Source: Dryococelus australis
Taxonomy: Eukaryota; Arthropoda; Insecta; Phasmatodea; Phasmatidae
DNA length: 64,000 bases
Reading direction: 5' to 3'
Assembly: GCA_029891345.1 (NCBI GenBank)
Contig: CM056994.1
Span: forward strand, 221,809,491-221,873,490
Made by a program: the position numbers and the translations under genes. Numbering within the stretch: position 1 is the first letter of the stretch; every line of letters starts with the position of its first letter. The notes below the pieces were generated by a model. The model did not search any database, had not been told where the DNA came from, and saw only the letters and a list, made by a program, of their open reading frames with translations. Below are positions 1-64,000 of the stretch, one piece after another.

Positions 1-2183
1 CGGTAGTTGTTTTAGTGATGCTCTCCTATTGCGTGTCAACTGATGGTAACATTGTGCAGCTTATATCTTCTAGCAAATGTCGAGTTGCCAATCTGGCACT
101 TTCTGGTAAATTGAATACAGTTTTTTTAAATCTTGGATCTAAAATTGTTGTGACTGCCAAACTCTTTTTTGTCTCAAAGTCCTTATAACGAATGTTCAGT
201 GAATGCACCATGTCTTTATGAACAGTTCTCATGCTAGAAATGTTTAGTGACGTGGACATGGTACTGATCTGAGTTTTTATCCCATTTACAGTGGGGATTA
301 CCTGGGAAACTGTGGTGTTCTTGCATCTTATGTTGAGGGTAGCAATGTGAAAAACTTTTGACGTATTTACAGCTTCCTCAACCAAGCACTATTCTGTGGA
401 TGACAACTCAACATTCATTTTCAATTCAGGCAAAAGCCTGGTAATAGCACTGCGTTCTTCCAGCAGATGTTCTAGCACAGTGTAAGTCTTATTCCAAAGG
501 GTTGGCTCATCTTGAATAAGTCTGTGTGTTGGCATTTTGATTTATTGTAAACTGTGTTGGCATGTTCATTTCTTGGAAACATTTAAGAAGTTTGGTGGCA
601 GTGATAGAATGTTTGAAATTATCAAGAATTTTTCTTGATTTTGCACAATCAGAAATATTTTTCATAGTAAGAGATGCATCCTTGTTAACAAGTTACAGTG
701 TGTGTGCTGTGCAGGTAATGTGAGGAAATCTAGCTAAAGTAATAGCATTTGTCATGTTTACAGTATTATCAGTCACCACAGCATGTATTTTTTCGTTTGT
801 AGTCCTTGTTTGAATAGACTCTCCAGAACTTTAATGTTTTCTGAAGTATGCCTAGCAAGCTGAAATGGAATATCATCCAGACACAGACTACGCTTGCATC
901 TGTCATTAATGTAAAGACAGGTGAGAGACATGAAATCTTCCAAGTGTGTGGACCACATGTCTGTTGTCAGACATATTCTCTACTGGTGCTTAAACTTAAC
1001 GAATTTCATTCTCCACTATTTTATACAAATCAGAGGAATACTAGTCCTGGAGAATGTTGTTCTGTCAGATTCTGTATACCTCGGCTCAAGAAATGATAAG
1101 TTTTGAAACCCTTCGCATTCCACTATTCTAAAGGGCAGCATATCTAAACAAATAGTTTTCCCAATGAACGCTGTGATTTGAAGTGCTCTCCTAATTGTAA
1201 ATGGCAAAGGTGTATGTTTTTCAAAAATGCTGTCAATTGTGTGGATAGTATGTTTTTATATGGTGGTTGTTGAGGTTAATGGTACACATGTATCATTGCT
1301 TGTTGTGGTAGATAAGGGTAGTGGGAAATGTGCAGCATTGTCATTTGGATCGTTTAAACGTACTTGACAATCTGATTTTGGATCAGAAACAAGTTTGAGG
1401 TAAAACATTTTAACCTCTGCTATGGATGGCATTTAGGTTTTTATTGAAATTTGATGTCATGAAATTCTTTTTATCTGTTCCACCACGTGAGATTTTTGCA
1501 TTGCAGAACGTGCACACTGCCTTTGAATCATCGTGTGGATTGACAATAAAATAAAGCCACATATCACGTGTTTTGGTGTCCATTGTGTCAAAAAGTTAAA
1601 ATAAATGGCATTAAAACTTAGATGTGGAAGATTTTCAGCTCAGTTCTTTACGTAAAATACATATTATTACAATAATTAATTCGGTGTATGCTTAAACTGA
1701 CACTACCGATCTGTCTTGTCGAGACTACTAGCACTGTTATTTCGCATTCCACTGCCACGCCGCCACGTTGACTTTGACCTAATTCAAAGCAACATTTATT
1801 CAATATGTATTTAATGGTGCCCTTCCTGTTTCAATGTCACATGTTACAATAGGTATATATATTTTTAACAACCTTGTCGTTCACATTGTCAATGCTCATG
1901 TCACAAAATTACTGATCATGGCACAGTGCATCCAGGGATGTTAAATTGTCACACGGCAGTTCTGGTACAGTTATCGCAAAACTAGTGTGTTTTCTCTGGT
2001 TCATAAGCAAAAAAAAAAAAACTACATTTAACAGAGATTAGTACATGGTTCATACAAAAAAGGCCCAAGCCATTTTTTCCACGTATTGTACGTTATGGCA
2101 CGATTAGTATTGTCCTAAGAGGTTCTAATACCCTAAATATAGGCAGATACCTTATTATCGGTACCGGTATTGGCCCAGTCCTA
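1..2183 (-). mobile_element. hAT DNA transposon (BED-finger type), left part outside window
   Basis: The minus strand carries a decayed hAT transposase (separate entry). Its 5' side ends at a terminus-like sequence near 2150-2183. Read on the minus strand this begins TAGGACTGGGCC and runs into a GATACC/GGTACC-rich stretch, which is typical of termini of ZBED-like hAT elements. About 600 bases lie between this end and the start codon, a normal leader for the family. Eight bases beyond the end (2184-2191, GTTAAACA) could be the target duplication, but the partner would lie left of the window. The terminus is inferred from family knowledge. Confidence 0.6.
26..1583 (-). pseudogene. hAT transposase with N-terminal BED zinc finger, decayed
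   Basis: This encoded the transposase that cuts and pastes hAT elements in the nucleus. In order on the minus strand: an ATG at 1583 opening MDTKTRDMW and a BED finger with CTFC near 1505; the FRIVECEGF...LEPRY block (LEPRY at 1076-1090); a W-x-x-HL catalytic-core block at about 900-958; a VVTDN-type block near 740-785; a QDEPTLWN block near 490-530, matching the conserved Q-D-x-x-T-R-W-N motif; and LDPRFK at 125-142. The blocks lie in several frames with stops between them, so the gene is dead. The C-terminal hAT dimerisation region is missing or lies beyond the left edge. Family assignment is firm; the exact lineage is not. Confidence 0.85.
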
Positions 2184-2317
2184 GTTAAACAAACATGCGT
2201 TTTGAGTTTATGTACAAATTTCTCGCGTCTGAAATCCGTTGGCATCCATTTTTTCTTGCCCCCCCCTTCATCATGAACCAATGAACCAGACTACAAATTT
2301 TTGCAGATACTCTGCAT

Positions 2318-2985
2318 GTGTACTTACTATTAAGTGTAATGACATTGCTCCTTCCCACAGGGATCTGATGGCGGTGTTGCTGCAGAATGTTCTCTTGTTG
2401 GTAATTATAATCATATGTCGTTTACACCATACTAGATATAGAAGGTGGTTGTGGTATGATGACAACATAGTTCAATTGAACAACTGTGATAAGTATAACT
2501 TGTCTTTCGCTCCTATCTGAGCACTCCGCCTTCTGTAGAGACTGTACTGTGTTACAGCCTAGTAATTTGACTGATAATATATTGAAATTATTTAAATGTT
2601 TTGTATATGGGAATTTACTTAGAGTTATTGAACACAGTAATTGGTAGCTGGGGAATAATTGGTATATAATATGGGAATTGAATGGCTCCTGAAAATGTAC
2701 AGGATTTTTTATAGTAATGAAATTGGTATTTTCAGTAATGGCACCAAGGTTTATCAATGATAAAGGTCCTGCACTGCATGTAGAAGTCGTGATACGAACA
2801 TCAAAACCATACAGAACATAGTAACTAAGATAAAATAGCTGTAGAGAATTCAAACATAAGACAGGATGTCCACCCATCTGGAAAACAGGGAATTTCATGT
2901 GACGGGCAAGAGTCTGGAAATTGTTTGTGTAAGAAAAAAATGAAAACAAATTGTCGTATTGTTAAGATTGCCAGTCCACAGCTAT
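2318..2985. repeat. Dispersed repeat, copy A
   Basis: This segment matches 11,887-12,630 (copy B) over most of its length, and the interrupted copy C near 23,703-25,925 over its first part. The best-kept stretch is 2440-2545. It contains a perfect 12-base palindrome GTTCAATTGAAC (2470-2481) and CTTTCGCTCCTATCTGAGCA. The right part contains a GGATGTCCACCCATCTGG stretch shared with copy B. No coding content is recognised. The class is unknown; a nonautonomous DNA transposon is one possibility. Confidence 0.8.
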
Positions 2986-3496
2986 AAAATATGGGTTGTA
3001 ATTTCACTACTCTTAATTTGTACTCCGCAATATGAAAAACGAAAAAGAAAAACCTTAAATGAAATTTGTTATAAAATGTTGCAGTAAGATTTTGAAATGA
3101 GCACACCGCACAGCACCTTAAGATTAACCTGCCCTGTGCTGCGCGACACATGATGTCAGTATGGAATTCTGTCTCTCACCCCTCTTCTCCCTCACCCACT
3201 CTCTGCTACAGTCGCCTCCTACTTATCTCCCATGGTGACTGGAAACAGCATTGGTTCACTGTTGCAAGCATAGAAACTATGCTAACCAATAACAGAATAC
3301 ATTACTCAACCCCACCTTTGCCCCTTTAACCCTTAGTGTAGGGATTGCTTCTTCATTTATTGTGCATGCAGTGTTTGGTTGCTGGCTATGCCTTTTGATT
3401 TTGTGTGTTTGATTTTGGCTTCTGTTTGGATTTTGAGTACATATTGTATTTTGAATTGACTGTATTCATTGTTCATGTCCTGCTACTGCAGGTGAT
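2986..3496. other. No gene seen
   Basis: Mixed sequence with a C/T-rich run near 3170-3230. No domain, RNA gene or element end is recognised. Confidence 0.5.
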
Positions 3497-3674
3497 AGGG
3501 ATTTTTACTCAGAACCGCCACACACTAGTAGAGTATGCACACACGTTCTGGAGAAGACCACTTTTTCTGTGCACCATGGTGTTCTAGGGATTTTTACTCA
3601 GAACCACCACACACTAGTAGAGTATGCGCACACGTTCTGGAGAAAGCCACTTTTTCTGTGCACCATGGTGTTCT
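3497..3674. repeat. Tandem duplication, two 89-base copies
   Basis: 3497-3585 and 3586-3674 are adjacent copies differing at only a few positions. Each runs from AGGGATTTTTACTCAGAACC to CACCATGGTGTTCT. The high identity implies a recent duplication or local gene conversion. Short open frames here are a by-product of the repeat. Confidence 0.95.
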
Positions 3675-4805
3675 GAACGGAAGAGCCACGACACTAGGTA
3701 CTCCGCCTCTTGAGGTCTGCTTGTCGACTTGGTGCTTACTCTCTCCACAGTGCTGCTTGCGTCAGGAGTAGTATTCCCAGAATCGGGAAGACTGGTCCTA
3801 CCGAGGCACTCGCCCTCGTGTTGGGTCTGTCCACCATTGAGACATGACTCGAAATTCACTGCGCTTCTTGCACAGAATGCCAGGATACGGATACCGCACT
3901 TGGTTGGCAGATATGGTACATGGTTGTAGGCCCGTAGAGGATCACACATCACTGTGACTTCCGCGGTTTTTGTCGATAATTCTGTCCTCATGCCCTACTC
4001 CCATCAGAGTTATCCGAGAGCTGGTTAAACGGGTAAACGCTGCCTCCGAGCACCAGCAGGAACTTCATCCCCTTCCTCCATACTCTCACACCTTCCACCG
4101 AAGGAGAGGGCTCTGGCGATCCGACACTTTGAGAGACCTACCACGCCAGAAACTCCCCAAGACCTCTTCACGGCAGCCGTCCGGCTCAGCGAGGAAACAA
4201 ACCTCATATTTGCTGTGTATCTGAGTTGTTGGAACAAATCCCTCTGGATAGCCAATCCACTCTTTTTGGGGAAACCAGATTGCAGAGCTGACCCCAGCAA
4301 TCATCGCACTAACGAGCATCAGCCCACCAAGTTCTAGTACATGCACATCAGAATTGCTGCAGGACAGGTTGCCTCCACAGGTTATGCGTCACCCAGATAT
4401 TCTTGCTGGAGCAAACCTGCCAAAGCGCAAAGTGGTACTTGCAGTATCAGACTTTGTACCCTGTCGCAAAGCTACCAGGTCGGTATTATATACTGGACAT
4501 GCTCCAGTGCCACGCAAGTACTAGAGTCCCAGCCTCGTCTCCCCTAGATACGTATGTCCTAGTACCCACCAAAACACTGGATGTGGAGAGTTCCCCCTTC
4601 TCCCTTTTTCTTTATTTCTCTCTCTGGTCAGACGCCACAGCTTGGGCAGTTCTGTGTGTGTGTGTGACAGAGAGAGTGATGATGCTTGCACACATGCATC
4701 ATTGCCAGTCCTGCAACAGCCAGCTAATTTCACCATCTGGTCGCTGGGCTTACAGGTTATGGATAAGTTGTCTCAGTAAACACGGTGTGATTTGTCACGT
4801 GTAAT
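3675..4805. other. GC-richer block, no recognised gene
   Basis: This block is clearly richer in G and C than its AT-rich flanks. Overlapping open frames of 60-130 codons occur on both strands, which is expected from composition alone. No domain, catalytic motif or consistent reading frame could be recognised on either strand. A decayed host exon cluster or an old retroelement leader are both possible. It directly follows the 89-base duplication. Confidence 0.4.
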
Positions 4806-7065
4806 GTTATTGGTAGCAACCAAAATTTGATAAGCCATTTTGATAGTGGGGTAAGTTTGGTTTTGTAACTTGTGTGTAAAATTTACTATTGGGAACTCAT
4901 AATGCATGTCAACTTTAAATCTTATTTGTAGAAGTTTTTGAATGCACATGACATTTAAATTGCCAGTTTGTTTCCAATTGTAGTGGAGTTTAACATAACT
5001 CCACTTAGTGAACGTTGTTTTAGTAGTTCTTAAAACATTTAATTGAAATGGTAAAATATGGCCTGTTAAACAGGAAAAATTCCGGGAAATCTAAAATGAG
5101 ATTTCATGGACACCCTGGAAGACTATTAAAATATGATGTAAGTACAAGGGAAGCTCAGAAATTGGTCAATCATTGGTATTGTGTGTGTATGCGTTTGCAG
5201 TAGCTAGTGGTCATTGGGGTGTAAAAGCAGAGGATACTGTCAAGTTGTCAACATTACATTTCCTAATGTCTGTTAGGGCTATGTATACATTAGCTGGGAG
5301 TTCACCATTTAGAAATTATGGGTAATCTGCAGGAAATTTAAAAAAAAATGATTTAGAACGTATGGAAAAGATGTTCTATACTGGAAATTCAAAGCATGGT
5401 CACCAATTAGAATATTAGGAAACGTGCCCAAAAAGTCAGTGCCATTGCAACATTTCATGCATCACCGAAACTTGCAACGAGCATATATGCAAATACTAAG
5501 CTGCGTAATGTAACATCACTAAGGCAGGACAAGAAATGTTGGGGTACGGAGTTGTTAGCACAGTTCTTGTTTAGTATCTGAATGCCAACTTAGTCAACCC
5601 ACATCATCACACTTGCAGAACAATGGCATTACCAACAAGTTTGATACAAACTTTTTATCTCATGGAAATATTCGTGATTTTTTTTTTTAATGTATGCTCA
5701 TTTTAAAAATTTTATTTTAAAGCATTTGAAGGCACTGCCAAGTAACCTAAGTGCACTAGTTACAAAGCTGTAGTGAATTGTCTAAAGGACAGACTGTTAT
5801 TGGCTTAACTGACTTTCTTCCAATCTGTCATTAGAAATGGAACATTTTTGTGAAACAATTCGAAATTGACTCCCATGGTTCCATTCCTATTTGAATCACT
5901 CTCAATTCTTAAACGTCGTGTAATTGCAATATTAGGTGAATGTAATGAACACTATTTTATGTATTTATTTTTTAATTGAGGTTGGTGAAAAGGAAATCTT
6001 TTGTATACTAAAGATACAGATGTTGGTTTTGCAACAGTCTACTCTTAAGGAGGCGGTTGACTGCACAACAGAAAACCTTAGTGTATATGATTGGTGATAA
6101 AGCATTTGTTTATTAAGTTGGAAGGTTTTTGTCTTCATTTCTGCGGCTAAATAATACAACACACTCCGTCTGCGAATGTAATTTGTTACATATACCTGTC
6201 GCTTGATTATTGCTCTTTTTTTCCCATGCATTATAATAATACACAATTACAATAATACACATTCTTTAGAATGATGTGATGGAGATAATGTTTGCACTAA
6301 TGGGAACATTTTTTATGACTATTATTGGACGTATGCTCAGACTGGATACAAAGTACACTTTAATATATGTTATTTCTAAGATACTGGGCATTTAAAACTC
6401 AATAACTTAACATAGGCTTATTACACCACGTTTACTCTTCAATATATACTATGCTTTGATAATTAAATGTGTGCACATTTCCTGAAAAGTTGCCACAAAA
6501 ACTAAGATGCATAAAAGGTTTTTTTTATCGAAATTATTTGAAATGTAGAGAAAGTAAAGCAATTTTATGTGGAATTTGCCTTGTAAGGGGACTGGTTTTC
6601 ATGCAATGGGCTGATAAGTTTAGATGATTTTTTAGTCAACAAGTACATTAATTCTGTATATTTTTTCAACACTAGGCCTATACCAAAGAAAAAGAAAAAT
6701 TCGAACCACCTTTCTGTTGCTAAATTACTAGCCTCGCCTCACGACACAGTAAATGATCACAATCATTTACTGTGTTGTGAGTCGCTCAACGACTTATTGG
6801 ACCGATTTTGTTAGTATTCTAGCTCTAGCATAAGTTTGTGACCATACGTTTTGACAGCCATAGCAATTTGAGTGGTTAAATTTCATATAATTAATATTTA
6901 AAAATTAAAATATTAATGGTACACACGAATATAAACATAATTTGGCTTCTATGCAGATGAAAATAATTGAATTATAATACAATTTGTAACTGAATAATAT
7001 GTAGTAACAATTTATTGTAACAAATTAAACTCATTTTATAAAGAATTTAGTTAGTAAAACAAATA
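4806..7065. other. AT-rich intergenic DNA, no gene seen
   Basis: No coding domain or RNA gene is recognised. The longest open stretch (minus strand, 5965-6246) begins without a convincing start and resembles nothing known. The only structured item is the hairpin at 6738-6781. Confidence 0.5.
6738..6781. repeat. Inverted repeat (hairpin), 19-base arms
   Basis: Arms 6738-6756 and 6763-6781 are complementary except at one position, around a 6-base loop. The arm reads CTCACGACACAGTAAATGA. It may be a tiny foldback remnant or a cruciform-prone site. No neighbouring gene makes it look like a terminator. Confidence 0.85.
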
Positions 7066-7650
7066 CAGTAGAGTGACACTTTAACGAACTTCAAGTTAAT
7101 GAACACTTCACCATAACGAACTTTGGTGCTGGCAAAACACCATACATTTTTATGCAAATAACTTTTCAGTTCTACAAGATTTTTGGTAAAAATTTCCAGG
7201 CGGTTTATTAAATATTCACGTTAACGAACACTATGTAATCAGAATAAAATGTAAAAAATGGTAAAATTGCATTATTTTTTTATTTTTTGATGTTAAAAAC
7301 ATAAATGAACAAACCACAATTTTTTTCCCCCAGCAGTTAACTTGGTCCTAGATAATACAATACATAGGTGTGGCAATACAAGACACAAATCGTGAAGCGC
7401 AGTGTTACTAGTGTTTATTGCTGCAACTAATGCACTATTTCATTGTGTAGATACAGATAACAAGCCTCTGACTTTACCAAAGTTTTAAGTACAACGAAAT
7501 GCTGCTGTTACATCTCTGGCCTTTTCTCACATTGGCTTATTTTACAGTGAGTTGCAAATGCACCTTAACCTCTAGATATATTTTCACTAAATTGCAAATA
7601 AATTTGCCATCTTTTATTAAGAAATTTGTTCCTGATTACTTGCAAAAATT

Positions 7651-7788
7651 ATGCCAAGGAAGCGAAAGTCCATTGGCATGGAAACAAAACTTGCAATAAT
7701 TAAAGCTGTAGATAATGGAAGGAGAAAAACAGAAATTGCCATGGTGTTCGGCATAGCAAAATCTACACTGACAACGATAATAGGTTAA
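7651..7788 (+). pseudogene. Tigger/CENP-B-type transposase, N-terminal helix-turn-helix piece
   Basis: An ATG at 7651 opens 45 codons starting MPRKRKSIGMETKLAIIKAV and containing a GIAKSTLTTII-like second helix. This is the N-terminal psq-type DNA-binding domain of pogo/Tigger transposases, which recognises the element's own ends. A stop follows at the point where relatives continue into a linker and a second CENP-B helix-turn-helix domain. No DDE catalytic domain could be found downstream, so this is a remnant. Its position about 580 bases inside the left terminus fits a Tigger layout. Confidence 0.75.
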
Positions 7789-7935
7789 TGTTCTGAAATA
7801 GAGAAAACAATTTCTTATCACCCGACCGAATACGTGACACACCTTGAACAAAGTTCATAGGCAAATATTTAAAAATCCTGCCACTGTAGGTAATGCAGAC
7901 CATATGCATGTTGCTCACAAGTGTCTTTAGTATCA

Positions 7936-8120
7936 AGATATGCAGAAAAGTCTGGGTTCCGAGGTTTCCGTTTTTATGCTGCGAGCCTTTGAATTTTGCA
8001 CTTTTTTGAGGTGTGTGTTCGAATTGAATTTCGCAATTCGAACACACACCTCAGAGTGCAAAATTCAAAGGCTCGTAGTAGAAAAAAGGAGGTTCGGAAC
8101 CTGGATTTTTCTGCATATCT
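7936..8120. repeat. Long foldback (palindromic) element, 185 bases
   Basis: The left half (from AGATATGCAGAAAA at 7936) and the right half (ending TTCTGCATATCT at 8120) are near-complementary over about 85 bases each. The centre is close to 8030 (CGAATTGAATTTCGCAATTCG). Shared arm blocks include GCCTTTGAATTTTGCAC and GAGGTGTGTGTTCGAATT. It looks like a small foldback MITE inserted into the Tigger-like region. Confidence 0.9.
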
Positions 8121-9435
8121 TTATACCATAGGCATGTGTTGACAACGTGTTTGTTTGTATTACCTTATGTGACTTGATTTTAAAACGAGACATTTTTTCA
8201 TGTGCACGCAGCAGCTGTTATGATTCATTCGTATGTAGTCTAATTTCGTCTTGAATTTAATTAAATAAAATTTTTAGGTGGTTGTTATGCTCCTACGGTG
8301 CATTATTATGGTGACACTGGTGCCAATAACTGTCAAAAACGTACATAAGTTAATTCCGCAAAAGAAGAAAATGGTTGCCGTTCCCTTGAAGTGTGTGTGT
8401 GTGTGCCTGTCTGGGCGCAGCACATCGATCAATATCTTACCCAGCATGCATCCAATCATATGACAGCTGAACGCGGCACGCTCTTACTGCTGCTAGACAA
8501 ATGCCAATGTTGTTTGTTTATAAACTACAATTATGTTTCAGTGTTTGAAAGTCATTAATATTGTCTCTTCACATTAGTAATTTGTGTTAAATAGTAAAAC
8601 ATATTTTAAGTTCATACTACAGTATTTGTAGTTTTTTTTTTTTTTATTACGTGGCATGAAAAGTCCATTGATGATGTGAAGCATTTTCTATTTGTGGTCA
8701 TGAAGAGTTAGATATTGATAATATTTTAACGTAATACCTAACATAATTTACATAGTAGCAAGGTTATGTAGACTTTGCTGGTGCGTTTGTACATTAACTG
8801 CAGATATTTATTTTGTGGTATGTGAGTTGAGCATTTCATGCGATGACGTCGGATTGGCGCGAAGGCAACATATTATGAAGTTGATGGGTGTTGATATCCA
8901 GATTTTTAAATTTTTCTCAGGCAAAATCTGGGAGTGAGCTTTCATTCGGGTGATATAAAACAAAGTAAAAACAAATTTGGTAAGTTAATTTCATATCTTA
9001 TTTCTAGGTTAGGTGTGGCCAAGGCGCCATGTTTTTTCAGTGTGTATTTGTAAACTGTTTGTCTTAATGTTTTACTGGCTTGCTTGTCTAGCAAAAATAA
9101 TAATATAATTTTTATGTGACATTACCGCTTCCTGTATTTTAGGTGTCATATGTATCTGTTAGCAGTGGTAATTAAATATCGGCAAACACTCGCACGAAAT
9201 TGTACTGTTATATTCATGCACCAATAGTAGCAAAACAACAGTGTGCACGCCAACATGTTAAATAACAGGACGTGGAGTTTGTGATTTTTGGAAAAAGAGG
9301 GTCTTTTAGGAGTATTTGAAGTGTGAAGAAACGTTTTTATAGTGATTTACCTGAAATACGTCGGCTTTAGTTTGTCTTAATAGTCTAGTGCACATACATA
9401 ATAACTGTAAGATGTGTGAAAAGCATAAAACAATT
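8121..9435. other. No gene seen (inside Tigger-like region)
   Basis: AT-rich sequence with a short GT run near 8394-8404 and a T run near 8632-8645. No transposase blocks were recognised, although a catalytic domain would be expected between the termini. Confidence 0.4.
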
Positions 9436-9690
9436 CGTCCAAGTATTCAGTTATGCATATTTGGAGCAGTTTCCATTCATTCTGAAATCCGAGAAAGGTG
9501 AACAGTATGCGTTTTGTAGTGTGTGTCTCTGTGACACAATTATTTGTCATGGTGGGAAAAGGGACATTGTATATCATTTTAAAATTGCATTTGTTATAAA
9601 AAAAAAATTTCAACGATTGCCAGAATTTTTGTGGCCTTATGCTAGATTTTGTAACTCACTCAATGTGCAGAAAGTGTTGGAATATTTGGT
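9436..9690 (+). pseudogene. BED/hAT-type zinc-finger fragment with a splice-donor-like end
   Basis: The plus-strand frame reads a hydrophobic lead, then SEKGEQYAFCSVCLCD and CHGGKRDIVYHF. The pattern (F-P-F, K-G, A-F-C-x-x-C, H-G-G-K-x-D, H) matches the N-terminal finger of a group of animal hAT-derived proteins. A finger of this kind binds DNA or tethers the transposase. No upstream ATG is in frame, and the frame ends at GGTAAGT (GT at 9689-9690), a good splice donor. It could be an exon of a transposon gene or a stray captured exon. No downstream exon was found. Confidence 0.45.
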
Positions 9691-9815
9691 AAGTAGGCCT
9701 AGCTGAATTGGAAAAAAAAAAGTAATGTATGTGTCAGGCTACGTGTAATAGGAATATTTGGTAAGTAGGCCTAGCTGAATTGGAAAAAAAAATATGTGTC
9801 AGGCTACATGTAATG
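9679..9815. repeat. Tandem duplication of about 70 bases
   Basis: 9679-9750 and 9751-about 9815 are adjacent copies, both beginning GGAATATTTGGTAAGTAGGC. The second differs by small changes and a shorter A run. The duplication also copies the splice-donor-like GGTAAGT. Confidence 0.9.
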
Positions 9816-10196
9816 TTTTTCTCGGTTGATACATGAAGCTCAGAAGTATGTATTGTTGCATCTAGAAATAATTATTATGTTGATTTATTATCAAAATGTA
9901 AATCAATAATTTCCCATTTTCACAATACTCGTAACAGCCGATGAACAAGAAAAAATTTATATAAAATGCTGCGACCTGATTACGCACTATTTTAAGGAGT
10001 CTTCAATTTTCTTGATTTCAAACTTTACAAGTTGGCAGGTCTGTAAAGAGGATTTGTGCCAAAAAATTTGGGGGGTGGGGGGGGATTTGTTATAAAGAGT
10101 AAAAAGTGTATCTTATACGGTTTTGACTGGACCAAACACAAGTTTTGTTAGAGAGGATTTTGTTATAAAGAGGTTCACTATATAGAGATTTTACTG

Positions 10197-11886
10197 TATG
10201 TCTGCAGGGCGTCTTGAGTCCAAAGGAATCGTGGGTTATAGCACCGTAAGAATTAGTCGCACTCGCTACCCAGCTACTGTACTACCATTAACATGCATAA
10301 TTAACTTAGTATTCTTTTTTCTGGATGTGTTAAAGGGATCATTGGGTGGGAATGCAGCCAGGTACCAGCACTTGTGGCACAGGTGGTCCTCTTCTTCTTG
10401 CAGCAACTGGAATGTTGTCAAGTGAGATCATTCTCATTATACCAACATACCCTGTACCGTTTTGGTCTTCAATTAATAACTGCTGAAGCTGGTAGCAGTT
10501 TGTTGGAAATGTGTTTCTTCAGGTGGTCTCATTTTGAGGAGGTGTCTGCACCAAAGGAGGTTAGTGAGAAGATTGATCCAAACAGGATAATCTGTCGGAA
10601 GACTTTTCCACTTCATGGGGGCAAGCGGACTATATTGCTGTAATTAGTGTTTTTGGAAATCCATCTATGTATTCGCGTATGAAGATGGAAATTGGTGAAC
10701 AGATTTGGTTGTATCGAAAACTAGTTGGTACTACTGGTGACATGCATATTCTTGGTCATGTGGAATTGTTTTGCAATGTCTTGTACAATGGGCCAAGCAT
10801 TTATTGCACGGGTGTTTTATCCATATAGTTTTGGTTAGCAATAATTACGAATTGTTACCGCTAACTGTTCTGAGTATTAAGGCCCTCCACTGTGTGGATA
10901 TTTTTTACGCCTGTGCGAATGAAACTATTGCGAGTTCTAGTGTGTAACCAGACCAATATTACAGACTTTAATAACTGTAATTCAAATGTATTGACTTATT
11001 CGTAGCTAATAATGAGCAACCCCCTGTAATTTTATGATAAAGGCATAACGAATATCTTGGATCGGTATTGTTCTTGAATGTATCTTAGGGTTAATGTATC
11101 TCAGTATTCATTGGATCAGAATGTGAAAGGCCATTTGAATAGGAGATCCCTGTGTACCCTGATTAATGAGCCATGTATATTCGGTCCATTGGCGAATGAG
11201 GTAGACTTGAAGGACCTGAATTCCATCGGGTACAGTGTGTCTCAGTACGCTACTGTACTCTATTGAGCGAAGCGTGAACTACGATCTGTCCACCTGGGGA
11301 AGACAGTCGGCATAAAGATTATGTTGCTCGTTTGTTTGCCTGAGATACGTGACATGCTGTGTTTATGCTACTTGTGCAGTGTGATATAGAGTTTTCACAA
11401 TACAAAAAAAAATTTCCACCATTCATGGTTATAGTTAATTCTAGAAGTTGTCATTTCCAGGGAAAACGTTCTAAAGTGGTAACATATTTTTCATAACTTG
11501 CCACACTTGCATGTGCTGTAGTGTGATCGCAGCGCCTACTACCTGCAGCAGCATAAACCTCTGTCCTCCCAATAGTCAGCTATTTGTCTTGCCGCCAGCT
11601 GGTCGTGTTCTGCAAAGCTTGTGCAGGTGACCTCGCACACCACCAATTTTATTGTCCATGTCATTCCATGTCTATAGATTGACTACTTCGGAGTACCAAC
11701 ATGCTGTTTTTAAGGTAAGAATGCATAATTTTTCCTCAGGAATTATTTCATAAAGTTTGTAGACATCTGGCGTATGAAAACTACGTCGATTTTCTCAGGG
11801 GCGGTCAGGAACACGAATTGGCGTAGATGGGCACATTTGCCAGAGCAGTTGGGGTCTTTTGCTTAAGAATGTGACCACCTGTCTCT
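10197..11886. other. Intergenic, no gene recognised
   Basis: Short plus-strand open stretches occur at 10,198-10,643 and 11,078-11,266. They have no recognisable domain and no supporting start or splice context. A GC-richer patch at 11,520-11,660 is also unassigned. Confidence 0.4.
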
Positions 11887-12630
11887 ATGTACTTCTATTA
11901 AGTGTAATCACATTGCTCCCTTCCACAGGGATCTGATGGAGGTGTTTCTGTAGAACATTCTATTGTTGGAATTTAATAATCATGTTTAGTTTACAACATA
12001 CCAGATATAGAAGGTGGTTGTGTTATGATGACAACATAGTTCAATTGAACAACTATGATAAGTATAACTTGTCTTTCGCTCCTATCTGAGCACTCCGCCT
12101 TCTGTAGAGACTGTACTGTGTCAGACATTCTAGTAATTTGGACTGGTAATATATTGAAATAATTTGGAATGTTTTGTATGTGGGAACTTACATATGTACA
12201 CTGAGGATGTTCAGTGATTAGTAACTGTGGGATAATTGGGATATAATATGGGAATTGAATGGCTTCTGGAAATGTACAGAAATTTTTATAGTTATGAAAT
12301 TGGCATTTTCGGAAATGGCACCAAGGTATTATATCAATGATAAACGGTCTTGCACTGCATGTAGAAGTCGTGTAATATGAACATCAAAACCATACAGAAC
12401 ATAGTAACTAAGATAAAATAGCTGTAGAGAATACAAGCATAAGACAGGGTGTCCACCCATCTGGAAAACGTGGAAAAGTCGGGGAATTTCATGTGACAGG
12501 GAAGAGTTAGGGAATTTCATGCCATGGTTAAGTGTCAGGGAATTATTATTTAAGAGAAAATGTAAAAATTGTTGTATTGTTAAGATTTTAAAAATGTTTT
12601 TGATAATATATTATTAAAAGCTGCCAGTCA
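11887..12630. repeat. Dispersed repeat, copy B
   Basis: Homologous to 2318-2985. It has the same palindrome GTTCAATTGAAC (12,039-12,050) and the same TTTCGCTCCTATCTGAGCAC block. The right part contains CAGGGTGTCCACCCATCTGG followed by repeated GGGAATTTCATG units, a motif also echoed at 19,554 and 45,068. It abuts the 3' side of the copia relic. Confidence 0.8.
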
Positions 12631-12764
12631 TTGCCGTCCGGGCAGACGAGATAAGAGGCAGGCGACTGAGCAGTGGAAGCAACCTAACAGTTCAAGATAA
12701 TATTCTGCAAGACACTGCATGTCCTCGTTTGTGAAAGAATGCTACCAATTACTGACCTTGGCTC

Positions 12765-13300
12765 TCAGCGCAACTTGAAGTTTGTTGGACATTCCAGATG
12801 GTTGCCTTGACTGTATTTAAGTGGTACGGGCCTTGGGGCAGGGAGTTTTTTGAATTGGAGCACATGAATGGATGTCCATTTTAGACGTAAGAGCAGATTT
12901 AATGATGTAAGATCTGCAACAGAATCTGATAACAGAAAATCTACCCATACTAAGATATAGAGAGAACTTTTATGATACAAACAAGGATCTGTTTTGGATC
13001 TAACAAAACCCAGGTTGTTCAGTTAGGTATTGACATAGTCATTCCAAGCTTTTGGACTCTAAGACCACGTTCAGCAGCAACTGTGAGTAGGAATCGTAGC
13101 GTCATGCAGGCAACCGGGGCAAATATATCTTAATTTTCCATTGTAGGCTGTTTATAACTGCGAGTAACAAGTCTGGCTTGCATCTTAGTGGTTCCATCAA
13201 TGGCTTTAGTATAGAAGAACCAACTATTGTCAATGACAGGGACATCTGGAGGAATTTCAACCACTTCCCCAAGTTCTATTACTCAGTAGAGATTCTTAAT
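12765..13300 (-). pseudogene. pol: copia reverse transcriptase remnant
   Basis: Near 13,060-13,240 the minus strand reads a KAIDGTTKMQARLV block with a following FAPVA, matching the copia W-x-F-K...K-A-R-L-V-A...Y-x-P-V-A start of reverse transcriptase. Weaker downstream RT-like sequence reaches 12,765. The remainder of the domain and RNase H are not seen before repeat copy B. Confidence 0.65.
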
Positions 13301-13814
13301 TAATGGCTCGTCTCCAACCAACATCCTTGACTGCATCTTTATAACATTCAGGAGCATCACCAGATACTGACAAGGCCAAAACATTCACAGCAAAGTTGAG
13401 CTCGAAATCTTCCTAGTACTTTGGTTCCTGTTTCACCCTAGTGGATTCATTGCTCACTTCTTCAGGAGTAAAACCGTTGTAATCCATGTGGGTGTCTTCT
13501 CATGCAGAATTATGACCTACATCTTGGGTTTCAGTTCTTTCTCGAGTGACACCTTCAGGTGTTACAGTATGTCGAGCACTATCTGGTGGTGAGATTTCAG
13601 TATAACTAGGCTCATCAAAAATCACATTTCTTGCAAATTCAACTTCTTTTCAGGATTCCACAGTATATACCCATTATCACAATAACCTGAAAGAAACAAC
13701 CTTTTAGATTGGTCACAAAGGTATCCATTCCTATCCTCTTTATGAATGAATGAATACACAGAGCATCCAAGAACTGTTATTTTAGCTAGGTCAGGTTTAT
13801 GGTTGAGCCACCTT

Positions 13815-14965
13815 TCAGCTGGAGTAACTCCTTTTGGAAGAGTAGATGTCAGTCATATTACTGAGATAGATTGCTGTTATAATGATCTCTCCCCACATCT
13901 CCTTGCCAAAGTTACTATCCAGCAAGAGGCACCTGGTTTTCTCCAGAAGAGTTCGGTTCATCCTCTCCGCTACGCCATTTTGAGATGGATTTCTGGCCAT
14001 AGAATAACTTATGCATTCCTTTCACATCACAAAAACTCTTTATCTGACGATACATACTCACCTCCTCTCTCACACCTCAAATTTTTGATGTGGGCATTAA
14101 ACTTCGCCTCAACCATTGCTGTATACATTTTGAATTTTTCAAAGACTTGCACAAAAATGGCTGCAATGATCAATAAATGTCCCAAAATATTTAAACCCAT
14201 CATGCGTTGGGGAGTTATCTTTCCACACACATCAGTAGATACACATTAGTGTATTCTCTTAGCTTTTCGCTCCTCTGGTATAGTCTTAAGATATGGTAGC
14301 TTAGTCTGCTTACCTTTCAAACATACATGACATAATTCAATGGCATGCATAGAAGAATGCCCCATTTTCCTGTGCATTAGTTTACTTAACACATTCTTTA
14401 TTATAGCAGCATTCATATGCTCTGGAAGGAGATGCAGCTTTACTACATATAACATTCCAAAAACGTCTCCCAGCAGAATCTTGCTACCATACATAAATTT
14501 AACACCAGAGTTTTCAAAGATCACTTTACATTCTTTCGCTAGTAGCTTCTGGACAGAGAGTAAATTGAATAAGTACTCACAAACTAAAACAGCACTTATT
14601 TTAATGTGATCTTTATCAGAGAAACAAGAAATATTGTCCTTACTCACCGCTTTGTGACTCCCCAGCCTTATCCACACTGATGTCAAAATTCACATCACTG
14701 CCTTCACTTAGATATAGCCTTTAATGATATGACAACTTACACCACTATCTATAACAAAAAGCACTTTTGTTGACACACCTAATCATTGCAGACTGTCCAT
14801 TGTCTACATGGCTACATGTTGAACTCTCACTGTCCAATGATGTCAAAAAGGAAAATTTCAACCTTTTCATCTGTGGTTGCAGCTGTTTTCTTATACTTCA
14901 GTTTTGGACAATTAATTTTCATATGTCCCTGAGTTTTGCAATAAAAACACTTTCCATTAAAACTT
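13815..14965 (-). pseudogene. pol: copia zinc knuckle, pre-integrase and integrase remnant
   Basis: The nucleocapsid knuckle reads CFYCKTQGHMKINC (C-x2-C-x4-H-x4-C) near 14,900-14,960. Next come a NLLSVQKLL block and HRKMGH, the GAG-pre-integrase signature, near 14,350-14,560. Then come RCERGGEY and SQNGVAERMNRTLLE-type integrase core blocks within 13,815-14,130. Integrase inserts the element's DNA into the genome. The parts are in copia order and broken. Confidence 0.85.
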
Positions 14966-15149
14966 CTACCTGGAACAATACTGCCTTTAGTATGCCTGGA
15001 CTGTGAGTACTGACCAGATCTTCCTCTTGGTCTTCTGTACTATGCAAAAACATTGTGGATCAACATCTTTCTTTAGAAGTGTCTCTACTTCTGCCAACAG
15101 TGTGTTCTTCACATATACTCTGTTTCATATAACTTCAATAAGTTTTAAC

Positions 15150-16290
15150 CGTTCTCGAAAAGAAGCGCTGCCATGATGTATCCCTCTGCCACAGCTGTTC
15201 TGTCGGTGAAGAAAACTTTCTTTGTAAACAAACTATGTATTCAATGGCAAGCATTGAAAGACTTGACAACTTCTGTCCAGTAATTAGGCTACTATAGCTG
15301 GTTGCCATTCCCAACTGTTTTATTTTTGTTATGATCGCATAATATACTAGTTAAGGTTGTTTTATTTTATTGGTGGAGTGGGGAAGTATAGGTTAATGTC
15401 TTTCATGATACATTATTTTTTTGTGGTTCTTCTTATGAGAGAGTGGTGATTGGAACAGATTGTTTTGACGATGCAGTGAAAAAGTTTGTTCGTACGGGAA
15501 TAGCATTCAATTTGCGATAAATGTGTCAATGTTCGTACCGATGCAAGAAAAATGCTCAACGGATAAATATCATTGCATTTTTATATAATGAACTACACTA
15601 ACAGGGTGCTTATTTAAGGCCTTGTACATTGGAAAATGCCCACTGGAACAAAATGCAATAAATATGTCACTGTTAATACAGATGTGTGAAATGCACATTG
15701 TAAACATGTTACGCAAATTTAACTTCTACGTAAAAATTATTGGTTTCAATCAAAGTCCAAATACATTTCAAATATTCTAACAACAATTTAAGAAAACATT
15801 ATTTACAAAACACACAAACTTACTGTTCACTTTGTAATTCCTAAACACATATCAAACTTTCATTAATCACTTGTTGGCTACTGATATGAAATAATTTATT
15901 TGCTGATTTACGCAATTAACAAAACACTTGAAACCAACAAATTCCCATATCACAACAAAAATAATTTTTCGGAATGGTCACAGAAATACGTAAATACATT
16001 GCAAAATAAATTAACTGCATTATAATATTGTGACACCATCAGCATATAGATGAATTATGACTGAAGTGAACACAATGGCAACGGCTTTGCACCGAGCGGG
16101 TGGAGACCATAGACTGACAACAGACTCAACGGAGGTTGGTGGAAACGTTTCACATAACAGTGGTGTTCGCATGCTCTATCATAATATTTATAAATATTTT
16201 TAAAGCCCCTGCTCTATAATTCAGAAAAATTGTGCATTAGTCTATGAGCATAATTTTAACTATAAATGTAATTATCATTAATTTTCCACA
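15150..16290. other. Non-coding stretch inside the copia relic, possible insertion
   Basis: It lies between the gag start and the zinc-knuckle region. It is AT-rich and has no copia similarity that can be read. It may be a later insertion of a nonautonomous element. Terminal repeats or a target duplication could not be defined. Confidence 0.4.
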
Positions 16291-16299
16291 GTGTAATTT

Positions 16300-17023
16300 T
16301 CAATTCAGAGTACTATTTTCTTTTGCAATCATCTCCAAGAGCACCAACATAACATGCATCCTGTAATAACCATCAGCTGGCACAGTACTTTGGAAATGGG
16401 GACGTTTGTTTACATGCCGTGTAGGTTGGTCACAACGTCTGTCAAATTTTATTGAAGCTATATGAAACAGAGTATACTCCAGACTAACTGCAGACTTATC
16501 TTTGTTATACAAAATGTCCATAGCAGAAACAACACTATCGAAATCAGACGACGTTGGCTACCAGCAATTGATCAATCATTTCATCTTCATCAAGCTTCCC
16601 ACCAATCACCTTGACTTCTGAAGCTATTGATTCGAATTGCTGCAAAAATTCTTTTAGAGGCTTTTCCTTCTTGTACTCCAGTTTTCGTCAAGCTTTCTGT
16701 GCAGTAACCATGGATTTCATTCCCCATTTTTCATATGTAATCGCTAGAGTTTCCACAGTTTCTTTTGCAGTATTTTTTCCCATTATCATCAGCAAAATGA
16801 AGTCCATCAGTCCTTGAACGAGAATGTTTCTTGCTTTGACATCTTCTTGCTTAAACTTTTTAATATCAGCTTCTGTAGTCGGAGGCTCAGTTGACAAAAC
16901 ATGTAACACTCCATTCTGTTCAAGCAATAACTTCATCCGGTAGCACCAGTTTCTGAGGTTCACATAATCAAACGGTTTAATTCCAAATGGTATGTTTACA
17001 TTTGCCACACTTGCCATACTCAT
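16300..17023 (-). pseudogene. gag: copia gag remnant
   Basis: An ATG at 17,023 opens MSMASVANVNIPFG, followed by NLRNWCYRMKLLLEQNG. The N-W-x-x-W/C-R-M-x-x-L-L pattern is typical of copia-type Gag, which builds the virus-like particle. Further gag-like sequence runs to about 16,300. It is part of the broken copia element described separately. Confidence 0.75.
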
Positions 17024-17030
17024 AAACTAT

Positions 17031-18984
17031 GTGGTAAAACAGAAACTGTACACCAAAAATGGTCATATGCACATGTTACTTGTAGCCTCTAACCTAAAAC
17101 TGCATATTTCCCATAAAATGAGCTTGATTGGAACTGTCACCAATAGTAACTACCAATAACATATTCTCTTTTGTTTATTTCTGGATAACAACCACAGAAG
17201 TTTTGTAATGTTTATAGTAAAAATAGAAATTTATATAATTTATAATTTTAAAATTATCTGAGATCAATTGAACTGATAAATTTTTTTTAAAACGCTCTAC
17301 CAACTATATGTACAGACCTTAATTTCTTTGGTACGAATGTAGCAACATAAACTATTATTATTATCATATCAATTGTAGCCAGGCCACTGTGCTTTTGTGT
17401 TTTGTATGTGCTTATTGCCATAACTGTGAATGTGTTAGGTATGTGTCCATTGTAGCGCAGCCCTTATTGAAAGGTAGCTCGTACAGCTTCTTTAGAAATA
17501 CTTGATTTAACACATACACTGCATAATGTAATCTAACCTTTAGAAAACATACATTCGCAAGTAAACAGGAAGTCTGCGGTGACTATGCTGTGTAATTTAG
17601 TCAAATTAAATGCCTACAATATTTTTGCGGCCAATGTGGCAGATATAATAAACAATTAGTCCTACTCAAGTATGTGTACTAGCTTCATTGATATTTCTCA
17701 AAAGTAGTCAGTTTGTTTAAACATGGAATTATTTTATATCTGTTTGCAAGCATTACGAAATAAAACAATTACACTTGCATCAAGAAAGAATGTCTGCAAC
17801 AAGCACAGCTATAGGTCTATTCTGAACTAAACAAGCTTCAAGATTGTACAGTTTATTTGTTTGAACATCTTTGGTGTGGCATCAAACTGTGACTTTTTTG
17901 TTACAAATATTAAGACTTGCAACACTGTAACTTGGGATGAATAATTACATGAACGCAAGTTTGAGGTTAGGCCTACATTACAAAACACAGTGATATAAAA
18001 ATGTGTGAAATTAACGTATAATTATTGATGGCAAAATTTGCACTTGTTGTCAAGGATGATTTAAGAAAGGTTACATGGCTGGGCGTAGATAAGTACAGAT
18101 GTTTTGGGGTTAGGCCTACATGACAAAACATCACAGTGATATAATGTGTCAAATTAACGTATAATTATTGATGGCGGCAAAATGTGCACATGTTAAAACA
18201 TAGCTGGTTACAGATAAGCTGAATAATAAAACACAACTACTTCCAGCTTCCAAATTTGCAGCTTGCCTCACAACCACGCACACGCAAAGCCAAGCAACAA
18301 GCATGTAGGAACCTCATAAAAATGTATAAAATAAACCTTATAACAACTTTGTCGTAAATTTAAACATTACAATTGCAATACAGCGTTATTCTTAGAACTA
18401 CTTTTCAAATTTCACTGCCAACATAACTGGTGTGTTCATCCCCAGCCTGTGCAGTGACACACATGGTTATACATACGAACTGGCAGGCAGTGGTTTTTTT
18501 TTCACAAAGTTTATTTCTAGAGTGCTCACTTTATCATGAACGTCTTTTATAATTGTGTACTCAGTGTTTGGCTATGAATATAAATATGTAAATATTTTTA
18601 TTTGATAGAATATCAATAAGTAATACTTCCTTTGTGTTGTTGGCTTAAAAATGGTGCATAATGAATACTGCACTACGCATCACATGCCGCATGTTCCTTT
18701 TAGGGTTAACATTACTCTTTTGAGATGCCTAATTTTTATTTCATTTTCAGGTAAATATTTGTAGAATTATGTTGTTAAATGTATTAGAATAATTTTTGAA
18801 AGGTGTTTTGTTGGTAATATATTTGTGGTGTTATGATGATGATACATTCGATTTTCAATTGTTTGTTCCTATTATTTACATTTTACCATGTTTCCCCTTT
18901 CATTATTTTGGTCCCGTCACAATTCCCATATAAACAACTTTAATTGCTGACATATTGTATGGTTACTCTTTGTTTTCCTGCAAC
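17031..18984. other. AT-rich intergenic DNA with a local duplication
   Basis: No gene is recognised. Two related segments, about 17,964-18,042 and 18,109-18,196, share GGTTAGGCCTACAT and AATTAACGTATAATTATTGA. They form a spaced direct repeat of about 80 bases with a 67-base gap. Confidence 0.6.
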
Positions 18985-19480
18985 ATGCATTCAAAATGGA
19001 CAGTACATTTGCCAAGGATTGTGCCCTTCAATTGTTTTTGTACACTGTGAATTCAAAACAACTCTGATTGCTGACAACTGGTGTTATCTGTAGTGTTGTT
19101 TACATCCTGTAGCAGTTTTTTATCTTCTATTGGATTCACGTGTTTTCTTCTTACACTGGTACGTTCGTGACAGAGAGAACAAATTGCACAAGCTGTGACA
19201 CGATGGGACCATCTATGATCTTGTTGTTATAAATGAAATTTTGTTAAAGGGAATAGACGTGGCTGTATTTTAACAGAAGTGATTATTATCAGAAACTGTC
19301 GGTTGCAGGTTTAATTAGTATCATATGGGTTTAAGTGATTATTTAACCATAGTTTATGAATAAGTTGTTTTTAATCACATTTTTAGGCTGATTTAAACAA
19401 CCGTGCATTTTAGGGTTGCGTACATTATTTCTCTGGTCTGAAATTTCAAGTCCATATCCATTTTTCCTGCGTGCTCCTAC
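18985..19480. repeat. Dispersed repeat pair, member 1
   Basis: Similar to about 33,085-33,810. Both carry GTACATTTGCCAAGGATTG-like openings, a GCTGACAACTGGTG/GACAGCTGGTG block, GTTTACATCC(T/A)GTA-like sequence and TTATTATC(A/G)GAAACT. No coding content is seen. It is probably an old nonautonomous DNA element. Confidence 0.6.
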
Positions 19481-19553
19481 CCCCCTTCCTCCTGTAACCA
19501 TCCTAACTGAGCTAATTTTTGTGAATTCACTGGTTATGTATTTATTACAGGGT

Positions 19554-19640
19554 GTCTACTGACCGGGAAAACAAGGAAAAACTGGAATTGTACAGGAATT
19601 CCACTGCCCTGGAAATTACGGGAGTTTTATGGGATTTTAG
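19554..19640. repeat. CAGGGTGTC-type repeat fragment
   Basis: Starts ACAGGGTGTCTACTGACCGG and continues with GGAAAA/GGAATT units. The same motif opens fragments at about 12,450 and 45,068. It is a short interspersed fragment of unknown class. Confidence 0.45.
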
Positions 19641-21114
19641 TCGGATGTCCTGTAATTGTTTCCCTTCTTTCCGAAATTCTATAATGTGGTCATGAAAGCC
19701 AAAATGCTTGATGGCGAAGCAGCCTCGCTCGTGAATCTTGTGATTAGAAAATCAACTGATGTTTACTGCTGACATTGACTGTGCCTGTCACTCGTTACTG
19801 ATAACACACAGTTAAATACATGCGTATCGGTCGGATAAATGGACATGCCCAACTGAACTGTGGCCGTGGGCTGTCATACCAGTCGACATGCAATTGTGTT
19901 TCGTAACGTATGATACAGTGACTATTAAAGTGCATCCATCTGGTAGCTACGTTCATAATCTGCAATCACGTGGCAAACGGACAATAATATTTGAGTTTTT
20001 TTTTTGTCTTGGAAAACAGTGGTTCTTAGATTATTAAAAATTCATTGCATTTATTATTCTTGGAGCATTAATGGATGATAGGAATGAATAACTATCTTCC
20101 ATCAGTGCTCCAAGTATAATCAAGGCAATAGATATCTTAAAAAAAGAAAATAGTAAGGCGTTCAAAATAGTTTGTTTTCTCGAGCCGAAAATTTGGTTAA
20201 ACAGTCTTCCTTTTAAGGGTGCGTTATCCAATACTTGTATTTTGATTGTCACGAGTCCAAAGTGCACAGGTGTGATTATGGTGGAGTAGACATGTGCATT
20301 GCATGCCACACTGCCTCTGTACAAACCACTAAAACTGGTGTGCAGTCTTTCTGTCTGCAACTTGCCTCTGTGGCGTCAAGCAGCGACTGTATGGTGTAAT
20401 AATAAAGGCTAATATATGCTACACAGCCTCCAAGACTTAAACACCTGTGTTCACCAATCTCCGGACATGAAAAGTTTCATAAATCCCAATTTAAACATGT
20501 AATACAACTAGAAATGGAGCAGTTTTAAAATAAAATTTACTTAACAAGCACGAAATGGTAATATGTTGTAGACTTAAAGGTTTGAAGGTTAAACAAGTAA
20601 ATTTCCACCACAAGTTTTCCCTGTATTGCAAACAGATACTGATAATAACCATCCCCATGCACTGCCTCCCCCCCCCCCCCCCCCCCCCCCTTTTCATCTT
20701 TTCTTACCTTTACCTCCGCTTGGCAGCTGTCAAAACATTTTCCTATTCTCCCATTTCAGCATTTCCTTTCTTCTCCAGGCTATTGTTTGTCAGCTGATAT
20801 GGGAGGAAGACAGTAGCATTCCAAGCCTGTACAAAAAAAAAATAGCTTGGCAACTACCTGCGTGAAACACCTACTATAGGCTGTTCACTGTAAACTGACC
20901 TCTTTTTAGGGCCCTTCTAAATTTTTGCTTTCGGCCAGTTTCTATCTTCCTGCTGCTTTTTATTATAAACATTGCAATCTGACCAATAAACCCAGTGTAT
21001 ACGTTTCACCACTCTCAAAAGTTAACGCCTAGGACTGCATGAATATATATTTATTTGTGTTTAATGCCTGTTGTGAGGGCCTTAAAAAGTGCTCACTTTA
21101 CGGATAATAACCTA
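19641..21114. other. Intergenic, repeats only
   Basis: No gene is recognised. It contains an imperfect hairpin at 20,041-20,128 (arms around CTTGGAGCA(T/C)T), a 23-base C run at 20,668-20,690, and a segment at 20,518-20,875. That segment shares AGCAGTTTTAAAATAAAA and GCTTGGCAACTACCTGC with 24,548-24,835. A proline-rich open frame over the C run is a composition artefact. Confidence 0.5.
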
Positions 21115-21915
21115 TCTATACTAATATTATAAAGAGGTAGTGTTTGTAACTTTGTGTGTTTGGATGTAGGAGGTAATCTTCGAAACTACTCATCCGATTT
21201 TAAAAATTCTTTCACCAGTAGAATGCTACGTTATCACTGAGTGTCATAGGCTATATTTTATTTTAAAAATCAATTGGGATCCCTACTAAAACTCCAATAA
21301 TGTAACCCAAAGTGTAAATAAATGACCTATAAAATTCCTTACATTGCGTGCGCTGCGAAAACTATTGATAGAACAAAATAATGTACTACGGCTTTGCAGA
21401 ACACATCATCTACAAAAAGTGTCGCGACACCATATGTCTAACTATTATAGTTATGTCACAATAACTATTTTATTTTAAAAACTGAATTAAAACGCCGCCG
21501 CTAGAAAAGGCACTTTATTTGTGCCTTGGTATTAATCCTTATCAAAATTAATTACTTCACATTCAAGACTGGTTCAATACCTGTATATTACTTTTTGAAT
21601 TATTCAATTCGGACATTCCATTCAAAAGATGTCATGAGTTTAAAAGTGTATCATTTAATAAAAATAATTAAAATCGTTAGATGATGTTTAACTGGTCATA
21701 TTATCAACAATTTATTAATTCTTATAAAAATAAGCACGTTTATCGGCACCATTACTAAATACATGTGATTTTTGCTTTTTACTGCATATTATTTGGACGT
21801 ATTGTTAAAGAGATAATGCGATATCAATAAAGCACGCCGCGCAGCAAGGCCACACCGTGAAGCTACCGGTGAGCGCAAGGTCAACGTTCTCAACGCATAC
21901 GACTGCAAGGCAGGT

Positions 21916-22028
21916 AGTGCAGCCAGATCGTGGGTAAAAAATGCCCCCACTTTGTGCCGTTTTCAATGTGCTTAGGCGAGACTGTCCCACAGAGTGGGGG
22001 TACGTTTTACCCACGATCTGGCTGCACT
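21916..22028. repeat. Inverted repeat inside the Helitron, perfect 24-base arms
   Basis: 21,916-21,939 and 22,005-22,028 are exact reverse complements (left arm opens AGTGCAGCCAGATCG). Inner bases also pair partly through CCCCCACTTT and AGAGTGGGGG. The perfect match in a decayed element suggests a recent insertion or a structure kept by gene conversion. Confidence 0.95.
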
Positions 22029-22174
22029 GGCAGGTACCCGTGTGTCGCAGTCACGTTGTTGGTGCCGTACACAGCTCACAGCATGTTTTATTTTCCGAAT
22101 CTGTCCATCCTCATTTCATTTATTGTATTAACTTAATACTAATGTCTATCTGCTCATACATTCGCATGCAATGT

Positions 22175-22318
22175 ATGGTGGTACGAAAAGAGTGTTTTTC
22201 CCATGGCCAACTATATGTTGGTTTATCGCGAGTTGGAAGTCCCGAGAAACAGTACATTTTGCTACCAAACAATAACAGGATGCCAAACATTGTCTACAGA
22301 GAATGTCTTAGCCAATAA
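22175..22318 (+). pseudogene. Helitron Pif1-like helicase, C-terminal scrap
   Basis: The frame reads CFSHGQLYVGLSRVGSPEKQ and then PNIVYRECL before a stop. This is the last helicase motif and tail of Helitron Rep/helicase proteins (family pattern F-x-H-G-Q-L-Y-V-A-L-S-R-V and N-V-V-Y-x-E-V-L). Rep nuclease and the rest of the helicase are absent between the element's ends. It lies about 250 bases before the 3' terminus, the place where autonomous Helitrons end their gene. Confidence 0.85.
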
Positions 22319-22571
22319 CATATTAAATACTTCTATCTCAGATAAATTGCATTGTAATATAATGTATATTAATATGAAAAATGATAAAAAAGTAAAAAAA
22401 AATATCAAATAAAAATAGCAAAAAACTTTAAATTATAAATTATTTAATTAATCATTAAATTATAATGTGCTTTTTTAATGCTTTAGGAGAGTTTACCCAA
22501 CCTAATTAAAGCCGGGTTAAGCAGTTTTTTTATCTTAATTGCACCCGTCCGAAGCCGGGGCGGGTTGCTGG

Positions 22572-23702
22572 TACACAATATCCGTATGGGCATTGGTAGT
22601 TGATCCACACTTTCTCTGATGCCGTTTTGAGCATTAGATACCTGTTGACGGTACCAAGTCGTGTTATTCAATACAAAACGACTCAGATGATTTCTTCCAG
22701 GTTAAAATATTTATGGCAAGCGATTTTTTTTTTTTTTTGAACCCATGTCCTTTCACCAACTTGATTCTTCACTGAAGCAAGATTTTTCAATTAAGTGGAT
22801 GGTTTAGAAAGCGAAATATTGTACGCTCGTGCGCTGCCTTGTCTTACACATCTTTCATTTTTATCCACTTTCTTAATTATTACAAATTTTTAAAAATATA
22901 TTTTTTGTATTGTCCTTTTGCTTACTTCCACTCATTTTATTTCAAATGTAATAAAGACCTAAGCGTCACACGAAAATATATTTGACATTATGACATACAA
23001 CTTCTGTACCTCTCATTCTTTCATGTTTCTTATAAATAAGGTCGGATAAAAAAAAAGATACAACTAGGCAGGAAACGGCAGCGTGACTGCACGGGAGATT
23101 ATTTACGGAAGGGGGGGGGGGCAGCTCTTGTTACGTGCAGCCACCTGCCAACAAACGTACAAGGTGGCAGTGTGTGTCGTCGCATATGACTTACTGATAC
23201 GCGTACATAAAGCGTATGCAGCACAGAACAATTATGTTTTCTCTCCCCCTACAAAAAAGATGTTTATTTTATTAAATCATAATTTGTATGACAGGACAAC
23301 TTTGGATTTCACAAACATGTCCACTTGATTAAATAAACTTTATTCTATCAGTATTGACTTATTAATTAGTAAACAAATCCATCCCATCTTATATTGTCAC
23401 TGACTGCATTAGATGTATGCAGAGGAAAAGGCAGACCATAAGTTTATTTTATGTGGAACGTGTTAATAGGTATTTAGGTGTTAATAGATATTTTTCTTTT
23501 ATGAATTATTCATCCGTGTATTTGTGTAAACTGTATTTGAAATAATGAAGAAATGCATGTTAATTTTACTAATGTTTGTTTTGTACTTTTCTGTGGGCAT
23601 CATTAAGGGTATTTGAAAGCTGCAGATGTGCCGGGTTTTTTCATTCCTGTATGGGAATGTACAGGAATTTTACAGGAATTCTGTGAGCCAACTTGGCTAG
23701 AT
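22572..23702. other. Intergenic, no gene seen
   Basis: AT-rich with a T run near 22,725 and an 11-base G run at 23,111-23,121. A block near 23,634-23,680 repeats ACAGGAATT units related to the CAGGGTGTC family. Confidence 0.5.
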
Positions 23703-25925
23703 ACCATGTATTATTGCTAAGTGTAATCACATTGCTTCCTGGTGGTGTTCCTGCAGAATTTTTAATAGGGATGGAATGAATCCGGTTTTTCTCGAATCTG
23801 ATCTATCCTTGAATCCATGTATCTTGAACCTTAAATATGATTTTTCATATGATATTTTTGCACCACAGAAGACACGGAGCTTTTGTGGTACTTCTTGCTG
23901 TGCATTAGTATATTCCGGGGTGATTTTCTGGTCAGAAATTGTAAATATTTGAGTTAATAGCGTACATTCCTTACATCCTTTGTAAAATGACATTTAGTTC
24001 ATTGACACAATTTTGTGTCACTCTAATACAGTAAAACCTTCATAGTTTGGAATGTTCAGGGCCAAAACTAAAATTACAATCTGTGATATTTACCCTCTTA
24101 GCATTTGCATTTTTCCCCTGGAAATAAGGCCATCTAAAAGGTGCTGCTGGTACGTGGATTAGACAGAACTCGAGTTGTTTATGCATGCTGATGTATTGGA
24201 GTGATTGCCGGTGACAAGATAAGTGCTGGAGTACGCACGCACATATCACATAGTGTGTGTTATAAAAAAAATTAAACTTGCCTTAGACCAAGATGTGTGA
24301 GAGCAATAAGGGTGGTAGTAGTGCACATATCACACATCTCATCTCACCACCTCTACACTTAACTGCATTTAATTCATGTACTGTCTTACTACCGGCAGTT
24401 CTCTTCCATAAGGTTTCAGCAGTGACAACATTATAATAGTGTTATAGTTTAAAAACATTGATACAGAAATAAAATAAATAAATAAAAACTAGTTTTGTAC
24501 ATAACATTTTTAATGATCACAAATTGTGCGGGGGGGGGGGAGAGAAAAGAAGCAGTTTTAAAATAAAACTTCCTTTCTTGTGACTTCCACAAGAGAATTA
24601 TTCCCATGACAGTCTTTTCTCCCCTACACCACTTTGATTCCTAACACTGGTGACAGCTGTCAAGGACTTCCCTTCCTCCTGCTGCTGTATTACCCACATT
24701 CCTGTCTGTGGGATATCTTTGTCCCATGAGATATGACAACCCCCCTTTTCCCCTTTAACCATTGGGAATGGCATCTCATTCCTGCAAAAAAATTGAAGAG
24801 GACAGCTTGGCAACTACCTGCTGGGGAACACTGCTATACAGTATTCCTGTTCGGCCTGTCTTTCTCTAATGCCGCCTCAGACACTACACTGTATTAGTTA
24901 CATGACACTAAAGTTAGGAAGCCGTGTCACATTCTGTATGCTGCATTGTTGTAGCCTGTGCCCTTTCATTTACTTTATTAGCAATTTAAGCACAATTTTC
25001 TTAGTAAGGGGGCAGCACTAAAAATCAGTTTCCATATTCCTTAATTTATGTATATTTCCCGAATTATTTAAAAATTTGCAGAATGAGTTTGTGCATTGTA
25101 TTTTCTGTTCCCGGCACTTGTGTTATTTTTAATGAAAAATAAAGTAAAGTGGAAGTGCCACACAAAAATAATTTTTGAGAGGAAATTCTGTAGCCCTCTT
25201 TCTTTCTTTCCTTCTAGAAACATAAGTAAAGGTTGTGCTTAAAGAAAAGGGAGGGATAAATGAGGCTTGTTAAAAACAGATGGCTGGAGTTCTTTGTCTG
25301 CGGACTTGGGCGACGCCTGATGCATGTACGTAAAGTGACCGGCCATTGACGATTATCTTTTTGCTACGCAAGAATTTAGTTACTGCAGCATATATAAATC
25401 ATCTGAGTTTTAAATTAACCGAGAACTGGGAAAAAATAATCTTTGCGCTAATCTTATCATATTAACATCTATGAATCCCTAAGATGCTGTTTAAGATTCA
25501 GTTACCCCATCCCTACTTTTTAATGTTGGTAAGTATAATTATGTAGTTTACCCCATACTAGGGCTAGAAGGTGGTTGTGTAATGATAACATAGTTCAATT
25601 GAACAACAATGAGAAGTCCAACTTGTCTTTCGCTCCTATCTGAGCACTCCACCAATTCAATTGTAAGTGTAGTGTGCCAGAAATTTGTCATTTTGACTGT
25701 TAAATATATTGAAATAATTTGTAATGTTTTGTATATGGGAACTTTTTTCAAGTTATTGTACACTGAGGAGTTGATTAGTAACTGTGGAATAATTGGAAAA
25801 TATATGGGATTTGAATGGCTTCTGGAAATGTACCAGGATTTTTATAGTTTATGCGTTATAAATTCAGAAATGACACCAAAGGAACTTAGCATTAGAAAAG
25901 GATCTGCACTACATGTAGAAGTAGT
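23703..25925. repeat. Dispersed repeat, copy C, split by an insertion
   Basis: The left piece 23,703-23,765 carries AAGTGTAATCACATTGCTTCC. The right piece, from 25,516, resumes with the GTTGG and palindrome region (GTTCAATTGAAC at 25,593-25,604) and fades near 25,925. The gap is filled by the hAT-like insertion at 23,766-25,515, which fits where copies A and B are continuous. Confidence 0.8.
23766..25515. mobile_element. Nonautonomous hAT-like element nested in repeat C
   Basis: The ends are TAGGGATGG (23,766) and CCATCCCTA (to 25,515), perfect 9-base inverted termini. The flanks ATTTTTAA (23,758-23,765) and CTTTTTAA (25,516-25,523) match in seven of eight bases, the duplication length of hAT elements. 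Internal sequence has no transposase. It includes a CAGTAAAACC pogo-like motif at 24,029, an 11-base G run at 24,530-24,540, and the segment shared with 20,518-20,875. Confidence 0.75.
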
Positions 25926-28089
25926 GTCCCGGCAACATCAAGCCACATGGAAAATAGGAACTAAGAAAAAAATGTTGAGTTTTGTGTTGTATGTTTATTG
26001 CACTAACAGACAAAAGGGAGGAGGTTGAGTAGGAATGTCCAAGCCTAACAACCGCTTCTGCTGGCATTGTTGTATTGGTGCTTTTTTTTTTTTTTTTTCC
26101 CCCCGACATTATTTGGTCATCTGAAGAACATAAACAAAGCATTTGGCAAACAAAATAGATACTTCTACCAGTCTTATGTGGGTTGTCGCCACTTGACATT
26201 TTTCATTTAAGAAAATAAGTAGTGGCACAGTTATTACTGAGCTGTCGCATATCATAGGGTGACGTGTCGCTGCACATGATGATTTGGAGTCCGAAAAAAG
26301 ATATCACTAACAAGTCGTGCATCAATTTGCCCTTCTCCCCCTCCCCTTTGTTGTGACATAAACTTGTCTCCTGAAATTCAGTTGAAGTGATCTAGTACTG
26401 TCACTGGAAATGTCCAACGTTGCCTTCTCTACCTCCTGCCATCCTGTGTATGGCAGGCTGGTTTTCCTCATAGTACTTTCTCTCTTCCAAGCGGTTGACG
26501 GTTGGGATGAGTGGCCGGCTAATAGCTTCAGATCATTAAAAAAAATGGTAGGTCAGATTTTATGTTACGTTTATATTAAAATGACCTACTACAGACATAT
26601 TTATTTACTGGACATCTGCTAGATAAACGTTAATCTTTTTGGATATTTCCATAGAATAAAAGACACCATTTTGTTGAGGATACAGCAGTTGCAGTGTTAC
26701 CACCCCCACTTTTGAATGTATAAATATTCAGTTCACCATTTTGTTTTGAGGCATGTTCCAGGCGCAAAATGTAGTGTTCACACGTGCACTAAGCTACCAG
26801 ATGTTACTCCATTGAACATCTTGTATGCTATTATATATATATATATCAGAGTATTTGCTTATGTTGCCAATTCATTTTTAATGATTTTCAAATTCAGCTT
26901 TATTACAGGATTTAAACCAAATGCAGTATAGTCTTTGGTTATTGTAATGGTCTACTGACATAGATATAATTTGTGAAGTACATTTAATTTATTTGTAGAC
27001 AATATTCAGTATTATAAATTTGTGTGTTATAATTCATTTATTTTCTAGAAGGTAGGAAGTATTGAATGTTTACAAAAAATGCACAAAAGAAAATATACTA
27101 ATTGTGTCTCATCTTGCCATCGCTGGTTGGTGGTAAGTTGTGACGTGGTCAGGCGCAGCCACTTGGGGGACATGTGACAACATAAGTAAGGAAATAATAA
27201 AATAAAACTTAATTTATAAAACCACTACCAGTGATGGATGCATGTGTGGTAAATAATAAAAAAATTAACATAATGATTTGAGGAATTCACTCTAATTGAT
27301 GCAACACGTTTTTAGAGTCCCATAAATGATAATGTAAAAAAAGAGTGATATTTATTTATTCTGTGTTAAGAAAATGTACATAGTTGAATTTGATTGATAA
27401 GAAGTGATTATTTATGGAATTTGTTGGAGGATAATATGAACTAGAAAATACAATATTCACTAAAAGAATTTTGACTTAATAATTTCCACATAAATGTTAT
27501 CACTTACATTAAATAATTTCTGCATATCGTATTCAATTGAAATGTTACAAACTTGTGGTTGTTACCTGTGATGGAGAAACGAAAGTGTAAATGAAATGTT
27601 CGTACATGTTTTGCGTTAATAGTGGGAATATAACAAATTTTGTAAAGCAATTTGTGGGGAAGTGTAGTATTACTACTTATGGTACAAAAACAGGAACTCA
27701 TAAAAGTGGTGCAAACTGTGGGTAACTACAGATAATGTAAATAAAGAGGTTTCACAGTGTATACTTCTTAGGCTACTGTTAAGATATTTGTGACTTTTGG
27801 AGGATTGCAAGTTGTAGCTACGCAAGTGTTACATCCCATATTGTATTGTCATACACAGTAAAGCCGAAACTTGAACCATTGAACCCGTATGAATCAAAAG
27901 GGACGTCTTTTCAAAATCTGTTGCATTGCCTCACCATTTATTCCACACTAAGTAAAGTTATTTGTCTACAACTAGACCTGTCCATTTATTCCCTGAATTT
28001 TTTTTTTAATCTCACCAGGGTTTCATTCTCTATATAAATTTTAAGGATATTGAGGCTTTCCTGCAATTTCGTGGAGAGAGTGGGTTTGT
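25926..28089. other. Intergenic, mostly featureless
   Basis: Contains a T run near 26,082-26,098, an AT microsatellite near 26,832-26,846, the candidate exon at 26,410, and a pogo-like terminus AAAGAGGTTTCACAGTG followed by TA at 27,759-27,761. No further gene is recognised. Confidence 0.5.
26410..26547 (+). CDS. Candidate first exon with a signal-peptide-like start
   Basis: An ATG at 26,410 opens MSNVAFSTSCHPVYGR, then LVFLIVLSLFQAV (residues 17-29), then DGWDEWP. The hydrophobic core followed by small and polar residues looks like a secretion signal. The frame reaches AAAATGGTAGGT, a usable splice donor (GT at 26,548). The bases here are less AT-rich than the surroundings. No downstream exon, homologous family or promoter could be identified, so this may be chance. 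Confidence 0.2.
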
Positions 28090-29086
28090 GGGTAGGTAGG
28101 TAGTGGTGTAGCTGCAAAATATTTTGCACTTGTGTAAGATTCCATTGGTATATATACCAGATTTTCTGAATCCATTTTATTTAACCTGGAATGAAACTCT
28201 CCATCCATTGTTTTGGTTTATATATGTGGAATTTGGATATAGGCATATTAATGATCTGACACAACACAAAGTTCACTTAAATGGTAGCTCATGTGCGACA
28301 CATGCCCATCTACAAAAAATATAACTGGTAATCTAATTTTTTCTTTCATCCATGGGAAAAGGACGTTAGCAATGTATGAATAGGTGTCGTGTGCTCCGAC
28401 CATTCTCTGAACACCCAATACCCAATTCCTCTGGCACAATTTCCAATACCACATTTGGAATTCTTTTATAATAAAATATCATTGGGAGGCAGTGCTGCCC
28501 AGCACTATGATGTCCAACTAAAGCTGTTAAAAGATCTTTCTCATTGGACCCTGATTTCAAATAAACTTTTTTCCTCTACCTTTTTGGGCTAGAACTAGTG
28601 TCTTGTGGATTTAAGAAGAAAGCAGCTTCATCTGCATTGAATGTTTTCTCTGGTTCCTTGAACAGGTGCTGTATACTAATTTCGGTCAAATGACTGAAAA
28701 TTTCCTCATCACTAATTTATCTGCACTTACTAAATTTCTACTTGAAGTAAGATTTTGGGATGTTCTGATGCTTATTTCAGGGTGTTGTCATATAAGCCAT
28801 TAAACCATTCAATTTGAGGTTTCTGAATAGTGAATTTAATTTTAAGCTCCTTAGCAAGTTTTGCAACACTGGATAAGTTTTCTCTTGTAATTGGGAAACC
28901 ACATTTAGAAAGATTGCTGCTTTGCTCTTGTTCTAGTGCAAACGATGTGCTCTGACCAGTGATCTTGTAAAGAGGTTTTGAGAACTCAATGTTTGCTATT
29001 GTTTTAATTGGCATACCTTTATGGACTTCAGCTATTTCCATATTGACTTTCTCGTACTTCCTAATTTTACTTGGGCCGGGGGCCAT
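28090..29086 (-). pseudogene. Tigger/jerky-type DDE transposase, decayed
   Basis: An ATG at 29,086 opens MAPGPSKIRKYEKVNMEIA, a psq-type helix-turn-helix. Next comes a CENP-B-like region with CGFPITRENL, then WFNG, FNADEAAFF (first catalytic Asp, near 28,640), GIGCSENG and FFVDGHVSHM (second Asp at 28,308-28,310), and a YPNST-type block near 28,220. The order and spacing match pogo-superfamily cut-and-paste transposases. The blocks lie in different frames with several stops, and parts of the DNA-binding region are shortened, so it is inactive. Clear terminal repeats were not found next to it. Confidence 0.85.
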
Positions 29087-32000
29087 ATCTGAAAAGAAAA
29101 TTTATTTAGTCTATAATTAATTATATTGGGATGGAAGAGTAGAACATGTTTGAATCAAAATTTGGGGTTGTAGGCTAATTGGTAGGCGACATCAACTGAG
29201 AGTTGTACTACTAGTTGAGCTGAGAATTATAGTTGGTGAGACTCGATAATACAATCATCAACTCGGGTTTTTGAGTCTAGTCGAGTTTAGCTTGCTCAGC
29301 TTGATTGTTCGAGTCTCGACATTTTGTAGCACTTTGTCAAAATGACACTAATTAGAAACAACGTAACAATCAAAACTACTGTGCTGTTAATATTCAAGAT
29401 ATTATGTCTTGGTGAATTAATATAAACGTGTAGGTAGTTCCAAGGGTATTTGTATTGTAGTCAAATATACAGTTTTATAGCTCTCAAATGTTCCCTTCAA
29501 AAAACATGTGATTCTTAATTACGTAGTTCAAATTGCGCAGTTATGTAAATATTTAATATAAATTATTATTTTTTGTTCTTACCAGAAACGTTTTTTTATC
29601 CAATTATCAACTAAATGGCGTGTAAAGTACATTCTACCTAAAAAGTGGTTTTAAATTCCGGTTCAGAGTTAGATTATGTTGCTTTTGTAGCCATTGTTGT
29701 GATCTGTCTTTCCCCGAATCAGGTTTTTTTTGGCAGTCCCGACAGCTATCGTATTTAAACAATGTTAAAGAAATCTGCATGTGCTACAACTCCTAAAACA
29801 TAAATTTCTCGCATCCATCAATCAGATATTCTGCCCGAAAGCAAAAATATATTCAGAACAATAATTTATCTATGAAATACAAAGATTTTCAATGATTTGT
29901 TCCAGTTGTTAATGTTTTGCCATATTATGTGGTAGGGAGAGGGGGAAAAGTAAAATTTAGAATTGCAGTTAAAGGAGAATGAGCCAACACCAAGAACTAA
30001 CCTGAGAAGCCTCCACCACGTGCTGCAACTAAAACTCAGCAGAGCCAGCACAGTATCCTTACCCTGAATACCTACTTGCAAACAAGAAAACAACTCATTC
30101 ACCCAAAAACAAAAAAAGAAAAAAACAAAGTAGGGGGTGTTCTACTGGAAAGGCTACGAAAGATGCCCAGACCGCTTCATGGGTCTGCATCTGACAAGAA
30201 GCAATTCATTTGTGTATTTCACTCTACCCATTACCTTGCATCCAGTGCTTGTATACCTATCACACTACCTATCCCTCTTGAAGTTAGGGTCGAGAGTTAG
30301 AGAGGTTAATCTTGTTTCCCAATAAATTAACAATCTACAAAAAAAAAAAAAATCCTACTGGCCTAACAATGTTCTATTTAAGACTAAATAAAAGAATTTA
30401 CTGTAGGGCTAACAGGATGTCCTTCTCACTAATACTCCTGGTTTAACTCATCAGAAGCTAGTATAATAAAAACTTCAAGAATAACAAAACAAACACAAGT
30501 ATTTAAGTTACTACTAATTGAACAGGGGTAGACTGCCCCCTTTTTATGTACACTGCTAGTGGATTAGACAACAAACATGTTAATTAACAGTGAATATTAA
30601 TTTTCACAAGTGTGGTTAGCTAATGCGTTAGAATATTCGTTACATTACAAATATTAGCCACTCAGCACACCCTGATTAAGAACATCACATAGCGCAATAT
30701 TTGGTTAGTTGAAACGTGATTTTGTCCGTGTGTAACGCACTCTGAAGCGAGCTGGGTATGAATGTCTCGTGTGTCGTTATTGTACCGCAAATGTCGGGGT
30801 TTGATGACTTAGTAGCGATGGTAAACGCAAGAGATGAGTAGGAATGCTCATTTTATTCAAGGAACATTACATTTTGTGTTTGTTCTCCACTCGCATCGAA
30901 ATTCACGAGGCCGGAACTAAATTTACTGCTGCATTGTTTAGGGTAATTTTCAATGTAAAATGATGTGTGTATATTAATAGTTGGGTATATTTTAATTTTG
31001 CAGGTTACATTTTGATTACATATTGAAATTCATACAGGTTATGTACACACACATGTTGATTTATAATATAAGGAATTAATATTGGTAATATATTTTTAAA
31101 GCACTTTTGGGCTGCAGCATTAAATTTAATACTGATTATAAATTCTATTTCAAAATGGTATGTTGCAGTGACATCAGTATTGTATGACAACTTCGATGTT
31201 TGTGTCATTCTTCAAGTAATGGAAACAAAGCATAATACTTTTTACGGGATCATTTTGTGAGTCATAACTCGATCATAACACATTTAAACCCATGACTTAA
31301 GGAAACAAATACTTCCGGGAAATTATTGTAAACTGTTTAACTTGTAATGGATCAACAGTGCAAATAAAAAAAATAACTTAACAAATAAATATTTTAGCAG
31401 TATTTATGATAAGAAGTTTCCTACCTTTTGATGTCATTGACCTTTGTTTTGTATGGATCTCCGCAGCTACGTAACGAAACAGACACCACGAAGTTGTTTG
31501 TACTTATGAAATTCGATAAGTGTTATCTATCTGTGCGTATCGCATGTTGTGATGGGAGTTCGTAATCAGGACACAGGGCTTAACTAACTTTAATACTACG
31601 TATTATATTCGTTGAAATAATTTATTAATTGGCCTGGTTACTGGAATAAACTTAAGAGAACTGTAACAAGAATTAACTAAGAAACAAAAGTAAAGGTCAA
31701 ATTACTTTAAAATGAACAATTGAAAATACACAAAATTTATTTTTGGAGAGGAACCTGTCAAAAATTATCGGGAAACACAACCTAGACCTCTGTATACTTC
31801 AAAGCAGTAGTACCAACCTAACTCCGCTCTGTATTAACACAAGGTACTACCAATTCCAACAACCTTACTTTCAAGTTCCCCCAAGAGGTATGAGAAACAA
31901 AACAACTGCAATAACTAAGGTTCCATCCCGTGCTAAATGTAATTTTTTATAATAAAATTAACATAACCTCAATAGTTCCTTGGCCAGAGCTGATGAGCAA

Positions 32001-33074
32001 GACATAATTACCAGTATAGCTTCTGCCCTGGTCTCTCGACACCACCTACACCAATGCTCTACACATGATACGCACTACCTGACAGTCTTCTATGATCTGT
32101 CCCATATTTACTAAAAGCTTAACTATTTAAAGGCATGGCCGGGGCCATTCTTCCTGCAAAGCAGGGAAGAATGTCTGACAATGCATCACACCTAATTTTT
32201 AACAAGTTTTTTCATTGTCGTAATCCCTCAACCTCGTTACATACTTCACACCACCCACCACCTGCCGTGCGTGATGTCATGGCCTTGGTCGACGTCATGG
32301 CTGGCTGATTAGAGCCAGCCACCGCTACAATCGATACTCGACAGCTGAAAGACAAATGCCTCTTTCCCCGTACTAGCCTAGTGGCAAAGTTTCGTGTTCG
32401 TCATAACATCCCGACTTTACAGAGGAAAGTGTCTGATCAGCTCATAGCTGCGGTTCTGTGTTTTGAATGAGCAGAAGATAACAATTCTTCCTAACTGCTG
32501 AAGGGGGAGCTTTGAGTACCTGGGCCGAGAAAAATACGGCCAGCTGCTGTCGCTTCAGTAGAAATCTGCTGATGCAAGTGGTGACTAAACTATTTCAAAT
32601 TAAAATCAGCGAGTGATTTCAGTTCGTTAAGAACCTCGGTAGTCAAAAATAAAGTTGTTTTTTTTATCCTGAAAAATTGGTACAGTAATTGATTACTATT
32701 TCAATTTCATCTCAAAAAAAAATTAATGAAGGAATGAATTCTTAAAGCTACACTATCAGTTAACTTTCGACTTAAACCTCGGCTTCTAGTTTAAGGCCAA
32801 GAAGTCATGACCGTTTTGAGTTGTTTTGTGGTTATGTTATCACAAAACCAAATTTTGAAATAAAAATCATGAAATTATTTCTCACCACATTACTTATTAA
32901 AGAGAGGAAATAAAATAAATACTTGCCTCTGCTCTTAAAAAAAAATGAACAAGTAATAAGGAGGGTTTAACCCAACCAAAACAGCCTAAATAAAATAATA
33001 CCACTACTGACATGCTTAATATAAAAGCTTAATTTAAGTCAAAATCACAAAAAAAAGTTAACCCCAAAAATATG
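29087..33074. other. Intergenic, no gene recognised
   Basis: A patch at 29,180-29,330 is rich in CTCGA/TCGAG and GAGTC words, like decayed inverted termini. 31,950-32,640 is GC-richer and includes a small hairpin (TGGCTGGCT/AGCCAGCCA, 32,298-32,321), but no protein domain is read there. The rest is AT-rich. Confidence 0.4.
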
Positions 33075-33084
33075 TGTTATAACG

Positions 33085-33810
33085 GTATTTCTCATCAGTA
33101 CATTCGCCAAAGATTGCAAGCATCATTCGTTTTTGCAAGCTCCGTGAATGCAAAACAACACAAATAATAGACAGCTGGTGCTATCAGTAGTATTGTTTAC
33201 ATTCCATAACAGTTTTTTGTGTTCCATAACTTCCTTCCTACATATTTACTGCATTCGTAGGTTGGCAACCATGAGACCATCTTTTATTCTTATTCTTCTT
33301 ACATGTTTACTGCACTAGTAGGTTGGCAACAATGAGAATGAATCTCACAATCTCTGATGCTATATTCAAGAATCTATGGCCTTGTCATTGTAAATGGAAT
33401 TTGGGATGGGCTTAGAGCTGTGGCTATATTTTAAAGGGTGTGGTTATTATCGGAAACTATTGGCTGCATGTTTGGTTAGAATTGTAAAGGTTTGAATTTA
33501 CTTGGTAAGTAATGATTGGCAAAACTTGTTGTAAATAAATTAGTTGTGTTAATTTTAACAAGGGATTGAGCATGGGTCATCCAACGAAGGAACACTGAAT
33601 GGACATATTCATGTACATAATTAAATTTCGCTCAGTTTCAGAAATTAAAGTTTTTTTATTTGAAAGGAATATTTTATCATAAATGGACTTGAATAAGTTG
33701 TTTTAATTACATCTTTTAGCCTGTTGGTTTAAACAAACGTGCATTTTGATATTATGTATAATATTTCTCAGTTCTAAAATCCAAGTCCGCATCAATAGTT
33801 TTCCCACGTG
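33085..33810. repeat. Dispersed repeat pair, member 2
   Basis: Counterpart of 18,985-19,480 (see that entry for shared blocks). It contains a further internal duplication at about 33,234-33,341, where CATGTTTACTGCACTAGTAG-like units and GGTTGGCAAC(C/A)ATGAGA occur twice. Confidence 0.6.
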
Positions 33811-33830
33811 CTGCATTTTTTTCATGTTTT

Positions 33831-36800
33831 TCTACTGAAGAGTGAATGATAGAGAATCCACTGTATTGATTGCAGGCTTATCTGTGTATGTAGGTCTAAT
33901 GTTAAAACATTCATACCAGTGTTCATCATAAATATGTTTGCAGTGTTGATAATTATTAAATGTTTTCTTGCAATATCTATTTAACACACAATACAGTTGA
34001 AATGCTCAGTAGGTGCTATAGATTGTTGTCCATTTATTATCAGCAATAGTTTTGTTTGTTTTCCAGGGAATGTTGCACAACCCAACCAAAGAGAACTTTG
34101 CGTGTAGAATACAGCATCTAGAGTAATTGTGTCTCATCTGCTCTTCACTATATTACATTCAATGAGGTAAGACAATAGAAAATATAAACACTGTGAAAAC
34201 ATTAAGTTTTGAGGTGTACCAGTATCACATGTATGGTGTTAAGTAAAAACATTTTGTCTGTGTCAAGTTTGCTTATACAAAATGTTGCTGCAGGGATTGA
34301 CGAAATATAGAAAGTGGTAACTGAGCGGTGATGAACTTGTCTTAGGTGTTGTTGGTAATGGGAAGCCACATGAAAACCAAGGCGACACCCACAACAAAGG
34401 AAAAATTGCTCAAGCTTCGAAACTGAGTGCCATGTTTCACTTGAAAATATAGTTATTGGTAATTTAGTGTTGTTAAAATGGAAATCTGTTAATCACTAGA
34501 TTATCGAACAAAACTGTAGATAGCAGAACACGGTCATGACAGTTCCACAAGACTATTAACATTAATTAATTGATGTGCATATGTATAAATGCATGTATAA
34601 CTTCGTTTTTGGTTGCGTTTACATTCAATTGTTTCATATTCCACAATGCCACTGAAATTAAATACGTGTATGCAGTATATATTTATTCTCGTATGTGAAT
34701 CCATTACAATATGTGGACGTGTATAGTGTGAAGCAATCTCCACAGTTTTGTGTGCTACATCAGTTTCAATACAATTACATATGGTAGATTAGTATTTAAC
34801 TAGTTTGTTTTTATATTTTAAAAGAGCACTAAACTTCCAATAGTCTGCATTTCAGTATGGATACTAAATACGGCAAGTGACCGTTCCGTGAACTAAAACT
34901 TCGTCTAAACAGTATGAAACTAACAGAACTATGCTTGAACCAAATTGCTGCAGTGTGAACTGTTTGACTATGTAAGAGCAACTGAAATGCAGCTGTTAAA
35001 TACTGGTGGAATTATTACCTTGGTAGTCACAACACACCCGACTAAACTGACACTAAAGGAAAATACCACTAAAATATATCAGGGCTGCCACTTATTAAAA
35101 AAAAATCTTGCTCCAGCTCCCAAAAGTCCTTAAAACTAAAATGATTATATCCATTAAAATAAGTTATGATATAATTATCATTATGCTTAAAAAATATTGA
35201 GAATTATGAGCATGCTCACTATAGTTCACTGTTGAAATAAAACTGGCAAACACAGCCGCAGGTAGGAAAGTAAGAGAATTTTCTATGATATACAAAAGAG
35301 GCCAGAATAGCACACATTTGCAAGATTGTATTAAGCATTAACTTGTGAGTAGAATGTTTTTTTTTTCTTTAGTGAATGAATGGGATGCTGTTAACCAATA
35401 ATTTCATACAATGGTTGAGTTTATGACGAAAATGCTGGTAAATTAAACTTTTCTCACAAACTATCTTGCAGAATAGAGCTATGCTTTGTTTTAAACTAAA
35501 ATTGCAAATTTTTTATAGGTACCTGAAATCCAATTATAATTTAATTCTCAAAATATATTTTTACAATTGCAACATGAGACCTTAAAATATGGGTTTTTGT
35601 AAGACCTCCTTGTTAAGTCAGTGGAGTTCCTTGTGTTGACCTTTCACTAGGCTTACTGTTTTATTTACAATTGCATAATACTTAAAATATACGAGTTTTT
35701 TTTTACCAAATGTGTCGCAACTTGTATTACAAAACACAAGCTGTGCATCAGCTTAAAATTTGAATGGTTAAAAGATTGTTTCCTCCTATACAACTGAGTA
35801 TGGATGAAAGCTGTCCTAAAGAAATTACACTCTAAATTTTATATTTTCCCTGTAATTTCAATTAATTATTCAAAATCCTTACAATTCTTGGCTGAAATGA
35901 TATGTCCATTTTCACACCAAGCCCGTCACCAGCACTGCCTACTACTAGCAATAGTAATAAAAATAGTTATTAACATATTTCCATCAGAAAACTTCCAAAA
36001 CATAATCCTGCACAATTTATTTTAAATGTAAATAAGGATCATAACATACTAAAATGAATAAAATACACTTCGAATTACCTTGTAAACATTAACAAATGAA
36101 GAATAATCATCAAGCTATATACACACGTGAAAAAGGTTGGGATAAAGTAAACCATATTCGGTAGCGTCCCAGATGCAACAGGTCTCTATCTAAAATTACT
36201 TGTACAGCCTTAATATACATGTGTGTGAAGTGGCTTCTTATCATAGATTGCCAGATATTTATGCATACAGACCACACTATAATACTTTATCATTGTTGCC
36301 AAACTGTAAATACAGTAAGGACGTAGATGTTGTCAATTATCCACGTCGTTTTGCATTTACGTAGTTTCAATAACAAAGGATGCGTACAATCTTCGGCAAA
36401 TGTGCCAACAGGAAATATGGTAAGACATAAATAACGGAAACGAGTCATAAAAAATTGACTGTATTTCATAGCTAAACGATTGTTCCATATATGTTTTGGC
36501 TTTAGGATAGAAAATTGGATTGATTGATGTTGTAAATTGTTTTACAAGTCTTAGTATAGAGGATATTTTAACATTGTTTATATAGGACATTTCTCGGAAC
36601 CGTCCAAAAATAAGTCTGTTGCTGGAAAACTTAATAAACGGGAACGCGGAACGAGGTGCCACTGTATGTGTTTGTAGTTTGCTATTGTGATGTGTGAAAT
36701 CTTATCTACGAGAAAATTTGCTAAATGTGGAATTCTGTGCAGGCTTGTTATAACAGGGTTTTGCTGTATCAAAAAGCACATACAATCAATATAAAAAATA

Positions 36801-37630
36801 CTACATGGAATGTTTTCTGTGCAGGTTATGGTGCAGAAGTGCAGTTCAATATGAAATAGTAGCAGTTGCCTAAGCATGTACCAAGCTAACCATGAAAAAA
36901 CTGAAGCTGTGAAAAAATTTACGTACTTGTACAGTTCGTGAAGTATGTGGAAAAAGCTTGTATGCTCCCAGTGTAATAAAATTCTTTATTCTTGTTTACA
37001 AATATGTGTGTCCATTGTTATTTATGTATCTCCGTAATCTAATTGTTAAATAATATAAAATAATAAGTTAACAATTGCAGGAACGCATATCTAAATTTTT
37101 GTGTGTTGCATTGTATGCTTAAATCTTTGTTTATAGACTTATGGACTCCTAAAAATGGTGAATAAAACTGTCAATTTTGGTGTTTCAATGTGTAAGTGGT
37201 GCAAAAATTAGGTGGAAAAGTTTTAAAATTGCCCTTATTATTCATGTAGTGGTTTAAAAAAAATTTGATTCGATGCATGTAATTTATTCATGTGAAATTC
37301 TCTAATGTTTAATTGCATTCGGAAAAGAGTCGTCAATTGTTTGACATTAGTAACATGTAAATTCCATCTTTCAAAGTGGCCTATCTACTAACACCGTCTA
37401 CGAGCTATATCCCTAGAAACACATCAATTATTAATCAGTATGTCACAAATAACAAAAAAAAAAATCCACCCTAGTGAAAAACTCTCAGTGGAACGATTTT
37501 TCAGAATTAGGATCGAAATTTCAAAGGGTGCGGTGTAACGCTTTGGGGAGTAGGCAACACTTCTGGCACCCGCGCCACACAACATCCAGCTGCTGTGTGC
37601 AGTGCGGTCAATTTAGCTACAACGGGAAAG
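33831..37630. other. AT-rich intergenic DNA
   Basis: No gene is recognised. A pogo-like right terminus, TTATAACAGGGTTTTGCTG followed by TA, lies at 36,748-36,768 without a visible partner. A possible terminal exon at 34,067 is discussed under findings. Confidence 0.45.
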
Positions 37631-37873
37631 ATGAGTGTCACAACACCCAGAGTAGAGACACCGCCTTCGGATGACATCACACAAAGCGAATCAGTGGGGG
37701 CAACTGCGGGCTCTATCAGTCCACCAGAGAGCTGCCCACGAGACTTCGCCTCGACGCCAATGAAACCCACGATACGGGCTGACTTCACATTAGAGGACCA
37801 CATCAGGGGCACAGGGGAATGTTCATCAGGAGGAGCATCAAGTCCAGCAAGTGACAGCATGCCTTTCCCCTAG
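37631..37873 (+). CDS. 80-codon Ser/Thr/Pro/acid-rich open frame, unknown
   Basis: An ATG at 37,631 opens MSVTTPRVETPPSDD and the frame runs 80 codons to TAG at 37,871-37,873. Composition is rich in S, T, P, E and D, with no predicted domain. The block at 37,500-37,870 is clearly GC-richer than its flanks. It may be the disordered N-terminus of a retroelement gag or an isolated host exon. The opposite strand is also open over the same interval, which weakens the case. Confidence 0.2.
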   Translation: MSVTTPRVETPPSDDITQSESVGATAGSISPPESCPRDFASTPMKPTIRADFTLEDHIRGTGECSSGGASSPASDSMPFP

Positions 37874-39599
37874 CCAGGCTCAGTGCTCACTCTCTTCACT
37901 ATCTCCATCCATCCATCCATTACAAGAACACAATGGAATATCAATTCTTACAACTCTAAGGACTTTTACTTATTATAGAATAGCAGACTAAGTTATGACT
38001 TAATTACAATATGGTAACTCTGATAACCATGACGCAGCTAATCTCTCTCCTTTTTTTTTTTTTTTTTTTCTCCATACTATGTGCCATAGTTAACATTTTA
38101 AAGAATAATGGAAAGATTTAAATCAGGATATACAATGCAAAAGGAAATGTATATGCGACAGTTGGCTGCGCGTCGCGCACTCTCAACTGTCAATGTACAG
38201 TGATGTTTGTTTTACAAATAGTGTAATAAAGTGGGGTTTTTTAAAAGGTTGTGCACTTTTTAAGCATACAAATTATTGGACTACCTTTTTCTATGTCTTA
38301 AGATAAGTAAACAGTTGCCTTTAACATGCGTTACACAGAGAGGTTACCTGGACACGTATGCATGGGCTATGTGTACGTATTGACAGGAAAATTATTGCTT
38401 AAGTTATTTGGCTTACTAGGCTACATAATTAGTGACAATTGAGAAAAGTATTGGGAAAACACGTTACTCGACCTTAAGATTTTGCCATTCACAATTGGCA
38501 GAATAGGAAGTTAATGTCTTTAATGCGGTAGCCGTGGTATAAGCATTGATAGTCTGTCACGTGCACCGTATAAGTTTTGTGACTAGAATTCACTTTGAAG
38601 GAAAGTTTGGCCACTTTGATCTTTATAGAAGCACTTTGATCTTTATAGAAGCACTTTGAAGTTCAGTTTATGTGATGCACTGTCTTTGACATATGTTTTT
38701 TGCTGCTGTATGCCCTCCCTTTTTTTTTATATATATTTATTTATATGTTAGCTTTGTTTGGTGTTGAACTTAAGAGCGGAAGACACATTGGCAAGTAACT
38801 TGATAAAGAATCGTAGGTCCTTAGTACAAAATGACCTAGAGGATGCCATAGCAACTGAATTTCTGAGCCACAATACTTGAAATAAAAACTGACACTGATT
38901 GAATAGATAACCTAATAGCCATGTAGGCCTAAGTGCCAGGCACTAATCAAAGTGAATTATGCCTCTTATAAGGGCATTGAATTATTCAGTCAATATCATT
39001 CTTATAGTACACAAAACACTGCTCCAAAGGCAGGTAAATGTAGAATTCTTGTAAACCACTGTACTGTTTGTAACTAGTGTGTTCATACTTTAATATTATA
39101 CACTAAAGTAGAGCTGTGAGCTTGGTATACAACAATTACGCACAATTTACTGTAAAGATAAAATTGTCGAAGAGACAGGTCCGTGAACTTAAAAAATGCT
39201 TTAAAGCAAATAAGTTAATGTAAAACAGCTGTTAATGGAAGGGGCCTGTAGGCCCAAACAAAATATTGTGAACAATAACATTGATAGTAGTCTGTGAGAA
39301 GTAAACACAGTGAACTTAATCCTCAGTGGAGGAAGGGCACGAATTAAAAATATTGTATCCCAAACACTGCTCTGAGGTAGGAAGAACATGTCATCCTGAG
39401 GTTTATGATTTGTGCACAGAAACTTTATTACTGTGAGACTTATCTGAAACTTCATATAGCCTCAGCAACTGGAGGCAATAAATATCTGAAAATAAGTGTC
39501 CAGTGAAGTAGAAGCATGTAGTAGTAAAAACTGCCATGAGGCCTTCATTCACACCACCATCAATATATATAAACCAGAGACCCAAGGACTAGCTTGTAA
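37874..39599. other. AT-rich intergenic DNA
   Basis: Contains a TCCA microsatellite near 37,905-37,920, a T run at about 38,050-38,070, and a 23-base tandem duplication (ACTTTGATCTTTATAGAAGC twice) at about 38,611-38,656. No gene is seen. Confidence 0.5.
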
Positions 39600-40245
39600 T
39601 ATGGTAATTCAATTCGCTGGAACAAAATACAGACGGCAGCAGCCGGACTCGTGATCACACTTGAATATTCAAGCAGCACCCTAGGAAGCACTAGGGAAAG
39701 GAGTATTGACTGCCCTGTATTTTTGTTTGTGCAAGCAATGTGGATAAATTTGTCAATGATTTCAGGAGGGGAATTGCAATTGAATTCTGTACACCAGCAG
39801 GAGGCTGGTTTCGTAGAGCACGTCTGGCTCTGCGCTCACATAAACTCTTGCGTGCGTCCTGACGGTCGGATGTGAGATACTGACAGCTGTGAAGGAACAA
39901 AAACATCACCAAGGTCAGGGCGACCAAGTAGGCTGGGATATGCCCCCACCCTGCCAACTGGCATAGCGTAGGCGGCTCATTGCCCCGGCAATGGTTGCCT
40001 CTGGTGTGGCGAGGCCACACCTACAGGTAGTGCCGCCAACCTGGGTAGCCGGCATGAAGGAAGTCGCCGTAGGCGTATGAACAGCAAAAGCAGCGAAGTG
40101 GAGTGGCACCCCTGGAGTGCGGATGACAGCAACTGTCGAGAGACAGTTGAGGGCTTGTAGAGGAGAAGGCAGGAGCGACACTGCACTGAGGCTGTAGGTG
40201 GTTTTGAGTAGATGTGTTAGCAGTGCCTTGTTGCACTCCCCCTTA
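39600..40245 (-). repeat. Possible LTR of Gypsy element 1
   Basis: This GC-richer block lies just past the 3' side of Gypsy element 1. On the minus strand a purine run (AAGGGGGAG) at about 40,240-40,250 is followed by TGCAACAAGG, the arrangement of a polypurine tract next to an LTR start. No second copy was found at the other side, so the assignment rests on position and tract only. Confidence 0.3.
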
Positions 40246-43200
40246 CGAGCCGCCGGTAATTAAGTGGAATACGTACAGTTTATCAGCGTGTAGAGGAACG
40301 ATTAAAGTACATTTAACACATGTTCAAAGAAAGATGAGACACAGAACAAATAATAGAAATACATTCACAACGAGAGTAAGCAAGCTTGGTTTGTCCAACA
40401 GACACGGAGTCAAACTTAGGGACTCTGGCTTTATTAATTTGAATAGTAGATTCCCCCAAAATATCCGACATGATAAGGTCCGCGGTAGCGGTGGGTGAGA
40501 GCCTTGTGTCTACCATGGTTACGTATCCACACATAATCATTTATCTGTAATGTGTTTTTCCTGTGGGTTTTGTCAAAGGAAGCTTTTTGAAGGCTCTGAG
40601 CCTGGAATAAATTTTGTTTAGCCGCTTTGCGTAAGGCGAGAAATTTCCCACGCCCATTGTGACCCTGTTCAGAAAACTTGGTAGCAACAACTTGAGTGGG
40701 GAGAGCAGCTTCCACGCCATGGAGATAAAATTTTGTTAAACTACTAATTCTGGTATTCATGTTGAACTGAATAAAGGGGACATAAAGGTCCCAATTTACT
40801 GGATCAGCACTCGCACAAGCTGTAAGTGCTGCGATGGCGTAATTATTTCATTCCATTAAACCAGTACAACTGGGGTTGTAAACTGTGATTGTGAGCTTTT
40901 TGATACCTAGGGATTTAGGAAGATTACTTATAAGCCCATTTTGAAAACTGGTTCCTCTATCCGTGAGTATTTGCTGGGGGCAGCCAAATTGTAAGATCAC
41001 ACCTTTATAAAATTAGCACATGGCTGCATCTATAGCTTGAACAGGTTTGGCGATGACGTAACATGTTGTGTACTCTGTCATTTCCAAGATATATTTGTTA
41101 TGACGCGCCATAGGGAGTAAAGGACCTTAAGCATCCAGAGCCCTTGTGTGGAGAAAGGGTTGAGGAGTAAGTTGACATAAACATAAAATTTGTGAACAAG
41201 TGTCAATTTAGGTGGGCCCTGGGGTGTGTGCACTTTGAGGAATATTTCACAGTTTCTAGCTATTCCGTAACGCTGACTTAAGTGCCTGTAATGAGTGTCA
41301 GTCTGATCTGGGTATAATAGTGCTTGTTTAAGTTTTGAAACATTGAGTCATTATATTCGTCGATGAATGGGGAGCGAGAGAGGGGTGATGGGGCATAAAT
41401 AGAACTCGAGTCGTCTTGAATGTGAACGTATTCCTGCTTATGCATATGCACAGGGAAAAAATGTAAAATACTTGTGAAGCGGACTACAAGAATGTTACAA
41501 TTGAGGACAGGATCAATACAAGTTGATGTGACAGTGTAAGTGAATCGTTCTCTAATAATATGAAAGTTAACGGTACAAGGCAAAAACAATTTTCAAGTTT
41601 AAGGGTAGTGGGTAAATGTCTTCATCTTGAATTGCCGTAAGAAGTCTCTTTGTTAGCTCACAACGAATATGTGATAAAACAATGTTTAAATTCTTCAAAA
41701 TGCATCCTAAAATATTTAGCAACATTAGTAGCTATTTCTGCTGCCTTGTGTGTGTTTGAAAAATAGCCTCTGCCAAGGCTCCGAAAAGAGACTGACGTAA
41801 CCTCAAAGGAAGCTTTACATCGTTTTCCATGAATGGTTACTGACTTTGTAGGGCCCAGGGGTGCAATGGGCAACCTACTTAATGCATCCGGTAGAATATT
41901 CAGTGTTCCCTTAACGATGTGTTTGGAAATCGAATTTACTCAAGGTTATAGCCATTTCATAAATATGCACATTGTGATCTGCCGTAGTGCGTAAATACTT
42001 TAAACTAGCGTGACCAGTTTTAATGGTGAACTTACATCCGTATAAATGTTGATGAAAGTGGGAACGTAAGTATTTTATGGTGGATAGCTCTCTGTCGTGG
42101 ACCAGCATTCTTGAGAAAATTTCTTGGACACGAAAGCCACGATATTACATTTAGTTTTAGGATCTGTCTGGATGAGCACCCCTCCGACAGCAGAGGTACT
42201 GGTGTCACATGCAAGAATAATTTCATGGCCTTCATGAAATTTCTGTAAAAGTGATGTCTGAAGAATGGCTCGTTTTAAACTCCGGAAAAATTCTGTTCTG
42301 GGCCCCATTTAAAAGAAGTGGTGTATTTAGTGAGGTCGATCAGTGGCTGGACTATAGAGGCATAATTTAGAATATACCTTCATAGGTACGAGGTCATTCC
42401 AAGAAAAGAACGGACTTATTTTACAGTAGTAGGGGTCATTAGTTCAATAGCCGCAACCTTATTGGGGTCGGTGGACATACCTTGGGAAGTAATTTTATGG
42501 CTTAATACCTTAACAGTCTGTAGTGCAAATAAACATTTATTAGTGTTGACCTTCACATTGAAAAGACGTCTCTGAAGAACTTTGCGAATATTGGTGATAT
42601 GTTCTTTGAATGTGGAGCCTAAAATATAATTTATATATGCGATAGCGGCAGTCCACATGAGGAAACCTAAGAGTTTTTTTATGAACATTTCGAAGTATTG
42701 TGGACTGATACTTCGGCCCATTGGCATTCTGCAATTGTCACATAAGCCAACGCCATCAATTGTAAAGGCCAATTTATGGCGATCCTGGGGGTGGACAGGT
42801 ATGCTATAAAACCCAGAGAACAAATCTATGGTCGTAATGTAGGTGGAATGTTGGAGGGCGTTTAAGATGTCCTCAGTGCAGGGAAGGGGGTATTGGACTC
42901 TAGTTAGGTGTTACGTTTGCGAATGTCCGTTAAGAACTGAAGACCACCACTGTTCTTTGAAATTACTACACAAGGGGCAGAGTTTGGAGAGTCAAGCTCA
43001 CGGATAATTCTGGCATTAACCATGTCTGATTTGTACCAAAAGTTCATCCCTTTGGGGCTAATGCGGGAGGGACAGGTGGCAACAGGCTTGTCAGTATGTA
43101 ATTCTAATTTAATATAAAATTATTGGCATCCGTGATCTCAAGAATGTACGTAGCAAAATTGTCACTTCTGCAATGATATCTTGAATGGATTGTTTCTGAG

Positions 43201-43600
43201 GGGGCATAAGGGTTTCATTTGTTAGGGGCAAGAGGGGGTTGCTGTTCAAAAGCTTCAAGAGTATTACACAAGTGCTTTAGTGACGGATAATCTGTTACTT
43301 CTGAGTAATTAGATATAAGTGGGATTTCAGTTAGCCTATTCTCGTCGTATTTCAGTACTGGAATAATGTCATATTTCCTAGTAAAATCGACACCTAAAAT
43401 TAGTTCTTGTTGAAGATTATCGACTAAGAAATTCTGGGGATAAGTATTGCCCTGAATGTGTAACTTGATGGTGTCGAATTGCGGCGGCGATAAGACATGG
43501 CTGTAACTAGTGTAATGGGCTCTTTCAAGGGAGAAAGGGGTTGAGTAGATAAAACGGTACTGGCAACATATCTATAGTCCATTCCTGGAAGCAACTTTCT
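40246..43600 (-). mobile_element. Ty3/Gypsy retroelement 1, broken
   Basis: Minus-strand pol parts are in Gypsy order. They are protease-like sequence with ELILGVDFTRKYD near 43,380-43,430, reverse transcriptase (about 42,416-42,900, GFYSIPVHPQDRHKLAFT), RNase H (about 42,075-42,308, LACDTSTSAVGGVLIQ), integrase core (about 40,800-41,250) and the integrase tail (about 40,434-40,760, DYVWIRN). These enzymes copy and insert the element. Gag is not recognised. It is broken at many points, roughly ten or more, and looks old. Confidence 0.9.
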
Positions 43601-44111
43601 CAAAGTCCTGCTAAATATCTACTTGCAGGCCTGTTTCGTATCCTTCCACCAAATGAAAACAAATATTGCCATGTGACTTGGCCATGTAGCATCTGTCAAA
43701 ATCAATGTTTACATGCCATTGTGTGTGTACATGTGTTCGTATACTTTTGCTACATCTAAACTTAAACATTGAAATGTGACTTCTACTTTTATACCTGTCA
43801 ATACAATACTCATCGAAGTCTCATGGTTAGCGGGGGGGGGGGGGGGGGCAAGGCATCCTATGATGCTACAGTGTGTTTCCTTCAATATATTGGCAGTAAG
43901 GAGATCACCAGAACCCGAAATGAAGTTTAATGTGAGAAATGCCTAACTGCTATATAAATGTGTTAAAATTTATTTATTTTTTTTCGATCCCAGATTTTAT
44001 AATATTGCACAATTTATTTAAATCACTTTTCCTTGTTAATGAAAATAAATTTCCTCAATTTTAAAACTTTCCTTCATTTTATTCAGTCCCTTTCAGTACA
44101 AACCACAGATG

Positions 44112-44142
<31 letters not shown>
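43601..44142. other. Intergenic with long homopolymers
   Basis: Contains a 17-base G run at 43,832-43,848 and a T run of about 25 bases near 44,118-44,143. No gene is seen. Confidence 0.6.
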
Positions 44143-44151
<9 letters not shown>

Positions 44152-44286
44152 TGTGTCTTTGCTCAACCTGTCCACGCGGACATTGCAAAATTTGCACATC
44201 ATTATCTTGTCCTCTGCATTAAAAACGTAAAACCCTTCTCCCTTAAACTCCCTCTCGCAGTTCATAATTGACACAACCTTGGGCAT
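44143..44286 (-). pseudogene. CGGBP1-like/hAT zinc-finger fragment
   Basis: An ATG at 44,286 opens MPKVVSIMNCEREF, then GFYVFNAEDKIMMCKFCNV and RVDRLSKDTC. This matches the single BED-like finger of CGG-repeat-binding protein 1 and its hAT-element ancestors (K-x-x-C-x-x-C followed by an R-K/D-T motif). Such proteins bind DNA. The frame then runs into the T tract (A tract on this strand) before the expected C-terminal His residues, so the finger is incomplete. Insertion of poly(A) or slippage at this point is the likely cause. Confidence 0.6.
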
Positions 44287-44965
44287 TTTCAAAACTGTGA
44301 GTAATAAACAACGTTTAAAATTAGAATCACTCCATTATTGAGAAACCATAAATTACCAAATTAAACACTGTAATTTGTTGCCACATGGCACATTACCAAA
44401 CAATACAATCATGGCCCTGTATTTTCCGTGCAGCCAGAAGTATCTGAACGAAAATGCGAGTTAAGATTTTGGAAATATCGCCACCATCAGTATTCGTACA
44501 TTCAATTGTCAAATTTACTGCCCTCTTTTGAGTTTAATAACTGCGAAACTTCGTGTTTTGAAGAAAATTCGCAGGAAACTTGTAATTACACCAAATTTCG
44601 CGAATTTAGCTAGTCACCATTTTCAGGGGTCCGTACGTATACTTAATTTTATGTGCATAATAACATGTAGAAATAAAGGGATAAACAAAATGCAGGCGCA
44701 CAGTTATTTATCTTTCATAGCTACATATTTTTTGTACATAATTATTAGACGCGCTGTTTTAACTTTTTTTTTTTTTTTAAGCAAGGGTTTGCTTAGTTTT
44801 TGTTTACAAACACTAGCTATTTTTAGGACCTCACTTTTACTGTAAATAAAATGAGCTGATTTCATTTAATTTTCACCATTTTGTCAAATGTTTTCATTTC
44901 TTCAAATAAATTTTACAGCAAAAATATGCATGCATTATTATTAGTAAAGGTGTGGTTGTGGGGTT

Positions 44966-44999
<34 letters not shown>

Positions 45000-45671
45000 C
45001 GTGCGATAAATCTTGTACTTTACTGAGACATTTAAAACTGCCCAAGAAGACACGCTAGCATTTGACAGGGTGTCCAGCAACTGGAAAAAGTCAAGGAAAA
45101 TTGTGAAAGTTCTGGAAATTGCTAAAATCACATAAATACCTGCCAATCATTAGTGTTCTTTTCAAAGTTTTACCGAAAGGGTGTTTATTCTTGCTGTCTT
45201 ACAAAAACAACTCGTATTTAATGGTTTTACATTTTCTAATTAACAGTCGCGACTCGTGTCACGTTTCATGTGAAGTGGGTGTAAATACCATAATATGGTA
45301 TATAATTTATACATACGTATCGCAAGCATGCCGTACTGTAGGTTTCAGTACCTCATGCAATGTTGTGAAAGAGGCAGGTGATACCGTAGTTTCTAAACTA
45401 GCGTGCTGATTTTATGGCTGTTGTACCTAACTTTTTGCTACAGTACCATATGTTTGGGTTTCAGAGCGTGCCCAAAGGTTATGGAAGTTTCCAACCGCCA
45501 TTGCCAAACAGGTTGTGTGTGTGGGTTCCCCCCCCCCCCCCCCCCTTCCCGTAATGCTTAGGATCGCCGAAATATTTGTGGATGTTGGTAAGATAATCTT
45601 AGAAAGTTATAAATAATACATCATATATACACACACACATATACATTGCCACTTTTGTATTTAAAAAACTG
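44287..45671. other. Intergenic with long T and C tracts
   Basis: Includes a T run of about 30 bases near 44,969-44,999, a CAGGGTGTC-type repeat scrap at 45,068-45,125, and an 18-base C run at 45,528-45,545. Lysine-rich frames across the T run are artefacts. No gene is recognised. Confidence 0.6.
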
Positions 45672-45741
45672 ATAAACAAGTCCCTAGGTTGTATACATAT
45701 TGCAGTATTGCGATATGTATACAACCTAGGGACTTGTTTAT
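45672..45741. repeat. Perfect hairpin, 29-base arms
   Basis: 45,672-45,700 and 45,713-45,741 are exact reverse complements around a 12-base loop. The arm begins ATAAACAAGTCCCTAGGTTG. It is a foldback element or a recent inverted duplication just beyond Gypsy element 2. Confidence 0.97.
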
Positions 45742-46280
45742 TATAAAATTGTTTTGCGGATTTTTTAATAGAAAAGTGGAACTTATAGTGAATAATAATT
45801 TTGTAAGTGTAGCTATTGGTTGTAGTAAAATGTCTAAATTCAAAAAACTGCATTCAATCCTGTTTTGCAGTCGCCGTGGTGCTCCAGTGCTCATACACGT
45901 GCAGGTGGCCGATGTAGACGTGCTGATCGATGGACCTCGCATAAGTCGCACGATCCTCCGTCGTCGCTGCCACTGCTGCTGTCCTTGTCTGCAACACCAT
46001 GTTGCTGCAGGTAGCTAAGCGAGCTAGCGATACTGGGCTGTTGGAGTAACCCTCGAGAGATTCCCCAGCTGGTGTTGGCACCGTTGCAATTTCTGTTGTG
46101 CTGTCCTCATCGATCGGCATCCCATTGACTGGCGTCAAGTCGTCTCCTGAGGGACCTTTTCCCAGAGGTGTCACCGTTAGTTGCAGTTCCGGATCTCTTC
46201 GGGTTGCGCTGGTAGCCTCTGCACCATAGATCTCCGTGGAGTCGGCCGTTGTATGTGCATTGACTGCTGCCAATGCGCAG

Positions 46281-46310
46281 GTCAACATCGTGCCTTGGCA
46301 CGATGTTGAC
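46281..46310. repeat. Perfect 30-base palindrome
   Basis: 14-base arms (GTCAACATCGTGCC and its complement) flank two central bases. It sits in the 3' tail region of Gypsy element 2. Confidence 0.95.
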
Positions 46311-47048
46311 AGTACCTGTACTGTCCCACCTTCCAGGTCTTGTGCGCCTCCTCTGTGCTGTGTGCATCTCCCATCTTGCTTGCTGTGCGCTGTTTCCACG
46401 CGGATGTTGAGGTGGAGTCGGCCCTTGATTCAATGTACCCTCCCTCATCTGGTGGGGGACCTCCTGCGAAATGTGTCGTCGTGGGTTTTGTTGTTATCGG
46501 CCTCGTTGCCGTGGACAATTCCGGGTGACAGGCGTATGGCGTCTTGGTGATACTTGTCCGTCCTTCCCACACGGACCAGGTAGGTGGTTGGGCCTAGCCT
46601 TTTGATAACCCGGTGCGGGGCTGTCCATTGCGCAGTGAGCCCAGCGAAGAAGTTTTGGCGGGTTGCGGACTGCGGATGTGCTTTCACGTACAAGCATGGG
46701 TGGAGTCCGGTTGCTCATCGGGACACACCCAGCCGCGTACATTTTCTGCTTCTCTGTTTCCTCCTCTTTCGTCTTGCCATGCTGTCCTCCATACTTTCGA
46801 TAGTGCTGTTGCTTGTGCAGTTCCTTTCGCCTGGAAGCTTGATGTTTTGGCCCAACAGGATGTTCGCAGGTGACAGGCCTGTTGCGGCGTTCATATGCCG
46901 GCGGAGGGTGAAGAGGGCAGCGGGCAGGTGGTCTGCCCAGCTGGTGTGTACCTCACCCACATGGAGCTGCAGTTGTACCTTCAAGTCCTAGTTGCGGCAC
47001 TCCGTGGGATTGGCTCTGGGGTGGTACAACACTGTATTCAAGTGTTTG

Positions 47049-47067
47049 CCCCCCCCCCCCCCCCCCC
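47049..47067. repeat. 19-base C homopolymer
   Basis: An uninterrupted C run inside the integrase region of Gypsy element 2. It is one of six G/C runs of 11-23 bases in the window (20,668; 23,111; 24,530; 43,832; 45,528; 47,049). Confidence 0.95.
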
Positions 47068-48400
47068 TTCGGCTGGTGGAACTTTCCGGCCCACATTCTG
47101 CTGATGAACTGTGTTCTGTTTTCCATTAGTACTTGTACGATGTTGGTAACTCTTGCACTGCTTATTGCATAAGCCTCCACGCACTGCGTGAAGTTGTCGG
47201 TGACGACCAGGATAAACTTTTTCCCATTGGTGGCACAGGGGTACAGTCCCATTAGGTCCAGGCTTATGGTCTCGAATGCTCATTTCGGTAGGTGGGGCTG
47301 TTGCTGCTGTACCCCATCTGTCCTGCGTGATTTTAATGTTTGGCACATAACACATTTTTGCACGTATTTTCGTACATCGCGCGAGAGTCCCTGCCAGAAG
47401 AAATGCCGTCTGACGTTTCGGATCGTCTGCTATGCACCTGGGTGCCCTGCTACATTACTTGCATGTGCGTGTTCCAATACTTTCACCCAACATGTTTCTG
47501 GTACAAACAGGCGCCTTTTCGTATTAACTCCAAAAGGGACACTGTTCCACTCATAGTGCTCCCAGGGTATAACAAATGCAGTATATTCTTTGCTTTTTTC
47601 GCTTAACACAGATGGTTAAAAGCGGTATTCAGGTCGATAACTGAAAAAATTTGATCTTTCCCAAAAAACTGTAACCCGTTACTGACGTTAGGCATAGGGA
47701 ACGTGTCGACATACACCTCGTTTAATTTACAGTAATCCACCACTTATCTATATTGGCCAGGTTTCTTTGTTTTTACTAAGAACGCCGGAAAAGCGTATGG
47801 CGACATGGAGGGCTTAATGTTTTGCTCTGTTGATCAGTTATAATATTTCTAAAATGGTTCAATTTTGGCGGTGAACACTGGTACGGTTTTTGACTTATTG
47901 GGGTCTCATCCGTCACTCGTGTATTACATGGGATCCGTGTACAACACCCAACCTTTTTAGTTGACACTCAGGCGTGGGGCATCCCTGATGACTGTTCATG
48001 ACAAGCCACACTTGAGCAAGCCACTTGACGCTGGTTGATTTGCAGCACCTGGGGAATGATCATAGTGACAGCTGTTATGGGTTATGTCCGGACGGACGCC
48101 AATGCCTTCCTCAGTGTAAAGCATAAAGTAATACATTAGGTCGTGATCCGATCGCCTAAATGCAGCCTTCAGAGGTGCAGGTGTCTCTGTAGATGTTGTA
48201 ATTAATGGCGAACTATATCCATCCTTGGCCTGGTCTAGAAGAGGCTATCTAAGCAGCTACCTCTGAATGTTTATACTAGTCGTCGAGAGATTGTTCCGGC
48301 CATCCCATGCTGTTACCACACATATTTCAGTTAAGAGATCGTTAGGCGATCTGAGTAAATAAATTGGATGCCAAACTTCAAACATACTCGATTTATTACC

Positions 48401-49199
48401 TCACTCCCTCGTTTAAGGCACTTATAAAGAAACGCTACTCCTATTAATTCGGAGCGCACCTAAACTATTAAAATGGCACAAAGCCGACAATGGTTAAAGG
48501 AAATTACGTCCCAGATTTATAAAAGACATACTGGGTTTCTGTGCGGCACTCTGCCCAGATAATAAAATAAATAATTGTTGCATACTAAAATTTACTATTG
48601 GTACACTACATGATTAAGCACAAAGTTGATGAAGGTCCGGGGAGGAAGCGATGACATGTGTCCATACAGCACCGAGGTTACCACGCTACACTCTTGGCGT
48701 CGTGCGGGGCCGCCTTCTCATTGTTAGCTCGTCCCGTGCAACTATGAAAAAATATTTGTATATTTTATTTTTCTTATATGAGTTTAAATGAATGATGCAT
48801 TAAATGATCTTAACTGACAAAATAAACACAAGAACACTTTCACTTCAACCTTAAAAGCTCTGTAATGGAAATAAATATCCGTTAAGCTGCTAAGTGGCGG
48901 ATTAATGGTAATGTTATGTCCTTACCACATTATAACACATAGTTTCTGTATTTGCTCATGGGCAAAATAAATTGTCCCGTTTAAAGTTTATTATCTCACA
49001 TCACCAATTGGTAACTGTTCCGTATTGTGTATTGTAATGGGAAAACCATACAAACATTCAGTGTGTACTATAAAGTATTCATCCCAATTGTTTACTTTGA
49101 AGTCTAGTGCCATATAATGTATCCCACCAAGTTCCATTGTGTATCGAATTCCGGAAGCCATTGTTCCATATCGTGTATCCAAGCATTTTTTTCTGCAAA
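48401..49199. other. Intergenic, no gene seen
   Basis: AT-rich apart from a GC-richer patch at 48,640-48,740, which could be an LTR scrap of the neighbouring Gypsy element. No coding content is recognised. Confidence 0.45.
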
Positions 49200-49950
49200 T
49201 TTTCTCTCGCGAATCGCAAGATGGTGTGCGTGGGATGTCAAATCACAATGTTGAATGCCAGGCAAGTTATTCATTCCTCGCCAGACATAAACACGTGTCT
49301 AATCGAGTACAGCATTCTCAAATCGACGATATGGTGCGAAAGATGCGGGGAAGGTGAAGCGAAATTGGTGGAAGAACAGGGGCTTGTTTTACTGGTGCCG
49401 ACTGCGAATGGAGGATGATACTAAATGCAACTTTAAAGTGTCGGCGAGACAGGGCAGTTTCGTGGGAGATTCAAACTTGTCTCTGGGCAAGATAGTCGAC
49501 CTTGACCAAAAATCATTCGCAATTGGATCGCTCCGGGCACGGCGATAATTTCAGACTGCTGGTGTGGTTACAGCAACTTGGACATTCATGGCTACCGTCA
49601 CATGCAGGTGAATCACAGGAGGGAATTTGTGTGCAGCAAAAAGTGCGGAATGGTAAACACTCAAAACATGCTAAAGATGAAGAGGGGCGAGACGTTAAGG
49701 GTGCACACTCAAAACATCGAGCGAAGCTGGTATTCTGTGCGATACAGCATTTCCTGCTTTCTCCGATTAAAGAAATCTTGGGTCGGCTCCTTGTCTGAGT
49801 ACATCTGGAAAATGAATCATCTGTACGGAAAACGACGGGACGCTTTGCTGATTCACGCCGCCAAATGCACCATCGTAATCGGTGCAAGGGAGATGGCAGC
49901 GAAGGCTATCCCAATTTTGACAGGTATCTGTTTATTACGGTCGTTTTAAT
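49200..49950 (+). pseudogene. Merlin (ISXO2-like) transposase, decayed
   Basis: This was a cut-and-paste transposase of the Merlin/IS1016 group. The N-terminal part shows CERC (49,335-49,346) and, one frame over, GLFYWCRLRMED followed by SARQGSFVGDSNLSLGKIVD (to about 49,501). This matches the family's zinc ribbon, W-x-C-R and R-x-G-S-(W/F)-F...S-x-L-S-L pattern. The C-terminal part shows VNHRREFV (49,608-49,631) and VHTQNIERSW (49,701-49,730), then a W-K and L-rich tail. At least one frameshift separates the two N-terminal blocks, and the central DDE/DDD catalytic stretch is missing. Terminal repeats were not identified. Confidence 0.8.
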
Positions 49951-49990
49951 TTGCAGGCACAAGCGAAATTGAGTTGCTGTTGTAGCAGTA

Positions 49991-50440
49991 TAAAATTAAA
50001 GTGTGAGTGACTTGCTGTTTGTTTCAGTTTAAAGTGTAATTGACTGGCTGTTTGTTTCAGTTTAAATTAGTGTTTAATTGCGTTGCTGTTTGAATTCAAG
50101 TTTAAATTAATGTGTAATTCAGTTGCTGTTTAAATTTACATTTAATTGTGTATCTATTTGGTTTAAATTTTAAATTAGTGTTTAATTGAGTAGCTATTTG
50201 ATTCAAGTTTAAATTATTTTATTGTGAAGCAGATTGATTAAAGTTTAAATTAATGTTTAATTGAGTTGCTGTTTGATTTAATTTAAAATTAATGTTTAAT
50301 TTAGTAACTATCTGTTTCGGTTGGAAATTAATGTTTAATTGAGTTGCTGATTTATTTAATTTACAGGTGCGAATGAGACAGTGTAGCTGTTTGTTTCAGT
50401 AAAAAAAAATCATGTTTAATTGTCTTGGTGTTTGTTTAAA
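49991..50440. repeat. Minisatellite, unit about 42-50 bases
   Basis: About nine degenerate units repeat the theme TTTAATTGAGTTGCTGTTTG followed by a TTCAGTTTAAATTAATG-like spacer. Unit length and sequence drift along the array, so it is old. It lies between the Merlin relic and the nine-unit array at 50,950. Confidence 0.85.
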
Positions 50441-50949
50441 CATTCATTCGCTATCTGGAAAAAAGCCTAAAATAGACGAGTAGGCGGGTGTACTTGGATC
50501 TGCTGCATACAGATAACGTGGATCGGCCAGTTTGAATTATTGAGGTAAATTGATTTTTGAAAAAATGTTACATTCATTCGCTATCCCGAAAAGGCATAGC
50601 GCGGTCGTGTCTGTCATGACCGGTTCGGTTGGCGGTGGGTGCAGTTGCATAAGCAGTTGCTTTCGCGGACTTTGTGCCTGCTAGTTTCGAGTGTTGAGGC
50701 AATTTATAAAAAAAAAGTCATGTGTATATATAATACTTTAAAATCTACATGTTAGAATTTATATAAAAAAAAAGTTGAATTTTTAACTGTACATTGTTTT
50801 TCCTAGCCCTTTTAGTGTGTATCTTTATATAATAAATGGTGAAAATTATTTTAATAATGTAAATAGTTATTTAATATTTTCTTTAAAAAAAATTATGAAT
50901 CACGTTTATTTAAACAGGGACAAGAAAAAGGTGGGGAAAAAGAATTTTT
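50441..50949. other. No gene seen; short direct repeat
   Basis: ACATTCATTCGCTATC occurs near 50,440 and again near 50,571, followed by similar purine-rich bases. Otherwise AT-rich. Confidence 0.6.
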
Positions 50950-51369
50950 GAATACGCGATAGGAAACTTTTAACAATAGTTACTTTTGGCACCTGGATAC
51001 GCCATGGGAAACAAATGAGGTCTTTTTCCCTATATTCTGTTTTAGGTTTGGAAACGCTTTGGGGAATAATTGGGTGTAGATTGAAATTTTCCCCGACTCG
51101 GCTGGATATGCAATTCGAAACAAGTGGTGTGTGACACCCGTTCCCACTTGGATACGTAATGTCGTCCTTTTCGGTCCTGCATGTTTTGTTACCTGGATAC
51201 GCAAAGGGAAACTTTTGGTAAAAACCAGCTTTTTCTAGGCGCGTTGGATATGCAGGGGAAACCTTGTAATTTATTTGGGCTTTTTCCAGGTCGTGGTTGG
51301 ATACGTAATTGGAAATTTTTCGTCTCGACTTTTTTTACCATTGAGCAATTTAGATACGCAATGTGGAAC
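50950..51369. repeat. Nine-unit array of a degenerate 18-base motif, spacing about 50 bases
   Basis: The motif GGATACGYAATGGGAAAC recurs at 50,950, 50,995, 51,050, 51,104, 51,150, 51,195, 51,246, 51,299 and 51,352, with steps of 45-55 bases. Bases between the motifs vary. The motif is not a palindrome. The array lies about 1 kb from the virus fossil. It could be a decayed minisatellite, a coding repeat read on the minus strand (recurrent FPIAYP-like words), or a repeat region of the virus. Confidence 0.85.
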
Positions 51370-51431
51370 AATCGCCAGTCTTTTGGATTTTTTTACCCAC
51401 AGATCCCTAGTGAATCTCTAGTTTCAGCCAA

Positions 51432-51580
51432 ATGGAGGATGTGGAGGAAATGGACGAGATGCTTTCGGCTACAGATAATGAGTCATCAACCTTTTCAGTC
51501 CCTGGCCCATCAACTTCTTTAGCCCCGGGACTGTCAACCGCTTCTTTCCCTGGACCAACTACTTCTTTGAACGAATCTAT
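51432..51580 (+). CDS. Acidic, Pro/Ser/Thr-rich open frame ending at splice-like signals
   Basis: An ATG at 51,432 opens MEDVEEMDEMLSATDNESST, followed by repeated PGPSTSL/PGLSTAS/PGPTTSL units. The frame meets a good donor (GTAAGT at 51,581). A pyrimidine tract and CCCAACAG acceptor follow at 51,606-51,625, a 45-base intron-like interval. Plus-strand open sequence, rich in S, T, Q and K, continues beyond the acceptor to about 51,920. The product would be a small disordered acidic protein of unknown role. Whether it belongs to the host, a transposon or the neighbouring virus fossil is not clear. Confidence 0.35.
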
Positions 51581-51920
51581 GTAAGTTTCATTGACATTAT
51601 AATTTTTTTTTTTTTCCCCCAACAGTGCTGTTTGAAGATCGCAAAGGCACAGATCCACAGTTGTTTTCCACCAGTCGAGACCTCAAACAACTTCTAACAA
51701 CCATCAACAGAGCTACACAAAGTGCAAAACATCATCCGACACCAGTCATGCCAAGCAAAAACAAGCACCAAGTAAGCATTCGAGACAAATACCAACAACA
51801 GACGTCTCCCAACACCGAAGAAAGAATCCTAAACCAACCAAGATGACTGATATTTCTCATCGTGAATTACGGCGAGAAACAATCCGAAAGACAAGTTATA
51901 ATCTTAGAAAAACAAATTAA

Positions 51921-52026
51921 AGAAAGTATCAGAAATATGGTTCTGATTTTGTATTATAATTAACCTGTATATGTTGTTTATTTACAAGGAAACTGAATTA
52001 TTTATTTTTTATTGTTTTATTTTATA

Positions 52027-52074
<48 letters not shown>

Positions 52075-52319
52075 GACAATTTTCATTCAAAATATATATA
52101 CTTAGATATTTACTGGCATACCTACAAATAAAACATTGGCTTCATTTAGTTTTGTTTAGGGTTTTTCCCCATGATAAATTAAAATTTCACAAATTTCATT
52201 CTCAGTATCCCTCATAATTGCAGTTTCACTGTTCAAATCCTCAGTATTTAGGAAGTTTTCGATGTCTTCCTTGTCGTTATTCATTGCCTTTTTTATATTG
52301 TCCGAACATACAAAGCTGT
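51921..52319. other. AT-rich spacer
   Basis: Contains a TA run followed by a T run of about 30 bases near 52,028-52,068. No gene is seen. This is about where the virus-like coding region begins to the right. Confidence 0.5.
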
Positions 52320-52853
52320 CTATTTACTTTTACTAGATACAACTGCTTTTAATACTGTAATTTTATTACTTCCCATTAATAAAACATTTGCTCCATTTTC
52401 TAGCAGATAATCCACCATTTCCACAATGCTGTCTTGGGCTGTGAAATGCAGTAACAAATACTTTTCTAATAAAACCGGTTCACCCAAACTATTTTCAATT
52501 AGGTAATGCACAATGTTTTCATGATCTACATTAGATGCTTTCACCAACAATTTCCAATCTTTGTGAATCCCTTTCACTACCACGTCTGTTGTTTGCACCA
52601 AATACACAAGTACGGGCCAATTTTCAAAATAATAATTGTCATACTCCAATACAGTTATACCCTCTGAATCTTTAGGCAAAACGTTGACACCTTTTATAAG
52701 GAATTTTACAATTTCCAAATTCACTGGCTCTCATTGTGTCTTTGCTGGATCAAATTGGTGTCTTTGCTGGCTCTCATGGTGCCTCTGCTGGCTCTCATGG
52801 TGTCTTCACTCTGTAGTTTGCAGAGAGCGAGTGTGATCACTTGGTTCAATCAT
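52320..52853 (-). pseudogene. Ankyrin-repeat gene relic, probably viral
   Basis: The minus strand encodes about four ankyrin-like repeats. Repeat cores include NLEIVKFLIKG, DHENIVHYLIEN and SIVEMVDYLLENGANV, the usual helix-turn-helix pattern of a protein-binding repeat. An ATG at 52,853 sits just after a TATAAAA-type sequence. A 21-base tandem repeat (about 52,723-52,806) lies between it and the repeats. Ankyrin proteins are common in large insect DNA viruses, where they often target host signalling. Its membership of the virus fossil is inferred from position. It is broken. Confidence 0.6.
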
Positions 52854-52906
52854 CTTGTTTTTATACACGCACTGGGCAAGATTTTTTTATAGGGCGAGAA
52901 GGAATG

Positions 52907-52958
<52 letters not shown>

Positions 52959-53390
52959 GGAATGTAAGTTTCTTTATATGGTATTGTGAGTTTTACCGAC
53001 CCTGATAAATAGAATAAAAAAAAAATTTTATTTTACTTTTCCATACACGATTAACTTCAGATGCAAAAAAAATGACTATGGTTGATTAGCACGATCTTGT
53101 CAATTAAATTAGCATTGTGAAAACAAAATGAAACTTAGATTTATGCGGAATGTTAAAATATAATGCCGCTTATTTTGTTCCTGCAACCATTACGCAAGTT
53201 TCATTGCAAACTTTTTTATACTTTTTAACTTTGAAAACATTCTCATATAAACGACAGATGGACTCATGAGAGAGCCATTTGACTCACACTCTCGACCTCA
53301 GAAGTTGGGTAATTGAAATTAGTTTTTGTTTATCAAAGTTATCAAATGCGCAGCGACCACTGATAAAACATATTTCATTTTAACATTAGC
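52854..53390. other. Spacer with a 43-base T run
   Basis: T run at 52,912-52,954. The remainder is AT-rich with no gene recognised. It separates the ankyrin relic from the membrane-protein gene of the virus fossil. Confidence 0.6.
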
Positions 53391-53393
53391 TTA

Positions 53394-54120
53394 TTACTTT
53401 TCCAATTTCAGAATAGTTTTGGCATCAGTGACGAAACTGATTGAAAACACTTTGAGGTTTCTAGATGCCTCGGGAGATACAATCACGATTCGTTTGTTAT
53501 AGGACCCATAAACTAATTCGATTCCATTTTCAAAAGTACATTCAATGTAAAATTGTTGGTAAATTAGTGGTTGGTCGAGTAAATCTTTGTAATTTATTAC
53601 ATTGACATCCGACGAACCCTTGACTTGGCCGTCTTCATTATCGTTTAGATGAACTATGAATATAGTTTGTGAATGTTCGTCCAAAAGGTCGGAAATTGTA
53701 TTAAATTGCTCCGAAAATTAACCGCTTTAAATTCTTAAATATTAACCGAGTAAATACACCTCTGGTAATATTCATAGTGTATCTCTTTACCGTTTTAAAA
53801 CAAATCATGCTCACCTCTACCGGCTTGATGATTGATGACCATATAGATGATATTTTTTCGTCTGTTAAACTAGATTCGTGGGTATTTGTAAAATCATCGG
53901 TTTCGGTAGTAAATTCATTTTCCAGAGATGTGGTCGTGGTGGAAAGTAACTTTTTTTCTTTCCACCCCACCACCCTCCTCGACCATTTTTGTTATAGAGC
54001 TGTCAAAATTGTGGTGTTTTTTCCAATTGTATATACCGAGTGGAATTGCAATAATTAAACTAACTATGAGTAGACCCAATCCCACGTAGAGTTGTTTATT
54101 TCATTTATTCATAGTTCTTA
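53394..54120 (-). pseudogene. Virus-fossil membrane protein with N-terminal anchor, unknown
   Basis: Near the 5' side (about 54,020-54,100) the minus strand reads a hydrophobic stretch with VGLGLLIVSLIIAIPLG followed by basic residues, an N-terminal membrane anchor. A Thr/Glu-rich region and a soluble domain ending near 53,394 follow, with FIVHLNDNEDGQ and FYIECTFENG. A TATATAG lies about 10 bases before the presumed start. An N-terminal anchor is shared by several per-os infectivity factors (PIF-1, -2, -3), but no diagnostic motif was recognised. It is broken. Confidence 0.5.
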
Positions 54121-54956
54121 TCTATATATTGGCAAACAGTAGTAAAAAAACTCAAAATTACACAGAGCGATTGTCGGTTGTATAGCTATCCATCGGGTGC
54201 CGTGGTGACCGAGCTCAGATCGCATATGATTGTGGGAAAACCATAGAATACTTGTTTGCACCGATGTTTGAATGGCGATTTCATTGTATTTTACCAACAG
54301 GTAAGTGAGGGATACAGTCATTATTTCTAAAATTTCAGAATAACTAAAAGTATCAATAAGAGGTGCCATAGATTTATTTAATTTTTGGAGATCGTTTGTC
54401 TTTGGAACACCCTCCTATAATGTCTCTACATCAACCAATACGTCTTTGCAGTTATTTGAAAAGAAATGATTTTTTTTTTTTTTTTTTTTTTCATGTGATT
54501 GAATATCTTTTCATACTTGTGTCGTTCAATTTGAAATGATAGGGAATTATCTTTGTATAGTAATTATGTCAACTCTTTAATATTTTCATTTTCTGCCTGT
54601 TGTTCGTCTCTCAAAAATATTATATAATTTTCGCGAGTGACGTGGACCCAAACAATTTTGTTGAAATGTATACTGCTTAAGATATAGAAAATTTAAACAA
54701 TGGGTTAATTGCAAAATTTTAAATTATTTTAGAAGCGAATTTAACCTCAATACAGAATCGTAAAAATATTTGTTATTTATGATGACTGTCAGATGTAAAA
54801 ATTCCAAATACAGTGGCGGATTTAGTTTTATAAATTCAACCGATTCCATAAATTCAGAATGTGTCTAGTTTTTTATTTAATTTTCTCCACGCTTTTAACT
54901 TTAACAACTCTCTAATCGCAAAGATAAAATCACAAGGTATTATTGTTTTTTCCATT
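54118..54956 (-). pseudogene. Virus-fossil gene of unknown function
   Basis: The minus strand shows coding-like sequence from an ATG at 54,956 (MEKTIIPCDFIFAIREL) to about 54,118, including FLRDEQQAENENIKEL and EILEIMTVSLTYLL. A T run of about 20 bases lies inside (near 54,472-54,491). The start is 18 bases past the end of the small membrane-protein gene upstream, typical of tight viral packing. No family is recognised. It is broken at a few points. Confidence 0.45.
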
Positions 54957-54973
54957 GTATAATATTTATTTAC

Positions 54974-55156
54974 TTAATTACCGGTAGCTGCAGCTCCTGA
55001 ATTAGTAGCACCTCCGAAAGATGTACTCGTACCAAATTGTGTATTAACCGAGCCTTTTATTTTACTTTTAAATTTCCATAAAACAAACCCTAAAATTCCA
55101 TTTAATAAAATAGATCCTATAATGATAAACGCGTACATTTGTTGTTTTTCCCCCAT
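54974..55156 (-). CDS. Small single-pass membrane protein of the virus fossil, open
   Basis: An ATG at 55,156 starts a 60-codon frame: MGEKQQM, a membrane segment (YAFIIIGSILLNGILGFVLW, residues 8-27), KFKSKIKG, then a Gly/Ala/Ser/Thr-rich tail. A TATATAAG lies 6 bases before the ATG. Short one-pass proteins with an N-terminal membrane segment are typical of envelope components of baculoviruses and nudiviruses (for example PIF-7 or ODV-E18 type), but sequence alone does not pick one. This is one of the few frames here that looks whole. Confidence 0.55.
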   Translation of the reverse strand: MGEKQQMYAFIIIGSILLNGILGFVLWKFKSKIKGSVNTQFGTSTSFGGATNSGAAATGN

Positions 55157-55299
55157 CGTCTTATATACAACTACAACATGTAAAAAAATATGTTGCACAT
55201 CAAGTTGGCAAAAGTAGTATAATAAAAAAGATAGACCAAAAATCGCAACATATTAGGAAATTATTATTTTTATCATTGATGTATTTACAATAGTTTCAA

Positions 55300-57000
55300 A
55301 AATGTATTTACACTTGAATAAATTTCAATTTGTTCTTGTTCTGTATAAGAATTTCGTCTAGCCTACATCCCATAAAATTTGCATAAATGTCATTATCAAT
55401 TGTTAATCCTGTACTGCTCTGAACTGTATTTCCATACGTAATTTGAAGCGGGAAACCATATAACAAGAGTTTATTGTTTTTAGTAGCTTCACGTACGTGT
55501 TGAATGGGAAAATTTATCTATCATATAGATATTCATCTTAAAGAAACATTTTGGTGTCCGAAAGAGGTTTTTTCCCCCTCGTCACACATGAGTATTTAGT
55601 CTCCAATGTGTCCCAAATAATATAAAACTTCACCGATGCATACTCCATGACCACGAAGTAAACTGCGGTAAGGAACACCAATTATTTGCGGCAAGTAGTT
55701 GGTTTTGAGGTTTTCATTCTTCTCTGCTATCAATGTTTTTTTATCGTTTGAAATTAAAATCGGAGTGAGCCGGGGACTATTCTTGAAAATACTCTGTCCA
55801 TCTCAGTCACGTCAAGCCAGCAGCTATATTCCTATAGAATTTTTTTTTTTTGAACGAGAACAGCAATCGACACACTTAAATTGAAATAGTGTGCTTCGAT
55901 GTTTGTAAAGATAAAGAAAAGAAATCCAGGAAACTTTACCAAGTTTTCCTGCACCCAGTTCATAATCTCTTTTTAGTTGAGTACCAAACATGTGTACGTC
56001 GAAATGACGTGTAAGCAGTTTCTTCCAGTTAGGAGCGGTATTTAAAGTTGTCAGAAATTCCTGGTATGTCAAATCCACGTTCCTAAACTGTGTGGTTACG
56101 AAAAAATTATCACCACATAGTTCGCGAATAAGCGATATGAGATTGGGTTTGTTTGTCTCAAACAGCTTTAACTGATACTGATTGTCACAAAATACAATCA
56201 ACAGTTTACTAAAAGTGTGCTTCGCCATTTGGGAAAAATCAACTATAAATTTTGCTAGACATGCGCTGATCATACTGTGTTCGTCAACAAACAAAACAAT
56301 GAGTGCATCAAAGGAAATTGAATAGTTGTAGTTACATTCCACAAAAAAACGAAGACGTGTTGTAACTGAGATCGCAAAACTTGCCCAATTCTTGTACCAC
56401 TGTAGATATTTTGTCAAGGTCAATCCCTGGGAAGAGCTGCATGAATTTCAAATAATCGTAACTGAATTTAGTCAACCGAATTAGGAGACTTGATAAAGTC
56501 AAGCCATTTGCTAGTTTCATCCGTCTACAAATATTTCGCAATAGAATGTGTCATGGGGTCGTGTAAAAAACTGTATTTTTTTCTTCGATAAAAATATGCA
56601 ATAATGTAGATTTCCCACTGCCGGCAGGACCTTTAAACGTTATGTTTTTAAGTGTAGCCAACTCACCATCATTATTCTCGTCGAGCCATGTAAATAAAAT
56701 GGTTTTGACAAGTTCTTGTTTCATTGAAAGAGTTAACTTTGCCGACGTAAAATTTGTTGTTGTTTCCGCAGCTTTCGGTTCGGAATTAGATGAATATAGA
56801 AGGGTAATTAACTTGTCCTTGAGATTTTCAGGCGGAATTTGTTGCGCCTATAAACACATTCCATTACTACTCAATACATCTCTGAAACATAAACTCCAGT
56901 CTCATTTAGCTGGAAGACCATGTTTCACTCGTAACTTATACTTGACGATTTTTCCAAGGGTATTGATCTGTGAAATGGGTATTTTTTATGTTTGCTGAGG
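55300..57000 (-). pseudogene. Pif1-type (SF1) DNA helicase relic of the virus fossil
   Basis: Helicases of this family unwind DNA during viral replication; nudiviruses and some baculoviruses carry one as helicase 2. On the minus strand, Walker A GPAGSGKST lies at 56,605-56,631. Walker B-like FVDEHSM is at about 56,271-56,291, with a TTQFRNVDLTYQEF block near 56,050-56,100. A C-terminal FPLQITYGNTVQSSTGLTID block near 55,390-55,460 corresponds to the last helicase motif. Order and spacing fit a full-length gene. It is broken at several points. Confidence 0.75.
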
Positions 57001-57248
57001 AGATTTTCGAGGAACAGCCAAACAAATAAAAGGACCATTGTGATATTTTTAACATTTCACCATGGATGTTGCCGGTGTAATAAACAAAGTTACTTACAAA
57101 CCAAACCTTTTATAGTAGATATTTTGTCCATAAAAAAAAACCCACCAATATTTTTTTTAAGTTCCTTATAGTGTAAATAAAAAGGTTATGTGTTGCGAAA
57201 AAAAAAAGTAATGATTTTTTTTTGGTATATAAGTCTCTAAATTAAAAT
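57001..57248. promoter_or_regulatory. Divergent promoter region of the virus fossil
   Basis: The gap separates minus-strand genes (helicase leftward) from plus-strand genes (rightward). It holds two TTATAG words (57,110-57,115 followed by TAG; 57,166-57,171 followed by TGT), close to the TTATAGTAT late-promoter word described for nudiviruses. TATATAAG is at 57,226-57,233, 16 bases before an ATG. AT-rich DNA produces such words by chance, so the call is tentative. Confidence 0.4.
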
Positions 57249-57670
57249 ATGGGAAGTTCGCAGAGTTTTCAAAACAATAACAATTTAGATGGTGGCAATT
57301 AAAAACAAAGGGCCTTTTACGATTTTAGAAGGTCTAACAAATTAATATTCAAAACATTGTTTCCTTACTAACACGATAAAATTAACCGATTATAGAAACT
57401 TTATTTACAGTTTACTAAATTTACCATCACTGAATGACTGTACTTTTTTCCCTAAACTTTGAGGGAAAACTTTCGGATCATTTATATCAAGAAGAGGCGG
57501 GAAAAAGGGATATGAGATTAAATGTATTAAACATAAAATGTTAATTATATCACAATGTTTACATAATTTGGAAACAAATTATGCTACTTTTAAACGTTTG
57601 CAAATTGGCCTAATGGCAAACTCTGTATTACACCACATTATTTGTGCATGAAACCAAAATTGTACTGAAG
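57249..57670 (+). pseudogene. Virus-fossil gene fragment starting MGSSQS, unknown
   Basis: An ATG at 57,249 opens MGSSQSFQNNN, an N-myristoylation-type start (Gly-2, Ser-6). Coding-like plus-strand sequence continues to about 57,670 without a recognised domain. It is broken. If real, the product would be membrane-targeted through a lipid anchor. Confidence 0.35.
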
Positions 57671-57689
57671 CATTTAATTTTTATATAAT

Positions 57690-58740
57690 GTGGATATAGT
57701 TTCTTTCGAGAATATTATCGATTTCGCAGAAATCGAATCAGAAAATGTACAAATATTTCTAAATCTACACGAATTCAAATCACTAGTTTCTCAACGCCGT
57801 TTAAGATTTAATAATTCCGATATATTGGATAGAGACAATAATTACATAATGGTTGCTGAATCAAATTCGTTAAAAGACCTTGCCAAAATAATTAACAGTT
57901 TTGACAAAGTACTTGATACTAGTAAAACTGGATTTGTGATACTTGCGAAAAACTTACAACTTTTTGGGACTATATATTCAACCTGGTTGATGCAGGATGT
58001 TGGCTCTAAACCGGGTAAATGTGTAAAACAAGATTTCAAAGGATATATAGTTTTCGTGATGAACTACATGGACATAAATAATCCAATGATTAAATTTAAA
58101 AATGTGGTCACTTTACAATTATTGATGTCCAGCATCAGCCAAATCGATAGTGATTTTACCTACGGGTTGGATACTCAAACTACTGCGGCGGTCAAGTCAT
58201 ATATCAAAGGTAAAATTCGAACACTAAATATCATAAAATTTACTAACGAAGCGATCGTGGTGAAAACGTTTGAATACACGGATAAAGAGATTCTCTTACA
58301 ACCCAATACTGAATTGGAATAATTGTCAATTTCCATTCTCGATGAAGACAATGACTGGTTGGCTGCACAAATCATTAATAATTTACAACACCTATCAAAC
58401 AAGCACTTGTTTTTCAAATGCACGTCTCAGATTTATAAATCCGATACTAATTTGATAAACCTTCTCGTCGAGTATTTCGAGCCACAAAATAATTTCGTTT
58501 TCATAGTGCCTAATAATTTAAAGAATAGTGTTGCTGTGACATCGAGTAACTATTTGGTTAAAGTAGTGATCGATAGTTCAACATCGCTAGCGTTCAGCGC
58601 AGCTCAGATTCACATTCTCGATAAGTTATAAGAAGAACACGTAATTGTTTATGTTCCATCCGGTAACAATTCGTGTATTTATCCCTCTTGTAGTTATACT
58701 ATAGGTTCTTCTTTGAAATTAAAAAATTACAATTGAATAT
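57690..58740 (+). pseudogene. Virus-fossil plus-strand gene(s), unknown family, part 1
   Basis: An open stretch of about 210 codons begins near 57,690, without an in-frame ATG at its start. Coding-like sequence then continues to about 58,740. Visible words include TGFVILAKNLQLFGTIYSTW and FVFIVPNNLKNSVAV, short hydrophobic strands followed by K/N-N-L. No known domain, signal or membrane segment is recognised. Together with the next entries it may be one long gene or a row of related genes. It is broken. Confidence 0.45.
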
Positions 58741-59015
58741 CAAATACAAAAACTATTATGCTGAATGATGAAATTGAATATACTGAGTTGACTACTAATA
58801 AAACTAGTATTTTGCACTCATTCGATCTGCTTCAGAGCTTTTAATAGGAGAGGCAATGGAATTAATCAACATTACCTTTTTGTTTCAAATCTAAAAAAAT
58901 TCAGTATCTCTGATCGACAATCCCAGAATCAAAAAGTACATTTTGAATGCGCAATATCAGCACGAAATGTTTGTTCTTTCAAACACATTATTTTATGATA
59001 TACCATCCATAAAAT

Positions 59016-59720
59016 ATGTCTGTTACTAAGCGACAACACAATGATCAAAGTTTCCAGTTTTCCTACTCGTCATCTCCCTCCTTATATTTTTCCTTCACTC
59101 CTTGCACTGATACATTCGTGATTGGTTTTTCCAAATCAATTTTAAACAAGGCAAAAATGTTGGATTTGGATGTAAGTACGGCTAATGTTATCTTTTACTT
59201 CGAACCAAATAGCTACAAGCAAAATATTCAAGAGGGAGTGTTTGAATTCTCGGGGGAAGCTGTTTATTCACCAGTAGATTTGAATAGGCACATAGTAAAC
59301 AACTACGAATTAAAGTTGATGGATCGTAGGAAAGTTCATGTAATAGCTATCAATAAAATGCGAAATTCGTTAAACTCGAATGATGCAGTAATACATTACA
59401 TTGCTACACTTAAATGTTCTCCAATTTTCATCTTTTTTCGTAATGTTTCCGAACAATTTGTCCGCATTTTGGTGACGAATTTGGCCACATTTAAAAGCCA
59501 ACGGACCAAATACGCGCCTATTTTTGTCATGACGGCTAGGCTAAATGATAATTTTCAGGAAAACCAACTAAGTACACAACTTACTGGTATTTCGTATAAA
59601 ATGTGCACCAAATCCAATAGTTCCATGTATCAATACATTTGTATAGGATATCTAAACACATCCCTACTCTATGACAGAAACAACAATGAAGCAATTGTCC
59701 AAAAAGATCAGGTCGAATAA
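59016..59720 (+). CDS. 234-codon open frame of the virus fossil, unknown
   Basis: An ATG at 59,016 opens MSVTKRQHNDQSFQFSYSSS. The frame stays open to 59,720, the longest in the window. It is mixed soluble sequence, with SPIFIFFRNVSEQFVRILV (a strand then an N-x-x-E helix) and MCTKSNSSMYQYICIGYLN near the C-terminus. The latter resembles a YLCTSSSSKI block at about 60,690. No family is recognised. The start is uncertain, as upstream sequence is also coding-like. The long open frame implies limited decay of this part. Confidence 0.5.
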   Translation: MSVTKRQHNDQSFQFSYSSSPSLYFSFTPCTDTFVIGFSKSILNKAKMLDLDVSTANVIFYFEPNSYKQNIQEGVFEFSGEAVYSPVDLNRHIVNNYELKLMDRRKVHVIAINKMRNSLNSNDAVIHYIATLKCSPIFIFFRNVSEQFVRILVTNLATFKSQRTKYAPIFVMTARLNDNFQENQLSTQLTGISYKMCTKSNSSMYQYICIGYLNTSLLYDRNNNEAIVQKDQVE

Positions 59721-59788
59721 AACACTACGATTTATCATTAGTGAAAACCCTAAAAAATATGCGAAAACAACGATGATGATTTTATGGT

Positions 59789-61518
59789 CATGGCATCTTT
59801 ATACAAATCTTTGGTGAATGAACAATTTCCATCAAATGCCGAATATATGTATAGTGCGATTGATGGCCAGCATTATATCATGAACCTCTCATTGTTTGTT
59901 TGTATTCCAGGGATTCCTGCCATTTACGAGGAGAAATAGCCATTGACAATCACGAGCACTATTTCCATAGAATAGTAGTATTCAAAGCAATTTTATCTGA
60001 TTTGTATTATTTGAGCAAATACTTGGAAGCCATGCCTGATAAAAAACTCACACTAGTGGTGAAGATTATCTATTCATTCACAGGAGATAGCGGTATCGTT
60101 TTCAAAATAATGTCTAGCCAATTTATTTAACGAAAGTAATGGTTTCCAAGTCGTTGAAAATATTCAGAGGAACCTCGTCATCATTTCAAATGCTTTCCCT
60201 GAAGTTCTAAGAGATTGTTTGCAATTCGAGGATGGCACAAATACAAAAAATTTTACTCCACAAAACTCTAACACGTCCGAAGAAAGTAAATTGGTTTCAG
60301 ATACCAAAAACATGAAATGTACTGCTGAATCGTATGTTGATAATTACAATTTATCGAAGAGAATTGCGAGTTGTTCAAGTTTAATACCTCAAATACCCAT
60401 AACAATAACCATGGGAATGTGGCTTAAGTATATTGTAGTGAGCAACAAAGTTCGAACCAGTTTAATTTACAGTTGAATACGGATTTGGACAATGAGATAC
60501 TAACGATTATGATTAACTTTATTCATGATATTTCGATAGCTTCCTTCAATACCATATTGCGATTTATGAAAAGTTATCCTACTGCTTTCTATAACAAGGT
60601 TGTAATTGCCAGCATTACCAATATGAGGACATATAAATTAAACACATATTATGACAAAATCCATCATTATGATAAAATGTTGAAGTATCTATGCACATCT
60701 AGTTCGAGTAAAATAATTAAAAATATTGAGAGAGGAAATAGTTCAGATAGCATTTACATCAATGGTTTTCATGGTATAAATGATAATATTATGGTGTATG
60801 TGGATTCGACAAGGAACCCCGTACTACCTACTGGTGAAAACGTTGTTTAGCATTTGCATATGAAATTTTGTGGTACAGATAGGCTCGCATGTTTAAAAGG
60901 ATATGCTATTTTAACCACGCAATATATAATCAAATATCCTTCGAATTTATATGCAACTGGTAATCTCGACACATCCAACCAAGAGTTGATCAGGGCGGTG
61001 GTTTTTGTTACAATTCCTTCAATCTCTTTCCTAATTTTAATATCGTAGATGATACACAATCTATTATGGTTATACATTGGAAGTCTGAGGAATATGAATT
61101 ACCTTTGGGAATTCTTTGGGTAAATATTTGTGCAAAATATAAGAATTCTACAGAGAGTGTGTTTTCCATATCGAAATACAACAATAAAAATATTCGCCCG
61201 GTAGTATATTTTAATTTAAAAGAAACAAATCCAATACGAATAATAGAAGAGGAAACTACAATAGAAAAACCTAAAAAAAACATATATTTTAACTATTTAG
61301 TTCATTCGAGTAAAAAGGGTATTTTAGCACCCCGTATAGAGTACGTAGATAATGAAAATAAATTTTACTACAAAATATTTATCCATCAACCTGGGAGAAA
61401 AAATCTTTATTACCACCCACTAAACATCAAGTTATATGTGTATGAAATCGAAAAAGGTTTAAAAGAGATTTTACATAATACAAATAACACATTTCATTTT
61501 AAAATCATTTTTGGGTAA
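59789..61518 (+). pseudogene. Virus-fossil plus-strand gene(s), unknown family, part 2
   Basis: Coding-like plus-strand sequence runs nearly without spacer from about 59,789 to a stop at 61,518. Words seen include YYLSKYLEAMPDKKLTLVVK, LRFMKSYPTAFYNKVVIAS, AYNLYATGNLD-like sequence near 60,950, and ELPLGILWVNICAKY near 61,095-61,140. The last 150 codons are Lys/Asn/Ile-rich and soluble. Similar strand-plus-helix rhythm links it to 57,690-59,720. The function is unknown. It is broken at several points. Confidence 0.4.
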
Positions 61519-61599
61519 AAGAAAACTGTAATTAGGACCTTTTTGATGAGGTGGTAAGTTGTGTTGTGCTTGAAGTCACACAATAACAGTAAGACACCT

Positions 61600-61894
61600 G
61601 CCGAGATATTAGCAGCTGCTGAAAAAAGTTATACATATTTTTAACAATTTGATTGAAAATGCAAATATCTCGAAAACCAAAACTACTACTGCTACTTTAA
61701 ACACTAATGATGAACGTAAAGAGAAGCTGGAATTAGGAAAAGAAAATTTACAAAACAACACCTTCGTTTGGCAAAATTGCTCAAAATATATTATTACGCC
61801 GACCCTCATGACTATTGTATTTATGCAAATACCGCAGATAACAATTATAAAAATCATAATCATATCGATATTTTTAGCATATTGGATTCATTAA
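61600..61894 (+). pseudogene. Virus-fossil gene with C-terminal membrane segment, unknown
   Basis: The plus strand reads a Thr/Asn/Lys-rich region (ISKTKTTTATLNTNDERKEK), then a hydrophobic end (IIKIIIISIFLAYWIH) before TAA at 61,892-61,894. This is a C-terminal membrane anchor. The start is not settled. It resembles small tail-anchored virion proteins in layout only. Confidence 0.35.
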
Positions 61895-61930
61895 TATAAG
61901 TCATTATTGGAAAAATTATTATAAAAAAGA

Positions 61931-61981
61931 ATATATATATATCTCTCTCTCTCTCACTCTCTCTCTCTCTCTCTCTCTCTC
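61931..61981. repeat. AT/CT microsatellite
   Basis: (AT)n passes into (CT)n with one CA step, about 50 bases, inside the virus fossil. It probably expanded after integration. Confidence 0.9.
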
Positions 61982-62039
61982 GTGGCATTCAGAGTGTTGT
62001 AGCAAACTTGTAGTTGGTATAAGTAAAGAAACATAAAAA

Positions 62040-62200
62040 GTGCTCCAGTTGGCTGCGAAAATAAACGTCAGCCTTATCGCAGAGTCGACCGGAATGACTT
62101 ATAACAAAGTCGGAAATAAGGATGAAGATGAATCAATTGCCCTTTTCATCGATAGGCTGACGAAAAATGTTTTATCATGCAAAGAAGATTGATATTTCAT
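62040..62200 (+). pseudogene. Short virus-fossil coding remnant, unknown
   Basis: The plus strand reads AKINVSLIAESTGMTYNKVG, then DESIALFIDRLTKNVLSC before a stop near 62,190. No family is recognised. It lies between the microsatellite and the tail-to-tail PIF-0 relic. Confidence 0.3.
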
Positions 62201-62349
62201 TACGTTCATCAACGCAGGTTTGAAAAAAAAGATAAAATAAAAAGGTATATGTAAACACAGTTTGCAAGATTTTCAAATTAACCAAGGATCGACAGTTTCA
62301 TCACAGAAAGTACTCGCCCAATGAACTCTCGATCATATTTATTACGGTG

Positions 62350-64000
62350 TTCATTTTAAACGTGTAGAGTGTAAAGTCCAAAACTTGATCTTGTTTTTTG
62401 TCCACTACAAGTTTTCAATTGATTTGACAACATCGTATCATCATCATACCCGCCCATATTGTTCCAATCGATACGAGATACATTTGAGTTGACTTTGAGG
62501 GCCAGTAGGTATTGTAAACGAAATTGCAATAATGTTTTAAAATCATCTTTTACTACTTTAGTATAATGAATACCCGTAATAGGTGGGTTAATTATGGCAT
62601 CTTTTCTTAAAATGCCGCCAATTTACCGGTGCTGGCATCATTATCGATAGAGAATGGTTGGATGGAAACGTGAATAGATAAATCTATAACTCCTTCGTTC
62701 ACATTCTTCCACATCACGAACATGATCAGTGATATATTCCATTATTCAAAAATCCCAAATATTTTGATTTAATTCAAATTCCAGCTTGGATATATCATCT
62801 ACACAGTCTTGACCTTGTAGGTTTTGTAAGTTGGCTGGATCGAATATGATCAAAAACACATTAGCGACTGCCATCATGATCAATACATCATCAAGTATGG
62901 GCACCCAAGAAAGAGTAACTGTAGCAAATGCTCTAACGGCGAATCGCACCTTTTTAAAAGAAGTCGTTAGCACAGCTCTCGTAACAAATTCTATAGTCAA
63001 GGCTCTAAATAAATTAGTTCCCAACTGACGATTCAAGATCTTTGCACCTGTTGCGATCATTGTTGGTCCGGTATGTTTGAGTAGGGTCTTGAGAACCATA
63101 TTCAAACCGACCTCACCGAATAATTGCAGTAGGAATCCTCGGATGCAAGAGATTATAATATCGGTAATTATGTCGGAAATATCTTCTGAATTGTAAAATC
63201 ATCGGGATATTTGGTCGGAAAACCACCCATTAAACCGATCATTTGATATTTGTCCATTTGACGTTTACCATTATCTGTATATTTTAAGTGGCATGGCACC
63301 GAATCGGCTTGCAGTCCAATTCGGACCCGAGTATCTTTATCGGGAACTATGGATTCGACATCGCGGGTCAGTATCAAAGGCTCCACAAGCCTACACCCTC
63401 CCCCATACTATGTGATCCAAAATAAATATCTTGGTGTTTTTTCTGTGCTGCACACGTAGCTGAGTTTAGTGTCTGGATTTATGCCAAACGCCTCGTGATT
63501 GACGAAGTTAATCCATTCTACGACATAATCGGGCATTTGTCCCGTTGGTCGTACTTGCGGGCTCTTTACTTCGTCCTGATCGATTCCATAAGCCAATTCC
63601 ACGAAACTGTATTCTATTATCTTGTACAAGTAATTTCCGATGAAAAAGCCTATAATTTTACTATCTAAATGGTCTGTGCATTCGTCACCCGCCAGAGACA
63701 TAAAGTTATCGCAATAATACGAGTTTAGACGAAAGTGTATTGTTTCATCACCCATCTCTGTCGCATACGGTGAAGAATCGACATAGAAACCAGTTTCTAT
63801 CGTGTTTGTGTGCGGAATAATCGTGCCTTCTTTTATGCGCCAATAATTGTCTATTCCCAACTGGTAAGCTTCATGAAGAACCAACATACATGCATCGCAG
63901 CGGTCGCTCCAATAGTTATTTGATCCGTGATATTTCGATTCGGGATCTTTGGTTGGAAAACATGATCCTTGGCACACAATCACATCTGAATTTCCACTTT
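62350..64000 (-). pseudogene. p74: PIF-0 / P74 per-os infectivity factor relic, runs off the right edge
   Basis: P74 (PIF-0) sits in the envelope of occlusion-derived baculovirus and related virions and is needed for gut entry. The minus strand shows a cysteine-bearing block (VCQGSCFPTKDPESK, near 63,940-63,983). A core with FRLNSYYCDNFMSL...DECTDH and IGFFIGNYLYKIIEYSF (63,590-63,750) aligns in position with the P74 N-A-Y-C-x-R-F...G-C and I-G-F-V-L-G-E-S segments. A hydrophobic C-terminal region has LIMMAVANVFLIIFDP (near 62,840-62,890), like P74's L-x-L-x-D-P-F-G membrane stretch. An ALKVNSNVSRIDW tail lies near 62,470. It is broken at a few points. Confidence 0.8.

What the first reader, a model, noticed from the sequence alone, without database searches (positions are those of the whole stretch)
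52300..64000. Endogenous fossil of a nudivirus-like large DNA virus
Seen: dense AT-rich coding-like DNA, with PIF-0 and a Pif1-type helicase as recognisable anchors, in a window otherwise made of transposons. Known: PIF-0 is a core gene of Naldaviricetes, and a Pif1-type helicase 2 is typical of nudiviruses. Inference: an ancestor of this arthropod was infected by an unsampled nudivirus-like virus whose DNA entered the germ line. The fossil continues beyond the right edge, so its gene content is only partly visible.
Basis: partly seen in the sequence, partly recalled or inferred. Interest (0 to 1): 0.85.

Follow-up and report, generated by a model that had tools for sequence, protein, structure and literature searches.

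The report
Decayed insect filamentous-virus fossil in genome
A broken piece of a large insect DNA virus, closest here to the filamentous viruses known mainly from parasitoid wasps rather than to nudiviruses, seems to lie in an animal chromosome near transposons; it is a new example of a known kind of genomic virus fossil.

Summary
The viral fossil is real; nudivirus kinship is not supported. Four collinear minus-strand pieces (62304-63998) are per os infectivity factor 0 (PIF-0/P74), interrupted by stops and a frame change. An intact 722-aa relative (P0001, unnamed 3,495-nt public contig) matches them at 53-69% identity and passes both Pfam P74 models. The only named relative found is PIF-0 of Microctonus hyperodae filamentous virus (Filamentoviridae-like; 32% to P0001, E 1.9e-97). 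The second anchor (55311-56847, minus strand) is probably a broken SF1/Dda-Pif1-type helicase (one profile hit, E 1.7e-5, and ordered motifs; no Pfam PIF1 hit). The ORFs at 57678-61518 and 53394-55252 remain unassigned; an ankyrin ORF (52320-52730) may be host or viral. Broken genes, with transposon relics and snoRNA copies on the same contig, favour an old chromosomal insert, though no junction was seen. Family placement rests on one gene and three relatives from a capped search; no nudivirus, hytrosavirus or baculovirus PIF-0 was compared. The host is unidentified: the genome search did not complete. Naldavirus fossils with stops are already described in ants, and filamentovirus-derived ones in wasps, so this is a new member of a known kind.

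The parts
63408..63998 (-). PIF-0 piece 1, open at the right edge of the window (matches residues 101-297 of P0001)
   Evidence: Pfam Baculo_p74_N E 1.3e-3; blastp to P0001 69% E 1.5e-99, to MhFV PIF-0 39% E 2.7e-41, to P0003 31% E 9.3e-22
63171..63407 (-). PIF-0 piece 2 (matches residues 309-378 of P0001), after a stop
   Evidence: blastp to P0001 56% E 6.1e-24, to P0003 E 1.0e-6, to MhFV E 1.1e-5; no Pfam family
62746..63198 (-). PIF-0 piece 3 (residues 375-528 of P0001), in another frame from pieces 1-2
   Evidence: Pfam Baculo_p74 E 4e-3; blastp to P0001 52% E 4.0e-52, no meaningful match to MhFV (E 6.5) or P0003 (E 0.87)
62356..62622 (-). PIF-0 piece 4 (residues 574-662 of P0001); a further short tblastn stretch reaches 62304
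   Evidence: Pfam Baculo_p74 E 5.3e-3; blastp to P0001 58% E 6.4e-26, to MhFV E 1.6e-5, to P0003 E 0.003; tblastn 62414-62304, 51%, E 1.5e-4
56551..56847 (-). probable SF1 helicase piece with Walker A (P-loop)
   Evidence: PHROG 325 Dda-like helicase E 1.7e-5; motif at 56631; other P-loop families weakly, best nSTAND_NTPase5 E 0.0043 in Pfam and replication factor C large subunit E 5.5e-4 in NCBIfam, far below its cut-off
55824..56447 (-). probable SF1 helicase piece with DExSM (motif II); motif III- and IV-like stretches by eye only
   Evidence: motif at 56294; no Pfam or NCBIfam family, one unnamed PHROG at E 0.77
55311..55517 (-). possible C-terminal helicase piece (Pif1-like motif V stretch)
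   Evidence: motif at 55451 (pattern written after seeing the sequence); no Pfam family; one unnamed PHROG at E 0.013
57678..61518 (+). series of plus-strand ORFs (214, 102, 235, 88, 121, 140, 184 aa), perhaps one or two large broken viral genes; unassigned
   Evidence: ORFs; no Pfam match at its gathering score; viral-contig scans with two of them found no relative; model of the 235-aa ORF pLDDT 39.7, no fold match at E <= 0.001
53394..54100 (-). broken ORFs, one with a hydrophobic segment by eye; unassigned
   Evidence: ORFs; no Pfam match at its gathering score
54974..55252 (-). 92-aa ORF (with an inner ATG) and a hydrophobic segment by eye; unassigned
   Evidence: ORF; no Pfam or PHROG family
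52320..52730 (-). ankyrin-repeat ORF near the left end of the block; host or viral origin undecided
   Evidence: Pfam Ank E 1.8e-7, Ank_2 E 7.4e-7, both above their gathering scores

Best explanation
An ancestor of this animal was infected by a large nuclear double-stranded DNA virus of class Naldaviricetes, from a lineage whose nearest named relative found here is a filamentous virus (Filamentoviridae-like). A stretch of the viral genome became part of a germ-line chromosome and has decayed: PIF-0 (in living relatives, part of the machinery of oral infection) and a probable SF1/Pif1-type helicase are broken. Shown here: PIF-0 homology, the order and breakage of its pieces, a helicase-like P-loop piece, transposon relics and snoRNA copies on the same contig. 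Inferred: germ-line insertion (no junction seen), loss of function (no expression or selection data), and that the unassigned ORFs between the anchors belong to the same virus.
Against: One core gene only. The protein search scored a capped candidate set, and no nudivirus, hytrosavirus, baculovirus or Apis filamentous virus PIF-0 was compared. The signal for MhFV over P0003 comes from piece 1, piece 4 and the whole-length scores; piece 2 matches P0003 slightly better than MhFV, and piece 3 matches neither. Eight scans of viral contigs (five window pieces, P0001, alignment A1, one DNA pattern) returned no relative. No host-virus junction, read depth or second copy was seen; the genome search was unanswered in 9 of 9 tries. 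No helicase piece has a Pfam PIF1 hit.
Confidence: 0.78

Rival explanations
1. One reading: the fossil of a nudivirus or nudivirus-like virus.
For: Nudiviruses have PIF-0 (PMC10271883, part 1 of 5) and two helicase types (PMC12548425); endogenous nudiviruses are documented in several insects (PMC7916170, passages).
Against: The only named PIF-0 relative found is a filamentous virus; two helicase types are not exclusive to nudiviruses.
Confidence: 0.1
2. Only PIF-0 is viral with certainty; the P-loop gene at 55.3-56.8 kb is a relic of a Helitron or another transposon or host gene, so two unrelated pieces sit about 5.5 kb apart.
For: Transposon relics occur in the window, and the ORF at 21938-22315 holds what reads by eye like a Pif1/Helitron helicase tail (no Pfam hit).
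Against: No Helitron or PIF1 family among the matches of its pieces (the one helicase model listed is RNA_helicase at E 0.19); same strand as PIF-0.
Confidence: 0.2
3. The P-loop gene is viral but is an AAA+ ATPase rather than a Pif1-type helicase.
For: AAA+ and STAND ATPase families match the P-loop piece weakly, and an AAA+ ATPase is conserved in filamentoviruses, hytrosaviruses, AmFV, AmFLV and the ant viruses (PMC12548425).
Against: The best profile match of all is the Dda-like helicase (E 1.7e-5); DExSM and a motif V-like stretch follow downstream.
Confidence: 0.15
4. An exogenous virus contaminating the assembly, joined to host DNA by misassembly.
For: No junction reads could be examined; an intact relative exists on a short public contig.
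Against: PIF-0 is broken by stops and a frame change, not expected of an active virus.
Confidence: 0.04
5. A domesticated viral locus whose products are still used by the host, as in Leptopilina wasps.
For: Filamentovirus genes are domesticated in some wasps (PMC11750357, abstract and passages).
Against: PIF-0 is broken here, and no intact recognisable viral gene was found in the visible 11.7 kb.
Confidence: 0.04
6. A giant mobile element of viral origin with many copies, like the endogenous nimaviruses of crustaceans.
For: Such elements exist in crustacean genomes (PMC10871703, abstract and part 1 of 3 of Results).
Against: None of six telomere-repeat strings occurs in the window and no inverted repeat of 80 bases or more was found, though only one end of the element could be visible. 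Nearest named PIF-0 is not a nimavirus. Copy number could not be tested.
Confidence: 0.05

Closest known systems
Microctonus hyperodae filamentous virus (MhFV; LbFV-like, exogenous; PMC10403939, passages)
   Same: its PIF-0 is the best named match to the intact relative P0001 (32% over 97%, E 1.9e-97); fossil piece 1 matches it at 39%, E 2.7e-41
   Different: an intact, exogenous virus; at most 41% identity to a fossil piece, and 16% in piece 3; gene order and helicases of MhFV could not be compared
P0001, unnamed 722-aa PIF-0 on a 3,495-nt public contig
   Same: 69%, 53%, 53% and 60% identity to the four fossil pieces
   Different: intact open reading frame; source organism, and whether virus or chromosome, unknown
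Filamentovirus-derived elements of Cynipoidea and Platygaster wasps (PMC11750357, PMC10259472, passages)
   Same: endogenous elements from filamentous viruses, some with stops
   Different: described in parasitoid wasps, many of the genes judged domesticated; host here unknown and PIF-0 broken
LGDV-related endogenous elements in ants, including a region of about 100 kb in Camponotus floridanus (PMC12548425, section 12)
   Same: naldavirus fossil with premature stops and transposable elements
   Different: related to a separate ant and bee virus lineage; there 37 loci match 31 viral genes, 35 loci on the one scaffold, against one or two recognised genes here
Nudiviridae and endogenous nudiviruses
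   Same: carry PIF-0 and two helicase types
   Different: no nudivirus protein was among the hits; the relationship was not directly tested

Membership tests
Endogenous viral element | virus-derived coding sequence | tested here: met
   PIF-0 pieces
Endogenous viral element | host-type DNA on the same contig | tested here: met
   RT and copia-type gag pieces above Pfam's cut-offs, hAT-like piece below it; three snoRNA copies, all in 1-43 kb
Endogenous viral element | disabled reading frames | tested here: met
   3 and 4 stops in the two long stretches, which lie in different frames
Endogenous viral element | junction reads and host-like read depth | not testable with these tools
   no reads available
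Naldaviricetes | PIF-0/P74 | tested here: met
Naldaviricetes | pif-1, pif-2, pif-3, pif-5, DNA polymerase, p33 | tested here: inconclusive
   none among the 28 distinct ORF pieces of the block given to Pfam; only 11.7 kb of the element is visible
Lefavirales | lef-4, lef-8, lef-9 | tested here: inconclusive
   none among the same 28 pieces
Filamentoviridae | monophyly with LbFV-like viruses | tested here: inconclusive
   best named hit is MhFV, but no tree with other families could be made
Filamentoviridae | family-specific core genes | not tested
   no filamentovirus gene set at hand
Nudiviridae | PIF-0 closest to nudivirus PIF-0 | tested here: inconclusive
   no nudivirus among the 3 hits, but scoring was limited to 7,996 candidates
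Nudiviridae | second, Pif1-type helicase | tested here: inconclusive
   Dda-like profile hit E 1.7e-5 and ordered motifs, no PIF1 model hit; not exclusive to nudiviruses (PMC12548425)

The most novel reading that the evidence does not exclude
The fossil and its intact relative P0001 represent an undescribed lineage beside the known filamentous viruses that combines a filamentovirus-type PIF-0 with a Pif1-type second helicase, and it infected a host outside the parasitoid wasps from which these viruses are mainly known.
Probability: 0.25. Interest if true: 0.6.

Novelty: new member of a known kind. Interest (0 to 1): 0.4.

Why it matters
It adds a lineage, otherwise seen in these searches only on one unnamed public contig, to the sparse record of filamentous insect viruses, and moves the likely family from the nudivirus to the filamentovirus side. 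If the host proves not to be a parasitoid wasp, it would widen the known past host range of this family, and shared copies in related hosts would date it.

Tried and rejected
Viral-contig scans (8 of 8 used) with five window pieces, P0001, the alignment A1 and one degenerate pattern gave no relative. A protein search with piece 1 alone scored 15 candidates and found nothing, presumably because full-length relatives fall outside the length range. PDB sequence searches gave nothing meaningful (best E 0.14, a sensory rhodopsin transducer). Single-sequence structure models were poor (pLDDT 36.0 and 39.7) and their fold searches gave no match at E <= 0.001, so they are not used. Phage tblastn with P0001: no match. 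NCBIfam gave only matches far below its cut-offs. ODV-E18 was considered for the small ORF at 54974-55252 from recall and dropped (no profile hit). Three papers sought by id were not held: the filamentous virus family, LbFV genome and nudivirus remnants papers, known to me only by citation or recall.
Full report
What was checked. The finding claims PIF-0 and a Pif1-type helicase in 52300-64000 and infers a nudivirus-like fossil. I handled stop-to-stop pieces separately.

PIF-0 is there. Of 28 distinct ORF pieces of the block given to Pfam, three minus-strand pieces match the two P74 families in the expected order: 63408-63998 (P74_N, profile 163-241, E 1.3e-3), 62746-63198 (P74, profile 11-133, E 4e-3) and 62356-62622 (P74, profile 165-196, E 5.3e-3). 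Each is below Pfam's gathering score. A search of 5.77 billion proteins with piece 1 padded by X gave one hit among 79 candidates, P0001, 722 aa, 69% identical over the whole piece (E 6.3e-88). P0001 passes both P74 models (E 7.9e-16 and 9.4e-11). Piece by piece, blastp to P0001 gives E 1.5e-99, 6.1e-24, 4.0e-52 and 6.4e-26 for residues 101-297, 309-378, 375-528 and 574-662. The N-terminal 100 residues would lie beyond the right edge. The best score of the three PIF-0 proteins against 60 first-order-Markov windows plus the reversed window was 28.5 bits; P0001 scores 380 and 231 in the real window.

It is broken. The two long tblastn stretches hold 3 and 4 stops and lie in different frames (coordinates). 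This is expected of an old chromosomal copy and not of an active virus.

Which virus. Searching with P0001 returned three proteins at E <= 1e-3: itself, a protein of Microctonus hyperodae filamentous virus (E 1.9e-97, 32%) and an unnamed 736-aa protein, P0003, on a 25-kb NCBI contig (E 2.2e-67, 29%). In the piece-1 region identities are P0001/fossil 69%, P0001/MhFV 44%, MhFV/fossil 41%, P0001/P0003 36%, MhFV/P0003 33%, P0003/fossil 30%. Piece 4 also matches MhFV better than P0003 (E 1.6e-5 and 0.003), but piece 2 matches P0003 slightly better (E 1.0e-6 against 1.1e-5) and piece 3 matches neither; in the piece-3 region the three proteins are about equally far apart (20-23%). So the fossil and P0001 are clearly one group, and the case for MhFV as next nearest rests on the N-terminal half and the whole-length score. 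MhFV was placed with LbFV and DaFV by its authors (PMC10403939, passages); Filamentoviridae was ratified in 2025 as a family of Lefavirales preferentially associated with parasitoid Hymenoptera (PMC12451622, passages). The limit is plain: only the 7,996 candidates sharing most words were scored, and no PIF-0 of another family was compared.

The helicase. Piece 56551-56847 hits PHROG 325, Dda-like helicase, E 1.7e-5 (eight pieces given). Pfam gives weak general P-loop matches (best E 0.0043), and NCBIfam's best is a replication factor C model (E 5.5e-4, far below its cut-off), so an AAA+ ATPase is a live alternative. Walker A, DExSM and a Pif1-like motif V follow each other at 56631, 56294 and 55451 on the minus strand and occur in none of 60 shuffled windows; the motif III pattern used was not found in the real window and occurs 22 times in the shuffles. 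The motifs are recalled, and the motif V pattern was written after seeing the sequence. An SF1 Dda/Pif1-type helicase is likely; its viral origin is inferred from position and strand. Two helicase types are reported for nudiviruses, AmFV, AmFLV, the ant LGDVs and some baculoviruses (PMC12548425), so this does not point to nudiviruses alone; that passage does not list filamentoviruses.

The rest of the block. The plus-strand ORFs from 57678 to 61518 and the minus-strand ORFs from 53394 to 55252 that were scanned have no Pfam match at a curated cut-off; the PHROG and NCBIfam matches of the few given were weak. Ankyrin repeats at 52320-52730 pass Pfam's cut-off. The number of ORFs exceeds simulation, but so it does in three of the five other stretches tested; only ORF length sets the block apart, five ORFs exceeding all 100 simulations. 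The left boundary is not defined.

Novelty. A naldavirus fossil of about 100 kb with stops and transposons (Camponotus floridanus, PMC12548425, section 12) and filamentovirus-derived elements in wasps (PMC11750357, PMC10259472, passages) are in print. Six papers in the held library mention filamentovirus names; in their listing and the parts read I saw no filamentovirus-derived element outside Hymenoptera, but I read parts of only some of them, and most literature is not held. This is a new member of a known kind, with an unnamed lineage behind it.

Noticed in passing
[not shown]
   Followed up: partly
window 21938-22315 (+): ORF with a stretch that reads by eye like a Pif1/Helitron helicase tail; no Pfam hit.
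   Followed up: partly
window 49996-50363: Tandem array with units of about 33-39 bases (also fitted with 68) left of the viral block.
   Followed up: no
window 3496-3674: Two head-to-tail copies of an 89-base unit, 95-96% identical.
   Followed up: no
P0003 (736 aa, NCBI contig of 25,375 bases; not a window feature): Unnamed PIF-0, 29-31% identical to P0001, apparently a further naldavirus or endogenous element without a name.
   Followed up: no
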